A stretch of 64,000 nt of DNA from a virus. The notes under the pieces are model-generated. The model was not told the DNA's origin. It saw only the letters and a program-made list of their open reading frames with translations, and did not search any database. A program made the position numbers and the translations under genes. How positions within the stretch are numbered: position 1 is the stretch's first letter; the number at the start of each line of letters is the position of its first letter. The stretch lies in the IMG/VR virus record IMGVR_UViG_3300039106_000282, positions 1 to 64,000 of that record; one strand, given 5' to 3'. Shown piece after piece: positions 1 through 64,000 of the stretch.

Positions 1-1
1 T

Positions 2-73
2 ATCCTCATTAACGCCGACAACATCAGTAATTTAAAAAACTTATTGGAGAACGCATATGAAAGACGTAGATAG
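2..73 (+). CDS. 3' end of an unidentified gene cut by the window edge
   Basis: A frame open from base 2 runs 23 codons to a TAG at 71-73 and reads as a plausible polar, Asn/Leu/Arg-containing C-terminus ending in three arginines. It overlaps the start of the next gene at 57, which is the packing seen throughout this operon. The start lies outside the window, so no function can be proposed. It could be a chance open stretch. Confidence 0.35.
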   Translation: MLINADNISNLKNLLENAYERRR

Positions 74-224
74 TGACGCAAGCTGGGATGCAGATTATGA
101 CCCAGAAGATTACCCAACAGCACGCAGACCGTATCACTGGTTAACACCAGAGCAAGTGCAATCGCTAGTAGAAGAATCACAACTAAAAACTTATTTGGAG
201 AAACAAAATGGAAAAGCTAATTAA
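57..224 (+). CDS. small acidic hypothetical protein (55 aa)
   Basis: The ATG follows a good ribosome site (TTGGAGA, about 8 bases upstream). The product is acidic at the N-terminus (several Asp, Trp and Tyr residues, then a DPEDYP stretch) and basic/amphipathic at the C-terminus. There is no recognisable domain. Its last bases overlap the start of the next gene at 208, suggesting translational coupling. Confidence 0.6.
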   Translation: MKDVDSDASWDADYDPEDYPTARRPYHWLTPEQVQSLVEESQLKTYLEKQNGKAN

Positions 225-375
225 CTTTCTAACATGGTTAGACACTTCTAATGCGGCATACCTACTGATGCTATTTTTATTCTTAGTATTAGCGGCTATG
301 CAGAGTGCAACGCAGACTGAGAACACAAGACTACGTAAGATGCTACGTAAAGCTGTATTGGAGTCAAAACGATGA
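208..375 (+). CDS. small single-pass membrane protein (55 aa)
   Basis: A ribosome site (TTGGAGAAACAAA) precedes the ATG. Residues about 18-32 are strongly hydrophobic (LLMLFLFLVLAA), predicting one transmembrane helix, followed by a basic tail rich in Arg and Lys that would face the cytoplasm. The stop overlaps the next start (ATGA). It is one of at least five tiny membrane proteins in this early operon. Such phage proteins often act on host membrane functions, but nothing here shows a target. Confidence 0.6.
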   Translation: MEKLINFLTWLDTSNAAYLLMLFLFLVLAAMQSATQTENTRLRKMLRKAVLESKR

Positions 376-614
376 GCAAAGAAGACGAGTACATCAAAAC
401 CATAAACAAACTTATTAGGGATGCGGCAGGGTCACCTATGGATATGGCAGACCTAGCATTTACATTGCACAAAGGCATTGCTGTATTGATTCTAATGATT
501 GAGGATGACCACCAAGAAAAACTACTGTCTGAAGTCGTCCCTCTGATTAGAGATTACATGGAAGAGATGAAGAACAAACACCCCGAACTAAAACAAGCTG
601 TCTTTAAAGCATAG
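372..614 (+). CDS. hypothetical helical protein (80 aa)
   Basis: An acidic, mainly helical small protein starting with an ATGA overlap to the preceding gene. It contains heptad-like Leu/Ile spacing in the second half and no Cys or membrane segment. I do not recognise a family. A new ribosome site (AGGAGAGAACAC) for the next gene directly follows its stop. Confidence 0.6.
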   Translation: MSKEDEYIKTINKLIRDAAGSPMDMADLAFTLHKGIAVLILMIEDDHQEKLLSEVVPLIRDYMEEMKNKHPELKQAVFKA

Positions 615-624
615 GAGAGAACAC

Positions 625-873
625 ATGAGCGCAACACTTGTACTTACATTAAGTTTTTTAACTGTCGATACCAACATCGACAAGAAAGGTCACACAACGA
701 GCCATGAAACAATCGCTTACACTACAAGCGTAATTCCTTATGAATCAATGACAGCTTGCACCAATGGGCGTGAAGAATGGAATCTTGTTGTTGGTGCTTA
801 CCAAATGAGCAAAAGACCGACTCGTATAATCACAGCAGTATGTAACGATTCAGCTACGGGGACAGTACAATGA
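625..873 (+). CDS. hypothetical protein with two cysteines (82 aa)
   Basis: The start is set by TAGGAGAG upstream of the ATG. The first 14 residues are hydrophobic (ATLVLTLSFLTV) but lack a basic n-region, so a signal peptide is doubtful. Two cysteines (about C46 and C73) in an otherwise Thr/Ser-rich chain could form a disulfide if exported. The general plan (short hydrophobic start, two Cys in the C-terminal half) resembles the small protein at 7259-7459, but the similarity is too weak to call homology. Confidence 0.55.
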   Translation: MSATLVLTLSFLTVDTNIDKKGHTTSHETIAYTTSVIPYESMTACTNGREEWNLVVGAYQMSKRPTRIITAVCNDSATGTVQ

Positions 874-1070
874 CAGACAATGAAAAAGAAACCTTATATA
901 AAATTGTATCCGATTTAAGATACGCCGCTTCGTTATTACAAAATATAGACCACAACTTTGGGTATATTCTAGAAGCATCAAGTTACTACACAATAATTAA
1001 GTCATGCGAAGACATATTAAAAGCAGTGTCTGAAGAGATTTATCAAAAATTAAAAAGGGAGGGGGAATGA
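870..1070 (+). CDS. hypothetical helical protein (66 aa)
   Basis: Starts with an ATGA overlap to the previous gene. The sequence is helix-forming, with several Tyr and a single Cys, and ends in a basic KLKREGE tail. No family is recognised. The run AAAAAGGGAGGGGG near its 3' end serves as the ribosome site of the following gene. Confidence 0.6.
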   Translation: MTDNEKETLYKIVSDLRYAASLLQNIDHNFGYILEASSYYTIIKSCEDILKAVSEEIYQKLKREGE

Positions 1071-1264
1071 AAGCCATGACGCTTAAAGAATACTGTGAGT
1101 TGCATAAGATAGCGAAGACAACTTTGCTGTTTCATTTAGAGAAGTTAGACTTCCCACCGTGTGGGTCAGTGCAGGTAAGCAGAAGAAGACCAAGCTACGT
1201 GTGGAGCGTAGATAACTTAAACATAGCTAAAGACAGAATCAAACATCGCATGGTATCACTATGA
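1067..1264 (+). CDS. small putative helix-turn-helix DNA-binding protein (65 aa)
   Basis: The N-terminal LKEYCELHKIAKTTLLFHL pattern looks like a short helix-turn-helix (a helix, a turn around the KIAKTT segment, then a recognition-like helix). It is followed by a basic stretch with VSRRRPSY and a Trp, consistent with a MerR/Xis-like winged segment. The charge is strongly positive. It could be a small regulator of the early operon. This assignment rests on pattern only. Confidence 0.55.
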   Translation: MKAMTLKEYCELHKIAKTTLLFHLEKLDFPPCGSVQVSRRRPSYVWSVDNLNIAKDRIKHRMVSL

Positions 1265-1464
1265 AAGAAGACGCATTAGTTTTGATTGCAGTAGCTACAT
1301 TTGTAGGTGGCATATTAGTAGGTACGTTAGCAGGGTTTGGGTATCACAGACACCACCACGAAATCATTAAGACAAACATCGGTGAGTTCATGCTACGAGA
1401 CGGTAAGATGTACGGGGTATATGAGTTAACCCGCGATGTGCAAGGTAACATGGTGACGAGATGA
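1261..1464 (+). CDS. small membrane protein with His cluster (67 aa)
   Basis: ATGA overlaps on both sides. Residues about 6-27 form a hydrophobic Val/Ile/Gly-rich helix (small-x3-small spacing) followed directly by HRHHHE, then a polar C-terminal domain of about 35 residues. It is predicted as a single-pass protein with an N-terminal anchor. The function is unknown. Confidence 0.6.
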   Translation: MKEDALVLIAVATFVGGILVGTLAGFGYHRHHHEIIKTNIGEFMLRDGKMYGVYELTRDVQGNMVTR

Positions 1465-3281
1465 TTAGTTTGGATTTCGAGACGTATTACAGCAAGACCT
1501 ACAGCTTATCCAAGCTAACCACTGAAGAGTATGTAAACGGTGATGAGTTTGAGGTGATTGGTGTAGGCATCAAGGTAGACGATAAACCTACTATCTTTTA
1601 CACAGGGTCTAAGGAGGAGCTTAAGGCGTACCTAGACTTATACGATATACCTAATCAGATACTGCTGTGCCATAACACATTCTTTGATGCAACGATTCTA
1701 TCCGAGTATTTTGGTATCACGGCTAAGAGGTACATAGACACCCTGTCTATGGCTCGTGCAATACATGGCATATCAGTAGGCGGTAGCCTAGCTAAACTAG
1801 TAGAGCACTACGGTATTGGTGTTAAAGGCACAGAGGTAGTAAACGCATTGGGTAAACATCTCAAAGACTTCTCGCCAGAGGAGCTTGCAAGGTACGGTGA
1901 ATACTGTGTGAACGATGTGGAGGTTACCTATAAACTATTCCATGCACTGATGCCAAACTTTAATACACAGGAGCTATCGCTAATTGATATCACCATTAAG
2001 ATGGCAACAAACCCTACGCTAACTATCGACCTGCCCATGCTGGAGTCCTACCTGCATGAAGTACGCACAAAGAAGGAAGACTTACTGAGTCGAGTGGTTG
2101 CCGATAAGAAAGAGCTGATGAGTAACCCTAAGTTCGCAGCACTGCTTGAGCAGTATGGTGTAGAACCTCCAATGAAAGTATCACCTACCACAGGGAAACT
2201 AACGTACGCATTTGCAAAGACTGATGACGGACTCAAAGACTTACTTGAGCATGAGAACCCCGAAGTGCAAGCACTGGTCGCAACCCGACTGGGTGTTAAG
2301 AGTACAATCGAAGAGACAAGAGCTGAACGCTTTATTGGAATCGCTAAACGAACTAATTACCTACCCATACCACTAAGCTATTATGGCGCGGCGACAGGGC
2401 GCTGGTCTGCAGGGAGTGGCCAGAAATTGAACCTACAAAATCTGCCTAGAGAAAGCACACTTAAGAAGTCTATTGTTGCACCTGATGGTATGGTCGTAGT
2501 AGGGGCTGACTTATCTAACATTGAACTACGGGTGGGTCTTTGGGTGTGTGATGAGATGGAGGCTCTCAAGTCACTAGGTGATGGTCGGGACTTATATAAG
2601 GAGTTTGCATCCCTTGCGTTTAACGTACCTTATGAGGAGGTAACTAAGGCTCAAAGGTTTATCGGAAAAACATCTCAGCTAGGACTTATATTTGGTGTAG
2701 GTGCGGCGAAGCTACGAGATGCTGTGAAGTCTGGGTCAGGCACTGACTTAGGTGAGATGGAAGCGAAGCGCATCGTTGACCTCTACCGCAATACATACAC
2801 AGGGGTGACAGCGTTTTGGAAAACGTGCAGTAGTGCTATTAAGGCAATCGCTGACGATGGTACGTTTACATTTGGTCGCAATGGTTTGTATGTAGTGGAC
2901 GGTAAGCGCGGTGTGAAGCTCCCGTCTGGTCTGTATATGCAGTACCCACAGCTTGAGAATGTGATAGATGAATCGTCTGGTGAGAAGGGTTACAAGTATA
3001 AACTGCGCAACGGTTATGATAGACTTTACGGCGGTAAGTTAACAAACAATCTGGTGCAAGGTACGGCACGATGCATCATGTCAGAGGCTATGGTTCGCAT
3101 AGCTAAGAGGTATCAAATCGCGCTGTCTATTCATGACGCGCTGTATATAGTTGTGCCAGAGGATGAGGCGCAGGAAGCCTTAGACTTTTTAATTGAAGAG
3201 ATGTGCAGACCACCAGAGTGGATGCCCGATATACCCCTAGCGGCTGAGGGCGGTTGGGGTAGAAGTATAGCTGATTGTTAG
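1461..3281 (+). CDS. family A DNA polymerase with 3'-5' exonuclease
   Basis: Replicative DNA polymerase of the phage. The exonuclease half begins at once with motif I (D5-x-E7 in LDFET), motif II around LLCHNTFFDA and motif III YCVNDVEVTY. The polymerase half shows motif A (GADLSNIELR, usually DYSQIELR), the O-helix around KTSQLGLIFGVG and motif C (SIHDALYIVV). In motif C the usual His-Asp-Glu is His-Asp-Ala, while the metal-binding Asp is kept. The length of 606 residues fits phage Pol I-type enzymes without a 5' nuclease domain. It starts with an ATGA overlap to the preceding membrane protein. With the primase-helicase at 13234 and the SSB candidate at 12292 it forms the core replisome. Confidence 0.96.
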   Translation: MISLDFETYYSKTYSLSKLTTEEYVNGDEFEVIGVGIKVDDKPTIFYTGSKEELKAYLDLYDIPNQILLCHNTFFDATILSEYFGITAKRYIDTLSMARAIHGISVGGSLAKLVEHYGIGVKGTEVVNALGKHLKDFSPEELARYGEYCVNDVEVTYKLFHALMPNFNTQELSLIDITIKMATNPTLTIDLPMLESYLHEVRTKKEDLLSRVVADKKELMSNPKFAALLEQYGVEPPMKVSPTTGKLTYAFAKTDDGLKDLLEHENPEVQALVATRLGVKSTIEETRAERFIGIAKRTNYLPIPLSYYGAATGRWSAGSGQKLNLQNLPRESTLKKSIVAPDGMVVVGADLSNIELRVGLWVCDEMEALKSLGDGRDLYKEFASLAFNVPYEEVTKAQRFIGKTSQLGLIFGVGAAKLRDAVKSGSGTDLGEMEAKRIVDLYRNTYTGVTAFWKTCSSAIKAIADDGTFTFGRNGLYVVDGKRGVKLPSGLYMQYPQLENVIDESSGEKGYKYKLRNGYDRLYGGKLTNNLVQGTARCIMSEAMVRIAKRYQIALSIHDALYIVVPEDEAQEALDFLIEEMCRPPEWMPDIPLAAEGGWGRSIADC

Positions 3282-3290
3282 GAGAGTATG

Positions 3291-3443
3291 ATGACAAAGA
3301 CTGAAATGTATAAACGCCTTGAGATGGCACAAAAGAACAAGAAAGAACTTAAGAAAGTAAAACTAAAACTACTCGCAGAGATACAGCAACTTAAGCTGAT
3401 GCTCCGAGCGATGGAAGAACAGGAGGTACTCGATGGCAATTGA
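3291..3443 (+). CDS. short basic coiled-coil protein (50 aa)
   Basis: Two ATGs are adjacent at 3288 and 3291. The second is better spaced from the GGAG at 3281-3284. Almost the whole chain is Lys/Glu/Leu/Met-rich with heptad-like hydrophobics, predicting one long helix or coiled coil. Its end overlaps the next gene, whose ribosome site (AGGAGG) lies within it. It could be a dimerising accessory protein; no family is recognised. Confidence 0.55.
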   Translation: MTKTEMYKRLEMAQKNKKELKKVKLKLLAEIQQLKLMLRAMEEQEVLDGN

Positions 3444-4065
3444 AATACATGAGTCTGGAGGTTTAATCCATATTGAGTTTGAAGCACCTAAAAAAGGGTT
3501 TACTGTTTGTTGTTCCTTAACACGGGCAGAGCTTGTTCATGTCATAGAAACTGGAGAGTTTAAACTAAACACTAAATGCTCGAATGACTACCCGTTATAT
3601 GACCATTGCGGACATAATAGTAATGTTAGAAAGATAATTAAATACTTTGATATGGAAGAAGACCATTCTCGTATTATGGAACTAACTGCTAAAAAACATA
3701 AACACCCTTTACTTAAATTACAGATGCAAATATCTTCTGATGGGGTATGTATAGGTATAGACAAAGTTGATGGTATTGACTGTGATTATTTTGGGTTATC
3801 GCATTGTAAAGAGCACTACAAAAGGTTTTCAAAAGTAGATGTCGAGTATGATGATTTAGAAAGTAAGTTAATAGAACCTTTAGCAAAAGACATAGAGAGA
3901 AGACTATTGATGTACGCGGCTAACACAATACAAATTGAAACTCCTTGGTTATATACCCTTACAGACGAACAAGTATTGAGATACAACACGATGCTGACAA
4001 AAGCAACCGTTCAATTTAAGAAAGATTTTGAAGCGATGTATAAACAGGGGATACTCGATGGCTGA
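3433..4065 (+). CDS. hypothetical protein (210 aa)
   Basis: The start is well supported by AGGAGGTACTCG just upstream. The protein has several Cys and His residues in the first 60 and around position 115-130 (CDYFGLSHCKEH), which could bind metal, followed by a helical C-terminal half. Composition is like its neighbours. I do not recognise the family. It lies between the polymerase and the NrdJb-like gene in the same operon. Confidence 0.7.
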   Translation: MAIEIHESGGLIHIEFEAPKKGFTVCCSLTRAELVHVIETGEFKLNTKCSNDYPLYDHCGHNSNVRKIIKYFDMEEDHSRIMELTAKKHKHPLLKLQMQISSDGVCIGIDKVDGIDCDYFGLSHCKEHYKRFSKVDVEYDDLESKLIEPLAKDIERRLLMYAANTIQIETPWLYTLTDEQVLRYNTMLTKATVQFKKDFEAMYKQGILDG

Positions 4066-4150
4066 GTTAATTTATTGGACAGTGATTGCAATCACTGTAG
4101 TTTTATTTGCAATGGAATATACAAAAGGGGATGACAATGACCTTAGATGA
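4058..4150 (+). CDS. 30-residue membrane micropeptide
   Basis: An ATG at 4058 preceded by AGGGGATACTCG opens a 30-codon frame. Residues about 4-19 are hydrophobic (LIYWTVIAITVVLFA), followed by a short charged tail. It overlaps both the end of the previous gene and the start of the next, as real genes in this operon do. Confidence 0.5.
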   Translation: MAELIYWTVIAITVVLFAMEYTKGDDNDLR

Positions 4151-4226
4151 TTGGGTGGCACTTGTTGCCTATGTAGGGTTTATTGGCTTATCAATGAGGA
4201 TACTATGGACAAAGTTAAAAAGGTAG
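4137..4226 (+). CDS. 29-residue membrane micropeptide
   Basis: The ATG at 4137 lies 6 bases after AAGGGG (an in-frame ATG at 4131 is too close to it). The chain has one hydrophobic helix (WVALVAYVGFIGLSM) and a basic end (LWTKLKR), the usual positive-inside arrangement. It overlaps the flanking small genes. With the preceding micropeptide it forms a back-to-back pair of single-helix peptides. Confidence 0.5.
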   Translation: MTLDDWVALVAYVGFIGLSMRILWTKLKR

Positions 4227-4363
4227 AAGCAGTAACGCCTGTGCCTAGCGCAGTGAATTGTAAGCACGCCCATTGGCGGGTGTATCAAAGTCGTGGGTAT
4301 CGTGAGTGTGATAAATGCAAAGAACAACGCCCCATTTTTAATGACATAAGACACCAGAGGTAA
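4205..4363 (+). CDS. small zinc-ribbon-like protein (52 aa)
   Basis: The ATG at 4205 follows TGAGGATACT. The central part holds C-x-H-x-H and, about 16 residues on, ECDKCKEQR, a pattern typical of a small zinc knuckle or ribbon. The N-terminus is Lys/Val-rich. Probably a nucleic-acid- or protein-binding accessory protein. Confidence 0.6.
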   Translation: MDKVKKVEAVTPVPSAVNCKHAHWRVYQSRGYRECDKCKEQRPIFNDIRHQR

Positions 4364-4365
4364 GT

Positions 4366-4983
4366 ATGACATACACAATAGATAAGAAGATTACAGGCTA
4401 CAAAGTAGTAGACAAGGATTCCTTGACAACTGAAACGTCTGTAGACGTAGAGAAGATGCACGAGCTATTACCTAGACCAGAGTATCTGCAAGGGACAACC
4501 TATAAGATTAAGACACCGCAGTCTGAGCACGCTCTGTATATCACGATTAACGATATGGTGCTTAACGGTGACGAGCGTCACCCCTACGAGATGTTTATTA
4601 ACTCTAAGAATATGGAGCACTTTCAGTGGGTACTTGCATTAACACGCTTAGTGTCTGCTGTATGGCGCAAAGGTGGTGATAGTACATTCCTAGTGGAAGA
4701 ACTAAAGAATGTGTTCGACCCGAAGGGCGGCTACTATAAACGTGGTGGTGTGTATATGCCATCACTGGTGGCTGAGATTGGTACTGTAATTGAGCAACAT
4801 TTAAAAAGCATTGGCGTAATTAAAGTTGAAGTGGATGAGCATCAACAGGCGTACTTGGAAGCTAAGAAAGAAGAAGCTAGAGGTGTTGAGATGCAACTAT
4901 GCACTAAGTGTAATACAAAAGCTCTGATATTAATGGACGGGTGTATGACGTGTACTAACTGTGGCGACTCTAAATGTGGGTGA
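4366..4983 (+). CDS. nrdJb: NrdJb-like C-terminal part of B12-dependent ribonucleotide reductase
   Basis: Matches the separate C-terminal subunit of class II (adenosylcobalamin) ribonucleotide reductase as found in Pseudomonas. The recognisable parts are the EMFINSKNMEHFQW segment, VWRKGGDSTFLVEELKNVFD, the GGYYKRGG-YMPSLVAEIG segment, and a C-terminal zinc ribbon (C-x2-C near residue 180, then CMTCTNCGDSKCG). In the family this part carries the TSCPD-type domain and the zinc-binding tail, not the radical active site. The large catalytic subunit NrdJa is not in this window. It may be encoded elsewhere in the phage, or this protein may work with or interfere with a host enzyme. Ribosome site AGAGGTAAGT. 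Confidence 0.85.
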   Translation: MTYTIDKKITGYKVVDKDSLTTETSVDVEKMHELLPRPEYLQGTTYKIKTPQSEHALYITINDMVLNGDERHPYEMFINSKNMEHFQWVLALTRLVSAVWRKGGDSTFLVEELKNVFDPKGGYYKRGGVYMPSLVAEIGTVIEQHLKSIGVIKVEVDEHQQAYLEAKKEEARGVEMQLCTKCNTKALILMDGCMTCTNCGDSKCG

Positions 4984-4995
4984 GGAGAAAATAAA

Positions 4996-5460
4996 ATGAA
5001 CGAATACGAAATAATGATTAAGAATTTGGAAAACAGAGTCACTGAGCTAGAAAAACATACTCAATGTGGGGGAGTCAGTATGCCAACAGTCAGAAAGTGG
5101 CAACCTAAAGGTGGGAACTTTTTTATTCAAAGTAGTGGGAAGATGTCTGAAGTAGTTGGCGGCAGTGATACTCCACATAAAGAATTTGGAGCGGAACGTC
5201 CAGAACGGCAACAAGCACAACGCGCGGCAGTTGAAATGCGCAGGTTTAATCGGTTACTTGCTCTAAGGGACGAGTTGTGTGGTGAGGTGGTGGATTGGAC
5301 AGACGATGAAGAAAAATATCATATTTATTTTTCTCACGAAAGGGGACGTTGGTATATTACACCAGATATATTTTGTGAAAGCATTACACCTTACTTCACA
5401 AGTGACGAATTAGCACAAAAGGCTTGCGATATGTTGAATTCTGGGGAGGTGGAGTTATGA
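4996..5460 (+). CDS. hypothetical phage protein with coiled-coil start (154 aa)
   Basis: Starts after GAGGAGAAAATAAA. Residues 1-21 form a heptad-like helix (MIKNLENRVTELEKH). Next comes a Gly-rich basic segment beginning VRKWQPKGGNFFI, a pattern I associate with uncharacterised phage proteins. Then follow an Arg/Ala-rich helix and a C-terminal acidic, aromatic domain. The function is unknown. It is probably soluble. Confidence 0.65.
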   Translation: MNEYEIMIKNLENRVTELEKHTQCGGVSMPTVRKWQPKGGNFFIQSSGKMSEVVGGSDTPHKEFGAERPERQQAQRAAVEMRRFNRLLALRDELCGEVVDWTDDEEKYHIYFSHERGRWYITPDIFCESITPYFTSDELAQKACDMLNSGEVEL

Positions 5461-5591
5461 GTAAAGAAGATATGCAGTATCTAAAAGGATGGGGGTTATC
5501 AATACTGATAGCCATTACCATAGTTGCTTTTGCTAACGCTGATATAAAACTAAGAACTGGTGAAAATATACAATGTAAGGTTGAGTTATGA
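5457..5591 (+). CDS. small membrane or secreted protein (44 aa)
   Basis: The start overlaps the previous stop (ATGA) and follows GGAGGTGGAGTT. Residues about 11-27 are hydrophobic (GWGLSILIAITIVAFANA) and end in Ala-x-Ala, so they could be either a membrane anchor or a cleavable signal. A short polar tail with one Cys follows. Confidence 0.5.
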   Translation: MSKEDMQYLKGWGLSILIAITIVAFANADIKLRTGENIQCKVEL

Positions 5592-5782
5592 GTATTCAAT
5601 ACAAGAACAAAAAAACCGGTGACGTTTGCTTACTTGAAACCGCGTGTCATATAAAAATTGGCAATAACTGGGTTAATGGTGTTGCTTATTTTAATGCAAA
5701 TAAACTTCGTGAAATGTTTGTTATAACTGAAGATGATTTTTTTAATTCTTTTGAGGAAATTATTGATGAGGTGGAGTTATGA
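5588..5782 (+). CDS. hypothetical protein (64 aa)
   Basis: Starts with an ATGA overlap after GGTTGAGTT. The beta-rich N-terminal part contains two Cys, then comes an acidic, Phe-rich helix (DDFFNSFEEIIDE). Its C-terminal EVEL and the DNA around it (GAGGTGGAGTTATGAGT) repeat the end of the gene at 4996-5460, a local duplication of the intergenic coupling sequence. The function is unknown. Confidence 0.6.
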   Translation: MSIQYKNKKTGDVCLLETACHIKIGNNWVNGVAYFNANKLREMFVITEDDFFNSFEEIIDEVEL

Positions 5783-5910
5783 GTGAATTTGTCATGTTTG
5801 TTGTCGGGATTGTAATTGGTTGGTGTCTATCATGTCAGTTTGCAACTCCTTGCAAACCCGAATGGAAATGGGAAGAAAGACCATACTCAAAGGATGCTAA
5901 AAATGAATGA
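5779..5910 (+). CDS. small membrane protein (43 aa)
   Basis: Starts with an ATGA overlap after GAGGTGGAGTT. Residues 3-19 are hydrophobic (EFVMFVVGIVIGWCLSC) with two Cys at the end of the helix. A polar Trp/Lys/Glu-rich tail follows. It could be a single-pass membrane protein or a lipoprotein-like precursor, although no basic n-region precedes the hydrophobic part. Confidence 0.5.
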   Translation: MSEFVMFVVGIVIGWCLSCQFATPCKPEWKWEERPYSKDAKNE

Positions 5911-6181
5911 AAGAGAATGTGACGAATTAATTGAAGGTGTAATAAAACAACTTAATATAACTCCTCGGCAAGGGTTGAACGAATACAAAAAAGGTTATGC
6001 AAAAGCCGAGGAAGATTTAAGAGGAAAAACAATGAGTAAAGAGCAAGCACTGCGCATTTTAAAGTTGCTGTCGGGTTTAGAGGTTATTGTTTTTCAAAAA
6101 AGTGAAGGTGTGCCAGATCACACTATTGATGAACTGATTAAGATTGTTGATGAATTGACTGACTACGTTTTGGAGAAATAA
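5903..6181 (+). CDS. hypothetical helical protein (92 aa)
   Basis: In-frame ATGs lie at 5894 and 5903. The second is better spaced from AAGG at 5889. The protein is highly charged and helical, with a KGYAKAEEDLRGK segment and a Leu/Ile-rich second half. I know of no domain assignment. It overlaps the end of the preceding small membrane gene. Confidence 0.6.
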   Translation: MNERECDELIEGVIKQLNITPRQGLNEYKKGYAKAEEDLRGKTMSKEQALRILKLLSGLEVIVFQKSEGVPDHTIDELIKIVDELTDYVLEK

Positions 6182-6182
6182 A

Positions 6183-6335
6183 ATGAAAACTGAATCGAAT
6201 TCTTATGAACGTGATATTGACGAATTGGTCGGTGTGTTGATTGAAGTAAGAAAGTGGATGTCAGAACAAGGTATATTGAAATCAAAAACAATGAACAAAA
6301 TTGATGAAATTTTAAAAAAATACAAGGTAAATTAA
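6183..6335 (+). CDS. small helical protein (50 aa)
   Basis: Preceded by TTGGAGAAATAAA, a strong ribosome site. The product is a Lys/Glu/Ile-rich helical chain with a single Trp. It lies directly before the endonuclease-dUTPase fusion. Function unknown. Confidence 0.55.
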   Translation: MKTESNSYERDIDELVGVLIEVRKWMSEQGILKSKTMNKIDEILKKYKVN

Positions 6336-6336
6336 A

Positions 6337-7257
6337 ATGGCTGAAAATAACGTAACGTGTTACATCTGCAAAACACCATTTCATTTAAAACTAAGTCATT
6401 TAGAAAAAAGAGTGCATAAAGATAAAATAACTTGTTCAAGATTATGTAGCTCTATGGCTAGAAAAGAAATTATGAATGGTGAAAATAACCATCAATTTGG
6501 ATTGAAGGGTGAATTAAACAGTAGTCATATATCTGATATTCGTACTTCGTCTTATGGGTACATATTAGTAAGAGCGTCTACTCATCCATTAGCGCATTAT
6601 GATGGGTACATGATGCTTCATAGGTTAATATATGAGGAATATTTACGAAGTGTTAATGATTACGATTATTTAATTGAAATAAATAACAACTGGTATTTAA
6701 ATCCAGCTTACGTTATTCATCATGTTGATGGTAACAGGCTTAACAATAATTTAGCTAACTTAGAATTAACAACTTTAGCGGAACATTCGGCAAGACACGC
6801 AGATGATAGACGCATTATTAGAGATGAATTAGGACGCATTGTTGATGTAAAAGGTGAAATAAAAAAAGGAAGTTTAACAAGGAACAAAAGACTAGATGCA
6901 GGGCAAGATGTTAAAGCTAGTAAGGCAGTTATTATACCAGCGAGAGGTGATACCCTTGTATTTACCAACTTAATAATAAATGTGCCAGAAGGTTATGTTG
7001 GATTACTTTGGTCAAGAAGTGGACTATCTGTTAAGCACAAGATTGAAGTTGGTGCTGGGTGCATAGATAGTGGGTATAGTGGTGAAGTATTGGTACATTT
7101 ATATAATCATTCTGATGTGCCATACGAGGTTAATGTTGGGGATAGAATCGCACAATTACTAACTATACCTATTAATTTAAATGAATATGTAGAAGTAGAC
7201 GAGTTCAGTAGCATTACTGAGCGTGGTGAAGGTGGATTTGGAAGTACGGGGAAATAA
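6337..7257 (+). CDS. HNH endonuclease fused in frame to dUTPase
   Basis: One 306-residue frame holds two complete modules. Residues about 1-155 are an HNH homing-type endonuclease: zinc-knuckle cysteines C8, C11, C33 and C37, then the HNH core VIHHVDGNRLNNNLANLEL at 126-144 and a trailing EHSARH. Residues about 185-306 are a trimeric-type dUTPase (dUTP to dUMP and pyrophosphate), with motif I DAGQDVKA (187-194), II SRSGLSVK (226-233), III CIDSGYSGEV (242-251), IV GDRIAQLL (268-275) and V RGEGGFGSTG (296-305). All five motifs look intact, so the enzyme is probably active and supplies dUMP to ThyX at 7456. The natural dUTPase start appears to lie inside the 160-185 linker. The reading frame is unbroken, so this is a fusion and not a disrupted gene. 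There are no intein splice motifs. Confidence 0.9.
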   Translation: MAENNVTCYICKTPFHLKLSHLEKRVHKDKITCSRLCSSMARKEIMNGENNHQFGLKGELNSSHISDIRTSSYGYILVRASTHPLAHYDGYMMLHRLIYEEYLRSVNDYDYLIEINNNWYLNPAYVIHHVDGNRLNNNLANLELTTLAEHSARHADDRRIIRDELGRIVDVKGEIKKGSLTRNKRLDAGQDVKASKAVIIPARGDTLVFTNLIINVPEGYVGLLWSRSGLSVKHKIEVGAGCIDSGYSGEVLVHLYNHSDVPYEVNVGDRIAQLLTIPINLNEYVEVDEFSSITERGEGGFGSTGK

Positions 7258-7258
7258 C

Positions 7259-7459
7259 ATGATTGCAACAACAGCTTATATTTTAATCAATACTATTGTG
7301 GCGTTTGGCGAAGTTACTCAGACAACAACAATTTTTGCAGACAAGACATCATGTGAGTCAGCCGCAGTTAGACAAGACTTTGTGATGAAGTCACTTGAAA
7401 TACACGGTAGATGGAACTTAACGTGCCATCCGTATGCACTTAGCGAGGATAAGAAATGA
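7259..7459 (+). CDS. small probably exported Cys protein (66 aa)
   Basis: The first 17 residues are hydrophobic (IATTAYILINTIVAF) and are followed by a Thr-rich stretch and two cysteines (about C32 and C55). This suggests a membrane-targeted or exported small protein with a disulfide. It sits between the dUTPase fusion and thyX and overlaps the thyX start by ATGA. The function is unknown. Confidence 0.55.
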   Translation: MIATTAYILINTIVAFGEVTQTTTIFADKTSCESAAVRQDFVMKSLEIHGRWNLTCHPYALSEDKK

Positions 7460-8031
7460 AAGTCACGCTAATACAGAATACACCTAATCCAGAAGAACAT
7501 ATCGGTCTCCTTGCAGGTATCTGCTACGGTAAGACGGGTGAGCAATCGCCAGAGCAGTGTATTAAGAGAGCTTACCACTGCGTAACTAAAGGGCATCTGT
7601 CAACACTGCGCTTTGCTCATGCTACGTTTTTGATTGAGGATATTAGTCGTATCTGCTCACACCAGTTTGTTCGCAGTAAGCATTTGGATTTCTTGCAACG
7701 TAGTCAGCGATATTGTAATGAAGAAGAAACCAATGTAGTTATTCCAGAAAGTATTAGCAAATATGACGTACAGGATTTTGTTTATAACGCTCAAATATTA
7801 TATGAAAACTTAATCAAAAAGGGCGTTAAAAAAGAAGATGCGCGATTCATCCTACCACAAGGCACAACAACAGAGCTTCTTGCAGTAGGTAACTTCCAAG
7901 CATGGTATGACTTTATTAAACTGCGTAGTGGTAAAGAAGTGCAGTGGGAGATACGAGCAGTAGCGCATGAGATTAACCGTCAGCTTCATAGCATTGCACC
8001 TAATATCTTCAAGGAGCTTGAGCATGAATAG
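7456..8031 (+). CDS. thyX: flavin-dependent thymidylate synthase ThyX
   Basis: Makes dTMP from dUMP using FAD, NADPH and methylene-tetrahydrofolate. The whole chain aligns by eye with ThyX: the GHLSTLRFAHATF segment (46-58), the signature region SRICSHQFVRSKHLDFLQRSQRY (64-86) and LPQGTTTELLAVGNFQAWYDFIKLR near 140-160. The signature RHR-x7-S is here RSK-x7-S (residues 73-83). The second Arg and the His of the FAD-binding triplet are changed, while the Ser and the following QRY are kept. The length of 191 residues is on the short side for the family. It follows the dUTPase fusion, giving a dUTP to dUMP to dTMP route. Confidence 0.93.
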   Translation: MKVTLIQNTPNPEEHIGLLAGICYGKTGEQSPEQCIKRAYHCVTKGHLSTLRFAHATFLIEDISRICSHQFVRSKHLDFLQRSQRYCNEEETNVVIPESISKYDVQDFVYNAQILYENLIKKGVKKEDARFILPQGTTTELLAVGNFQAWYDFIKLRSGKEVQWEIRAVAHEINRQLHSIAPNIFKELEHE

Positions 8032-8239
8032 GTTATGCGAGGTATGTAACTTAATCAAAGAAGAGTCAGCATTTAAAACAGATAGTACAATATGTAAGAG
8101 ATGTGCAGTGGTAGCAGGAGTGCAAGACAGCTTGCAAAGACGCAAGCGCAGGGACGTTAGTTCAATAGATAACAAGATGTGTAGAAAGTTTTTACAACAG
8201 CATTTAATAAAGCCGACAGGCTGGGAGCTAACACTATGA
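8024..8239 (+). CDS. small zinc-finger protein (71 aa)
   Basis: The start ATG at 8024 is 9 bases after AAGGAGC and overlaps the thyX stop. The N-terminal half has two CxxC pairs (C5/C8 and C23/C26), a compact zinc ribbon. The C-terminal half is very basic (QRRKRRD), suggesting nucleic-acid binding. No family name can be given. Confidence 0.6.
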   Translation: MNRLCEVCNLIKEESAFKTDSTICKRCAVVAGVQDSLQRRKRRDVSSIDNKMCRKFLQQHLIKPTGWELTL

Positions 8240-8535
8240 ACGACAAACCTAAAACAATTTACGATGCATACACACTAGGACAGTTTTATAAGGGTGACTC
8301 AGTACATACAGTAAAAGAAGACATGGTTAACGAGCCTCCACACTACAAAAATGGTAAAATAGAGTGTATTGAGGCGATGGAAGCGATGCTTACGCCCGAA
8401 GAGTTTATTGGGTATCTGCGCGGCAACGCCTTTAAATATATGTGGCGATACCGAAACAAAGGTAAAGCACATGAAGACTTGCAGAAAGCGCAATGGTACT
8501 TATCCCGACTAGTGTTTATACATAACGAAAAATAA
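8236..8535 (+). CDS. DUF3310 protein (T7 gp1.7-like nucleotide kinase family)
   Basis: The C-terminal 70 residues match the DUF3310 signature: EPPHYKNGKIECIEAMEAML, then GYLRGNAFKYMWRYRNKGKAHEDLQKAQWYLSRL. In T7 the related gp1.7 is a dGMP/dTMP kinase with no P-loop. Activity in this shorter protein is inferred, not shown. It overlaps the preceding gene and lies directly after the dTMP-forming enzymes, which fits a role in dNTP supply. Confidence 0.85.
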   Translation: MNDKPKTIYDAYTLGQFYKGDSVHTVKEDMVNEPPHYKNGKIECIEAMEAMLTPEEFIGYLRGNAFKYMWRYRNKGKAHEDLQKAQWYLSRLVFIHNEK

Positions 8536-8536
8536 C

Positions 8537-8755
8537 ATGGCAACAGAAGAAGGAAATACAGACCTCGCGTCACTGCATGAGGAGATGATGCGAGATAAAC
8601 TTATCGCAGTTATTTGCAGAGAAGCTGCAAATATAGATACAACTAACCCCACTGGACTTTGCTGGACGTGTGGAGAATTCATAGGGTATAAGAGGAGATG
8701 GTGTGATAGAGAATGCGCGGATATATTTGAAGCCGAAACTAAGAAAAATCGGTAG
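8537..8755 (+). CDS. small zinc-ribbon protein (72 aa)
   Basis: The C-terminal half carries C-x2-C (LCWTCGEF) and, 14 residues on, WCDRECAD, a treble-clef-like zinc site. The N-terminal half is an acidic helix. No clear ribosome site precedes the ATG, which begins 2 bases after the previous stop, so re-initiation is likely. Possibly a DNA-binding or DksA-like fragment; unassigned. Confidence 0.6.
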   Translation: MATEEGNTDLASLHEEMMRDKLIAVICREAANIDTTNPTGLCWTCGEFIGYKRRWCDRECADIFEAETKKNR

Positions 8756-8841
8756 TTTGTGGGTCTGCTACACAGAGTGGAAGTCTATACCCTGTACTGC
8801 TTCAACGCCTCAGAAGGCTTACATGAGATGGATATGCAAAA

Positions 8842-9531
8842 ATGAGCGTACCTAGTTTTACTTATAGTTCACTGAGCAGGTTTATTACCTGCCCTAAGCA
8901 GTACGAAGCACATCATGTTTTAAAGTATATCCCTTTTGCAGATACCTCAGCTACGCTGTATGGAAAAGACTTACATCTTGCGGCTGAGAACTACATAGGT
9001 AAAGGTGAGGCACTCCCAGAGCGATTTATATTTGTTAAGAAGTTCCTTGATACTATCAATAACATCAAAGGCAGAAAGCTTTGCGAATATAAACTCGCGG
9101 TGGCGAAGGTAGGTACTGAGTATGAGTTCTGTGATTATGAAGCACCTAATAGGTACTGGCGTGGCATTGCAGACCTTGTCATCGTAGACGCAGATGCTAA
9201 GAAAGCGTATATTGTGGATTATAAAACAGGCAAGTCAGCAAAGTATGCAGACACTAAGCAACTAGCACTACTAGCGGCGGCGGTGTTCCTAGAGTTCCCG
9301 TATGTTGAGACTATCAAAGGGATGCTACTCTTCGTAGTAGCTAACGAGATGGTAAAAGAAGAATATACATATGAGAATAGATTGGGTATTTTTGATAAAC
9401 TAGCACCTGTATTAGCGCAACGGTCAGTAGCCTACGAGACGGGAGTATTTAATCCTATCCCTAACGGACTATGTCGAAAGTGGTGTCAGGCTACCCGTTG
9501 CATTCATAACGGTAACTATAAGGAGGGGTGA
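8842..9531 (+). CDS. PD-(D/E)XK exonuclease, RecB/Cas4-like
   Basis: A 229-residue member of the PDDEXK_1 nuclease superfamily. Visible are the opening S-S-L-S-R-F-x-x-C17-P-x-x-Y segment, G41-x-x-x-H45, the catalytic G-I-A-D111, the core V-D126-Y-K128-T-G-K and Q140. Three C-terminal cysteines (C211, C215, C220) together with C17 reproduce the iron-sulfur layout of AddB/Cas4-type nucleases. It probably processes DNA ends during phage replication or recombination. Despite the Cas4-like fold there is no CRISPR array or other cas gene here. It overlaps the next gene by one base. Confidence 0.88.
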   Translation: MSVPSFTYSSLSRFITCPKQYEAHHVLKYIPFADTSATLYGKDLHLAAENYIGKGEALPERFIFVKKFLDTINNIKGRKLCEYKLAVAKVGTEYEFCDYEAPNRYWRGIADLVIVDADAKKAYIVDYKTGKSAKYADTKQLALLAAAVFLEFPYVETIKGMLLFVVANEMVKEEYTYENRLGIFDKLAPVLAQRSVAYETGVFNPIPNGLCRKWCQATRCIHNGNYKEG

Positions 9532-9827
9532 TGCCCTACAAGAACAAAGCAGATAGAAATGTTAAACGAGAATATGAATTAGAGAAGACTCGCCCTGGGG
9601 CGCATGAAGCTAGAATGGAGAGACAACGTGCTCGCCGTGCATATGATAAAGCGGGTATTAGCCGTGATGGGAAAGACATTGACCATATCAAAGGTGTTAA
9701 AGCGGGTAACGGTAAAGACAACCTACGTCTTAGAGACCCAGAAGTGAACCGCTCATTCCAACGCAACAGTGACCATACTATGAAGAAGAACGAGCCGCCA
9801 AAGAAAGTTAAACCTAAGAAGAAATAA
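9531..9827 (+). CDS. small basic HNH-like protein (98 aa)
   Basis: The ATG at 9531 is chosen over the GTG at 9528 because it is better spaced from AAGGAGGGG. The chain is very basic. The core GKDIDHIKGVKAGNGKDNLR followed by N-x-S-F-x-R-N resembles the beta-beta-alpha HNH fold (DH...N...H/N), but a complete catalytic set is not certain. The C-terminus is a Lys/Pro tail. It could be a nicking nuclease or a DNA-binding derivative. Confidence 0.65.
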   Translation: MPYKNKADRNVKREYELEKTRPGAHEARMERQRARRAYDKAGISRDGKDIDHIKGVKAGNGKDNLRLRDPEVNRSFQRNSDHTMKKNEPPKKVKPKKK

Positions 9828-9828
9828 T

Positions 9829-10038
9829 ATGGAAGTATCCGTAAAGTCAGTGCAGATTATTGCAACGGAGTCTGGTTTACCTGAGAGTTTAGTAGAGCGT
9901 CACATAGACGCTCTATGTACCATGACTCTTAGAACGCGTATTAGTGAACGGAAGATGTGCCTAAACAAAGTAAGAGCATGGTACTTTAATAGAAGTACGA
10001 ATAAGCCTCAGCTATTTGAAGTATTAGAAGATAAATGA
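9829..10038 (+). CDS. hypothetical protein (69 aa)
   Basis: A small basic protein lying between the HNH-like gene and the helicase gene. Residues about 5-40 could form a helix-turn-helix-like helical bundle (QIIATESGLPESLVERHID). No clear ribosome site precedes it, so it is probably coupled to the upstream gene. Confidence 0.55.
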   Translation: MEVSVKSVQIIATESGLPESLVERHIDALCTMTLRTRISERKMCLNKVRAWYFNRSTNKPQLFEVLEDK

Positions 10039-10070
10039 TTCGCCCCCTTAAGGGGCTGTACGGAGCGACA

Positions 10071-11627
10071 ATGGAAATACAAGTTATTCAAGATAAGGTC
10101 TTGTCTATCAAGACCACTAACCCCGATGCTATTACAAGCGTCATTACAAAAAGTAAAATTAAAGATATTGATTTTGGTACAGCAGAGGTATGGGTAAATT
10201 TTGGTTTAGGTGAAGCGCATATCCTAAACAATATAGGTATTAAAAATGTACCCTCACCTATTCGCACACAGTACACATGGACAGGGATGTATAAGCCCTT
10301 TGACCATCAAAGAGTGACAGCAGAGTTTTTAACGCTTAACCGTAGAGCCTTTTGCTTAAATGAAATGGGTACGGGTAAAACTAACTCAGTTATCTGGGCG
10401 GCTGACTATTTAATGAAACTCAGTGTAATACGCCGTGTGCTTGTGGTTTGCCCTCTATCTATTATGGATGCGGCATGGCGTAAGGATTTGTTTAAGACAG
10501 CTATGCATCGGTCAGTTGAGATTGCACATGGTAGTAGGGTAAAACGTGCTGAGATTATTAAAAGCACTGCGGAGATAGTTATTATTAACTTCGATGGTGT
10601 TGAGATTGTAGAGAAAGAGATTGCTGAAGGTGGGTTTGATTTGATTGTAGTAGACGAAGCTACGCATTTAAAAAACGTCTCGACTCGTAGATGGAAGACG
10701 ATGAACCGCTTAGTCACTGCAGACACATGGCTCTGGATGTTAACGGGTACACCTGCAGCGCAGTCACCAGTGGATGCGTATGGACTAATTAAACTAGTTA
10801 ACCCTAAGCAAACACCCAGAGCGTTTAATGCGTTCCGAGATATGGTACAGATACGCACGTCACAGTTTACATATAAGAACCGCCCCGATGCAGAGCAGAT
10901 AGTGCATAGGTTCATGCAACCTGCGATACGGTTTACTAAAGAAGAATGTCTAGACCTACCAGAGCTAACGTATCAGACAAGAGATGTACCGCTATCTCCG
11001 CAACAAGATAAGTATTACAAACTACTTAAAAAAGAGATGCTCATGCAGGCGGCAGGTGAAGAGATTACTGCGGCTAATGCGGCAGTTGCTTTAAACAAAC
11101 TATTGCAACTTTCATCTGGGGCGGTGTATTCGGATACTGGAGAAGTGATTGAGTTTGATGTGAAATCTCGTGCGGCAGAACTGCTGGACATCGTAGCTGA
11201 AACATCCCATAAGACGATTGTGTTCGTGCAGTTTAAGCACACCATAGAGATAGTAGAAAGGGTATTACTAGATGTAGGCTACAGTGTAGGCGTTATTCAT
11301 GGCGGTATAAATGCAAACAGACGCTCTGAGTTATTTAATGCATTCCAAACTTCGCCCAATCCACAGGTTCTAGTTATTCAGCCGCAAGCGGCGGCGCATG
11401 GGGTAACTTTGCACGCGGCTAATACGATTGTGTGGTGGGGCGTCACACTTTCACTGGAAACATATAAGCAAGCCAATGCGCGTATTCACCGTGCAGGGCA
11501 AGTAAACAGATGTAGCGTGGTGCATCTTGTAGGCTCACCCGTAGAGAAGAAAGTCTTAAACGTACTAGAAGATAAAGGTGCGGCTCAGACTAAATTATTA
11601 GATTTATATAAAGATATTATCAGTTGA
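10071..11627 (+). CDS. SNF2-family DEAD/DEAH-box helicase
   Basis: ATP-dependent superfamily 2 helicase/translocase. Seen are Q-like FDHQRVTAEFL, Walker A MGTGKT (about 99-104), motif II VVDEATHLKN (194-203), motif III LTGTPAAQSP, and the C-terminal RecA lobe with VIHGGINANRRSELFNAF and QANARIHRAGQ (motif VI, the SNF2 form). An upstream in-frame ATG at 10035 would add 12 residues. The ATG at 10071 is preferred because GGAG lies about 6 bases upstream, whereas 10035 lacks a clear site. Between the two lies the palindrome CCCCTTAAGGGG. Phage members of this family are thought to aid replication or recombination. Confidence 0.92.
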   Translation: MEIQVIQDKVLSIKTTNPDAITSVITKSKIKDIDFGTAEVWVNFGLGEAHILNNIGIKNVPSPIRTQYTWTGMYKPFDHQRVTAEFLTLNRRAFCLNEMGTGKTNSVIWAADYLMKLSVIRRVLVVCPLSIMDAAWRKDLFKTAMHRSVEIAHGSRVKRAEIIKSTAEIVIINFDGVEIVEKEIAEGGFDLIVVDEATHLKNVSTRRWKTMNRLVTADTWLWMLTGTPAAQSPVDAYGLIKLVNPKQTPRAFNAFRDMVQIRTSQFTYKNRPDAEQIVHRFMQPAIRFTKEECLDLPELTYQTRDVPLSPQQDKYYKLLKKEMLMQAAGEEITAANAAVALNKLLQLSSGAVYSDTGEVIEFDVKSRAAELLDIVAETSHKTIVFVQFKHTIEIVERVLLDVGYSVGVIHGGINANRRSELFNAFQTSPNPQVLVIQPQAAAHGVTLHAANTIVWWGVTLSLETYKQANARIHRAGQVNRCSVVHLVGSPVEKKVLNVLEDKGAAQTKLLDLYKDIIS

Positions 11628-11652
11628 CACAAGGGTTACAAGGGTGTACAAT
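11624..11652 (+). promoter_or_regulatory. near-consensus sigma70 promoter
   Basis: TTGACA at 11624-11629, a spacer of exactly 17 bases, and TACAAT at 11647-11652. The -35 box overlaps the stop codon of the helicase gene. It would drive the gene at 11687 and the following HTH and SSB-like genes, ending at the terminator at 13185. Confidence 0.85.
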
Positions 11653-11686
11653 ATAATCTCTTTCAAAGAAAGACACGAGGAATCAC

Positions 11687-12079
11687 ATGAGTACAGTAAA
11701 TGTAGAACAACTCGTCAAAGCTTACATAAAAATGAGAGATGCAAGACAGCAACTGCAACGAGAGTTTGATGAAGCAGACGATAGAATTAAACAGCAACAA
11801 GATGCAGTACAACAGGCTCTACTAGAGCTTTGCAAGGAGACGGGGACAGACGGACTTAAGACCTCAGCAGGTACAGTAACACGGACGGTTAAAACAAGAT
11901 ACTGGACAAGCGATTGGAACAGTATGAAAAACTTTATTAAGGAACATGATGCGTTTGAACTTATGGAGCAACGAGTGCATCAGACAAACATGAAATCCTT
12001 TTTAGAAGAAAACCCTAACCTCATGCCTCCAGGCATGAATATTGATAGCAGATATGCCATAACCGTTAGAAGGAAATGA
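11687..12079 (+). CDS. conserved phage coiled-coil protein (130 aa)
   Basis: First gene after the strong promoter at 11624, with ribosome site ACGAGGAATCAC. The N-terminal 55 residues form a charged coiled coil. The C-terminal half has the conserved-looking pattern TRYWTSDWNSMKNFIKEHDAFELMEQRVHQTNMKSFLEENP (positions about 67-107) and ends in RRK. I recognise this arrangement from uncharacterised proteins in other phages, but no function is established. Its position just before the SSB candidate suggests a replication or nucleic-acid role. Confidence 0.75.
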   Translation: MSTVNVEQLVKAYIKMRDARQQLQREFDEADDRIKQQQDAVQQALLELCKETGTDGLKTSAGTVTRTVKTRYWTSDWNSMKNFIKEHDAFELMEQRVHQTNMKSFLEENPNLMPPGMNIDSRYAITVRRK

Positions 12080-12080
12080 T

Positions 12081-12299
12081 ATGGAACCGCAAGATGATGA
12101 AGAAGTATTTTTGACAACTAAACAAGTAATGGGGATACTAAACTGCTCTAGGCAGTATATTTCCAAACTACGAAACACAGGTAAATTAAGTTCTTACCGC
12201 AGAGGTAATGAATACCTATTAAGTGCTAACGAAGTAAAAGCACTAATCTCTAGAAAAACTACTATTGTTAAATTATCAGGAGCAAATACACATGGCTAA
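12081..12299 (+). CDS. excisionase-type helix-turn-helix protein (72 aa)
   Basis: Residues about 11-56 fit the HTH_17/MerR-like excisionase fold: LTTKQVMGILNCSRQYISKL (helix-turn-helix) then GKLSSYRRGNEYLLSANEV (wing and following helix). No integrase is present, so it is more likely a small transcription regulator or architectural DNA-binding protein than a true excisionase. It lies in the operon from the 11624 promoter and slightly overlaps the next gene. Confidence 0.75.
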   Translation: MEPQDDEEVFLTTKQVMGILNCSRQYISKLRNTGKLSSYRRGNEYLLSANEVKALISRKTTIVKLSGANTHG

Positions 12300-13167
12300 C
12301 GAAATGAGTTTATTTACAACAGGCGCAGCAATCCCAGCACACTTTGCAAAAAGAGAGTTGAGTGAAACTACTAAGGCTCTTATGGGCGGCTCATCCGATG
12401 CTCGCCGCATCTCAGTAAGAGGTAACATCTTCCGCTTAACTGTTGGTGGTCAAGAGGTTGCTAAAAACGAAGACCGTGCAATGAACATTATCATTGCGGC
12501 GGCGGCTCCTAAAACATCACGTCAGTATTATGCAGGGACGTATCAAGAAGGTGTAGTCTCTTCTCCAGATTGCTGGAGTACGGATGGTGAAGTACCTAGC
12601 CCAACTATTGAAACTCCTAAAAACCACAACTGTGCTACCTGCCCTATGAACATCGCAGGGTCTGGTCAAGGTTCTGGTAGAGCTTGCAGATATACTCACC
12701 GCCTCGCAGTATTACTTGAGAATGATATGCATGGTGACGTATATGAGTTATCACTTGCGGCAACTTCTTTATTTGGTAAAGGCGAGAACGGTAAAATGCC
12801 TCTCTTCCAATATGCCAAGCAACTAGCAGGACACGGCTTAAATGTTACTGACGTTGTAACCGAGCTTAGATTTGATACGGATTCTGCAACACCTAAGATG
12901 GTATTCCGTGCAGTACGTCCATTAGATGAAAAAGAGATTGAGGTTGTATTAGATAAAGCTACTTCACTTGAAGCAATTCAAGCAATTACTACCAGCTTCT
13001 CAGCAGCTAAAAAAGAAGAGGCTCCAGTTCCTGCACCTAAACCAGCACCACAAGGCTTATTCAAAGATGCTCCCGTTGCTGAACCCGTTGTAAGAGAGAA
13101 GAAGCCCTCAGCTACAGTAGCTAACCCAACTGACCTTGAAAGTACATTGGCTGAATGGGCTGACTAA
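12292..13167 (+). CDS. probable single-stranded DNA-binding protein
   Basis: The start ATG at 12292 follows TCAGGAGCAAATACAC. The core (to about residue 225) includes a conserved-looking C-W-S-x-D-G segment and a Cys cluster (NCATCPMN ... RACRYTHRLAVLL) that may bind zinc. It is followed by a flexible Pro/Ala/Lys linker and an acidic C-terminus (DLESTLAEWAD). A folded core, a disordered linker and an acidic tip are the hallmark of phage SSBs. The position between the HTH gene and primase-helicase supports that role. No direct sequence proof of the OB fold is visible. Confidence 0.65.
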   Translation: MANEMSLFTTGAAIPAHFAKRELSETTKALMGGSSDARRISVRGNIFRLTVGGQEVAKNEDRAMNIIIAAAAPKTSRQYYAGTYQEGVVSSPDCWSTDGEVPSPTIETPKNHNCATCPMNIAGSGQGSGRACRYTHRLAVLLENDMHGDVYELSLAATSLFGKGENGKMPLFQYAKQLAGHGLNVTDVVTELRFDTDSATPKMVFRAVRPLDEKEIEVVLDKATSLEAIQAITTSFSAAKKEEAPVPAPKPAPQGLFKDAPVAEPVVREKKPSATVANPTDLESTLAEWAD

Positions 13168-13184
13168 GCACTTCCCCATTAGAA

Positions 13185-13211
13185 GGGGCGGATAGCACCG
13201 CCCCTTTTTTT
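13185..13211 (+). terminator. rho-independent terminator
   Basis: A perfect 7-bp stem GGGGCGG/CCGCCCC (13185-13191 and 13198-13204) with a 6-base loop is followed by seven T residues. It lies 17 bases after the SSB-like gene and ends the unit from the 11624 promoter. Confidence 0.92.
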
Positions 13212-13233
13212 ACCCTCATTTTTAGGTATAGCC

Positions 13234-16023
13234 ATGAACAGGATAGATTTTTTTAATACAGTAGTAGCGCAAGGGGGCTTGTATTGCGCAGTAGGGATAA
13301 TCAATAAAAGAACTACCCAAGTATTCTTTAACACATTTGAGGAAGTAGAGGTTTGGGCAGACGAACAAACAGCGGCTGGAGTAGATGCCTACTTCGCTTT
13401 AGCTACCTACCATTCAAATATAAGTAGAAGTGCTAAGAATGTTAATCTGTTTAAATCGCTATGGGTGGATTTAGATATCGGCAAAGGTACTGCGCATGAA
13501 ACACAGGTTACAGGTATCGGTGCCCTTAAAGATTTTTGCAAAGCAGTTAACCTTCCCAAGCCAACCATCGTATCATCAGGCTACGGCTTACACATCTACT
13601 GGGCGTTTGATACTACGATTGATTACAACGAATGGAAACCCTTAGCTACTGCATTAGTTGACCGCATGATAGCTGAGAAGTTTCAAGTTAAAGATATGGG
13701 TATAACAACTGACGGTGCTCGTATTCTGCGTATCCCTCAGACCAAGAATTTTAAACGTGGCGAAGCAGTTGATGTTGAACTTATAGCACTCTCTCCTTCA
13801 AACCCCGTGCAGTATTTCAGAGATGTACTAACACCAAAAGATATATTAACTCCCCTAGCACAAGCAGAGCTCGCCGCTTCTAATGTAACGCTCAACGATA
13901 CAACTCGTGCGCTACTTGGGAACATCATATACAAGTTCTCTCGTGTTATGCATAAAAGCCTTAGTGGTAGTGGTTGTGCGCAAATGGCGCATATATACTT
14001 AAACCAAAACGATATATCCGAACCTCTCTGGAGAGCAGGACTTTCTATTGCACAGTTCTGCGTAGATAAAGAAACAGCGATACATAAAATATCTCAAGCA
14101 CATGATGAATATAGTCCTGCTGAGACTGAAAGAAAGGCGTGGCTCATTAAGGGTCCACATTTATGCGAAACATTTAACACTATCAATCCAGAACTGTGCG
14201 TAGGGTGTAAGCACACTGGGAATATAACAACACCCTTGATGTTAGGTAGAGACATACTAGAAGCATCACCTTCGGATAACATCGTTACCGCAGAGAGTAA
14301 AGAGCTTGGCACAATAGATATAGAGATTCCCAAATACCCATACCCATACACTAGAGGGCCTAATGGCGGTGTATACGTTAAAAGCGTACTTGATTCCGGT
14401 GATGGGGAAGAAACTGATAAAGCATTAGTGTACGAAAACGATTTTTATGTAGTAGGTAGACGTAGTGACCCAAATGATGGAGAGGTTCTGCATATGCGCC
14501 TTATCCGCCCACATGACGGCGTAAGTGATTTTATCGCTCCTCTTGCAACCGTAACAGCAGGTGACAAATGTCGTGAGCTTCTATCTCATAAAGGGATTGC
14601 GGCTCATACTAATCAGATGAAACTGATTATGGCTTACCTAGTAGCGTGGACTAAGCACTTGCAAAACACAACGAAGGCAGAGCACGTAAGAGTGCAATTT
14701 GGATGGAACTCAGATAACACATCGTTTGTTGTTGGGGCACGAGAAATGACTAAAGGTGCATTCCCTAAATACAGTCCGCCCTCAGCCACCACACAAGAAG
14801 CCGCTAAGGTGTACACTAAAGAAGGGTCGCTTGAAGCGTGGTCTAACGTAGTCAATACTTATGGACTTCCCGGAAATGAAGTACGAGCCTTTGCATTATT
14901 CCTAAGTCTTGGTGCACCCATGTTTAAGGTGTTCTCACTAGGTGGCGCGATGCTCCACTTAACTAATGCATCATCGGGTGTGGGTAAATCAACTATCCAA
15001 TATGTAGCTAATAGCGTATGGGGCCACCCTACGAAAACAATGCTGGTTAATGACGATAAGATTCTCGCTAAGTATCAGCGTATGGGTATCATTCAAAACC
15101 TTATTCTCTGCATTGACGAGCTGACTAACTTACCTGCGGATGATATCAGTGACTTAGCGTTTGGTATTACAAATGGTCGTGGTAGAAACCGTATGAGCTC
15201 TTCAGCTAATATCGAAAGAGTTAACAACACTACATGGTCTATGCCTTGCATCACGTCTGGTAACAACAGTCTGCATGAGGTACTGCAAACTTTAAAGGCT
15301 GACCCAGAGGGTGAGATACTGCGTATCTTAGAGCTTGAAGTAGTACGCGCTGATTCCTTAACTAAGCAACAATCTGACCAGCTATTTAGTAGAGACCTTA
15401 TATGTAACTACGGTCATGCAGGAGATATCATTGCACAGGCTATTTTGGATAACTATGATGAATCTGTTAACGAGTTATTTGAGTGCCAACGTCAGTTCGA
15501 TGTGAAGGCTAACTTACTTCAAAGAGACCGCTACTATTCTGCTTTAGTTGCAACTGCTATCTTCGGAGGTAAACTCGCAAATGAGTTAGGTATTATTAAT
15601 ATCCCTATGCAACCTGTGATTGACTATCTAGCTAAGAAAATAGGGCACGCAAGAAAGATAGAGAAAGTGCAGGAAGATAAAGCGTCAGCTAACTTAGGGT
15701 TGTTTATGTCAGAGCATATGCAGAATCAGCTTGTAATAAATAATAAGCCCCCTACTATTGCAGGGACACTTGGTGTACCTATTGAAACTCCTCGCGGTGC
15801 GCTTGTGATACGCAGGGAACCCGATACGCATAGAGCCTATATCATAGCGTCAGTGTTTAAATCGTGGTGTGCGAGAAAGCAGTTGTCGTATAAATGCTTA
15901 GTAGAGGACTTGAAGAAAATCGGTATCCTACTCGATACAACTAAAGTTAGGATGTCGGCTGGTACGGTGCAGGATAGTCCTGCAGTAATTGCGCTGGTTT
16001 TAGATACCACGCAGATGGGGTGA
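13234..16023 (+). CDS. primase-polymerase fused to DUF927-like helicase
   Basis: A 929-residue replication protein. The N-terminal archaeo-eukaryotic primase module shows the metal site VDLDIG (D79, D81), SSGYGLHIYW (H120) and DGARILRIPQTKNF (D160, R163, R166), the RepB/PrimPol pattern. A middle segment has a Cys motif (LCVGCKH). The C-terminal ATPase has Walker A SSGVGKST near residue 585 and Walker B LILCIDELTN near 622, followed by an Asn/Arg-rich sensor region, as in DUF927 helicases. It probably unwinds DNA and makes primers for the family A polymerase. It starts after a terminator with only a weak AGG site. It may be reached by read-through, as no clear own promoter is seen. Confidence 0.9.
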   Translation: MNRIDFFNTVVAQGGLYCAVGIINKRTTQVFFNTFEEVEVWADEQTAAGVDAYFALATYHSNISRSAKNVNLFKSLWVDLDIGKGTAHETQVTGIGALKDFCKAVNLPKPTIVSSGYGLHIYWAFDTTIDYNEWKPLATALVDRMIAEKFQVKDMGITTDGARILRIPQTKNFKRGEAVDVELIALSPSNPVQYFRDVLTPKDILTPLAQAELAASNVTLNDTTRALLGNIIYKFSRVMHKSLSGSGCAQMAHIYLNQNDISEPLWRAGLSIAQFCVDKETAIHKISQAHDEYSPAETERKAWLIKGPHLCETFNTINPELCVGCKHTGNITTPLMLGRDILEASPSDNIVTAESKELGTIDIEIPKYPYPYTRGPNGGVYVKSVLDSGDGEETDKALVYENDFYVVGRRSDPNDGEVLHMRLIRPHDGVSDFIAPLATVTAGDKCRELLSHKGIAAHTNQMKLIMAYLVAWTKHLQNTTKAEHVRVQFGWNSDNTSFVVGAREMTKGAFPKYSPPSATTQEAAKVYTKEGSLEAWSNVVNTYGLPGNEVRAFALFLSLGAPMFKVFSLGGAMLHLTNASSGVGKSTIQYVANSVWGHPTKTMLVNDDKILAKYQRMGIIQNLILCIDELTNLPADDISDLAFGITNGRGRNRMSSSANIERVNNTTWSMPCITSGNNSLHEVLQTLKADPEGEILRILELEVVRADSLTKQQSDQLFSRDLICNYGHAGDIIAQAILDNYDESVNELFECQRQFDVKANLLQRDRYYSALVATAIFGGKLANELGIINIPMQPVIDYLAKKIGHARKIEKVQEDKASANLGLFMSEHMQNQLVINNKPPTIAGTLGVPIETPRGALVIRREPDTHRAYIIASVFKSWCARKQLSYKCLVEDLKKIGILLDTTKVRMSAGTVQDSPAVIALVLDTTQMG

Positions 16024-16027
16024 AAAA

Positions 16028-16044
16028 GGGGGCTTAACGCCCCC
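16028..16044. terminator. bidirectional terminator at the convergence point
   Basis: Stem GGGGGC/GCCCCC with a TTAAC loop lies between the convergent primase-helicase (plus, ending 16023) and the 1814-residue gene (minus, ending 16051). On the plus strand it is followed by TCTCTTTT. On the minus strand it is followed by TTTTT. It can therefore stop transcription in both directions. Confidence 0.88.
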
Positions 16045-16050
16045 TCTCTT

Positions 16051-19000
16051 TTATGGGTTAAGAGTTCGTTGTATTTTAAATACTTGAGCCTCTACCCGAC
16101 CAATTCTATCTTTGATAATCTTAACTCGTTTAGCTTTTTCTTCTGGAGATATAGCTGTGTTAGAAGAAGCTAATATTTTACGAATCTGTTTATTATCATT
16201 ATCAATCTGAGTACCCATACTGCTCAACTTACCGTGAATACCATTCTGGAAGTACTTTTTATTTTCCTTCTTGTAAGCCTCAGCTTCCTTCGTTCTACCT
16301 TCATTACGCATTTTGTTAGCCGTATTAACCGCTTGCTCTACTTCACTACTTACTTTATAGAATGTAGCTTGAGCTTGCTCATACTTATCTTTAGGCATAA
16401 AGGCAGACATTGCAGGGACTTTTCTAATCATCTCTGAGTAAGTCATTTGTTTGTACGGTACACCCGCAGCGGCAGCTACACCGTCTGTAAATGCAAGAAG
16501 GCCTGACCCCGCATAACCAAACCAGCCTTTTATGAAATGGTCAAACTTCAAAGGTGAAACGCCTAGGTTCCCCATCAACTTACCAAGCTCTGAAGTCTCT
16601 GCAGTGTACTGCTCTTCTGTATCTGTTTTAGCTAGTCGTTCTGGAACGATAGGACGCATAGTGTATAAGTCTTTATTTATAGCCCCCTCAAAAGCAGGTT
16701 TCCAAAAAGAATATCCCATAGGAGGTACAAGAGAAGCTAATGCGGCGCGTTTCATTTCTGAGCGCACATCGTCCACGTCACCTATTTTCTCTTTACCTTT
16801 CGCCATATTGTAAGCGTGATGCATCACAATACCAGGGATAGAGAAGATACTTAACCGCTGAGGTAAAGAGAAAGACGTAGATTTCATTCCAGGAATGACG
16901 TTATAGATATGAGTATCTTTCTCTTTAACATCGAGTTTATCGTACTCATCGTCATCCCCCATTAACATATCATGCACAAGTGTTAGTGCCATAACAGCCG
17001 CTGAAGTCATTATCAAACGCTTATATGTTTCTGTTCGTTTAGTAGGTGAAAGCCCCCTACCAGATAATACTTGATATGTAGCTCGCATAGATTGCATAAA
17101 TGCACCCAAGAAAGCGGTACGTTGCCTTGCAGCTTCTAGTGTAGCGCTCGCTCCACGTCTACGGAAGTTAATAACGTCATAAGCTCTCTGCATTGCTATA
17201 CGTTCTGCATTAGGGTTATCTGGGTTCTCATCCATAGTACGTTGATAGATAGCTTGACGAATAGCATTGTCCCCAGCCATAGCTAGTTTCTCACACGCCT
17301 GTCTAACTTTCTTCCACTTACCCGTCTCATCCCCTCTATGCGTATGGTACGCAATATCGTTAACCCCAACGGCTCTTGCATCACCTACAGTATCTTTACT
17401 TCCTGTCGAAGCTGTCCGTTTAGTTTTTAAGTGAGCCTCAGTAGGTGCAAACTTAGTAGGTGCAAACTGATTAGCGGCAGTCAACCCAAACTGCTTCATA
17501 ATTTCTAAAGTCAGCATGACAGGATTTTTAGTACCTGATAAGAACATAGCATCACCCACGTCCTTAATAACCTGCACAAACGCAAAGGGTGGAGGAAGTA
17601 CAATACTGTCTCTTAATAGATTAGCCGCTTTAGCTGTAAACCCAAGTGAGCCTAGAGCTAGAGGGCTTCCTGTAAATGCAAACCTATACAGAGGGTCGTT
17701 TATTTTCCAGTACTGTTTTTTACCGTGGAAGTAAGTAGTAACCGTATTGGCTTTGTCTGACTTCGTACCTTGCACTCGCTCGATAGTCCCTTCTGGGAAG
17801 TACCGTCTCATAGTATCCACAAGCGCCGCCGATTTCTCAGCTCTCATCGCCATAGCAAAACTATGCAACTGCCACTTTTCAATATTATCGAGCATATCGT
17901 CTACTTCTCTAAAGGACCCTTTGAGCTTGTGTTGTTTTTGCCCTTTCTGGATATTGTTATGAGAAGCTGAGTATCGCCCTTGAGCCATAGATTCTATAGT
18001 ATCTTCAGCGTCTTTCTCATCCATAATCCGATAGAACGGTGCATATGCAGCGGCGTCTAAATAGGCACGAGCTTGCTTTTCAGAGTATCTGCCAGAAGAT
18101 ACAAGAGTCTTAATAGTATTTTCTCTAATCTTATGCCACATATCCTCAGCCTTTGCTAAGGCAGGAACCATCTGAGCTTTTTGAATATTGACTCGAGCTT
18201 CATCCCTAGTAATAGGCTCTCTTTGAGCTTTGTCTAATTCTTCACGAGCTTTCTTACGCAATTCAGCTTTTAAATTAGCGTCAGTTTCTGCATCAGCTTG
18301 CGCCGCGTAACTATCTGCACGTCTATGTAAATCTTCAATACGCTTAGACACCATATACTCTGTCCAGAGTACTCTCATTTTTTGATTAGAGTAATTTAAT
18401 ACTTTACCTGCGTCTTCAAGGATAGTAGCGAGATTGATTACATTGTTCTTATTGTATACAGCTTCCCACATTAAGAGATTTTTGTTAAATACTAACTCTC
18501 CTTGTAGCGTACCCTCTGCTGATACTGAAGTCTCGTTGACTGTCTGAGCTTGATTCATTGCTGAGAGAATAGGCTCGATGTGTTTGAAGTCGTATCCAGC
18601 AGCTTCTAGGTAATGTCTTGCATCATTAACAAGAGCCGCATCGTGGCTGAAATACATAGTCTCAAACTTGTTAGATGCTGTGCGTAGAGAATCTGCAACT
18701 GTCTTGTCTGGTTTAACGCCTTTAGGAGGGAGGTTACTTTTTCTACGCTCTTCTACGCTTTTAGCCCATTCGTCTACTTCAGGTTTAACTGAATATAAGA
18801 ACTCTGATTTTGTTTTGTCAGTTTTAGCATTTCTGGCAAGGACTAAAGGTCCAATTTGAATTACTTCATCTGCACTCGTAATAGGCTCTCTAGTAGTTCT
18901 ATCGTAAAAATAGGAATGGCGTTTAGGGTCCATACCAACTTGAGTCCAATTTTTATCGTGCAGATATTTTTGCATATCTGCATAAGCTTTCTCTGAGGTA

Positions 19001-21495
19001 GTTGGGACCCACTCACCTTTTATAGTAGCCATAGGAGATTTAGTCTTCTCTGTAGCCGCTATCTTATACCCTGCCTCTTGATGCATACCAAACGTAACAT
19101 TACCTTTTACATGAGATACAGATTCATAGCCAATCACAGGTCCTGCATTAAACGAAGCATCCGTACCAGTTTTAGATGCTAATCTATGGACAGAATTCAC
19201 CCATGCATTATGAGGACCTGTGTAAGAGGGGATATCTAATCTAAGCTGAACCTCTTCACCACCTTTTAATATTTTTGAGGGTAGTCCATACTTCTCTGCT
19301 TTCTCTATACTCTGAGATTTACCTTCACTTAATGCCTTATAAGCTAGCTCAGGTGAAGTAGGTTCAGGTACAGATTCGTAGGGTTCAACAGGTTTATACT
19401 TTTGTACAAGGTCTGTGTACTCAGCTTTAGATATCTTACCCTCTTTTAAATCTTTGACGCCCTGTACAAGTTCTGGGATATCTGCAAGTACATCTTTGGG
19501 AGCCATGTTCTTACGAGAGTTCTCTACTTCCTGTTTACCAAAACTACTAAATAAATCTTGTTGCCCTAACTGTTCACCTAGCTCTCTATCTTGTTTCTTT
19601 CTTGCATAAGCCGTACCTTCACGTACAGAACGTTCAGAAGTTTGTGATTCTCTGCGAAGTGCTTTAGCTGCAAGGTGGTGGATGTCTGACTCGGTGATGC
19701 TAAGTTTTGCACCAAATGTAGTGCGTGCCCAGTTTTTAATTGCTGATATTGCACGTTTTACTATGGGTAGATGAGGCGCGTTCTCAACTAAGTATGCTAG
19801 AGTTTCTTCACCCTTTAAGTGTTCTGGCGTATTCTCAGGGACAGACCTGCGAGCGCGGTCAAACGCTTCACCTTTAGTAGTTAGAGCTTGAGAGGTTAAA
19901 TCTCCCCAGACTTTATCACCTACCATACCTCTCATACCAACGTGTACACCCATCTCATGCATCGCCACTTTAGGTAGCGACTCTGGGGTTAACTTGTCAG
20001 CTACTAAATGTACTTCGCCTTCTGGTGTGGTAAGCCCTTGTACGTTTTCTGGATGTCCTTCGCCAGGTAGTGTATCCATTGTGTCATGCAAAGTGAGCTT
20101 ACCGCTCTCAACAAGGCGTTGCATTTCAGGAGTAAGATGAGGTTGCAGTGACTCTGCAGTGTGTCCTGTATAGGCACTAGATTTAGATACGGAAGGTTTA
20201 GGTTCCGCTTCTTTAGACGTTACTTTTTCTGCTTCTTTCTCAGGGGATATAGTTTCTTCAGTAGAAGGTGTTACACCTTCTACACGACTTCTCTGCTTTG
20301 CGATATGTTCTGCCCACAGCTTATCATCAAAGTCTTTAGGGAGGATTTCAGGGTTTGCATTGAGATGCTCTTCTAATTTATCAATAGACTCAGGAGATTC
20401 GTAGTGTCTAGGATGTATAAGCTCATCAAAAAGCTCATCATGTTCAAACGGGTCTATCCCTGCAGCTTCGACACCTTCATATATATCAACGTCGTTTCTA
20501 TCAGGCAGAGGTGACCCTGCGGCTGGCTGTGCTGGTGGAGGTGTTGTCGTATCTACCTCTTCCTCGTTTTCTGCTGGCGCAACAGTCTCTGGAGCTTCTT
20601 GAGTACCAGTCACTTTACCAACTGCTTCAACACCCCCTCTAAATCCCGCACCCCCAAGACCACCAAGTACCGCACTTAAATTACGCTCTTCACCAGCCTC
20701 TGGAGTCGATAGGTCTTCGCTTGCACCTAACTGCTCAAGCGCAGTTTGGATATATTCTGTACCTGCTTCTGCAACACCCGCTGTACCAATACGTTTCATA
20801 GCACCGTCAATAATCGCAGTGCGTAGAGGCGCAGGGAGAAGTTTAGTACTCTTAGTTTCTAAGTATGTCCCTAGTAATTCTAAAAGCGAAGCAGGCGTAG
20901 CATACTCAATAGCTTTAGCAATGTCTTCTTTACCATGCTCACGTTGCTTTTCACGAATCTCAGAATACTCTTGCACACCGCCAGCACCTAAACCGGCAGC
21001 TATACCACCGCCAATAGCACCGATACCAGCACCTACTGGACCAAATGGAGCACCTAATGCAGCACCGCCAGCAGCACCAGCCCCAGTAGCAGCTAAAGTA
21101 GGAAGTATTTGAGGTATTGTTGTACCGACAGCTGTTTGGAGTGCGTCAATGGGGTGACGCATAACGTCACCTACAGAGTGGATATTACTCGCATCATAAT
21201 CTTCGTAGGTTTTAGCTGTTTCACGAACACCCCTACCAAACTCTTCTAACTTTGGCATACCGTAAGACTTACCGATATCCTCTAACGGCGTACCTACAAA
21301 CCCTCTGGCTACACCAGCCGTACCTGATATAAGCCCTTTTAATAGCTCGTTGCGCTCATCAGGCTGTTGTGCCTGTGCTTCTTTTTGTGCATCGTATGCC
21401 TGCTTATAGAACTCAGCCAGTCTTTTAGCACCTTCTTCATCGCCAGCGGCATCTGCGGCTTTAAGTGCCTCTCCAATATCGTCTAATGTTGCCAT
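16051..21495 (-). CDS. giant polyvalent internal virion protein (1814 aa)
   Basis: The last and largest gene of the late block. Residues about 125-173 are a Gly/Ala-rich hydrophobic stretch that could insert in membranes. A long acidic/Pro region follows. Near residue 512 lies AMHEMGVHVG, the HExxxH-like motif found in large polyvalent phage proteins, followed by ENAPHLP and a W-x-R-x-x-F-G segment. Next come long charged coiled coils. Around 1490-1560 is a hydrophobic helix and the pattern YNVIPGMKSTSFSLPQRLSIFSIPG, which I associate with LPD38-type domains. Such proteins are packed in podovirus capsids and ejected with the DNA. The peptidase-like motif is suggestive, but activity is not shown. 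Confidence 0.8.
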   Translation of the reverse strand: MATLDDIGEALKAADAAGDEEGAKRLAEFYKQAYDAQKEAQAQQPDERNELLKGLISGTAGVARGFVGTPLEDIGKSYGMPKLEEFGRGVRETAKTYEDYDASNIHSVGDVMRHPIDALQTAVGTTIPQILPTLAATGAGAAGGAALGAPFGPVGAGIGAIGGGIAAGLGAGGVQEYSEIREKQREHGKEDIAKAIEYATPASLLELLGTYLETKSTKLLPAPLRTAIIDGAMKRIGTAGVAEAGTEYIQTALEQLGASEDLSTPEAGEERNLSAVLGGLGGAGFRGGVEAVGKVTGTQEAPETVAPAENEEEVDTTTPPPAQPAAGSPLPDRNDVDIYEGVEAAGIDPFEHDELFDELIHPRHYESPESIDKLEEHLNANPEILPKDFDDKLWAEHIAKQRSRVEGVTPSTEETISPEKEAEKVTSKEAEPKPSVSKSSAYTGHTAESLQPHLTPEMQRLVESGKLTLHDTMDTLPGEGHPENVQGLTTPEGEVHLVADKLTPESLPKVAMHEMGVHVGMRGMVGDKVWGDLTSQALTTKGEAFDRARRSVPENTPEHLKGEETLAYLVENAPHLPIVKRAISAIKNWARTTFGAKLSITESDIHHLAAKALRRESQTSERSVREGTAYARKKQDRELGEQLGQQDLFSSFGKQEVENSRKNMAPKDVLADIPELVQGVKDLKEGKISKAEYTDLVQKYKPVEPYESVPEPTSPELAYKALSEGKSQSIEKAEKYGLPSKILKGGEEVQLRLDIPSYTGPHNAWVNSVHRLASKTGTDASFNAGPVIGYESVSHVKGNVTFGMHQEAGYKIAATEKTKSPMATIKGEWVPTTSEKAYADMQKYLHDKNWTQVGMDPKRHSYFYDRTTREPITSADEVIQIGPLVLARNAKTDKTKSEFLYSVKPEVDEWAKSVEERRKSNLPPKGVKPDKTVADSLRTASNKFETMYFSHDAALVNDARHYLEAAGYDFKHIEPILSAMNQAQTVNETSVSAEGTLQGELVFNKNLLMWEAVYNKNNVINLATILEDAGKVLNYSNQKMRVLWTEYMVSKRIEDLHRRADSYAAQADAETDANLKAELRKKAREELDKAQREPITRDEARVNIQKAQMVPALAKAEDMWHKIRENTIKTLVSSGRYSEKQARAYLDAAAYAPFYRIMDEKDAEDTIESMAQGRYSASHNNIQKGQKQHKLKGSFREVDDMLDNIEKWQLHSFAMAMRAEKSAALVDTMRRYFPEGTIERVQGTKSDKANTVTTYFHGKKQYWKINDPLYRFAFTGSPLALGSLGFTAKAANLLRDSIVLPPPFAFVQVIKDVGDAMFLSGTKNPVMLTLEIMKQFGLTAANQFAPTKFAPTEAHLKTKRTASTGSKDTVGDARAVGVNDIAYHTHRGDETGKWKKVRQACEKLAMAGDNAIRQAIYQRTMDENPDNPNAERIAMQRAYDVINFRRRGASATLEAARQRTAFLGAFMQSMRATYQVLSGRGLSPTKRTETYKRLIMTSAAVMALTLVHDMLMGDDDEYDKLDVKEKDTHIYNVIPGMKSTSFSLPQRLSIFSIPGIVMHHAYNMAKGKEKIGDVDDVRSEMKRAALASLVPPMGYSFWKPAFEGAINKDLYTMRPIVPERLAKTDTEEQYTAETSELGKLMGNLGVSPLKFDHFIKGWFGYAGSGLLAFTDGVAAAAGVPYKQMTYSEMIRKVPAMSAFMPKDKYEQAQATFYKVSSEVEQAVNTANKMRNEGRTKEAEAYKKENKKYFQNGIHGKLSSMGTQIDNDNKQIRKILASSNTAISPEEKAKRVKIIKDRIGRVEAQVFKIQRTLNP

Positions 21496-21508
21496 AGTAT
21501 GCTCGCTA

Positions 21509-23269
21509 TTATTTAAGGTTAACGCCGTGTTTATTAAGTAAACCCATTACATCAGTAGGTATTGAGAACGGTAAATATCCTTTAGGCTCAGTAGCTATTG
21601 GGGTAGTTGCAGCGGTAACAGGAATTTTACTTATCTCAGCATAGCGTTTTTTATATGCTCCTAACTCAGCTTTAGCATCGGCTTTTTCGTCCTCTGTAGA
21701 ATTTGCACTATTAATAATAGCTATCTGATTATGCATATGGTCTTCTAATGCTTTAAGCTCTTCTTTCACTTTCATTTCTGGACTAGCAGCTAATCTATTT
21801 TTATCTGCATCAGACCGATAGTTTTCAGCTGCCGCTTCATGCATAGCAATCGTACTAGGTACTTCAAGCGCTCTAACAGCATTTGCTTGTCCTTGTACTT
21901 CAGCAGATAGCTCATGTTCACCACGAGAAGCTCTAAGTTTTGCTGCTTCTAATGCAAGGGCTTTATCTGATGCTTTAGATGCTTGAACGCTATCTGCACC
22001 GTACTTAGCAATCATCAGTCTTTCTTGACGTTTTGCATCACCTAACGCATCACGGAGTTGTCCAAGACGTGCTTTTTTAGCTTCGATATCTTCTTGAGTT
22101 TTTTCGTAGTCTTCTGCACCAGCAGTTACACCCGATGCTAAGTTAGACATAAAGTTAGGAGACTTACCACTCATCATACCAATACCCGCGTGCATGAGTG
22201 CTTTCCACATCGCCTTATCATCGTCCCCTTTAAGCTTGGCTTCCTGCTCATCGTAGGACTTAGCGCGTCTTTCATAGTCTGGGTTAGTACCATATAGGCT
22301 CTCGCCTTTAGCCATTTGTGTAGCCAAGTCACGGTCTTCATTAGAGGACTTAAGTTTTTCCAATTCTGACAAATCTAGCGGCGCAGTTTCTTTAGGCTGA
22401 ACTAATGATGCAATACCTTTAGGCGCTTCTTTGGCTGGTGCTGCTTGTCCATCACGACCTTTAACTCGATAAGGTTTACCTGCTAAAATAGCATCTTGTG
22501 CAGCTTCATCTAAATTTTCATACCCTTGTTCTTTACGTGCAAGACCCCCAGTAACACGCTTAATTAATTTAGGATCGTCTTTATTAATAACAGTATCTGG
22601 AGATAACCCTGTAAACTCAGTTAATTGTTTAACATACTCATCTTGTTTATCTTTAGGTTTATCGTGCCCATAATAAGTTCTATAGAACTGGTCTAAAGGT
22701 TCACCGTTATGTTTTGATACAAGGTTATGTTCCGCAACTAGGCTATCTTTCATAGACTTCCAGTGCTTATTTGTCATTTCCCCTGTTTTTGGGTCACGTA
22801 CTGAGTATCCTGCGGTAGCATTTGATTCTCTAAGCGCATCAGCATTAGGTGAGATTAATTCTAAGTAGTCATCTTCGGCTTCAGGTGAATCTCCACCAGC
22901 AGCGTCAGTAGCACTAGAGCCACCTCTAGCAAACGCAATAATCCCACCGTGCGCGTAATCGCTTTCATCGATACCGCTAGGCAGCACATCAATACCTCTG
23001 GCTTCTTTGCGAGATGACGGCACTGGTGTCATCTCTTCGCGTGGTCTGCGTGCCATGTGTTCTTGCATGACATCATTATGAGCAGCGTCTAGTATTTGCT
23101 GTGCTACGGGAGGTTTAGGTGCACCTTGTTGCAACGCTTGTTGCTGTGCCATCGCTTGCTTTTGAGCCATTGCTTTTTGTAGCATGGGGACTACAACGTA
23201 GTCAGGTACACCGTTTTGACGAGCCTTAAGCAACTGGTCAACTGAGTACATAGAAGGGGTATTCATCAT
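21509..23269 (-). CDS. putative internal virion protein (586 aa)
   Basis: The N-terminus is Gln/Ala/Met-rich. Residues about 105-118 carry YAHGGIIAFARGG, a short motif that recurs in internal or structural proteins of this phage type. The middle holds a small alpha-helical region (GYSVRDPKTGEMTNKHWK...). The C-terminal half has charged coiled coil and a GIGMMSGKSPNFMSNLASG segment. The gene lies between other internal-virion-type genes and is transcribed with them. The exact role is unknown. Confidence 0.65.
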   Translation of the reverse strand: MMNTPSMYSVDQLLKARQNGVPDYVVVPMLQKAMAQKQAMAQQQALQQGAPKPPVAQQILDAAHNDVMQEHMARRPREEMTPVPSSRKEARGIDVLPSGIDESDYAHGGIIAFARGGSSATDAAGGDSPEAEDDYLELISPNADALRESNATAGYSVRDPKTGEMTNKHWKSMKDSLVAEHNLVSKHNGEPLDQFYRTYYGHDKPKDKQDEYVKQLTEFTGLSPDTVINKDDPKLIKRVTGGLARKEQGYENLDEAAQDAILAGKPYRVKGRDGQAAPAKEAPKGIASLVQPKETAPLDLSELEKLKSSNEDRDLATQMAKGESLYGTNPDYERRAKSYDEQEAKLKGDDDKAMWKALMHAGIGMMSGKSPNFMSNLASGVTAGAEDYEKTQEDIEAKKARLGQLRDALGDAKRQERLMIAKYGADSVQASKASDKALALEAAKLRASRGEHELSAEVQGQANAVRALEVPSTIAMHEAAAENYRSDADKNRLAASPEMKVKEELKALEDHMHNQIAIINSANSTEDEKADAKAELGAYKKRYAEISKIPVTAATTPIATEPKGYLPFSIPTDVMGLLNKHGVNLK

Positions 23270-23270
23270 C

Positions 23271-24878
23271 TTATTTTCCTCCTTTCATCGCGTTATATAC
23301 CGCTAAGTCACCGATACCACTACCTTGAGCTTTAGGAACTTTCCCACCTTTCTTAGCTTTAAACCCGCCATTAGCACCATACGCACCTAGAGCCGTAGCG
23401 CCTAAACCACCAAACTGTGATATCGCACTTGGCGCTGGCGTGAACGAAGTCATACTACCTGTCTGAACCCCATTAAGTGCATTGGATATACCGCCTAGAA
23501 TTTCCCATGGGTATTTTTGACTGTAATCTTTAATACTAATCGCGTTATTGATAGCTTGCTGGTCGAGGGCTTGTTGCTGCGCCCCATAGGAGTTCTGCAT
23601 CCCCGCAATCGACTGCTGTTGTGCCAGCTGCGTGTTACCAATATTCGATAAGTTCTGACCTTGCTGACCTGCTAGACCATACCCTGCTTGCGCAGCACCT
23701 ACACCAGAAAGTCCAGTTTGTGCTCCTTGCATAGCAGTTTGTTGACCTTGAATACCCGTGTTAACCCCAGATAACCCGTACTGACCCGCGCCAGTAGCCG
23801 CACCAACACCAGAAAGCCCCGTTTGAGCGCCTTGAATCCCCGTGTTAATCCCTTGAAGCCCAAGCTGCGAACCTTGCAGAATATTGTTTTGTGCTGTGTC
23901 ATAAGCGGATTTATAGCCTTGACCAATGAGGTTCGCTTGCGCTAATTTATTTGACTGGTCATTAAGGTTGTTTGCAACCATCTGACGACTGCCACCATAG
24001 GCTCCTTGCTGCGCTGCCTGCGAGTTTGCTTTCTGATTAGCGATATCATTCTGTTGGTCCATCAACGCGAGTTGAGGTTTTAGTGAGGCTTCGAGATAAG
24101 GGTTCATGTAGGCATTAACAGTACCTGCATTAGTGGCTTTGTTCTCGTACATATTACCTGTAGCTGCCCCAGCAGCACCCATCATAGCGCCAAGACCGCC
24201 ATAATTAAGCGCACTATTACCTAGTATATTCGCGTTCTGAGCCGCTGTATCCGCCCCTGCATTACCTAAAGTAGCTGCATTAAGACCCGCATCATACCCA
24301 CGAGTACCGTAGTCAAGCCCTGTACCCGCTGTATTTAAAGCACCTTGCCCTGCTGCCGCTGCTAGATTAGACGCCGCAATGTTTTGCTGAGGAAGAGCCA
24401 TACCCTCCGCTGCTTTATAGGACTGTTCTTGCAGGTCTGAAGGCTGGGCTACATAACTTGCATAGTCTACGGTGTTATAATCTGGAGATGTGGGGTCTGT
24501 ATTCTGTCCATAAAACTCGTAAGGTCTAATACCTGTAGGGTTAAGTACGCCAGATTTACTACCTAAAGAACTTAATGTATCTGCAAGAGATGTACCGCCA
24601 GCAGCATAGTGCTTAACTTCCCCACCCTTAGCGTAGTGAACAGGTGCTTCATACTTAGGCTCGTAGGTTGTGAGCTTTGCTGGCGTAGATTTAGGCTCAT
24701 TACTGGAGGTGAACCCTTGCTTCATCATAGAGTTTAGTAGCACTTCATAATACGGTGCAAGCTCTTTAGGGATGTTACGCTGTTGCACAGTCGTGTTCTG
24801 ACCTCCACCACTCCCGCCACCATAGAAAGTAGGTACAACATAGGTAAAGAAATACTTTTTAACATTTTTAATAATCAT
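23271..24878 (-). CDS. Gly/Gln/Asn-rich internal virion-type protein (535 aa)
   Basis: Starts by an ATG/TGA overlap with the upstream GNAT-like gene. It contains HYAKGGEVKHYAAGG near residue 80. The long central region (about 120-460) is made of Gly, Ala, Gln and Asn, with repeated TGL-SGV and NTGIQGxQTG units of roughly 11-14 residues. The C-terminal end is Lys/Gly-rich (KAKKGGKVPKAQ and MKGGK). It is low complexity and probably extended or helical. Together with its neighbours it probably forms part of the ejected core or channel. No catalytic domain is seen. Confidence 0.65.
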   Translation of the reverse strand: MIIKNVKKYFFTYVVPTFYGGGSGGGQNTTVQQRNIPKELAPYYEVLLNSMMKQGFTSSNEPKSTPAKLTTYEPKYEAPVHYAKGGEVKHYAAGGTSLADTLSSLGSKSGVLNPTGIRPYEFYGQNTDPTSPDYNTVDYASYVAQPSDLQEQSYKAAEGMALPQQNIAASNLAAAAGQGALNTAGTGLDYGTRGYDAGLNAATLGNAGADTAAQNANILGNSALNYGGLGAMMGAAGAATGNMYENKATNAGTVNAYMNPYLEASLKPQLALMDQQNDIANQKANSQAAQQGAYGGSRQMVANNLNDQSNKLAQANLIGQGYKSAYDTAQNNILQGSQLGLQGINTGIQGAQTGLSGVGAATGAGQYGLSGVNTGIQGQQTAMQGAQTGLSGVGAAQAGYGLAGQQGQNLSNIGNTQLAQQQSIAGMQNSYGAQQQALDQQAINNAISIKDYSQKYPWEILGGISNALNGVQTGSMTSFTPAPSAISQFGGLGATALGAYGANGGFKAKKGGKVPKAQGSGIGDLAVYNAMKGGK

Positions 24879-25303
24879 ATTGATACTTCCAGTAAGGTAC
24901 TGCGGGGTTGAAAGTCAAAGCGTCTCCAGAGTCTTATGATAGCAGGTCGTCCGTAGCCTTGAATCATTGTAGCTCCCCGTGCTTTAAATAAATTTTTTAA
25001 TTGATTGAAACTATCTTGAGTGGCAATTAGTCTACCGCCTACTGCTGTAATAAACGCAACTCGATGCAGTGGGTAGTTAATATACGAGATAGTGGCAGCG
25101 CCTCTCATTACATTGTTCTCATCTACTGCCACAAAAAGCTCCCAATTACCGTTGACAAGATAGCTCAGTACATGGTCGTCATTATACGTCATGTTAGGTG
25201 AATTCTCACCACTCCCTTCCTGCAACCCCGCGATAATGTGAGGCTTCGCTAAAGGCCATGTCTGTTGCACAAACTCAAGAGGTACTGCGTGCACGGTTAT
25301 CAT
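24875..25303 (-). CDS. GNAT-like protein, T7 gp13-like
   Basis: A compact 142-residue protein with the beta-alpha pattern of an N-acetyltransferase: LFVAVDENNVMRGAATISY, then FITAVGGRLIATQDSFNQLKNLFKARGATMIQGYGRPAIIRLWRRFDF. In T7 the small internal virion protein gp13 has this fold with no known acetylation role. Its place among internal virion genes favours a similar virion function. A true acetyl-CoA P-loop (Q/R-x-x-G-x-A) is not clear. Confidence 0.72.
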   Translation of the reverse strand: MITVHAVPLEFVQQTWPLAKPHIIAGLQEGSGENSPNMTYNDDHVLSYLVNGNWELFVAVDENNVMRGAATISYINYPLHRVAFITAVGGRLIATQDSFNQLKNLFKARGATMIQGYGRPAIIRLWRRFDFQPRSTLLEVSI

Positions 25304-25306
25304 AAA

Positions 25307-27373
25307 TTATTTTTTCATATTAGCTGCTTGTGCCGCTAATACCTTAGCTCGGAGCGCGGGGTTTGTTCCTACCCCTGCAACTATATTTGAGGTAGGTTGT
25401 GATTCCCCTGATTTGGCTGACTGTGTTACGGCTGGTTGTTGTGTTACGGCTGGTTGTTGTACGACTGCAGGTGGTTGTATAGCCTGTTGCGATTGTGATG
25501 GGCTAGGTGCTAATACCGTGCCTGTTCCCGCAGCTGGTTGAGGTTGTACTGTTACTTGTGGACCAACTAAAGAAGCAACGCCCCCTGCATTAGAGTTCAT
25601 TGCTTGAGGACTGATAACCGCACCTAAGTTAGATATATTTAAAGGCCCTAAATTATTCTGCGCAGGGGAGATAGGTCCAACAATAGCTGATGAAGGTCCA
25701 CCATTACTTGGGTTAATAGGCTGAGGTCCACTCGTTGGAAGAGATACAGTTTGCGCAGATAAGGTATTTATACCACTAGGTGTTACGACAGCACTAGGGT
25801 TAAGCGTTACTTGTTGAGGTCCTAAATTGCTAGACATCCCTGTAAAATTATTTCCGGCGCTTACAGACGGTACTACTGATGTTGAATAAGGGACAACCGT
25901 TGCTTGATTTGCCGCAGATTGTTGAGCAGCATTTACCGAGGGAGAGTTAGATAACGCCACAGTATCAGGAGTAAGCGTTACTTGTTGAGGTCCTAAGTCT
26001 CTTTGTGCTGGGGTCGGGTTTACAATAGCTGATGTAGGCCCACCGTTACTTGGGTTTAGGGCTACTGTTTTTGCAGCAGCAGCTTTTTCGGCAGCTATTC
26101 GTGCATCTTCAATGGCTTTTTGTTCAGCTGCCGCTTTTATACTAGCCTGTCTAGCTGTCTCTTCTTGGGCAGCTTTCTCCGCCGCCTGTTGATTAGCTAA
26201 CGCTACTAACCCTGCTTGCCTGTCAGCTTCGGCTTTATCTGCTGCGGCTTTATCTGCTGCGGCTTTATCTGCTGCGGCTTTCTCAGCAGCTATCTCCTCT
26301 GGTGTTTTTACATGCCCCCAATTTGTAGACTTACCAGGGTCTACGACCTTACCAGTATCTACGACCTTACCAGGGTCTACGACCTTACCAGTATCTACGA
26401 CCTTACCAGTATCTACGACCTTACCAGGGTCTACGACCTTACCAGGGTCTACAGGAATCTGTGTGTTAGTCGTATCAGGTGCACCGGGTTTTGCTAATTG
26501 TTCAGCTGATTCAGTTGCACTAGGTTGGGTTAATTTTACAAGCCCGTTATTGGGTAAGGTAGGCCTTACTAAAGGATTAGCACGAGTGCCCCCTGCATAA
26601 TTAGTACCCGCAGAATTAAACAAATTTACTAGGTCTTGTGGAATAGCGTTCTTGTTAAATGGGGTTTGTATGTTTGTAAGTTTAGGTTTTTCCACTGCGG
26701 CTAAAGGGTTTACATAGTTTGCCGCATAAGGGTTTTTATACCCCGATATAAGCCCACTTAACACATCTCCAAAAGGCGTAGCTTGAGTATTCTTAGAAGG
26801 GTCCCATGTCCCTGCATTAGGGTCATAGTTCTCTAGTGCAGCGGTATCTTTTTCAGCTTTAGCTGTTTTATCTTGTAGAGCAACGGCATTAGCTTCTTTT
26901 TGTTTAGGTGTGAGCTCTACACCAGACGATTTAAAAGTAAGCGCTGTGTCTACTTGAGAAGGGTCTTTAACAAATGAGCTTAAAAGATTCTGTGCAGCAA
27001 CTGAGCCTATACCACCAGAGAAGTTATTCCAGTCGTAGTTAGTAGCCTCTTTCATTTTTGCCGTAGCCCAATCAGTAACGGCTTTGTCTAATGACGCAGG
27101 GGGTTCTACGCCCTCTGCAAGGGCTTTAATATAAGTAGGTGCAAATATCGTTTTACCGTCCGCATCTTTTAGACTTCCGTACTTCTTAGTTAGCTCATCA
27201 GTACGGTACTTTACTGCTTCAGGGTCTGTACTCTTTGCATAGAAGTTAGTTAAAGCTGTCTGATACTTAGCTGAAACCTTACCGTTCTTATCTGTGTACT
27301 TAGCTATGTCAGGTTTAACAATCAGTTTTGTACCGGGCTGTGTATACCCTGTCGTAATTTTTGGCGCTGCCAT
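25307..27373 (-). CDS. large low-complexity virion-type protein with tandem repeats (688 aa)
   Basis: The N-terminal 200 residues are soluble, Lys/Thr/Asp-rich, and look folded. Residues about 305-350 are six to seven copies of DPGKVV/DTGKVV. These are followed by an AAADKA coiled coil with further Ala/Glu/Lys helix to about 440. The rest is Pro/Gln/Ser-rich and repeats NPSNGGPTSAIV and LGPQQVTL segments. It ends in AAQAANMKK. It is probably a long flexible internal or tail-associated protein. No family is recognised. Confidence 0.65.
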   Translation of the reverse strand: MAAPKITTGYTQPGTKLIVKPDIAKYTDKNGKVSAKYQTALTNFYAKSTDPEAVKYRTDELTKKYGSLKDADGKTIFAPTYIKALAEGVEPPASLDKAVTDWATAKMKEATNYDWNNFSGGIGSVAAQNLLSSFVKDPSQVDTALTFKSSGVELTPKQKEANAVALQDKTAKAEKDTAALENYDPNAGTWDPSKNTQATPFGDVLSGLISGYKNPYAANYVNPLAAVEKPKLTNIQTPFNKNAIPQDLVNLFNSAGTNYAGGTRANPLVRPTLPNNGLVKLTQPSATESAEQLAKPGAPDTTNTQIPVDPGKVVDPGKVVDTGKVVDTGKVVDPGKVVDTGKVVDPGKSTNWGHVKTPEEIAAEKAAADKAAADKAAADKAEADRQAGLVALANQQAAEKAAQEETARQASIKAAAEQKAIEDARIAAEKAAAAKTVALNPSNGGPTSAIVNPTPAQRDLGPQQVTLTPDTVALSNSPSVNAAQQSAANQATVVPYSTSVVPSVSAGNNFTGMSSNLGPQQVTLNPSAVVTPSGINTLSAQTVSLPTSGPQPINPSNGGPSSAIVGPISPAQNNLGPLNISNLGAVISPQAMNSNAGGVASLVGPQVTVQPQPAAGTGTVLAPSPSQSQQAIQPPAVVQQPAVTQQPAVTQSAKSGESQPTSNIVAGVGTNPALRAKVLAAQAANMKK
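26230..26283. repeat. 15-bp tandem repeat (Ala-Asp-Lys-Ala-Ala helix)
   Basis: Three near-identical units of ctttatctgctgcgg (plus-strand reading) encode the AAADK repeat of the 25307-27373 protein, extending its coiled-coil segment. The array directly adjoins the 18-bp array in the same gene. Confidence 0.85.
26330..26454. repeat. 18-bp tandem repeat inside the 25307-27373 gene
   Basis: About six to seven units of ctacgaccttaccag followed by ggt or tat (plus-strand reading) encode DPGKVV or DTGKVV on the minus strand. Only two unit variants occur, and they alternate irregularly. This indicates recent slippage or unequal recombination. Copy number is likely to vary between relatives. Confidence 0.9.
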
Positions 27374-27382
27374 CTCTATCTC

Positions 27383-28021
27383 CTATGCTGGCAAGTGTTT
27401 ATTAGCCTTGCGGAGATTTTCCGTGGCTGGGATAACTTGAAGATTTGTTGGTACGTGAAGCCCAGAAACATACTTACCCTGTAAAGGTATTATATGGTCA
27501 ACGTGCCATGCAAAACCAAATAGTTTTGTGCGTAATGCTGATAGCTCATACGCTTGTTCAATCATCCATCGGTCAGTTTCTGTTAACCATGCAGGGGTAC
27601 GTTTTAATTCTGCACAACGTCTCTTAGCATCAAGTGCTCTTAATTTTTCGGGGTTATTTAGTCTATAGGTTTTTTTAACTAACTTAGTATTTTCATGATG
27701 AGGGTTGTTTATACGCCATTTTATTTGATTTAGACGAGCTTTTTCTAACCTTATTAGGCGTTTTTCTTCACTTTCTGTAGCCCTTGAAATACGCATTTTT
27801 TCAGCTAACTCGGGTAATTTATGCGCCCGTTCTCTTTTTTTACGAGCATTGTATGACTCACGATTATTAACCATTCGTATACGTTCAGCTTTCGTTTTGC
27901 ATTCTATACAATTACCATCCGATGTGCGCCGCAATAAGTGACCTTTAGCGCAGGGGTTTTCTGGGATATACCTACTCTCCCCATTATTACGCGCAATTAT
28001 ACGAGCTTCACTTTTTTTCAT
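27383..28021 (-). CDS. free-standing HNH homing-type endonuclease
   Basis: A 212-residue basic protein. An N-terminal zinc knuckle (C24, then GNCIEC) is followed by a long Arg/Lys-rich helical region and the C-terminal HNH core [27 protein letters not shown] with [10 protein letters not shown]. It lies between two internal virion genes and overlaps the upstream one by ATGA. This is the typical placement of a free-standing homing endonuclease in a phage structural block. It likely promotes its own spread by cutting genomes that lack it. Confidence 0.88.
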
Positions 28022-29436
28022 AGGTCATCCAAATGTCTAGCGGCTTTTGAATCAACTGCGAACTTACCTTTACCTATAGATTTTTTACGGTCATTTTGTA
28101 CTCTGTCCATCATAGCGTAAAGCGCTTTAGCCCCTGCATCAGTTGACCCGTTACCAATTTCAGATACAATTCTTGAAGGAATGACGAATTCGTTTGCCGC
28201 AAGTCTAGCAGGTTGCTTGCCGCCAATCGTAGCATTTATTGAATCTGAAACCCCGTCACCTGGACCTTTAAGCAGTCTACCGCCATCAGAGTATCCTCCT
28301 AAATCAGAAACACCACCGTGTGCCATCATCTGCACAGAGTCTCCCATATACCCTTGATTGTTTGTCACTTCGTTGCGGTTAGGAATATCGAGCGTTCCTG
28401 GGTTTTGCATCTTTGGCGTTTGGTCGTAGTTATCTAAATCTGTTACACCACCAGCAGCCATCGTTCTGTAAGGTTGGTACGCATTGTTATCCCATTTATA
28501 GAGACTACGGATTCCTTTCTGCTCTGGCATCGTAGGGTCAGAAGTTAATGCATTATCTAGTGCCATATTAGTTGCACCCCCAATAACCGCAGAAGTTATA
28601 CCTGGATTATTTGTAGCAAACTGACCAATCGTACCGCCCATCTGACCTAAACCGCCAGCAGCTGCGCCACCTACACCACCAGATACCGCGCCAGTTAACA
28701 TACCTCTGCCAACATCTTTACCTTGAGCACCAGCCATAAGACCGTTAATACCTGCGCCATACACTGCGTTTTCAAGAGCTTGGCCACCTATTTTACTCCC
28801 TACTTGACTCTCTACACCTGCTTTGTTTAGGAGTTCTTGTCCCCATCCAGGACCTGTAGACCCGTTAAGAAGTACATCACTATTTTGCGGTACTTCGGCT
28901 AGTACATTTAGAGGCTGAGAGTTAGGTAAAGGTTGAGCCATAGGAGGTGGAGTTTGTGCGCCTAACCCTTGAGTAATTACACCTCCTCCTTGGTCGATAG
29001 GTGGGGGTAGCGCTGCCGTTGTAGCTTGACTCGCTGCTGGATTCACTACGGCTTGGCTTGCAGGGTTTACTGCAGCTGTTGGGTCTACAGCAGGGAGTGC
29101 TGATATACCTTGGTTAGCTACTTGCCCTGTGCCTTGCACAGCAGCTTGCTCTGTACCCTGTACAACAGCTTCTTTACCTACCTCCTTACCTACTTCAGTA
29201 GCTACTTCTGCACCTTGTAATGCAGGGGCTGCTGCGGCTAATGCTCCAGAAGCAAGCCCACTAATACCTCCCATTAAAGCGCCTTCACCAACATCTCCAC
29301 CAGTAGCGGCAGATACACCAGCGCCAAGTCCAGCACCAACAGCACCCGTAGCAGCAGCTCCAGCAATACCTCCTACTACAGCACTAGCACCTGCACTAAT
29401 AGCAGCCGCGCTAACCATACTTGCAATAAAACTCAT
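28018..29436 (-). CDS. glycine-zipper internal virion protein (472 aa)
   Basis: The first 90 residues are almost only Ala, Gly, Ser and Val ([20 protein letters not shown]...), a glycine-zipper-like membrane-inserting region. A second Gly/Ala stretch lies near 215-290. The C-terminal part has [19 protein letters not shown] and the recognisable block [10 protein letters not shown]...[14 protein letters not shown]...[19 protein letters not shown], which I have seen at the ends of phage structural proteins. The protein could form part of the trans-envelope channel during DNA ejection. The exact role is inferred. Confidence 0.7.
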
Positions 29437-29861
29437 AAACCTTCCCCAATTAACTGTTGTGTTTTTAGCTCGTACTCTTCAAAAGTATCGGATACAAGCG
29501 CTTCTTCGATAGCCTCAACGCTATCAAGGTCAGTTCTATGAACTGTAATAAATGTGCAATCTGTTTCAGCATAGCCTAGGCGTTTGATACCGGGCTTATC
29601 TACTGTGATGTAAGGTGCGGTAACGACTGTAGAAGTCTCACCGTTTGTGATGCGAAGTGTACCCTGAGCTAGAATACCAATGCTTTCGTGATTGTGAATC
29701 TTACCTGTAAGCAAACAGCCTTTAGGAATAAAAAGAGACCGACAGTAAACACCTTCTAGATGATAATGCTGTGCGGGAGACTCTACCTGTGGCATAGCCT
29801 TCATAAGGGCTTCTAATTCTAAGATTTTTGGCATATTGCCAAGGGTTGCTAAATCGCTCAC
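29433..29861 (-). CDS. cupin-like phage protein (142 aa)
   Basis: The core has the cupin pattern: HLEGVYCRSLFIPKGCLLTGKIHNHESIGILAQGTLRI (residues about 34-71, with H57 and H59 and the E/G turn), then a second small-barrel segment ending FITVHRT. Cupins bind metals or small molecules. In phage structural blocks such proteins are uncharacterised. It overlaps the following gene by ATGA. Confidence 0.7.
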   Translation of the reverse strand: MSDLATLGNMPKILELEALMKAMPQVESPAQHYHLEGVYCRSLFIPKGCLLTGKIHNHESIGILAQGTLRITNGETSTVVTAPYITVDKPGIKRLGYAETDCTFITVHRTDLDSVEAIEEALVSDTFEEYELKTQQLIGEGL

Positions 29862-29888
29862 GATACCTCCAAAGTTTAGCTAATAATA

Positions 29889-30518
29889 TCATGAGTATAG
29901 TGCTGAAACAAACGTAGCGGTAAGGATAACTGGCGGTATTGCAGGTGAGAACGCGTTTGCTGCTTCTGCTTTAATAATAGCGCGAGTATCATCAGCAGCC
30001 CACATAAGCTGAAAGTAATCCCCCGCGTTCATAGGAAGTACAAAATTCCACGCCGCTACTGACTCAGAAGAGCTAGACCCCGTCAATTGAAGTTTAGTAT
30101 TAGACTCTGCAATATCAACACCATTTACTCTAGGCCACACCCATATACCAATATTTGAGCCGCCTGTTTTAGCTAACTGTAAAGAGAACTGAAAGTTATA
30201 ATATCCAGCTACGCCTATCTCGATATGAGAGGTTGTTGTTCCAATAGCAACTTGGTTTGACGTAGCTGTGTCAGTGAATGGTATGGCGTAAGCTGTGTTT
30301 ATAACAGGTATCGTCTGCTGCGTGGTTAAATAAAAACTACCGTTTGGAAATCTAAACGCTGCTCCACCCGCTATGCTCAGTAATGATTGGAATACATTAT
30401 CGAGTTGATTGAAGTAAAGGCGAAGTACGTTGTTTAATTGGTCAATATACTGTTTATCATATTGTATCGTAGCAAAAGGTAAACTTGGTGCTTTAGGTGT
30501 CTGGACTGTATTACTCAT
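29889..30518 (-). CDS. jelly-roll structural protein (C1q/TNF-like)
   Basis: An N-terminal helix (IDQLNNVLRLYFNQLDNVFQSLL) could trimerise the chain. The remainder alternates beta strands with the C1q-like features GVAGYYNFQFSLQLAKTG, VWPRVNGVDI and NFVLPMNAGDYFQLMWAADD. This predicts a trimeric jelly-roll head or tail fibre domain. It lies directly downstream of the nozzle-like gene. Confidence 0.75.
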   Translation of the reverse strand: MSNTVQTPKAPSLPFATIQYDKQYIDQLNNVLRLYFNQLDNVFQSLLSIAGGAAFRFPNGSFYLTTQQTIPVINTAYAIPFTDTATSNQVAIGTTTSHIEIGVAGYYNFQFSLQLAKTGGSNIGIWVWPRVNGVDIAESNTKLQLTGSSSSESVAAWNFVLPMNAGDYFQLMWAADDTRAIIKAEAANAFSPAIPPVILTATFVSALYS

Positions 30519-30524
30519 TTAGTA

Positions 30525-32621
30525 TCAACCCCTTGCGCCGTCTAGTTTGAAATCGAGTCGCATAGCGCCAAGCTGCCACATAGACCCTAGCTGTTCATTC
30601 TCAACCTTAAAAGAGAACTGTCTGCCACGTACACGAATAAATACCTGCCCTGTGAACTGTTCAATAGGCACAACAGCAGTTCTTGTAATCACTGCATTAT
30701 CACTGCCGCCAACAGAAGCTGGCGTTGTATACCCACTCCCTGCATTTACCAAAGGTATTACACTAAGAGTAGCCGCTGGGTTATCGGTTGTAGAGCCTCT
30801 AAAAGTTAAATCGGGCAACACTCTGCGGATAAATACAAAATTATGCCCATCATCAATATCAAACTCAGAGCTTGTGATATAAGCATGAATAGCAGTAGAT
30901 GTTGAAGTTTCATTATCGTCAAGCCCGTCTTCATGATTTACTAAGTTCTTAGTATAGGTAGCTGCAATGGGGTAATCTAAAATCCCAGAGTCTAGCCAAG
31001 CGGTGCGACCCATCGTACCGTAATACCATATATCTTCAGCATAATTATAGATTGCGTATTTATCCACAACCGTACTACCTGAGCTACAGTAGAACCACCA
31101 AACTTCATTAAATCCTTCGTTAGTACTAGCAAACACTTGCTCTGCTTGTTGTACATTAAAGTTTCCAAAGATGTATTCTCGTAAGTCGCAGTTTTGAGTC
31201 TGCACACGTCCATCGTATTTATAAAACTTATCACGCCCCATCCAGTAAACTACGCCAGAAGCTAGAGCCGCTGCATTTTGCCCTATGATAGAGATGTTAT
31301 CGCCTAGAAGCTGTGCGTTCCATACCAGCGGATACCCCAAATACTGCATAGAATAAAGAGTCGAGTCAGTCCAAACTAATATCTCTTGGCGAGACTGTAG
31401 TGCTGTAATAATCTGAGAACCGCGAGTAAGGCTTAGTGAACCCGCTTGGTTAGTGGTAGAAGGCGTCCAGTCAGCCGCATTCTCTTGGTCAGACCAGCGT
31501 ACTAGCAGTGGGTTTTGAGTAGATACACCGTAGTCATTACAACCAAAAGCAAATACAAAGCGGAAAGTGTCTGATACGGTAATATAGTTTTGAATAGTGG
31601 GGACATCCAATGCACCATTAATAGTCGTTAGATTTACTGCGCGTACTGAGATAGACTGCGTGCCTGACTGTGTACCTGTAGTATTAATTAAAGCCCCTGA
31701 TGGCGTAGCGGATACATTAAATATCCCTGCAACATAGTTGCGCACATAATAAGTTGTTCCAGCGGCAAGCCCTGTAGGTAGAGCACCAGATGTTTCAAAC
31801 ACTATAGGTGCGCCTTCGGTATAGTGGTCTGTAGCTGTAATAACCGCAGGGGTTGCTATCGTAATCGTTGCAGTGGTACTTGCAAACCCTCTGTCTGCAT
31901 AATAGTAATACATCGCCCCCGTGCGAGGACCAAAGATTAAGTCTTGCCCGTAGTTGCTCTGTGACCATAAGCGAAGTGAGTCGGACGATGCTTGTCCTGT
32001 ACCCCAAGAGCCACTACCCCACGCCCCTGCACCCCAACCGCTAGTGGGTGTTTGATATTCTGGACCTGTTGATATCTGATAGACAGCCCGTACCGTACCG
32101 CCATTTCCAGTATCTGAACTGTTCGCCGCATACCCTACATTAATCGTATAAGTATTAGCAGATACATAGGTGATTTTATATTCGCGGTTAAGTAGTGACG
32201 CTGTAATCGTACCGCCAAGACCCGTTGCACCGTTATAAGTAACATAGTCTCCATTTTCACACCCATGCCCTGCGTGTGTTACCGAAATAACAGATGAGCC
32301 AGTAGTTGCTGTAAAAGGGCTAGTTAGTGTAGTGGCTATGCGTATAGGCGTAATATCGTAGTAGTCTCCTCCACGAGAGATATAGAATTTCTCATTAGTC
32401 CCAACACCTATAAGCGTGACTTGTCCAAGCGTTTCCCAAGCCCATAGTGAACGGCATATCCCTGCAAAGAGACTACTGGATATCTTATTCCACCCACCTA
32501 TTTTCTGAGGAGTACCTTGACGAAACCGAATCTTATCGCAGTCATACCATCCACCTTCTGTATATAGGCGCGTGTTTTCGCGATTGACTCCGCTCTTGAC
32601 CGAGAGCTTTTTTAACACCAT
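30525..32621 (-). CDS. tail nozzle-like protein (T7 gp12 / P22 gp10 type)
   Basis: A 698-residue beta-rich protein starting with SGVNRENTRLYTEGGWYDCDKIRFRQG and GGWNKIS. This opening is typical of podovirus tail-hub/nozzle proteins, in which beta-propeller-like repeats form the distal tail tube. Several internal segments follow (WGAGAWGSGSWG, then repeated VLVWTDSTLYSMQY-like sheets). The C-terminal RVRGRQFSFKVENE...WQLGAMRLDFKLDGAR matches the end of that type. It lies between the endolysin and the adhesin-like protein. Confidence 0.75.
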   Translation of the reverse strand: MVLKKLSVKSGVNRENTRLYTEGGWYDCDKIRFRQGTPQKIGGWNKISSSLFAGICRSLWAWETLGQVTLIGVGTNEKFYISRGGDYYDITPIRIATTLTSPFTATTGSSVISVTHAGHGCENGDYVTYNGATGLGGTITASLLNREYKITYVSANTYTINVGYAANSSDTGNGGTVRAVYQISTGPEYQTPTSGWGAGAWGSGSWGTGQASSDSLRLWSQSNYGQDLIFGPRTGAMYYYYADRGFASTTATITIATPAVITATDHYTEGAPIVFETSGALPTGLAAGTTYYVRNYVAGIFNVSATPSGALINTTGTQSGTQSISVRAVNLTTINGALDVPTIQNYITVSDTFRFVFAFGCNDYGVSTQNPLLVRWSDQENAADWTPSTTNQAGSLSLTRGSQIITALQSRQEILVWTDSTLYSMQYLGYPLVWNAQLLGDNISIIGQNAAALASGVVYWMGRDKFYKYDGRVQTQNCDLREYIFGNFNVQQAEQVFASTNEGFNEVWWFYCSSGSTVVDKYAIYNYAEDIWYYGTMGRTAWLDSGILDYPIAATYTKNLVNHEDGLDDNETSTSTAIHAYITSSEFDIDDGHNFVFIRRVLPDLTFRGSTTDNPAATLSVIPLVNAGSGYTTPASVGGSDNAVITRTAVVPIEQFTGQVFIRVRGRQFSFKVENEQLGSMWQLGAMRLDFKLDGARG

Positions 32622-32645
32622 TTTATTCCACCCTTAATCAAGAGA

Positions 32646-33095
32646 TTAGTCCTGTTTTAAAAACAACTCAGCTTCAGCGTTTCTACGTCTTGTTAAGCCT
32701 GCAAGTGGTTTGCCGCCTGCTTTGTCCCAGCGTAGGAATTGCTTGGCTACTTCTGATTTAGGCTCACCCGCTTTAAGCATCTTGACAAGCGTTGAAGAGA
32801 CAAAGTTCCCACTGCCGATGTTATAGCATAGAGAAACTAAAGCGTCATATTCATTCTGTGTAAGCTCAACACCTACCGTATTTACTGTGTGTTCGTAGGT
32901 GGCTACTGTTTTAGTAAGTAGCATTAATGCCGCTCCTTCATTTGGGAGAGCTTGATTTGCTTTTACAGGACTACCGTCTGCATAGCGCGTTGAGCCAATA
33001 CCAATAGTCCAAACACCTGCTGGACATTTATAAGAGAGTAGTTTGCACCCTTCAAACTCTTTAATTAACTTTAACCCTTCAGCACCAATTTTCAT
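32646..33095 (-). CDS. GH24 endolysin (T4-type lysozyme)
   Basis: Muramidase cutting peptidoglycan glycan strands. The catalytic row is E15, C24 and T30 in EFEGCKLLSYKCPAGVWTIG: the T4 E-x8-D-x5-T triad with Asp replaced by Cys, a variant known in this family. C-terminal features are LVSLCYNIGSGNF and LRWDKAGGKPLAGLTRRRNAE. There is no N-terminal signal-anchor, so it needs the holins encoded immediately upstream. The length of 149 residues is normal. Confidence 0.95.
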   Translation of the reverse strand: MKIGAEGLKLIKEFEGCKLLSYKCPAGVWTIGIGSTRYADGSPVKANQALPNEGAALMLLTKTVATYEHTVNTVGVELTQNEYDALVSLCYNIGSGNFVSSTLVKMLKAGEPKSEVAKQFLRWDKAGGKPLAGLTRRRNAEAELFLKQD

Positions 33096-33337
33096 TTCTT
33101 CCCTCTCATTAGTAGTATGGTAGTGAGCTTTTGACTTAGGCGTATCATATCATTATCTAGCACACGAATCTGGTCAATTAACTCAATTAAGGCATCCATC
33201 GCTTCTTGCAAAATCGGCTTAACTATTGTGGTCACCCAAATCCAAACAAAGTACACGATATACCCCATGCCGCCAGCCGCTACGATAGGAAAGCCATACA
33301 CGTTAATATATTTTGCAATTGCTTCAGCGTCCATCAT
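33092..33337 (-). CDS. holin candidate 1 (81 aa)
   Basis: The N-terminus YINVYGFPIVAAGGMGYIVYFVWIWVTTIV forms one transmembrane helix, followed by an amphipathic coiled coil and a basic end (RGKK). It overlaps the endolysin start by ATGA and the next holin-like gene upstream, forming a lysis cassette. Its plan is the same as that of the 33334 gene (GFPI near the start, one membrane helix, then a helix with LDxxxxxMSxxI/MIRLSQKL). Confidence 0.78.
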   Translation of the reverse strand: MMDAEAIAKYINVYGFPIVAAGGMGYIVYFVWIWVTTIVKPILQEAMDALIELIDQIRVLDNDMIRLSQKLTTILLMRGKK

Positions 33338-33585
33338 TCTACCTTCTTGATTGGTTTTTCTGGTGTTATTTCGAGTGCTTGCGATACTAAACTGTCGATA
33401 TTGAGGATGTCGTTTGACATACCCGTCACTCGTTTATCAAGTTGCTTGATAATACCGATAAGGCTTTTAATCTTCTCAAGCACACTATCAAGCAGGAACT
33501 TTAGCGTCAAAAATACAAAGTACATCCCAAGGCAGGATGAACCAATAGGAAACCCAACATCAGTTATAAATTGAAGGATTTCCAT
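33334..33585 (-). CDS. holin candidate 2, paralogue-like (83 aa)
   Basis: Starts with FITDVGFPIGSSCLGMYFVFLTLKFLLD, one transmembrane helix, then KIKSLIGIIKQLDKRVTGMSNDI coiled coil and a basic tail. The two adjacent small genes share the GFPI signature, one N-terminal helix and a charged coiled-coil tail, so they are either a holin/antiholin pair or a recent duplication. The stop and start of the pair overlap. Confidence 0.78.
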   Translation of the reverse strand: MEILQFITDVGFPIGSSCLGMYFVFLTLKFLLDSVLEKIKSLIGIIKQLDKRVTGMSNDILNIDSLVSQALEITPEKPIKKVE

Positions 33586-33588
33586 TAT

Positions 33589-34638
33589 TTAAGTTGAAGT
33601 TGCATAAAGTGGATAGGTACTACTGTCATACCCAACTGCTACAAATAACCCAGAGCTATTTACTGTGACTGAAAGCATTCGTGCATAAGTTGAACTACCA
33701 TTCATAGCTGCTGGTGTAGTCCATGTAGACCCATTACTTGAAGTTGCATAAACTGGATAATCACTAAGGTTATTCCCTACTGCGACAAATAGCCCAGAGC
33801 CATTTACTGTTACTGATGGCATATATGCATATACAGAACTACCGTTCATAAGAGCGGGAGTAGTCCACGTAGAACCATTACTTGAAGTTGCATATAGTGG
33901 GTACCCACTACTGCTATTCCCAACAGCTACAAATAATCCAGAGCTATTTACTGTTACTGAAAGCATAGATGCAATTACTGAACTACCATTCATAAGAGCG
34001 GGAGTAGTCCACGTAGAACCATTACTTGAAGTTGCATAAACTGGGTAATTACTACCGTTATACCCTACAGCTACAAATAGCCCAGAACTATTTACTGTAA
34101 CTGACAGCATTCGTGCAATTACAGAACTACCATTCATAAGAGCGGGAGTAGTCCATGTAGACCCATTACTTGAAGTTGCATAAACTGGATAAGTGTTACT
34201 ATCAAACCCTACCGCTACAAATAGTCCAGAGCTATTTACTGTAACTGAAGTCATAAATGCAATTACTGAACTACCATTCATAAGTGCTGGTGTAGTCCAT
34301 GTAGAACCATTACTTGAAGTTGCATATAGTGGGTAACCGTCAGTATCATACCCAACAGCTACAAATAATCCAGAACTATTAACTGTTACTGAAGTCATTA
34401 GTGCATAAGTTGAACTACCATTCATAGCTGCTGGCGTAGTCCACGTAGAACCATCACTTGAAGTTGCATAAAATGGACGAGTACTAGAACCGTACCCTAC
34501 AGCTACAAACAATCCAGAACTATTAATTGTTACTGAACTCATTACTGCAGGGGATGCACTACCATTCATAAGTGCTGGTGTAGTAAACCCAAACAGTTTG
34601 TTAACCCCTGCAAGGATAACTTGCATAATACCCGTCAT
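33589..34638 (-). CDS. seven-repeat Asp-box beta-propeller protein
   Basis: The 349-residue chain consists almost wholly of seven repeats of 48 residues (144 bp). Each repeat contains SVTVNSSGLFVAVG, a variable 6-8 residue loop, P-[LFV]-YATSSNGSTWTTPA and MNGS. The SSDGSTWT/SSNGSTWT segment is the Asp-box pattern of sialidase-like and BNR propellers, so seven blades of one beta-propeller are predicted. It lies among fibre and adhesin genes just upstream of the holins. A surface-exposed receptor-binding or glycan-binding role is inferred. A short hydrophobic N-terminus (MQVILAGVNKLFGF) precedes the repeats. Confidence 0.8.
   Translation of the reverse strand: MTGIMQVILAGVNKLFGFTTPALMNGSASPAVMSSVTINSSGLFVAVGYGSSTRPFYATSSDGSTWTTPAAMNGSSTYALMTSVTVNSSGLFVAVGYDTDGYPLYATSSNGSTWTTPALMNGSSVIAFMTSVTVNSSGLFVAVGFDSNTYPVYATSSNGSTWTTPALMNGSSVIARMLSVTVNSSGLFVAVGYNGSNYPVYATSSNGSTWTTPALMNGSSVIASMLSVTVNSSGLFVAVGNSSSGYPLYATSSNGSTWTTPALMNGSSVYAYMPSVTVNGSGLFVAVGNNLSDYPVYATSSNGSTWTTPAAMNGSSTYARMLSVTVNSSGLFVAVGYDSSTYPLYATST
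33597..34604. repeat. seven 144-bp direct repeats (propeller blades)
   Basis: Period measured directly: the string aagttgcata recurs at 33741 and 33885, 144 bases apart, and the blocks continue regularly through the gene. Framework positions are nearly identical at DNA level, while the loop codons differ. This points to duplication and homogenisation (gene conversion) with retained loop diversity. Confidence 0.9.
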
Positions 34639-36053
34639 GACACATTACCCGACACAACGCAAACTGTTGCACTAACAAATAGAATCGTAGCAATACCGCG
34701 AGTAGCTAATGTAATAGATGTTTTAACTGTATTTGCCCCTGCAATATAGGCTGTAGGCGCAGTAGTTGTAATGGTGATACTACCTGTCGTATTGTTAAAA
34801 ATAGAAATAGCATCGCCATTTGCAAACGTAGAAGTCGGTACGACAATAGAGCCACTTGTTCCAACCCCAACGTATTTACCAACATCTCCAGTAACTAACG
34901 TATATGCAGTAGTTTTATCTGAGCCTGTTTGCGGGATATTTTTATACCCGACTGCATTTGTTCCGTCAACCGTACAAGATGATAGCGTACCGCTAGAAGG
35001 TGTACCTAACGCACCGCCAGTTGAGTATTTACCATTAAACGTAGACCAGTCTGTTGGGCTTAATGCGCCTCTATTTGATGCACTTGCTGTTGGGATATTT
35101 AGCGTAATAACTGGTGTTGTTGTGCTGTTCGCAACTGTTGATGAAACATCTGTGCCCGTAGTCCCTAATGTTAAAGCCGCAACAGAAGTGACTGTACCAG
35201 CAGAAGTAGAAGGAGGTTGCCAACTAGGTGCCGCAGTACCATTAGACGTTAACACATAAGTGGCTGTTCCAGCAGCAAGCATGGCTGTTGTACCTGAAGC
35301 TGTTTGGTAAGGCAGTTGCCCTGCTCCGCCGCCTGCTAAGTTAGTTGCTGTAGTTGCCGTTAATGCATTACCTGTTGTACTTTGGTTAAGTGTTGGGAAA
35401 TCGCCAGCTACTGCAATTGTGAGTGCACCTGTACTTGTTGTACTTTTTAAAATACCCGTAGCAAGAGCTGATGTACCAGCACTAAAATCTGTACCTGACG
35501 TTGCTGCTGAAATAGCTGTACCGTTACCTTTTAAAACTCCAGAAATACTAGTAGTTAATGTAATTGCAGGGGTTGATGTAGGGTTAGCTACTGTGCCTGT
35601 AAATCCGTTTGCGCTGACAACGGATAGTGTTGTTACTGTACCACTAGAAGAGGGAGATACCGCTGTTACGAAATCAGACCCATTCCATACCACTAATGCA
35701 CTTTTATTAGTAGGGATACTAATACCCGTAGTAGATGCACCTTTAAGGACTACCGCTGCATCGGATTGGTTAACAACAAAGTATCCTTTACTTCTAGCAG
35801 GGGCAATAATATTACGTGATACACCCGGTGTTCCTGTAGCGATAAGGATAGCACAGCGTGCTTGGTTAGGTGCACCAGAGCCTGTGTCCGTTAAAGTCCA
35901 GTCCCCAGAAGTTACACTCGCTGTTGCCGTCCCTGCAATTGCATCGTCAAGTGATTGGGTAATACTATTATTTACGGTAGTTCCCCATGTTCCAGTAAGC
36001 TCACCTGGAACTGGAAGGGCTAAACCTAAAAGCGTGGTATAAGCTGTTGTCAT
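34635..36053 (-). CDS. tail fibre-type protein (472 aa)
   Basis: The N-terminus TTAYTTLLGLALPVPGELTGTWGTTVNNSITQSLDDAI is an anchor region seen in many phage fibre or collar proteins. The rest is Thr/Ser/Gly/Ala/Val beta-rich sequence with repeated GTVTSVA/GTVTTLS, NANGFTG and VKGSTT-like segments. A middle peptide NRGALSPTDWSTFNGKY is typical of phage fibres and marks a conserved repeat. The C-terminal sheet may be the receptor-binding end. The overlap with the propeller gene suggests they form one adhesion complex. Confidence 0.78.
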   Translation of the reverse strand: MTTAYTTLLGLALPVPGELTGTWGTTVNNSITQSLDDAIAGTATASVTSGDWTLTDTGSGAPNQARCAILIATGTPGVSRNIIAPARSKGYFVVNQSDAAVVLKGASTTGISIPTNKSALVVWNGSDFVTAVSPSSSGTVTTLSVVSANGFTGTVANPTSTPAITLTTSISGVLKGNGTAISAATSGTDFSAGTSALATGILKSTTSTGALTIAVAGDFPTLNQSTTGNALTATTATNLAGGGAGQLPYQTASGTTAMLAAGTATYVLTSNGTAAPSWQPPSTSAGTVTSVAALTLGTTGTDVSSTVANSTTTPVITLNIPTASASNRGALSPTDWSTFNGKYSTGGALGTPSSGTLSSCTVDGTNAVGYKNIPQTGSDKTTAYTLVTGDVGKYVGVGTSGSIVVPTSTFANGDAISIFNNTTGSITITTTAPTAYIAGANTVKTSITLATRGIATILFVSATVCVVSGNVS

Positions 36054-36057
36054 GTTT

Positions 36058-37602
36058 TTAACCTGATGTGTTAATTGGACCCCAATTAGGAGTTTGTGTT
36101 GTGCTTACTGCACCCCAGTTAGCGGTTTGTGTTGTAGATATATTACCCCAATTTGCCGTCTGTGTGTCGTCAATATTTTCCCAAAGTAAGCGTCCTACAA
36201 AGGTGCCTTCTGTTGCAATGAGCGTTTCAATAACAAACACATTAGATGTGCCATTTGGATAATAAGCATCTTGTGCATCACCTATGGCTGATACAGACAC
36301 ATTGTACGTACTTCCCGCTGCACTATAACCGTCATCAGCAACTAACGGAGAATCGATATACGCATATAAATACGCCGCTACAGCGTAGCTGTCAGCTAAC
36401 GTAACTGTCTCAGTAATATCTACAGATTTTGATACATCCCCAACCTCAGAAGCAAGTGCTGTTAATATCTCTTCGTACGCTGAAATATATTCTAAACTTA
36501 CTGTGTACGCATCTGTTGAAATTACGGTGTCTGACACTGTTGCGTAATACGTTGACCCTGCTACTATATATAAATCAGCAGAGGTAACACTTTCAAAGAA
36601 CGTAACATTATAGGTACTACCCGATGCACTATACGCATCAGTTGAGGTTAAAGTTTCAACTACATAACCCAGTATAGGCACTACGCCTATTGTGTAATCG
36701 TCAGAAGCGGTTGCGGTCTCAGTAATATCTAAGTAAGTATTTGAAGCAAACTCATATACATCATCAAGTGTACCGTATTCAACAACATTCACATCAAACG
36801 GTGTACCGTTATCAAACACATCAATTGCTGAAACACTTTCTGTAAGCGTTAGCTGAGTACCACTAATTGAGCTAAATGCGGTAATAACAGGCGCAGATTC
36901 TGTAATTAACCCAACTCGATTAAATGTATTAGTAAACTCGTCTGTAGGCGTTGCTGTCTCTACAACTGGCGCTGATTGCGTTAATGCACCTACACTGCTA
37001 TCGGTTGCTGTTAAGTCTTCTGGTTGGTCTGCGCGTGAGGTGCCTATAGAAGTAAATACATCATCTGTTGTTAAGGTCTCTTCTATATTACCAACATTAC
37101 CCGATATACCGTCAACAGTAGAAGATGCTGTAACAGTCTCAGACACATCCATTCTATTGATTGGAGTAGATCCGGCATAAGAATCATCCACTGTTACTGA
37201 TTCAGAAACAGACGCTCCGTATTCAATAAGTACATCAAAGCTATCACTTGCGGTAAGCGTTTCAATAAGGTCGACAACTTTGAACGTGCTAGGGACAATC
37301 GTAAGACCGGCAATCGGCGCAGCGGCAAATGGCGTAAACCCAAATAAACTTGCTACTTCATCAAAGGGCGTTTGGTATACATCAGAGGCAGTGACTGATT
37401 CAGATACTGAGACAACATAGTTAATACCGCCAGACAGACTATCTGACGCTGTTGCGCTTTCTGTTAAATAAGCGTGGTTGTCTAAGCCTATATACGCATC
37501 GGTAGCCGTTAGTGTTTCAGTGATACCAACTTCAACAATAATTGGACCACTATTGGGTAGCAGTGCAATCGGATACTCTGCAAAGGCTACTAACCCAAAC
37601 AT
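36058..37602 (-). CDS. repetitive beta-fibre protein (514 aa)
   Basis: About 20 degenerate copies, spaced about 20-24 residues apart, of E-[ST]-[LVA]-T-x-x-D-x-[YF], for example ETLTATDAY, ESVTASDVY and DTVISTDAY. The chain is very acidic with almost no Lys. It ends in a second, tight 11-residue repeat, three to four copies of xTTQTxNWGx. The repeat length and Thr-Asp pattern suggest a beta-solenoid or Ig-like stalk, possibly calcium-binding. It lies between the tail-fibre chaperone-like gene and the fibre at 34635. No family name is assigned. Confidence 0.72.
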   Translation of the reverse strand: MFGLVAFAEYPIALLPNSGPIIVEVGITETLTATDAYIGLDNHAYLTESATASDSLSGGINYVVSVSESVTASDVYQTPFDEVASLFGFTPFAAAPIAGLTIVPSTFKVVDLIETLTASDSFDVLIEYGASVSESVTVDDSYAGSTPINRMDVSETVTASSTVDGISGNVGNIEETLTTDDVFTSIGTSRADQPEDLTATDSSVGALTQSAPVVETATPTDEFTNTFNRVGLITESAPVITAFSSISGTQLTLTESVSAIDVFDNGTPFDVNVVEYGTLDDVYEFASNTYLDITETATASDDYTIGVVPILGYVVETLTSTDAYSASGSTYNVTFFESVTSADLYIVAGSTYYATVSDTVISTDAYTVSLEYISAYEEILTALASEVGDVSKSVDITETVTLADSYAVAAYLYAYIDSPLVADDGYSAAGSTYNVSVSAIGDAQDAYYPNGTSNVFVIETLIATEGTFVGRLLWENIDDTQTANWGNISTTQTANWGAVSTTQTPNWGPINTSG

Positions 37603-37606
37603 ACTT

Positions 37607-38041
37607 TTATGGTGCTACTGGAAAATCTACAGTGAAAGGAAACCCTGCTTGCAAGGTAATATCTCTAAGTGCTTGGCGATAAACTGCCCACACTGCTTTG
37701 TCTACAGGTGCATCAGCTACTTGTGTCCAGTCTGATTGTGTGAGTAGCATATTGCGTCTATAGCGTACTTCATTGGCTTTTTGAGTATTTTCAGCGTCAA
37801 GCTCAACTGGTGTTTTATTCTCAACAATTACGTCATACACTACGCTATTTTCAATATACGGCTCAACTGAGGTTAGTTTTTCTGTTTGTGAATGCACTTT
37901 GTCAGACTGTATCTGGTACGCATTGCGTTCCTGCGCCCACATTAAATCAAGACCTTCTGGTGGAAACGATACGTTAGGAAACACCTCTGTATGCTCACCG
38001 TGAGATAAGATTTGGTTATTTTCAATTATGGCTATTTTCAT
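37607..38041 (-). CDS. tail fibre assembly/chaperone-like protein
   Basis: The C-terminal part RYRRNMLLTQSDWTQVADAPVDKAVWAVYRQALRDIT is the recognisable core of phage tail-assembly chaperone domains (PF16778 type), usually encoded next to fibre genes. The N-terminus forms a small beta domain. It probably binds or folds the neighbouring fibre, or is attached to it. Confidence 0.82.
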   Translation of the reverse strand: MKIAIIENNQILSHGEHTEVFPNVSFPPEGLDLMWAQERNAYQIQSDKVHSQTEKLTSVEPYIENSVVYDVIVENKTPVELDAENTQKANEVRYRRNMLLTQSDWTQVADAPVDKAVWAVYRQALRDITLQAGFPFTVDFPVAP

Positions 38042-38050
38042 GTTTTTATC

Positions 38051-38710
38051 CTATGACGTTGGTAGTGGTGCTGTAGGCGGCGTAAACGTAGCCGTATATC
38101 TAGCGATACCTTTTGTTATTCGTAAGTCTTGAATACCACCATTAAAATACGCATCTCCGTTTCCACTATCCCCAATAAACATTTTTGTATTAGACCAATT
38201 TTGAGAGTTAGTAGCTGACGTATCCGCAACACCGTTTACAAAAAGACGATTGGTAGACCCAGAGCGAGTAACTGTTACATACGTCCACGCTCCAGCCGTT
38301 ATAGGTAAAGTGCCTAGAACAATATCAGCGGTTGCATAAGCCCTTAATTTAATTACATTCCCAATAACTAAGAAAACCATTGATGAAGCCGCATAGTCTT
38401 GCTGGGCAGTAATATACTTTTCACCGCTAGTATTGGTTATTTTAACCCATGCTTCGATAGTGAAATCTCCCGTACCCATCGCATACCCAGCATTTGTTCC
38501 AGCACTCATTCTGCTGGAGCCGTTAAATCCTAAAGAACTGGGTGAAAACTTATATGACGTTGTGTCTAATGTTACGCCACTATTCGTTATTGTTTTTTGA
38601 GGTGTTGAGTTATCCGATGTTAACTTAGAACCCGTCATCAAAAGTGTTACATAGCTGTAATAAGGGTCACCACCCCCTCCCATACTAGCAAACCTCGATA
38701 GCATACTCAT
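38051..38710 (-). CDS. LamG-like (concanavalin-type lectin) adhesin
   Basis: A Gly-rich start (SMGGGGDPYYSYVTLLM) leads into a laminin-G/lectin fold: SLGFNGSSRMSAG, GDFTIEAWVK, LPITAGAWTYVTVTRSGSTNRLFVNGVAD and FIGDSGNGDAYFNGGIQDLRITKGIARYT. The final YTATFTPPTAPLP is the usual end of this domain in phage proteins. It probably binds host or sugar surfaces. It overlaps the upstream fibre gene by ATGA. Confidence 0.86.
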   Translation of the reverse strand: MSMLSRFASMGGGGDPYYSYVTLLMTGSKLTSDNSTPQKTITNSGVTLDTTSYKFSPSSLGFNGSSRMSAGTNAGYAMGTGDFTIEAWVKITNTSGEKYITAQQDYAASSMVFLVIGNVIKLRAYATADIVLGTLPITAGAWTYVTVTRSGSTNRLFVNGVADTSATNSQNWSNTKMFIGDSGNGDAYFNGGIQDLRITKGIARYTATFTPPTAPLPTS

Positions 38711-39468
38711 CGCACAAACTTCCCATATATGGTTGTACCTGCATCACGAGTCCAAAGTAAGCACCAGTCTGTACCCGATGTTTGCAAAGTCACACCGTTA
38801 GATGAGAATGTTGTCGTTGTTGCGCCAGTAGAGGTAATCCAGTTAATCGTTGGCCATGTAATCGTACCTGCCGCACCTAAATTAACCCCTTCAATTAACA
38901 GCTCACCTAAGTTACCCGATGGCGGCCAGTTTGTAATTGAGAGTGTAGGACTGCTTGATGCCGTTGGTGCCCAGCGTTGCTGAGAGCCATTAGTATAATT
39001 TAAAGCCGCTGTGGTACTGCTGTTGTAATAAACCCAGCCAGTATCTTTATACATCGTTCGAGTCAGTAAATAGTCACCGCCCGTTAAGTCACCACCTAAT
39101 GTCATTGCACTTACTGTCGCAATGGTGGTTGTTCCTGTAAATGTAGGACTTGCAATAGGTACTGTTACTTGTGATGGAAGTGTCACAAATACATCTTTAA
39201 CCCCAGCAGTGAACGTAACCAAACTACCTGAGTTACTAGATGAATACACCGTTGTTCGCGCTAAGGTATTACCCGATGAGCTATAAGTGCCAAGACCTAC
39301 TTCCCAGTTAGGACCACCTTGATCTGCAATTGTATAGTATGTTGTATTACCATTACCAATAGCTGATGAGAAAGCTTGGCAGCCCGTAACCGCACCTGCT
39401 AATGTAACAGCTCCTGTACCAGTTGTGGTGGATGTCTCTCTAACTCTATCAGCTATTACTAAAGCCAT
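38707..39468 (-). CDS. tail fibre-type structural protein (253 aa)
   Basis: Begins IADRVRETSTTTGTGAVTLAGA, followed by TTYYTIADQGGPNWEVGLGTYSSSGNTLARTTV. This is a common N-terminal fibre or tail module in phages. The C-terminal half is beta-rich and ends in WCLLWTRDAGTTIYGKFVR. Probably a distal tail or adhesion subunit. Its DNA is adjacent to a small regulatory-size gene at 39470. Confidence 0.8.
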   Translation of the reverse strand: MALVIADRVRETSTTTGTGAVTLAGAVTGCQAFSSAIGNGNTTYYTIADQGGPNWEVGLGTYSSSGNTLARTTVYSSSNSGSLVTFTAGVKDVFVTLPSQVTVPIASPTFTGTTTIATVSAMTLGGDLTGGDYLLTRTMYKDTGWVYYNSSTTAALNYTNGSQQRWAPTASSSPTLSITNWPPSGNLGELLIEGVNLGAAGTITWPTINWITSTGATTTTFSSNGVTLQTSGTDWCLLWTRDAGTTIYGKFVR

Positions 39469-39469
39469 A

Positions 39470-39649
39470 CTATACCTCGACTAAATCGTCTTCTGAGAAC
39501 CAGCGTTCTTGCGATACTTTATTTGCGTCAGTCCAAGATACTAAATACTGAATGTCACCTTCTTGATTAACATTCAATGCACTAACTAAACCTTGTGGCA
39601 CAGGACTTACTACTTTAACTTCTTGACCTACTTTAAAACTTGCAGCCAT
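39470..39649 (-). CDS. small SH3-like protein (59 aa)
   Basis: An ATG at 39649 opens a 59-codon frame that ends just before the fibre gene start. The sequence FKVGQEVKVVSPVPQG...YLVSWTDANKVSQERWFSEDDLVEV looks like a small beta-barrel (SH3/KOW-like) fold, a type I have seen in small phage proteins with a WFSEDDLV-like end. It fits perfectly between flanking genes with an upstream AGGAGATTAT ribosome site. Confidence 0.72.
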   Translation of the reverse strand: MAASFKVGQEVKVVSPVPQGLVSALNVNQEGDIQYLVSWTDANKVSQERWFSEDDLVEV

Positions 39650-39658
39650 GATAATCTC

Positions 39659-40213
39659 CTAAACGCTTGCAGTGAATGTGACGAGTAGCGAGTCACCAGA
39701 AACAACACTACGGTTACCACCAGTAAAGCTACCTGCTGAATAAAGCACACCCGTTGTTGTAGCGCGTGTTTGAGTTTGGCACATTAAAGCACCAGCAATA
39801 GTGGCCGTGCCATTGATACTAAAGGTTGTTGAAGTAGATGAAAGTGAGCCAGCAGAAGCAGAACCCCACCCAACCGTAATACGATTAGTACCGGAGTATG
39901 CTGTACTTTCAGTCCAACCAGCGTGAATTGCTAAAGTATCACCCGCCGCATAAGTAGGTGACGTTGCACCATCAACAAGACCCATATACCAAGCCGCTGT
40001 CCAAGAGGTGCCTTTGAAATACTGAGTTAATAAGTCATTTTTACCTACCGTCACTACTAGATTTTCAATAGCGTCTACCCATTTAGTAGTACCATCTAAT
40101 CCTACGCAAACTACATCGTAGTGACCTTTAACTTTGATTTGTTCCTGCATATCACCAGCGCGAGCAATCTCAGCGCCACTAACGTCAACAGGATTGATTT
40201 TTTCTGATTGCAT
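39659..40213 (-). CDS. structural protein, beta-rich (184 aa)
   Basis: Contains HYDVVCVGLDGTTKWVDAIENLVVTVGKNDLLTQYFKGTSWTAAWYMGL, a pattern of uncharacterised phage tail or head proteins. The C-terminal half is Thr/Ser/Gly beta sheet with ITVGWGSASAG and ends in a hydrophobic strand. It sits between the two small structural genes at 39470 and 40223. No enzymatic motifs. Confidence 0.72.
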   Translation of the reverse strand: MQSEKINPVDVSGAEIARAGDMQEQIKVKGHYDVVCVGLDGTTKWVDAIENLVVTVGKNDLLTQYFKGTSWTAAWYMGLVDGATSPTYAAGDTLAIHAGWTESTAYSGTNRITVGWGSASAGSLSSTSTTFSINGTATIAGALMCQTQTRATTTGVLYSAGSFTGGNRSVVSGDSLLVTFTASV

Positions 40214-40222
40214 TATATACCC

Positions 40223-40639
40223 CTAATTAGAAGACCGGATGATGGCAGAAGTTGCCGTATTCGCCGGAAAGGTTATTGTAAAAGTTGAAGTCGTTGTTTT
40301 GTCGCTACCAAAGTCCAGTACAGCTACAGAGCGGTTAGCTTTAGAGCTATTATATATCAACGCGCCGCGTGTCGTGAAACTTGATGTAGGCCATGAGATA
40401 TTGTCAAAGCTAATGTATGCAGTCCCATCAGAGGCGTTTACTGTTGGGTTTACTAATGCTTTACCTGTCGCTGTATATCCAGTACCAGAAATCTCATCTA
40501 CAGCCGTATACTCAGTGGTGTTTTGATTAAGCGTAGCATTAGCTGTGTACAGAGCAATTTTAAACGTATCCGTAGTAAAGTTATGGATAGCCTCGTAAAG
40601 CTCTTCTTTAAAGCTGGTTGTTTGGCCTTGTACTATCAT
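40223..40639 (-). CDS. structural protein, beta-rich (138 aa)
   Basis: Has the pattern FKEELYEAIHNFTTDTFKIALYTANATLNQNTTEYT and GYTATGKALVNPTV, seen in conserved phage structural proteins encoded near the 39659-type gene. The chain is beta-rich and ends PANTATSAIIRSSN. It overlaps the upstream adaptor gene by ATGA. Confidence 0.75.
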   Translation of the reverse strand: MIVQGQTTSFKEELYEAIHNFTTDTFKIALYTANATLNQNTTEYTAVDEISGTGYTATGKALVNPTVNASDGTAYISFDNISWPTSSFTTRGALIYNSSKANRSVAVLDFGSDKTTTSTFTITFPANTATSAIIRSSN

Positions 40640-41289
40640 CTAACAGGTATCCTTGCTTGACCGTTACGGTATGCATCGCCTCTATCTTTACCCGTAGCGA
40701 GTGTATTGAGTAGGTTCATTGCTTCTTCGTAGCGTTGACGGTAATTAGTCATGATGTCTGCATCACCTTTTAAAAATGTATACGCCTCTAAAATAGATCC
40801 ATACAAAAGTGCAGAGTCGAAGTTTTCACCAAGCCATGTGTCTCCCGCATCTACAATAGACGGCGGGTAATAAAAGTAATGAAGCTCTGTCTCATACTGC
40901 ACATCAGGGGTAGGACCTAAAATAAAAGTTAACTCGTTAACATCGTCTGAGCGCGGACCAAATATCGCATAGTATTTAGGTGTGCCATAACTTGTTGGGC
41001 TTGGATACGCTTCACGAATAAAGTTAACATCCTTATTTAAAAGGTATGTATATTCACCTGATGTTGGGTCAATAACTGCAATAGAGTACGCTGATAAAAA
41101 ATCATTAGGGCATTGCAGGTATTTATTGTGTAGCGTAATCACGCCCGTGACGTTTTTACGTAGGTCTGGGAGCTGTATAGAATTGTAAATCCGCTGCTCT
41201 GCTTCTTTAGTAAAAAGCGCAAGTTGGTCTGAAGAGAACGAGTTCTCTACGTAATCCTGTATGGCTGTACAAAGCTCCAAATACGTCAT
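40636..41289 (-). CDS. head-tail adaptor / tail tube-A-like protein
   Basis: A 217-residue protein with YLELCTAIQDYVENSFSSDQLALFTKEAEQRIYN at the N-terminus and DSALLYGSILEAYTFLKGDADIMTNYRQRYEEAMNLLN near the C-terminus. The helical bundle with a beta insertion resembles podovirus gp11/tail-tubular-A-type adaptors that connect portal and nozzle. The assignment rests on this pattern and on position. It shares the helical plan of the protein at 41828, which could equally be the adaptor. Confidence 0.7.
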   Translation of the reverse strand: MTYLELCTAIQDYVENSFSSDQLALFTKEAEQRIYNSIQLPDLRKNVTGVITLHNKYLQCPNDFLSAYSIAVIDPTSGEYTYLLNKDVNFIREAYPSPTSYGTPKYYAIFGPRSDDVNELTFILGPTPDVQYETELHYFYYPPSIVDAGDTWLGENFDSALLYGSILEAYTFLKGDADIMTNYRQRYEEAMNLLNTLATGKDRGDAYRNGQARIPVR

Positions 41290-41291
41290 TG

Positions 41292-41429
41292 TTATGCCAT
41301 CGGTCCGCGTGCGATTTTGCCTTTCGTTGCAGCGCCATTACCACGAGTTTTAACACCAGACGTTTTAATGCCTGTTTGTGGGTAGCCTGCTACTTTAGGG
41401 GTAGGTTCTGTTTTAATTTTGCCTGACAT
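41292..41429 (-). CDS. small basic Gly/Lys protein (45 aa)
   Basis: A 45-codon frame filling the gap between two genes, with KTRGNGAATKGKIARGPMA at its end. The block RGxGAATKG recalls the RGDGxxTKGHTKGK motif of the 42627 and 43488 proteins. Strongly basic, no hydrophobic core; probably a small structural or DNA-contacting protein. Confidence 0.68.
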   Translation of the reverse strand: MSGKIKTEPTPKVAGYPQTGIKTSGVKTRGNGAATKGKIARGPMA

Positions 41430-41438
41430 AGTCGTTCT

Positions 41439-41825
41439 CTAAGTTGTGATTGAAACAGTGCCAACAGAAGTTTTGGCAACAAGGTAATTAGGTGTAAGTA
41501 CGGCATCAAACTGTGAAGCGCCACCAACTGGTGCCCAACCCCACTGAAATACACGACTTCCGTCTTCTGGGTATTGTAACGTATTTAAGCCCGATTGATA
41601 ATAACTTGTATCAGGGCGCGGGTTACGCAATGCCTGTGGGTCATACACAGGGTAAAGCCCAAGAAGTAACTGTGGGTGGTCAGGGTCCCAACACGAAGGG
41701 CAGACTAAGATATTAGTTACTTTAGTCTTAATCGTTAATTTCTTAAGGTCTTTTAACTGAAACCTTTGAGAGCACCTATCGCAAAATCCGTGGGCCCATT
41801 TACCTGAAGAGTATTTAACTGACAT
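41439..41825 (-). CDS. zinc-ribbon structural protein (128 aa)
   Basis: C15/C18 and C42/C45 (GFCDRCS and VCPSCW) form a clear zinc ribbon, followed by DPDHPQLLLGLYPVYDPQALRNPRPD. This pattern is one I associate with phage structural/head completion proteins. The C-terminal half is beta-rich and includes WGWAPVGGASQFDAVLTPN. It lies between the two adaptor-like genes. Confidence 0.8.
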   Translation of the reverse strand: MSVKYSSGKWAHGFCDRCSQRFQLKDLKKLTIKTKVTNILVCPSCWDPDHPQLLLGLYPVYDPQALRNPRPDTSYYQSGLNTLQYPEDGSRVFQWGWAPVGGASQFDAVLTPNYLVAKTSVGTVSITT

Positions 41826-41827
41826 AA

Positions 41828-42562
41828 CTAAACGTGCATAATCCGTGGAACAAACCGGTCACTTGCTTTCTCTCTGTCTTCTGACATGGCTAAGTCTAAT
41901 TGTTGCTCATAGTCACCTTTAAGCATTTGAATACGGTTAGGGTCTGTGCCAGCAATCTTCATACTAAGATAAAAAGCTAATCCTGCTACCATCGCGTTCA
42001 ATAAACGGAACGGGATATCTTGTGTGTTTACTCCATTGCCTGCATCTTGGATTCTGCGTAAGCGCCAGTAGATGAAATAATAATACGGAGATTCTGCTGT
42101 ACCTTGGTCTGGTGTAGGCCATATATTAATCTGTGGGTTTTTAGTAACCGTAGTTGCACCGTCAGGGTAAGTTGCTCCTGTACGGCGGTTTATCCATACT
42201 TGAATAGGTCTACCGTGTGCATTCTTATTAGGGATGGTAGAGTAAGTTGACTCAGAAATACGAGAAATATTAATGTCTACTTGGTTTTGCCCTGTGCCTG
42301 TACGCACTACATGGTCGAGTAAATCAATTGTATCTACAGGTAAGTCATAAGCAATTAGGTCGGGTACAAGCGGAATAACGCCTTGCTCAATCGTCCATAA
42401 ATTAATACCACGATTTGCCCATTCTATGGTTAGAAGGTTTAGAGAACGTCTAGCTGTGCGCATATCGTAACCGCTGCGAAGCTCTTGTCCGCAGCGCTCA
42501 AACGCCTCCTCTACGAGGTCACCTAAATCAAGGTTAAAGTTTGCTGTACCCGATGTAGTCAT
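41828..42562 (-). CDS. phage adaptor-like / tail protein (244 aa)
   Basis: The N-terminus LDLGDLVEEAFERCGQELRSGYDMRTARRSLNLLTIEWANRGINLWTIE is a helical pattern typical of phage head-tail adaptor proteins. The C-terminus is FRLLNAMVAGLAFYLSMKIAG followed by a Lys/Glu-rich helix. It is probably an adaptor, gatekeeper or tail-tube-type protein. One of this protein and the 40636 protein probably occupies the adaptor position next to the portal. Its start overlaps the stop of the 22-residue gene upstream. Confidence 0.75.
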   Translation of the reverse strand: MTTSGTANFNLDLGDLVEEAFERCGQELRSGYDMRTARRSLNLLTIEWANRGINLWTIEQGVIPLVPDLIAYDLPVDTIDLLDHVVRTGTGQNQVDINISRISESTYSTIPNKNAHGRPIQVWINRRTGATYPDGATTVTKNPQINIWPTPDQGTAESPYYYFIYWRLRRIQDAGNGVNTQDIPFRLLNAMVAGLAFYLSMKIAGTDPNRIQMLKGDYEQQLDLAMSEDREKASDRFVPRIMHV

Positions 42563-42630
42563 TATTTTTTACCTTTTCGTCCAGGGAGCTTTTTAGGGTT
42601 AACTGCCCCCATACCTCTGCAGGGTCTCAT
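42562..42630 (-). CDS. 22-residue basic phage peptide
   Basis: An ATG at 42630 overlaps the stop of the upstream gene (ATGA) and its stop overlaps the next start (TAATG), so it sits in the middle of a coupled chain. The peptide has the start MRPCRGMGAVNPKK and a basic GRKGKK end. I have seen similar CRGMGA-type peptides encoded at this position in other phages. Probably a real small gene, function unknown. Confidence 0.6.
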   Translation of the reverse strand: MRPCRGMGAVNPKKLPGRKGKK

Positions 42631-43478
42631 AGGTATTTACCCTTTGTATGACCTTTAGTTGCACAACCATCACCACGTTTAGAAGCCGATGTACGTGATA
42701 CATTACCACCCGATACAAACTTTCTAGCCGGTACTTTCTTAACAGGTTTAGGTGGACGTTTAGTCATGCCGCCTTTTTTCATGTTTTCCGTAGCTTCAGT
42801 TTTAGTACGAGCATTTTCATCTTCTGCAGATTTTTCTAACCCAGCTTTATTATACAAATCACCTGATTCATACTGACTACGCATACTCTCAATAGCTGCT
42901 CTAGCGCGATCACCTTCAGTAGGACCTTTAGGTTTTGAAACCACTGTAGTTTGTTTTTTAACTACTGCAACAGGTTCATCTTTTTTAGCAGGTTTAGAGG
43001 GTTCAGGTGTTTTTTGCGTACCATACATAGCCTCTCTATTTGCTGCACGGGATTTAACTGTGTCGGTAGAACTATCTTGGTCTTGTTTAAATGCACCACG
43101 TTTAACCATCTCTGCAGATTCTTTATTAGATAAAGATGCATCGCCTAATTCTGAAGGTTCTAATGCACCTGTAACAATTGGAAACGCTCTACCAGCCAAT
43201 CTTGCTGCTCTACCTACTGTTTTTCCAACATCAACACCAGACTTTCCAGCTTTTACAGCTAATTCAGATGTAGGGCGTTTAATAATATTATTACCGCTAG
43301 CAGTATCAACTTTAGGGGTGTTAACTTTAACTGGATAATTTCCCCCTGCTTCAGCTGTTTCTAAAGTACGGGTAATCTGTCTAGGTTTAGATTTAAGCTG
43401 TCTACTAGGCTCTTTGTCTTCTGGTGCTGCAGCTGCTACTGGGCTGCCCCCACCTCTAAAACGTTTTACTTTTGCCAT
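42627..43478 (-). CDS. disordered basic structural-block protein (283 aa)
   Basis: Very rich in Lys, Pro, Ala, Glu and Ser with no stable core: a Gly-rich start (FRGGGSPVAAAAPEDKEP), long charged linkers, and a C-terminus with KKGGMTKRPPKPVKK, KFVSGGNVSR and RGDGCATKGHTKGKYL. This last block is shared with the 43488 protein. It is probably a DNA- or scaffold-binding head protein. No domain is recognised. Confidence 0.68.
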   Translation of the reverse strand: MAKVKRFRGGGSPVAAAAPEDKEPSRQLKSKPRQITRTLETAEAGGNYPVKVNTPKVDTASGNNIIKRPTSELAVKAGKSGVDVGKTVGRAARLAGRAFPIVTGALEPSELGDASLSNKESAEMVKRGAFKQDQDSSTDTVKSRAANREAMYGTQKTPEPSKPAKKDEPVAVVKKQTTVVSKPKGPTEGDRARAAIESMRSQYESGDLYNKAGLEKSAEDENARTKTEATENMKKGGMTKRPPKPVKKVPARKFVSGGNVSRTSASKRGDGCATKGHTKGKYL

Positions 43479-43487
43479 GACAACCCC

Positions 43488-43943
43488 CTAGACCATTTTA
43501 CCTTTAGTGTGACCTTTAGTTGCTACACCGTCTGCACGAGTAACACCGCCTTTAGCATAGCAAGAGCCGCCCATTGCCATTTGTTTACCTTTAGTGTGGC
43601 CTTTAGTTACGCAACCATCACCGCGAGTAACACCGCCTTTAGCCATACATTTACCACCTTTCTTCATCTTTTTTTCGCTTTCCTCACCTTTAGCATATTG
43701 CTGAGGAGTAAGTTTGCCGGACTTAATAGCTTTGCCTTCTTTTAGCTCTTCGCTATAAGTTTCTCTACCTTTAAATAACTTTTTTAGATTAGCCACATTG
43801 CCACCTTCTTTAAATTTTTTGCCTTTGTCGGCTTGATTAAACTCTTTAGCTACACTTACTGGTATACCCGCTTTCTTTGCAAAGCTAGGGTTGTGAGAGG
43901 CAGCTGCCATAAATTTTTTCTGTTTGAGTGATGTACTAGGCAC
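43488..43943 (-). CDS. conserved small basic head protein with duplicated motif
   Basis: Begins STSLKQKKFMAAASHNPSFAKKAGIPVSVAKEFNQADKGK, an established-looking pattern in phage and bacterial small proteins (DUF3008-like). The C-terminal half is two copies of [KA]GG-x-CxAKGGVTR-[GA]DG-x-x-TKGHTKGK. Each copy carries a Cys in the spacer. Strongly basic. The exact function is unknown, possibly DNA binding in the capsid or connector assembly. Confidence 0.75.
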   Translation of the reverse strand: MPSTSLKQKKFMAAASHNPSFAKKAGIPVSVAKEFNQADKGKKFKEGGNVANLKKLFKGRETYSEELKEGKAIKSGKLTPQQYAKGEESEKKMKKGGKCMAKGGVTRGDGCVTKGHTKGKQMAMGGSCYAKGGVTRADGVATKGHTKGKMV

Positions 43944-44211
43944 CGCAGTTCCACCGTTTTAAAGAGGCTGCTTTGCGTGTAGGCTTACCATTCTCGTCTT
44001 TCATAGGTCCTGGAACCCCTGCCATACGGGCACAGAAGGACTTACGTCTCCCTGCATCTTTTTTGGTTTTAGGGTTAGGTGCTGGTGCTTTTAAGTTAGA
44101 GCCGGTAGCCGCATTATATTTTGCACGGCCTTTGGCTGTAAGACCTGCGCCCTTAGAGACGGGAAGTTTCTCACCTCTACCCACTGCTAATACTGGAGCT
44201 TTCTTTGCCAT
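43936..44211 (-). CDS. DUF6321-like basic phage protein (91 aa)
   Basis: The start at 44211 (MAKKAPVLAVG) is preferred over an in-frame ATG at 44235 that overlaps the upstream gene. The protein contains GAGLTAKGRAKYNAATGSNLKAPAPNPKTKKDAGRRKSFCARM and ASLKRWNCGA, the pattern I associate with DUF6321. It is highly basic, with two Cys in the C-terminal part. The function is not known. It lies between two small structural or membrane genes. Confidence 0.82.
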   Translation of the reverse strand: MAKKAPVLAVGRGEKLPVSKGAGLTAKGRAKYNAATGSNLKAPAPNPKTKKDAGRRKSFCARMAGVPGPMKDENGKPTRKAASLKRWNCGA

Positions 44212-44212
44212 A

Positions 44213-44446
44213 TTATTTACCTGAGAAATGTTCAAATGCCCAGCCTAATACCGAGCCTATTGCTGCACCTAAACCACCCATAACCATTAAAACTTGCCAT
44301 CCGCCCTTAGCTTCTGAAAGGGTTTTACCTATTTCAGCAACGGAAGCTTTAAGCTCTTCCATATCTTTAACCAACTTATCCATATCAGTTTGCAAGTGTT
44401 TAATCTCGTTTTCATGAACAGCAAGCTTAATTTGGTCGTCCATCAT
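44213..44446 (-). CDS. XhlA-like coiled-coil membrane protein (77 aa)
   Basis: Residues about 1-45 form a charged coiled coil (ENEIKHLQTDMDKLVKDMEELKASVAEIGK). A C-terminal membrane helix follows (WQVLMVMGGLGAAIGSVLGWAFEHF). This is the layout of haemolysin XhlA-type phage proteins, although that family is often near lysis genes and this one lies in the head block. It might anchor assembly to the membrane or be a second holin-related protein. Confidence 0.65.
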   Translation of the reverse strand: MMDDQIKLAVHENEIKHLQTDMDKLVKDMEELKASVAEIGKTLSEAKGGWQVLMVMGGLGAAIGSVLGWAFEHFSGK

Positions 44447-44449
44447 GGC

Positions 44450-44746
44450 TTACCCGTAAAAGATAGTAACTCCAGCAACAGACCCAACACTAAGTGTTAA
44501 ATATATGCCGTTTTGGAATAAGATACCTTCATGTGGAATAGCCACATAAAACGAGTTTGGGTTTGAGTTAGACGGAATGTCCATTTGACATAAAATAGTG
44601 CCTGTTGCACTACCATCTCTAAACTCATAAGTAGCTGCTGTGCTAACAGCTGGAGCTACTGAAAACCCTTTAAGACGTACTCGGCTACCATACATACTAC
44701 CAGCGACACTTGCGTGCGCACTCTTGACGTCATACTGCATACTCAT
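44450..44746 (-). CDS. small beta-rich structural protein (98 aa)
   Basis: A short beta-rich protein with VRLKGFSVAPAVSTAATYEFRDGSATGTILCQMDIPSN and PHEGILFQNGIYLTLS, a pattern I associate with small phage structural proteins. The start follows TAGGAGATTAGTT. It lies between the coiled-coil membrane protein and the 44834 gene. Confidence 0.72.
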   Translation of the reverse strand: MSMQYDVKSAHASVAGSMYGSRVRLKGFSVAPAVSTAATYEFRDGSATGTILCQMDIPSNSNPNSFYVAIPHEGILFQNGIYLTLSVGSVAGVTIFYG

Positions 44747-44833
44747 AACTAATCTCCTATTTAAAAAGATAGGGCGGAAATGGCGCTCTCATTTAAGGTC
44801 AAGGTCGCTCAACTCTGACCCCCTAAATATTAA

Positions 44834-45307
44834 TTACGCAGTTTGCGATGTTGGGTTATAAGTACCGTCTGATAAGCGCACCATGTAGGCAATAACAAGA
44901 ATGCCAGTACCAGTAGTAAGTGACGTACCACCAACTGTATAAGTCACAATTGCGTCAGTAGAACCCACGTTAGATACAAGCGCCGCTGCACCAGTAGTTG
45001 CTGCAACCGCAATCGCATTAGTGCCTGCATTAGTAACAGTAGAAGCTGTAGAAATAGCCGTACCGCCAATAGATAGCGTGATTGTAGCGGCTGAAGAAAA
45101 CGCTGTTGTAGTGATAAGCTGCATTGCAGTAATAAGAGCACCTGCAGGTAATACCACAGCTTGCGATGAAGATGCATCGCCAAACGCTACATTAGCTGTT
45201 TGAGCAACAATAGTTGCGCCCATGTTACGAATAGTACCAGCAGTTGTGCCAGTAGTGTTAGGTACGGTTCCAAGTCTCCAAGGACCAAAGTGTGATGCTA
45301 AACCCAT
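44834..45307 (-). CDS. structural protein, decoration/head-fibre-like (157 aa)
   Basis: The ATG at 45307 follows TTGGAGATTAAA. The upstream in-frame ATG at 45325 overlaps this ribosome site and is less likely. The N-terminus MGLASHFGPWRLGTVPNTTGTTAGTIRNMGATIVAQT is a recurrent phage structural start. The remainder is Thr/Ala/Ser beta sequence with alternating strands ending in YMVRLSDGTYNPTSQTA. Possibly a head decoration or fibre base. Its promoter region holds no clear consensus boxes. Confidence 0.72.
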   Translation of the reverse strand: MGLASHFGPWRLGTVPNTTGTTAGTIRNMGATIVAQTANVAFGDASSSQAVVLPAGALITAMQLITTTAFSSAATITLSIGGTAISTASTVTNAGTNAIAVAATTGAAALVSNVGSTDAIVTYTVGGTSLTTGTGILVIAYMVRLSDGTYNPTSQTA

Positions 45308-45418
45308 TTTAATCTCCAAATACACGTAAGATACGCAGTCTTGTGTAAAGCTTGCTAGGTCAATCTGCGCAAATAATTAAGTTCCTAGATATAGGCTGAT
45401 AGTACACCAATTGGTTGA

Positions 45419-46324
45419 TTATGCAACTATTTTATTAGCTCCTCTACTCATCTTTTTACGACCCTCTTCAGTTGACCATTTCATCTTCATTTCAATACGT
45501 TTCTTCTCATTTCTAATAAGTGCTCCGCACTCTGCACAGCCTGACCCTTTTCTAAATTGAGCCGCATATTGAGAGAACTCTCCGTGCGTAGGACATACAC
45601 ACCCTGTAATTCTATTTAACGCCCCTGTGTAGATGGCATTAGTAAAATCATACTTACTACGCACTTCTTCTGGAAACTTAGCTAGTACCTCATTTAAAGG
45701 GGTATGTTCTTGTGGTCTGGCGTTACGCTTCATAGTCTCTTGAGCTTTACGTAATCCTTCTTCTGTATATACTCTAGGTGCTTTTTTAACACCTTTCTGA
45801 GCTTCACTTATTTTAAGTTTTGTCTCATCAGAACGTGTTTTACCCTGCCAGTATTTTGAAGGGTTTGCCATTTTTGCAGTACTGATACGCTGTTTAGTTT
45901 CTTCTGTATGCTTTTTACCAATACGAGGGTCCGGTTGCGCTAACCTAGCTTTCCGCAATACACCCTTTTGGTCTTCAGACATAACTCTACCAAAGTTAGG
46001 GTGTAACTCCTTAGCTACTCCTCTCCACGGTGCGCCCGATCTAAGTCCATGATTGTAACAGTTTTCGTTACCTACCCATTCAGATAACCAAACATCTTCA
46101 GCTTTTTGTAATTCGTCTATACTACTTACTACTTCTACAACTTCAAAAACAAAACAATCCTCCCCGTATTTGTTCCATGCTGCCTGTAAATGAGCGCAGT
46201 GATGTTTGCTACTGCGCAGTTTATTTCTGTGTGTTCTAAACCTTTCACGTTTGTTACCTGTGCTTCCAACATAGAACTTTTGGTTAACAACATTTCTTAT
46301 TTTGTAGATTACTGGTACTTTCAT
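45419..46324 (-). CDS. GIY-YIG homing endonuclease with NUMOD3 repeats
   Basis: The start ATG at 46324 is chosen at the GIY-YIG boundary. The N-terminus has VIYKIRNVVNQKFYVGST (GIY...YVG), the catalytic Arg in KRERFRTHR, and E in LQKAEDVWLSEW. Two NUMOD3-type DNA-binding modules follow (GKKHTEETKQRIS and GKTRSDETKLKIS), then a C-terminal Cys/His zinc-like motif (CPTHGEF...GCAECG). It is a free-standing mobile endonuclease sitting directly after the major capsid gene and its terminator. It has no clear ribosome site of its own. Confidence 0.93.
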   Translation of the reverse strand: MKVPVIYKIRNVVNQKFYVGSTGNKRERFRTHRNKLRSSKHHCAHLQAAWNKYGEDCFVFEVVEVVSSIDELQKAEDVWLSEWVGNENCYNHGLRSGAPWRGVAKELHPNFGRVMSEDQKGVLRKARLAQPDPRIGKKHTEETKQRISTAKMANPSKYWQGKTRSDETKLKISEAQKGVKKAPRVYTEEGLRKAQETMKRNARPQEHTPLNEVLAKFPEEVRSKYDFTNAIYTGALNRITGCVCPTHGEFSQYAAQFRKGSGCAECGALIRNEKKRIEMKMKWSTEEGRKKMSRGANKIVA

Positions 46325-46393
46325 TTTAATGTCCGGTGTAAATTTAGTGAAACTTACTATACCACTTACCACACAGCGTGTAAACATTAATAA

Positions 46394-46420
46394 TAAAAAA
46401 GGGTCTCCTAAGAGACCCTT
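46394..46420 (-). terminator. terminator after the major capsid gene
   Basis: Reading leftward, a 9-bp stem AAGGGTCTC/GAGACCCTT with a 4-base loop is followed by TTTTTTATTATT. It lies 26 bases beyond the capsid stop and immediately before the GIY-YIG gene. Strong capsid expression followed by partial termination is the usual arrangement in podovirus late blocks. Confidence 0.9.
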
Positions 46421-46445
46421 AATATACCTAAGTAGTTGATTTTAC

Positions 46446-47357
46446 TTAGTTTGAACCAGATGAACCATACATACCTAAGGGATCAGACCAGCCAAAAGAA
46501 TAACGTTCACGAGCTTTGTATCTCATGTTCCCAGTATCAAAATCGGAATCTGATGAAGTTACCAATGATTGACGCACAAAATGTTTCAAACCGTTTGGTA
46601 CATCAGTAGTTAAGAACCACGCATTGGTGTCTGTTAAGAAGTTATTAACAGTGTAACCTTCTGGGATAGAACCGTTGTTTTTTAACGCGTTGATGTCGTT
46701 ATCGGTTGTGCCTACACGTTGTTCTGTTTCGAGCAAACGAGTTGCAACGAATTGAAGTGCAGGTGGAACAATCAATTTTTTAGGTTTAGCAGCAATCAAC
46801 AAACCACGTTCATCAGTCCATTGTGCAATTTGAATAACAGCCGCTTCTAAAGAAGTTTCGTTTAAATCAGCAGGAGTTGATGGGATGTTTGAGTTTGTGC
46901 CGCCAGACACTAATGAGTGTGAAGCTGAAAATAATGCTGAACCGTCACCGCCAGTATAAGCAGAGTTGAAGCCGTTGTTTAAAACAGCCGCCGCTTTTAC
47001 TTGTTTGGTGTATGCCATAGCACGAGCCAACGCTTTTGTATAACGAGCAGACAATGAGTCATACAAGTTATCTTCTACAGCTTCTTCAGTTAATGAGAAA
47101 CCAAGAGCAATTGTTTCGTGGTTATAACGTGCAGTCCAAGCTTCTTGACCAGCTTCATATTGAATAGCAGAACCCTCGTTTTTAACTGCCGCTGCAGCAA
47201 AACCTGAAAGTTTTGTTTCTTCTTCAAATGAACGCTCAGAAGATTCGATTTCATAAATTTCTTTATGTTGTTCACCGTAGCGTGCGTACTCTAAACCGAA
47301 TAACGCGTTAAGGCCCGGTAATAACTCTTTTAATAGCTGTGCTCTAGAAATTGCCAT
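46446..47357 (-). CDS. major capsid protein
   Basis: A 303-residue protein with features of the HK97-type capsid in phages with a Mu gpT-like shell: LPGLNALFGLEYARYGEQHKEIYE and ERSFEEETKLSGFAAAAVKNEGSAIQY (N-arm and spine helix), TIALGFSLTEEAVEDNLYDSLS, and the large A-domain VNNFLTDTNAWFLTTDVPNGLKHFVRQSL. The C-terminal GMYGSSGSN ends cleanly. It follows the scaffold and two head genes and precedes a strong terminator, which fits high-level capsid synthesis. Confidence 0.93.
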   Translation of the reverse strand: MAISRAQLLKELLPGLNALFGLEYARYGEQHKEIYEIESSERSFEEETKLSGFAAAAVKNEGSAIQYEAGQEAWTARYNHETIALGFSLTEEAVEDNLYDSLSARYTKALARAMAYTKQVKAAAVLNNGFNSAYTGGDGSALFSASHSLVSGGTNSNIPSTPADLNETSLEAAVIQIAQWTDERGLLIAAKPKKLIVPPALQFVATRLLETEQRVGTTDNDINALKNNGSIPEGYTVNNFLTDTNAWFLTTDVPNGLKHFVRQSLVTSSDSDFDTGNMRYKARERYSFGWSDPLGMYGSSGSN

Positions 47358-47370
47358 TGTTTATTGCTCC

Positions 47371-48201
47371 TTAAGCAGCTGTAGCTGTGTAGTAACTTGA
47401 GATACCAAAGTTCAATTTTACCAATACTTCAGTATATTGAGTAAGAACGATGGTGGCTGACGCAGGGATAGTAACAATTGATGCTACGTTTAAAGAGATA
47501 GAAGTACCTCCAACGGCTACAGCAGTTGTTACAAACGAGCCTGTTTCTACAACTTGACCATTTGCTGCAATAAATGCTACGCCAGAACCAGCAGGAATAG
47601 CTACAGGACTAGCAGGGATAGTAATAGTTGTAGTCGTAGTAGATGTACTAGGTACACTTAAAACTACTGCTGTTTCACCAACTACATCTAATACACGTAC
47701 AGGTAAAGTTGAAGTTGTAGCAGGAGCCCCTGATGCAACAACCGCTAATACTGCATTAGCTGAGTTACCAGTATTTGCATTGCCTGTATTGTCAATCATA
47801 GCCATATTCTGACCAATCATTGCTTTACTAGTTGCGCCAATAACAGTAGTACCAGAACAAACAGCTGCTTTAAATACTGTATCTGGGTCATCAGCAATAA
47901 TTGCAACAGCATCACCAGCTAAAGTATTTGCAGGCCAGTATTGGCTGTACATTTTTTGTTTAGTAGTAGGGTTAGTATACGAACAACCCAAAAATACACC
48001 TGTAGAACCGGCAGTTGCAGTTGAACCCACTGTAGCGCGATTAGCAAAACCACGAGCTAAAGAAACAACATCACCGTAATAGATGCTTGTAGCGTAACCA
48101 TATTGAATATCATACTCACGAGTAGAACCCGCAAACACTTGACCACCAATTAGATTTACGGGTTTTAAGCCGTAAGGCGCACTTACTGTAGGGTAAGCCA
48201 T
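47371..48201 (-). CDS. head structural protein, decoration-like (276 aa)
   Basis: Begins YPTVSAPYGLKPVNLIGGQVFAGSTREYDIQYGYATSIYYGDVVSLARG, a pattern of phage capsid-associated proteins encoded next to the major capsid gene. The rest is Thr/Ala/Val beta repeats with ITIPASPVAIPAGSGVAFIAANGQVVETGSF near the C-terminus. It could be a decoration or minor head protein. Ribosome site AGGTTTAA. Confidence 0.8.
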   Translation of the reverse strand: MAYPTVSAPYGLKPVNLIGGQVFAGSTREYDIQYGYATSIYYGDVVSLARGFANRATVGSTATAGSTGVFLGCSYTNPTTKQKMYSQYWPANTLAGDAVAIIADDPDTVFKAAVCSGTTVIGATSKAMIGQNMAMIDNTGNANTGNSANAVLAVVASGAPATTSTLPVRVLDVVGETAVVLSVPSTSTTTTTITIPASPVAIPAGSGVAFIAANGQVVETGSFVTTAVAVGGTSISLNVASIVTIPASATIVLTQYTEVLVKLNFGISSYYTATAA

Positions 48202-48222
48202 TTAAACCTCCAAAAATATTAA

Positions 48223-48681
48223 TTAAGTACCTTTACCAAAGGTAACTTTAGAGCTTCTCTCTTTAAAGATAGGCATTCTTGAGTCACTTTGACGCATTAA
48301 ATTATTATCTACAGCTTCTGCTTGCTGGCTTGTAATGTTAGCAAAGTGTTGTGCACGCTGCTCCATAAACTCAGCTGGAATCTTGCAAAGTAATAATCCG
48401 CCTACTTCGATATTGTCTTTAAAACGACTATTCGGGTCGGCTAACAGTCTAAATTTAGGTTGTTCGCTCATTGTAACGGGTTCCCAGCCTTGTCTTAGAT
48501 TTGACGCTAAGTTGCTTGGGTCACTGTTATTTAATGTTGCTACGCGAATCCATCTATATGCAAACCCAGCCTCTTTGTCAGGCTCAGGGAGCAATTCTGG
48601 TTGCATCCACTGCTTAGGACGCTCCACAAGTGCACGGGTTTCTAGTTCACGAGTTGTTCTTGCATTTGTATTATCTGCCAT
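48223..48681 (-). CDS. head-associated protein (152 aa)
   Basis: An acidic-basic mixed protein with MSEQPKFRLLADPNSRFKDNIEVGGLLLCKIPAEFMEQRAQHF, a pattern of phage head proteins encoded between scaffold and capsid genes. It overlaps the scaffold-like gene by a few bases. Possibly a minor head or scaffold-assisting protein. Confidence 0.72.
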   Translation of the reverse strand: MADNTNARTTRELETRALVERPKQWMQPELLPEPDKEAGFAYRWIRVATLNNSDPSNLASNLRQGWEPVTMSEQPKFRLLADPNSRFKDNIEVGGLLLCKIPAEFMEQRAQHFANITSQQAEAVDNNLMRQSDSRMPIFKERSSKVTFGKGT

Positions 48682-49618
48682 TTTGGTTCTCCAAGGCTAA
48701 AGCTGCTTTCGCATATTGTTCAGGGGTTAAGCCAAATTTCTTTGCTAGGTTGACCTGGCTCTGAGTTAACTTTATCTTTGTTGCTGATGTACTTCTCGAA
48801 GCGGGTGCGACTACGTTTGACGGTCTGCCCCTACTCGGTTTTCTATCTTCGGTTTCACCAAAATACTCGCTAAAACGTCTACGTATTGTTTTGTCCAACA
48901 CGTTGTAATATTCTTTAGAGCCTACTGGTACGCCTTCGTCTACAAGTTTTGCATGAAGTCCAAGGGCTGCACTGGTCATTTCTTTGTCTTGACCAAACCA
49001 CTCATTTCTATCTTGCCAATCCAATGCCTTCTCGTCAGGCTGTGGGACTTGTGGAGCTGAAGGGCGTTGTAGCCTTTCTTGCGCCTGTTGTACCTCATAA
49101 TCAGGTGTTTGTAAAGTACCTAGTTGCGCATTTTGTGCTTGAGCTAATTTCATATTAGCTAGTTGCATCTGCTCTTGAGCTTCAACAATACCGTCAGAGT
49201 CCCCTACTTCAAAGGCATCACGGTATGCTCTCTTAGCTGAATCAAGTTCTCTCTGTGCCAAAATACGCATTGTTGACACATATTCTTTTTCACCGTTACC
49301 TAAAACATTGTTAACGCGTTGGTTTTCTTGGAGCAGTCGTTGCGCTACCGCAACAGCCTCTCTATGCTCACGTTGAGCCGCTTCTTTCTCTCTACGCTCG
49401 TCATGATAGACTTTGCGCATTTGTTTTAAGCGTTGTTGTGCTTTTGCATCATAGGAGTCTAGTTCGTCATCTTCTAGTTCGTCTACAATGTGTTTAGGCA
49501 TAGGCTCCCGACCACGGTCTTCTTCGGGGGTATCATCCTCAATTTCAATCTCGATATTATCGTCGTTATCGTCTATTTCATCGGGAAATTTATATTCTGT
49601 TCTTTCAAAATCTGCCAT
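48671..49618 (-). CDS. capsid scaffolding protein
   Basis: The strongly acidic N-terminus (EIDDNDDNIEIEIEDDTPEEDR) is followed by a long Lys/Glu/Gln coiled coil (AKAQQRLKQMRKVYHDERREKEAAQREHREAVAVAQRLL). The C-terminal domain ends in TQSQVNLAKKFGLTPEQYAKAALALENQ. Acidic start, extended coil and basic C-terminal capsid-binding segment are typical of podovirus scaffolds. It is two genes upstream of the capsid gene. Confidence 0.88.
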   Translation of the reverse strand: MADFERTEYKFPDEIDDNDDNIEIEIEDDTPEEDRGREPMPKHIVDELEDDELDSYDAKAQQRLKQMRKVYHDERREKEAAQREHREAVAVAQRLLQENQRVNNVLGNGEKEYVSTMRILAQRELDSAKRAYRDAFEVGDSDGIVEAQEQMQLANMKLAQAQNAQLGTLQTPDYEVQQAQERLQRPSAPQVPQPDEKALDWQDRNEWFGQDKEMTSAALGLHAKLVDEGVPVGSKEYYNVLDKTIRRRFSEYFGETEDRKPSRGRPSNVVAPASRSTSATKIKLTQSQVNLAKKFGLTPEQYAKAALALENQNGR

Positions 49619-49627
49619 AGTCTTGTC

Positions 49628-50044
49628 CTATTTGCGTGAGATGCCGCGTGGGTCGAGTACAACTGCTTCTACCGAATCATCATTGATAAGACGGAATTCT
49701 CTACCGTGAATGAGTAAGCGTGAGCCTGAGTTGGGGCGTACTAAAATAAAGTCGCCTTCTTTACACCATGCACCGCTAGGGAATTTGTTTGTGTCTTTAT
49801 AAGCTTCTGGACCTAATGCAACAACAAATAATACGGTGGTAAGTACTTCTTCATTACGCATCGTGATATCAGCTTTGGCGATACCACCTTCATATTCTTT
49901 GTCTGCTTCTGGAATAGCACATAGGATTCTGTATCCTGATGGCATTGGGAGTTGCGTTGCTTTTTCTTCGTTAGTAGCCTCTGTTTCGTAGCTACCAACA
50001 ACTTGTGGATTTTTGGGGTTTGACCCAATTAAAATCTTGGACAT
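49628..50044 (-). CDS. phage co-chaperonin (GroES-like)
   Basis: A 138-residue protein with the GroES fold pattern: PSGYRILCAIPEADKEYEGGIAKAD (first strand and mobile loop region), TTVLFVVALGPEAY, GAWCKEGDFILVRPNSGSRLLIHGREFRLINDDSVEAVV. The spacing of V-x-x-G, C-K-x-G-D and the final beta strand matches co-chaperonins. T4 gp31 replaces host GroES for capsid folding; this one lies directly between portal and scaffold genes, so assisting capsid folding with host GroEL is likely. The family identity is by pattern; host GroEL binding is inferred. Confidence 0.85.
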   Translation of the reverse strand: MSKILIGSNPKNPQVVGSYETEATNEEKATQLPMPSGYRILCAIPEADKEYEGGIAKADITMRNEEVLTTVLFVVALGPEAYKDTNKFPSGAWCKEGDFILVRPNSGSRLLIHGREFRLINDDSVEAVVLDPRGISRK

Positions 50045-50136
50045 TTTGTTTCCTGTTTGTGGGATTAAAATATGCCGTCTTTCCGTGCTGTCATCGAACG
50101 ATTTCTAAAAAACCCCGAAGCGAAAGGCCATGTTAT

Positions 50137-50316
50137 CTAATCTTCTAATTTATCCTTCATATCAAGTACATAACCGCGAGCCGTTTGAAGCCCTCGTATC
50201 TCACCGCACATTTGCTTATACGTTTCCATTGAGTCAATACGCTCAGAACACACAGCGTCTTTAAGCTGTATAACTTTCTCATCAATGTGCTTAAGCACTA
50301 CATCAAACGCGTCCAT
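50137..50316 (-). CDS. small helical protein after the portal gene (59 aa)
   Basis: The start ATG overlaps the portal stop (TAATG). A highly charged helix-rich chain with several Lys, Asp and Met, and two Cys (about C23 and C37). No domain recognised. The tight coupling to portal suggests a role in head assembly. A stretch of about 90 bases between this gene and the co-chaperonin holds no other gene. Confidence 0.65.
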   Translation of the reverse strand: MDAFDVVLKHIDEKVIQLKDAVCSERIDSMETYKQMCGEIRGLQTARGYVLDMKDKLED

Positions 50317-58854: not shown

Positions 58855-58870
58855 GACTAAAAATAAGGAC

Positions 58871-58899
58871 TTGACAACCGAAGTAAACTAGCGTATAAT
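58871..58899 (+). promoter_or_regulatory. perfect consensus sigma70 promoter
   Basis: TTGACA at 58871-58876, a 17-base spacer, TATAAT at 58894-58899. Drives the small gene at 58964. The leader between them is AAC-rich and unstructured. Confidence 0.92.
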
Positions 58900-58963
58900 A
58901 TTACCCAGAAGTCGAGAAATGCATTAACAAAAACAACAACAACATAACAACGGAGTAAACAAC

Positions 58964-59242
58964 ATGAACACATATTTTTTAAGACATAAAGTAGCATTTG
59001 AAGAGTTGAACATTGATGACCAATGCAACATATTAAACAATCTTCAAGAGGCTCATGATAAAGGGAACTACATCTCTATTCGTGGTGAAGACATGGAAGA
59101 CTGTGAAGAAGTGTATGCAACTCTTTATGGTTGCTACCAGCTCACACCTGATGAAGTATTTGACTACTACGACAATGGAGGGCAATGGACATACTTAGAG
59201 CCTGCCCAACTATACAAAGAATTTACAGGGATAGACTTATAA
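58964..59242 (+). CDS. acidic hypothetical early protein (92 aa)
   Basis: First gene behind a consensus promoter; ribosome site CGGAGTAAACAAC. The protein is acidic, Tyr/Asp-rich, with several Cys, and no recognisable motif. The strong promoter and acidic composition fit an early host-takeover or DNA-mimic-like protein, but that is only an inference. Confidence 0.7.
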   Translation: MNTYFLRHKVAFEELNIDDQCNILNNLQEAHDKGNYISIRGEDMEDCEEVYATLYGCYQLTPDEVFDYYDNGGQWTYLEPAQLYKEFTGIDL

Positions 59243-59347
59243 AACAATTAAACGCCCCATCCAGAGGTGGGCTAAAACGCTGGAGGGTAGAGGAGTGACG
59301 CCTATATAGTTTGTAATCCTTAGTTGCTGGCTCTACCACTTAACAAA

Positions 59348-59370
59348 CCGTACTCGAGTACGGAATCAAC
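59348..59370. promoter_or_regulatory. palindrome copy 4 before the 59389 gene
   Basis: CCGTAC-TCGA-GTACGG core followed by AATCA. The ribosome site CAGGAG begins 10-14 bases later and the ATG at 59389. The same arrangement occurs at copy 5. Confidence 0.8.
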
Positions 59371-59388
59371 ACATAACAGGAGATACAC

Positions 59389-59601
59389 ATGAAAATTAGA
59401 ATAAACAAAAAACAACTGATGCAAGGCGTCAAGTTCGATTACATAGTGGTAAATAAACCAGACGTGGGGAAAAAGATTAAGTTTTATTATTCGGGTAACT
59501 TGTTTATTATTATTGACCACTATGATAATAATACATTCTACACATTTAACGACTACGAGTCGTTTAGAAAAAAAGTAAATGACATTATAGAAGACTGGTA
59601 A
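59389..59601 (+). CDS. hypothetical basic protein (70 aa)
   Basis: Ribosome site CAGGAGATACAC. Small, Lys/Ile/Tyr/Phe-rich, possibly a beta-barrel-like fold. The function is unknown. The ribosome site is preceded by palindrome copy 4, so translation or transcription may be controlled there. Confidence 0.65.
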   Translation: MKIRINKKQLMQGVKFDYIVVNKPDVGKKIKFYYSGNLFIIIDHYDNNTFYTFNDYESFRKKVNDIIEDW

Positions 59602-59621
59602 ACCCTATATAAATCAAGCAC

Positions 59622-59650
59622 TTGACACAGCCTAACAATAGGCGTAGAAT
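59622..59650 (+). promoter_or_regulatory. near-consensus sigma70 promoter
   Basis: TTGACA at 59622-59627, a 17-base spacer and TAGAAT at 59645-59650. It would drive the 59745 gene and the GP88 gene. The -35 box begins about 20 bases after the 59389 gene. Confidence 0.88.
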
Positions 59651-59744
59651 ATAAACCTAGTAAAGAGTCATCCCCTCAAGGGATTGCAGTAATTGAATCG
59701 AGGTGCAATGCACCTTAAACACAGACCGAAACATAGAGGTATTT

Positions 59745-59915
59745 ATGAACATATATTCAAAAGATAGTGACGGGGGTATCACGCACTGCTGGTCATTTAG
59801 TACACGGTATCAAGCTGAGAAGTTTTTAAGAGACCTGCGAAGAGCAGGACGTATGACTCACTGGTATGTCATATCAAGTCTTGATTACGACAAAGCTAAA
59901 CGGAGATACGCATGA
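59745..59915 (+). CDS. small hypothetical protein (56 aa)
   Basis: The ATG at 59745 (ribosome site AGAGG) is preferred to upstream in-frame codons. The chain is basic, Arg/Tyr/Trp-rich with one Cys, and possibly an alpha-beta fold (SFSTRYQAEKFLRDLRRAGRMTHWYVISS). It overlaps the GP88 gene by ATGA. Its function is not known. Confidence 0.6.
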   Translation: MNIYSKDSDGGITHCWSFSTRYQAEKFLRDLRRAGRMTHWYVISSLDYDKAKRRYA

Positions 59916-60502
59916 ACGCAGTTCACATCACACAGGGTAGCGGCAAGATGACTGGCATACAGTCAATCAATACGCCGACCACAACAAACGAGTTCTGCCT
60001 TAATATGCGTAAGGTTAAGGCTAATGCAATATGTAAAAAGTGTTATGCCTTCAGATACGAGTCGTATCGCCCATTGCTGGTTGAGGCACTCAAGCGCAAC
60101 TTGTTTTTAGCAGAGCGTTACCTAGAGGTAGGTGAGATACCCACAATCAGCGATGACATCGCACGCTTTGACAGCTATGGTGAATTGATTAACCTCATTC
60201 ACTTCGTTAACTATATGTACATCGCGGCGGCTAACCCGCAAACCATCTTTACACTGTGGACTAAGCGGCTCGACATCGTGCAAGAAGCACTGCTCACACG
60301 CAGTAAGCCCGACAACATGATACTGATATATAGCTCACCAGTAGTAGACAAACAAGCTGTACTACCTGCTGGCTTTGATAAAGTCTTCACGTCATACACT
60401 AAACAACGTGCATGGGGTATCAACTGTCACGGGGCGTGCAACACCTGTCGTTTGTGCTACTCACACAACGATACAACACATATCCACGAAATCATAAAGT
60501 AA
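59912..60502 (+). CDS. GP88-family phage protein
   Basis: A 196-residue protein with the GP88 pattern: QSINTPTTTNEFCLNMRKVKANAICKKCYAF (C29, C41, C44), FDSYGELINLIHFVNYMYIA and TIFTLWTKRLDIVQEALL, ending in a second Cys cluster NCHGACNTCRLCYSH. The Cys sets suggest metal or iron-sulfur binding. The biochemical role of GP88 proteins is not established. The TIM-barrel-like and CxxxC arrangement recalls radical-SAM-like proteins, but the canonical CxxxCxxC is not present. Confidence 0.78.
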   Translation: MNAVHITQGSGKMTGIQSINTPTTTNEFCLNMRKVKANAICKKCYAFRYESYRPLLVEALKRNLFLAERYLEVGEIPTISDDIARFDSYGELINLIHFVNYMYIAAANPQTIFTLWTKRLDIVQEALLTRSKPDNMILIYSSPVVDKQAVLPAGFDKVFTSYTKQRAWGINCHGACNTCRLCYSHNDTTHIHEIIK

Positions 60503-60522
60503 CCCGTTTATAAACGGGTTAC
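60499..60522. repeat. 24-bp perfect palindrome after the GP88 gene
   Basis: GTAACCCGTTTA/TAAACGGGTTAC overlaps the stop codon of the GP88 gene. There is no following T run, so it is not a typical terminator. It may be an mRNA 3'-end stabilising hairpin or a protein site. Confidence 0.75.
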
Positions 60523-60542
60523 AAACACTAAACATAATCGAG

Positions 60543-60565
60543 ATTCCGTGCACAAGTACGGAATC
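60543..60565. promoter_or_regulatory. palindrome copy 5 before the DUF3150-like gene
   Basis: ATTCCGTGC-ACAA-GTACGGAAT. One left-arm base differs (G for A), which would still give a G-U pair in RNA. CAGGAG follows within 6 bases and the ATG at 60581 about 16 bases after the palindrome. Confidence 0.8.
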
Positions 60566-60580
60566 ATACAGGAGAACATC

Positions 60581-61432
60581 ATGGCAATCTCAAACAGTGC
60601 AATGCTCTGCACATTAAACATCTCAATCTGGACAGCACGCAAGCTCGACAAGAAAGTATCTCAAGACGTAGACACAGCGAACAGCACAATGACAAAAGCA
60701 GGTAACTACCACAAGAACTTGCTGGCAGGTGATGACTCACTTGCCAAGATACAAAAGATTGCGAGTGAGGCTCGCACCTACCACTCACGGTACACATCAC
60801 CGTGGAATGACAACGGGCAACGCTTATTAACTACTGCGTACTTCCTTGAGTACAAACGTACGATGGGTGACTATGAGCGCAAGTTCTGGGATGAGGTTGA
60901 TGCGTTTCTACCTCAGTACACCTTAAAGATTAGTGCCGCCGCGTTTCAATTAGGTAAGCTGTTTGACCGTGACGAGTACCCCGAAGAAGATAAAGTACGT
61001 AACAAGTTTAGCTTTGGTATTTCCTTTATACCTGTTCCCCAATCGGGGGACTTCCGCGTTGACATTCAAGCGGAGGAGGTTGCAGAACTCCGTAGACAAT
61101 ATGACGAGATGTATGAGTACAACATACAGAAAGTAAACCGTGATGCGTGGGATAGGTTATATGACAGCCTCACTCAACTGAGCTTTGGCTTGCGCACTAA
61201 CAACGATGGTACAAAGGGCAAGATATACGACAGCGTGTATTCATCAGCGTCCGAGCTGTGCGAGTTACTGCGCCACCTCAATATAAACAATGACACGCAA
61301 CTGGAGGATATGCGCCAGCGTCTTGAGGATACCATCATGGGTATTGATACGAAGGACATTAAACAGAGCGACTTCATGCGCTCACAAATTAAACAAGAAG
61401 TCGATGCTATGCTCGACAAATGGAACGACTAG
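60581..61432 (+). CDS. DUF3150-like protein
   Basis: The ATG at 60581 (ribosome site CAGGAGAACATC) is preferred over upstream codons at 60548. The 283-residue sequence begins AISNSAMLCTLNISIWTARKLDKKVSQDVD, has AGNYHKNLLAGDDSLAKIQKIASEARTYHSRYTSPWND and a coiled-coil C-terminal half. This is the pattern of a conserved phage protein of the DUF3150 type. It is the first of three genes with AAA+ and VWA partners, suggesting it is a substrate-adapter or structural component of that complex. Confidence 0.8.
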   Translation: MAISNSAMLCTLNISIWTARKLDKKVSQDVDTANSTMTKAGNYHKNLLAGDDSLAKIQKIASEARTYHSRYTSPWNDNGQRLLTTAYFLEYKRTMGDYERKFWDEVDAFLPQYTLKISAAAFQLGKLFDRDEYPEEDKVRNKFSFGISFIPVPQSGDFRVDIQAEEVAELRRQYDEMYEYNIQKVNRDAWDRLYDSLTQLSFGLRTNNDGTKGKIYDSVYSSASELCELLRHLNINNDTQLEDMRQRLEDTIMGIDTKDIKQSDFMRSQIKQEVDAMLDKWND

Positions 61433-61442
61433 GAGAATAACA

Positions 61443-62513
61443 ATGAAACCATACAGCTCAATCACAATGCAGAACGCTATTGACTTAATCAACGCCATCG
61501 GCGACACAACCACAGTGTTGGTACAGGGCGAGATGGGGATAGGCAAGTCGTCCATCCTTAAATCACTACAGCAACAACACCCCGACCACATCACCTGCTA
61601 CGTAGACATCACAACTAAGGATGTCGGTGACTTCCTTGTACCACAGGTGCGCCAGCTAGACGGTACGTCTGTATGCTCATTCATACCCAACGAAGAGTTT
61701 GGCTTTCACTTACGTAAGCCTGTGATTATTATGCTCGATGAGATAGGCAAGGCTAGTAAGTCTGTGATGAATGCTTGCTTGCGGTTAATGCTCGAGCGTA
61801 AGCTCGGCACACATAGCCTGCCCGAAGGGTCTATTGTGTTTGCAACAACCAACCTATCAGCAGAGGGTATCGGCGACAACCTACCACCTCATGCACGTAA
61901 TAGAGTAGACGTGGTTAAGGTACGCAAACCAACCTCAGAAGAGTGGCGTCTTGGCTTTGCTATGGGTGCGGGTGTTGACCCAGTGGTTATTGCGACAGCT
62001 AACGAGTACCCAGCGATGTTCGCATCGTTCGAAGATTATGAGAAACCAACTCAGAACGAGTACATCTACGACCCACGAGTACCACGTGCGGCTTTTGTTA
62101 CACCTAGAAGTATGGAGGCGGCAAGTAATATCCTCAAGCGTTGCCGTCATCTACCCGAAGACGTTTTGTATCATGCATTAATAGGTGTGATTGGTGAGCG
62201 TGCGACTATGGATATGATGAACATCCTCAAGTTAGATAACACCATGCCTGCATGGAGAGAGATTGTGTCTGAGCCAACTACTACACAAGTACCAAGTAAC
62301 GGCGCATCAGTCTGCCTCATAGTCTCTAAGGCTTTGCATAACGTAGAGAAAGACACGTTCGATGCGTGGATGACGTACTTAAACCGTATGACCCGTGAGG
62401 CGCAAGCAATGTTCGCTATGTCAGTAATGAGCGGTAAGTCACCCAAGCGTGACGTTGCAGTACGCAACAAAGCATTCACCTCATGGTGTGTAACTAACGG
62501 CTACTTATTCTAG
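61443..62513 (+). CDS. MoxR/CobS-like AAA+ ATPase
   Basis: A 356-residue AAA+ protein starting at the ATG at 61443 (ribosome site AGGAGAATAACA). Walker A GEMGIGKSS (29-37), Walker B IIMLDEIGKAS (D99, E100), a sensor segment VFATTNLSAEG and an Arg-finger-like NRVDVVKV. MoxR-type ATPases act with VWA-domain proteins to remodel or insert cofactors into partner proteins. Here the next gene is a VWA protein, and the pair recalls CobS/CobT. Confidence 0.9.
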   Translation: MKPYSSITMQNAIDLINAIGDTTTVLVQGEMGIGKSSILKSLQQQHPDHITCYVDITTKDVGDFLVPQVRQLDGTSVCSFIPNEEFGFHLRKPVIIMLDEIGKASKSVMNACLRLMLERKLGTHSLPEGSIVFATTNLSAEGIGDNLPPHARNRVDVVKVRKPTSEEWRLGFAMGAGVDPVVIATANEYPAMFASFEDYEKPTQNEYIYDPRVPRAAFVTPRSMEAASNILKRCRHLPEDVLYHALIGVIGERATMDMMNILKLDNTMPAWREIVSEPTTTQVPSNGASVCLIVSKALHNVEKDTFDAWMTYLNRMTREAQAMFAMSVMSGKSPKRDVAVRNKAFTSWCVTNGYLF

Positions 62514-62522
62514 GAGAGCGGC

Positions 62523-63692
62523 ATGAAAGCAGAAGACCGCATACTCAAAGCGCACATTGCGTTGATGCAAGACACCCGCACCTTAGCCTACTCAGGTATT
62601 ATCATGGTGGGCAAAGCAGTCATTACCGATGACATAGACACAGCCGCTACCAATGGACGTGATGTATTTTATGGTCGTGCGTTTATTGACAGCTTAACTG
62701 ACCAAGAGATACGCGGTCTTGTGTTGCATGAAGCCAAGCACAAACTCTATCAGCATCTATTCATATGGCAGAAACTATTCGAGGAGGATGCCCAGCTTGC
62801 AGGTATAGCCTGTGACTTTGTGATTAACCTTGAGATACTAGACATTGATAGGGGCGGTAGCTTTATTAAGTTGCCCGAGTGTGGGTGTATCGATGAGCAG
62901 TATCGTGGTATGAATACCGCAGAGGTATACGCTAAACTCAAGGAGCAGTATGGTGATAAGCAAAGCCGTGCCAGTAAGGGGGGTGGTAAACTGCCTGAAG
63001 AATTAGATGAACATCAGTGGCAAGATGCCGCCTCGCTGTCGCCCGAAGAGAGGGAACAGTTATCTCGTGAAATCGATAGCGCAGTTCGCACTGGCGCACT
63101 GCTGGCAGGTAAACAAGGTGGCGATGTAGACCGCAGCTTCGAGGCTCTTATGGAATCAAAAGTAGACTGGCGTGAGCAACTGCGTGAGTTCGTATCATCA
63201 ACTTGCGCTGGCAAAGGTGACAGCACATGGGCAAAACCAAGTAGACGCTGGCTTTCTCAAGATATCTATATGCCCAGTCAGATTAGTGAAACAGTAGGCT
63301 CTATGTGCGTTGCGATTGATACATCGGGTTCTATTGATGACGAGGCGATTGCCAAAGCCTTGAGTGAGGTGGTAGCTATATGCGACAATACAACTCCAGA
63401 GAAGGTTGACCTTCTCTACTGGGATACAGATGTTGCATCCCATGAGCAGTACCGCGAGGATAATTACGCGGGTCTAGTTAACTCTACTAAACCTGCTGGC
63501 GGTGGTGGTACAGACGTAGGCTGTGTGATGCAGTATATAGATGACAACAAGCTTAAGCCAGAGTGTACGATTATTATCACTGATGGTTACACGGGCTTTC
63601 CTAGAGAGCGTCCTACGTATCCTGTGATATGGGTTATTGTTGGCGGTAGTAATGTCGTGCCACCGTTCGGTAGTGTGATTAGGGTGGACTAG
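62523..63692 (+). CDS. VWA-domain protein with HExxH metallopeptidase-like motif
   Basis: The N-terminal domain (DUF2201-like) has LVLHEAKHKLYQH with H69-E-x-x-H73, a zinc-peptidase-like motif. A charged linker (about 140-200) follows. The C-terminal von Willebrand A domain has the MIDAS motif D266-x-S-x-S in AIDTSGSID, and the TDVGCVMQYI and IIITDGYTGF segments. Ribosome site GGAGAGCGGC. It is the partner of the AAA+ ATPase, like CobT or other VWA-AAA modules. Whether the HExxH site cleaves proteins is unknown. Confidence 0.9.
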   Translation: MKAEDRILKAHIALMQDTRTLAYSGIIMVGKAVITDDIDTAATNGRDVFYGRAFIDSLTDQEIRGLVLHEAKHKLYQHLFIWQKLFEEDAQLAGIACDFVINLEILDIDRGGSFIKLPECGCIDEQYRGMNTAEVYAKLKEQYGDKQSRASKGGGKLPEELDEHQWQDAASLSPEEREQLSREIDSAVRTGALLAGKQGGDVDRSFEALMESKVDWREQLREFVSSTCAGKGDSTWAKPSRRWLSQDIYMPSQISETVGSMCVAIDTSGSIDDEAIAKALSEVVAICDNTTPEKVDLLYWDTDVASHEQYREDNYAGLVNSTKPAGGGGTDVGCVMQYIDDNKLKPECTIIITDGYTGFPRERPTYPVIWVIVGGSNVVPPFGSVIRVD

Positions 63693-63748
63693 TTATGATA
63701 GCATTTTACTGACTAGATAAAGAAACGGGGGAGTGTACAGTTAAGGGG

Positions 63749-63982
63749 GTGAGTAATGAATATACTATAGCATTAGTGCATAGCACTATAAAAAACCCAG
63801 AACCCGATTCAAAATACATTAAGTATTTTGGGGAGAGAGGTGAGCATACTCATATACTGCTACTGCCTAAACACATTCAAGAAAGAGTATCAGTATTACG
63901 AGTTGCTTCTTTTAACGAGTACATAGAAGGCATAGGCATTAAACTGGGGGCTGAGGTATGCTACATTTGTGAGGAGGAATAA
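63749..63982 (+). CDS. hypothetical protein (77 aa), GTG start
   Basis: No in-frame ATG is available; GTG at 63749 is next to AAGGGGG, which is too close for an ideal site, so the start is uncertain. The chain is mixed charged with one possible Cys pair (VCYICEEE) at the end. It follows the VWA gene. A ribosome-site-like GAGGAGGAATAA near its end suggests that another gene starts at about 63983 beyond the window. Confidence 0.5.
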   Translation: MSNEYTIALVHSTIKNPEPDSKYIKYFGERGEHTHILLLPKHIQERVSVLRVASFNEYIEGIGIKLGAEVCYICEEE

Positions 63983-64000
63983 TTGACGTTATTAGTAGAC

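Follow-up and report, generated by a model that had tools for sequence, protein, structure and literature searches.

How does an HNH nuclease come to share a reading frame with a dUTPase, and does the joint gene behave as a mobile element? Homing endonucleases are known in introns, in inteins, or beside their target genes. The present case lies in a window of 64,000 nucleotides (positions 1–64,000 of the IMG/VR virus record IMGVR_UViG_3300039106_000282), in which an earlier note had placed HNH residues and five dUTPase motifs in one 306-residue frame. Pfam and the open frame at 6337–7257 confirmed this placement, and the fusion gene is best read as a putative homing endonuclease directed at dUTPase genes and bearing a dUTPase of its own.

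Layout and translation of the fusion gene

The features of the locus are the following:

6183..6335, + strand: 50-aa ORF travelling with the fusion; present in the window, L004, L076, and L005, and in none of the unfused relatives
6337..7257, + strand: HNH-dUTPase fusion gene, 306 aa; kept in contigs L004, L076, L005, L006, L083, L087, L091, and L093
6358..6447, + strand: N-terminal zinc ribbon, presumed DNA-binding (C8, C11, C33, C37)
6706..6807, + strand: HNH_3 nuclease motif, residues 124–157 (PF13392), beta-beta-alpha in the AlphaFold model
6805..6900, + strand: flexible linker, residues 157–188 (pLDDT <50; raised dN/dS between alleles; covered by the start-codon scan)
6874..7251, + strand: trimeric-type dUTPase domain, motifs I–V (PF00692), matching PDB dUTPases by sequence and fold
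7456..8031, + strand: ThyX thymidylate synthase, downstream of the fusion (PF02511, E = 6e-47)

The frame at 6337–7257 (+) runs without a stop through a zinc ribbon, an HNH_3 motif, a disordered linker, and a complete dUTPase. It starts with an ATG, has AAGG ahead of it, and directly adjoins the stop codon of the 50-aa ORF. The Pfam matches were to HNH_3 at residues 124–151 (E = 1.9e-7, above the gathering score) and to dUTPase PF00692 at residues 180–305 (E = 8.1e-30). When the fusion was compared with its fused relatives, the zinc-ligand cysteines (C8, C11, C33, C37), the HNH residues (H128, H129, N137, N141, H150, H154), and the dUTPase residues (D191, R227-S228-G229, D244, Q273, R296, G300-F301-G302, which include the catalytic Asp of motif III as well as motif V) were found to be invariant in 9/9 fusions. 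With its five conserved motifs, the C-terminal half may be assigned to the trimeric dUTPases. Likewise, intact catalytic residues together with a DNA-binding module give the fusion the predicted make-up of an HNH homing endonuclease.

In the AlphaFold model, the confidence of which was moderate (mean pLDDT 70.5, pTM 0.37), the nuclease-like and dUTPase-like parts are separate and joined by the segment 157–188. Disorder was likewise seen in the C-terminal arm with motif V, a common outcome when dUTPases are modelled as monomers. The matches of the model in a Foldseek search of the PDB were dUTPases. The best matches by sequence and fold, PDB 4oop and 6mjk, have all five motifs in common with the fusion, but the matched solved chains are without a nuclease domain. 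ThyX, encoded next to the fusion, uses dUMP, the product of dUTPase. No second dUTPase was found elsewhere in the 64.8-kb record, which is possibly a fragment, and no phage record was matched by megablast when the first 25 kb of the window served as query.

Two ways in which the fusion might prove false had been named in the earlier note. The first, a sequencing error hiding a stop or a frameshift, was rejected because eight further contigs, from independent assemblies, have this frame open as well. The second was an internal start giving dUTPase alone, in which case the fusion would be a translational overlap of two products. ATT codons are present in the linker, and ATT can serve as a rare start codon. 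However, the stretch from residue 93 to residue 216 is free of in-frame ATG, GTG, and TTG codons in the window and L004, as is the linker of L005, so that separate initiation of the dUTPase is unlikely; we allow the two-product explanation a very slight chance.

Conservation and repeated origin of the fusion

The same architecture was found in eight other contigs, making nine fusions with that of the window. Their identities to the window were as follows:

L004 98%, L076 94%, L005 82%, L083 58%, L006 56%
L087 47%, L091 38%, L093 36%

Among these, L076 is a contig in a Methylomonas MAG and L087 is a 217-kb contig. For alleles close enough to measure, dN/dS was 0.07–0.13 for the nuclease half and 0.04–0.15 for the dUTPase half, and the nuclease half showed no amino-acid change between the window and L004. 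In most pairs, both halves stayed within 0.05–0.13. The linker was looser against L005 and saturated against L006. These ratios indicate that both halves of the fusion are under purifying selection. It may be noted that further HNH-like homing endonuclease ORFs, recognized by eye, lie near the fusion in L006 (5382–5900) and L004 (3847–4449).

The fusions occupied three separate places in the HNH tree, seven rows making up the main clade and L091 and L093 standing apart from it and from each other. The AU test rejected a single clade of all fused HNHs (p = 3e-5); the corresponding value was p = 0.003 when L091 was left out and p = 0.055 when L093 was left out. The dUTPase tree placed L091 among dUTPases that are unfused or split by introns; the position of L093 was not firm. 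Two independent origins of the fusion are well supported by these trees, and three are likely.

The same HNH family has also been joined to another neighbor. In Vibrio phage 1.189 (L079, 2501–3347), the HNH and MazG-like genes overlap by a few bases, whereas in Vibrio phage 1.239 (L078, 2501–3346) the HNH and a MazG-like protein lie in one frame, the MazG match being below the Pfam cut-off. By analogy, this pair of phages may illustrate a possible route from overlapping genes to a fusion.

Replacement of the resident dUTPase and a probable footprint of homing

A search with the adjacent ThyX yielded 61 loci. An ordinary dUTPase, ~40% identical to the fused one and without an HNH match, lay upstream of ThyX in 54 of the contigs concerned. 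Two further segments were delimited by comparison with other contigs:

about 6196..7182, + strand: segment standing in place of the resident dUTPase; unfused relatives are homologous up to ~6195 and again from 7183–7192
6231..6794, + strand: 564-base run identical to L004, centered on the HNH part

In the window, L004, and L005, homology to the unfused relatives ended about 142–145 bases before the fusion start and resumed 847–856 bases after it, inside motif V; the boundaries were near-identical in all three. The alignments indicate that the fusion now occupies the locus at which sister phages have an ordinary dUTPase gene, and that it has displaced this gene. The fused alleles differed in which resident allele their C-terminal residues resembled, those of the window (VEVDEFSSITERGEGGFGSTG) matching L054 and those of L005 (VEVEEFSTVTERGAGGFGSTGV) matching L020. 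In L007, a ribonucleotide reductase-like ORF with an apparent intein (NPCFSYNTPIL...IIAHNC) was seen at 2891–5848, shortly before a dUTPase which, of the unfused ones, comes nearest to the fused form.

The window and L004 differed by ~8% in the nearby thyX. Between the window and L076, which have the cassette in common in different surroundings, dS was 0.19 for the HNH half and 0.62 for the dUTPase half. The pattern was reversed for L005, where the downstream backbone was mostly 94–100% identical and the cassette 75%. The divergence patterns of L004, L076, and L005 imply that the cassette moves independently of its surroundings. By these distances, the part of the cassette shared most recently is the nuclease half, and nuclease and dUTPase probably spread as one unit. 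A sporadic distribution was found together with an element-centered pattern like that of co-conversion, the pairwise synonymous contrast being significant for L076 (Fisher p = 1.7e-4) and, taken alone, not significant for L004 (p = 0.07); such a pattern is what homing with co-conversion would be expected to leave behind. It was also noticed by eye that L076 has a ThyA-type thymidylate synthase (4314–5147) in place of the ThyX of the window, the gene order being otherwise related.

Phage genomes are mosaic, and therefore the replacement and the identity peaks could also come from ordinary recombination. The fusion might then be a neutral read-through product, in which a non-homing HNH persists as a harmless N-terminal extension of a functional dUTPase and is moved by ordinary homologous recombination. 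Two modules with a disordered linker between them would fit such an origin, as would the recent frameshift fusion in Vibrio phage 1.239 as compared with 1.189. However, neutrality is at odds with the invariance of the HNH and zinc residues in nine fusions and with the HNH dN/dS of 0.07–0.13, and the synonymous divergence is lowest over the HNH, not over the dUTPase. We consider this explanation unlikely. A dUTPase gene with an HNH homing endonuclease as its 5′ end, translated as one two-domain protein and homing with co-conversion, is on the whole the probable one.

The earlier note had weighed a real fusion, coupling the survival of the mobile element to dUTPase, against an HNH remnant left by lack of a separating stop. 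The coupling reading appears the better supported, over both the remnant and an error, because the fusion is kept down to 36–58% identity with purifying selection on both halves, and because internal starts and a second dUTPase in the record are absent and the footprints resemble those of co-conversion. The fusion as such was recognized there correctly; what had escaped notice were the zinc ribbon at its N-terminus, the replacement of a resident dUTPase, and the wider family to which the HNH belongs.

A nuclease family tied to dUTPase genes and its proposed mode of mobility

Outside the fusions, the nearest HNH relatives lie within dUTPase genes of crAss-like phages, where they are annotated as intron-encoded. 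In the HNH clade, dUTPase sequence was found beside, around, or fused to the HNH in 21 of 22 non-redundant contigs; the exception is L100, a contig that stops 231 bases beyond the HNH. Among IMG/VR relatives, the dUTPase is split at motif III in L012, L086, L088, L092, and L096, and the HNH lies just downstream of the dUTPase in L089, L094, L095, and L099. Fifty more distant HNH loci gave a weak dUTPase match in one case. This distribution indicates that the HNH belongs to a family dedicated to dUTPase genes. Two other apparent HNH-dUTPase pairs were rejected as members: in MT836148 the upstream ORF is unrelated, and in Acinetobacter phage XC1 the nuclease-like ORF is both unfused and unrelated. 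In L089, the HNH ORF (2911–3612), downstream of a full, different dUTPase, ends in a dUTPase motif V (TERGENGFGSTGK), a tail that looks like the remnant of a displaced gene.

Several independent HNH-dUTPase fusions and the HNH-MazG fusion suggest a benefit of joining, and the HNH might have been recruited for a dUTPase-tied phage function (targeting of the enzyme to DNA, or attack on uracil-containing DNA), being no longer mobile. But a patchy distribution, replacement of the resident gene, and an HNH-centered identity peak are typical of homing, and the nearest relatives of the HNH are found next to dUTPase genes or within them, in several cases as insertions of the intron type. Such a recruitment seems improbable to us.

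Introns occur in core genes of crAss-like phages (PMC7886860). The HNHs of their dUTPase introns (Carjivirus communis KP06_gp35; cr1_1; cr50_1) are of the same family as that of the window (31–39% identical), occupy the same host gene, and have the same zinc-ribbon/HNH layout. They are, however, separate ORFs in an insertion that splits the dUTPase at motif III, whereas the HNH of the window is fused before an intact dUTPase. T4 SegF, inserted at soc/56, targets the adjacent gene 56 (dCTPase-dUTPase) (PMC2988022, PMC2993671). Like the proposed element, it is a phage homing endonuclease dedicated to a gene of dUTPase function; unlike the fusion, it is of the GIY-YIG type, is a separate gene, and is paired with a different enzyme (gp56). 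Co-conversion and marker exclusion are effects of free-standing endonucleases, and the HNH Mob enzymes nick (PMC2988022; PMC2993671). T4 MobA and MobE are such HNH nicking enzymes, MobE adjoining the nucleotide-metabolism genes nrdA/nrdB (PMC2988022), but they are free-standing and unfused to a host-gene product.

The uninterrupted frame with the dUTPase does not fit a free-standing homing endonuclease of the T4 Seg/Mob type. An intein was rejected, since the zinc ribbon begins at residue 8 and leaves no N-extein; the earlier note had seen no intein motifs in the frame, and the Pfam and PHROGs results agree in showing no intein family. As to a group I intron in the window, the dUTPase is contiguous and no Rfam match was obtained (nor did Rfam detect the annotated crAss intron); a search for intron core motifs matched L001 only. 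PADLOC gave no match to a defence system. The best reading is of an element that would act like a homing endonuclease, although the features tested set it apart from the free-standing, intron-borne, and intein types.

In a mixed infection, the zinc-ribbon/HNH module of this proposed homing element would nick the dUTPase locus of an element-free phage. Recombinational repair from the element-bearing genome would then copy the HNH together with the fused dUTPase, displacing the resident dUTPase, with crossovers in motif V and in the upstream gene that both phages share. Since dUMP for the adjacent thymidylate synthase would come from the fused dUTPase, loss of the element would mean loss of dUTPase function. 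Nicking, target site, homing, and dUTPase activity are all predictions from sequence here. Motif III, the intron site in relatives, is intact in the fused dUTPase, and self-cleavage must therefore somehow be avoided. The fuller account, in which a homing endonuclease with its own copy of the invaded gene in the same polypeptide replaced the resident dUTPase, made the phage dependent on it, and evolved repeatedly from a dUTPase-dedicated HNH lineage, is put forward tentatively, at slightly less than even chances.

If true, a stable and repeatedly evolved fusion to the target-gene product would be a further lifestyle of homing endonucleases, by which a selfish gene leaves the cycle of gain and loss by turning into the essential gene itself. 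With intron-split, adjacent, and fused forms all occurring around one target gene, the domestication route of mobile nucleases becomes directly testable. A literature search, mainly outside subscription journals, found no report of an HNH-dUTPase fusion. Elsewhere in the window, an ORF at 45419–46387 (− strand) has a GIY-YIG-like N-terminus by eye and is probably another homing endonuclease; it directly adjoins a probable head-protein gene (46446–47357).
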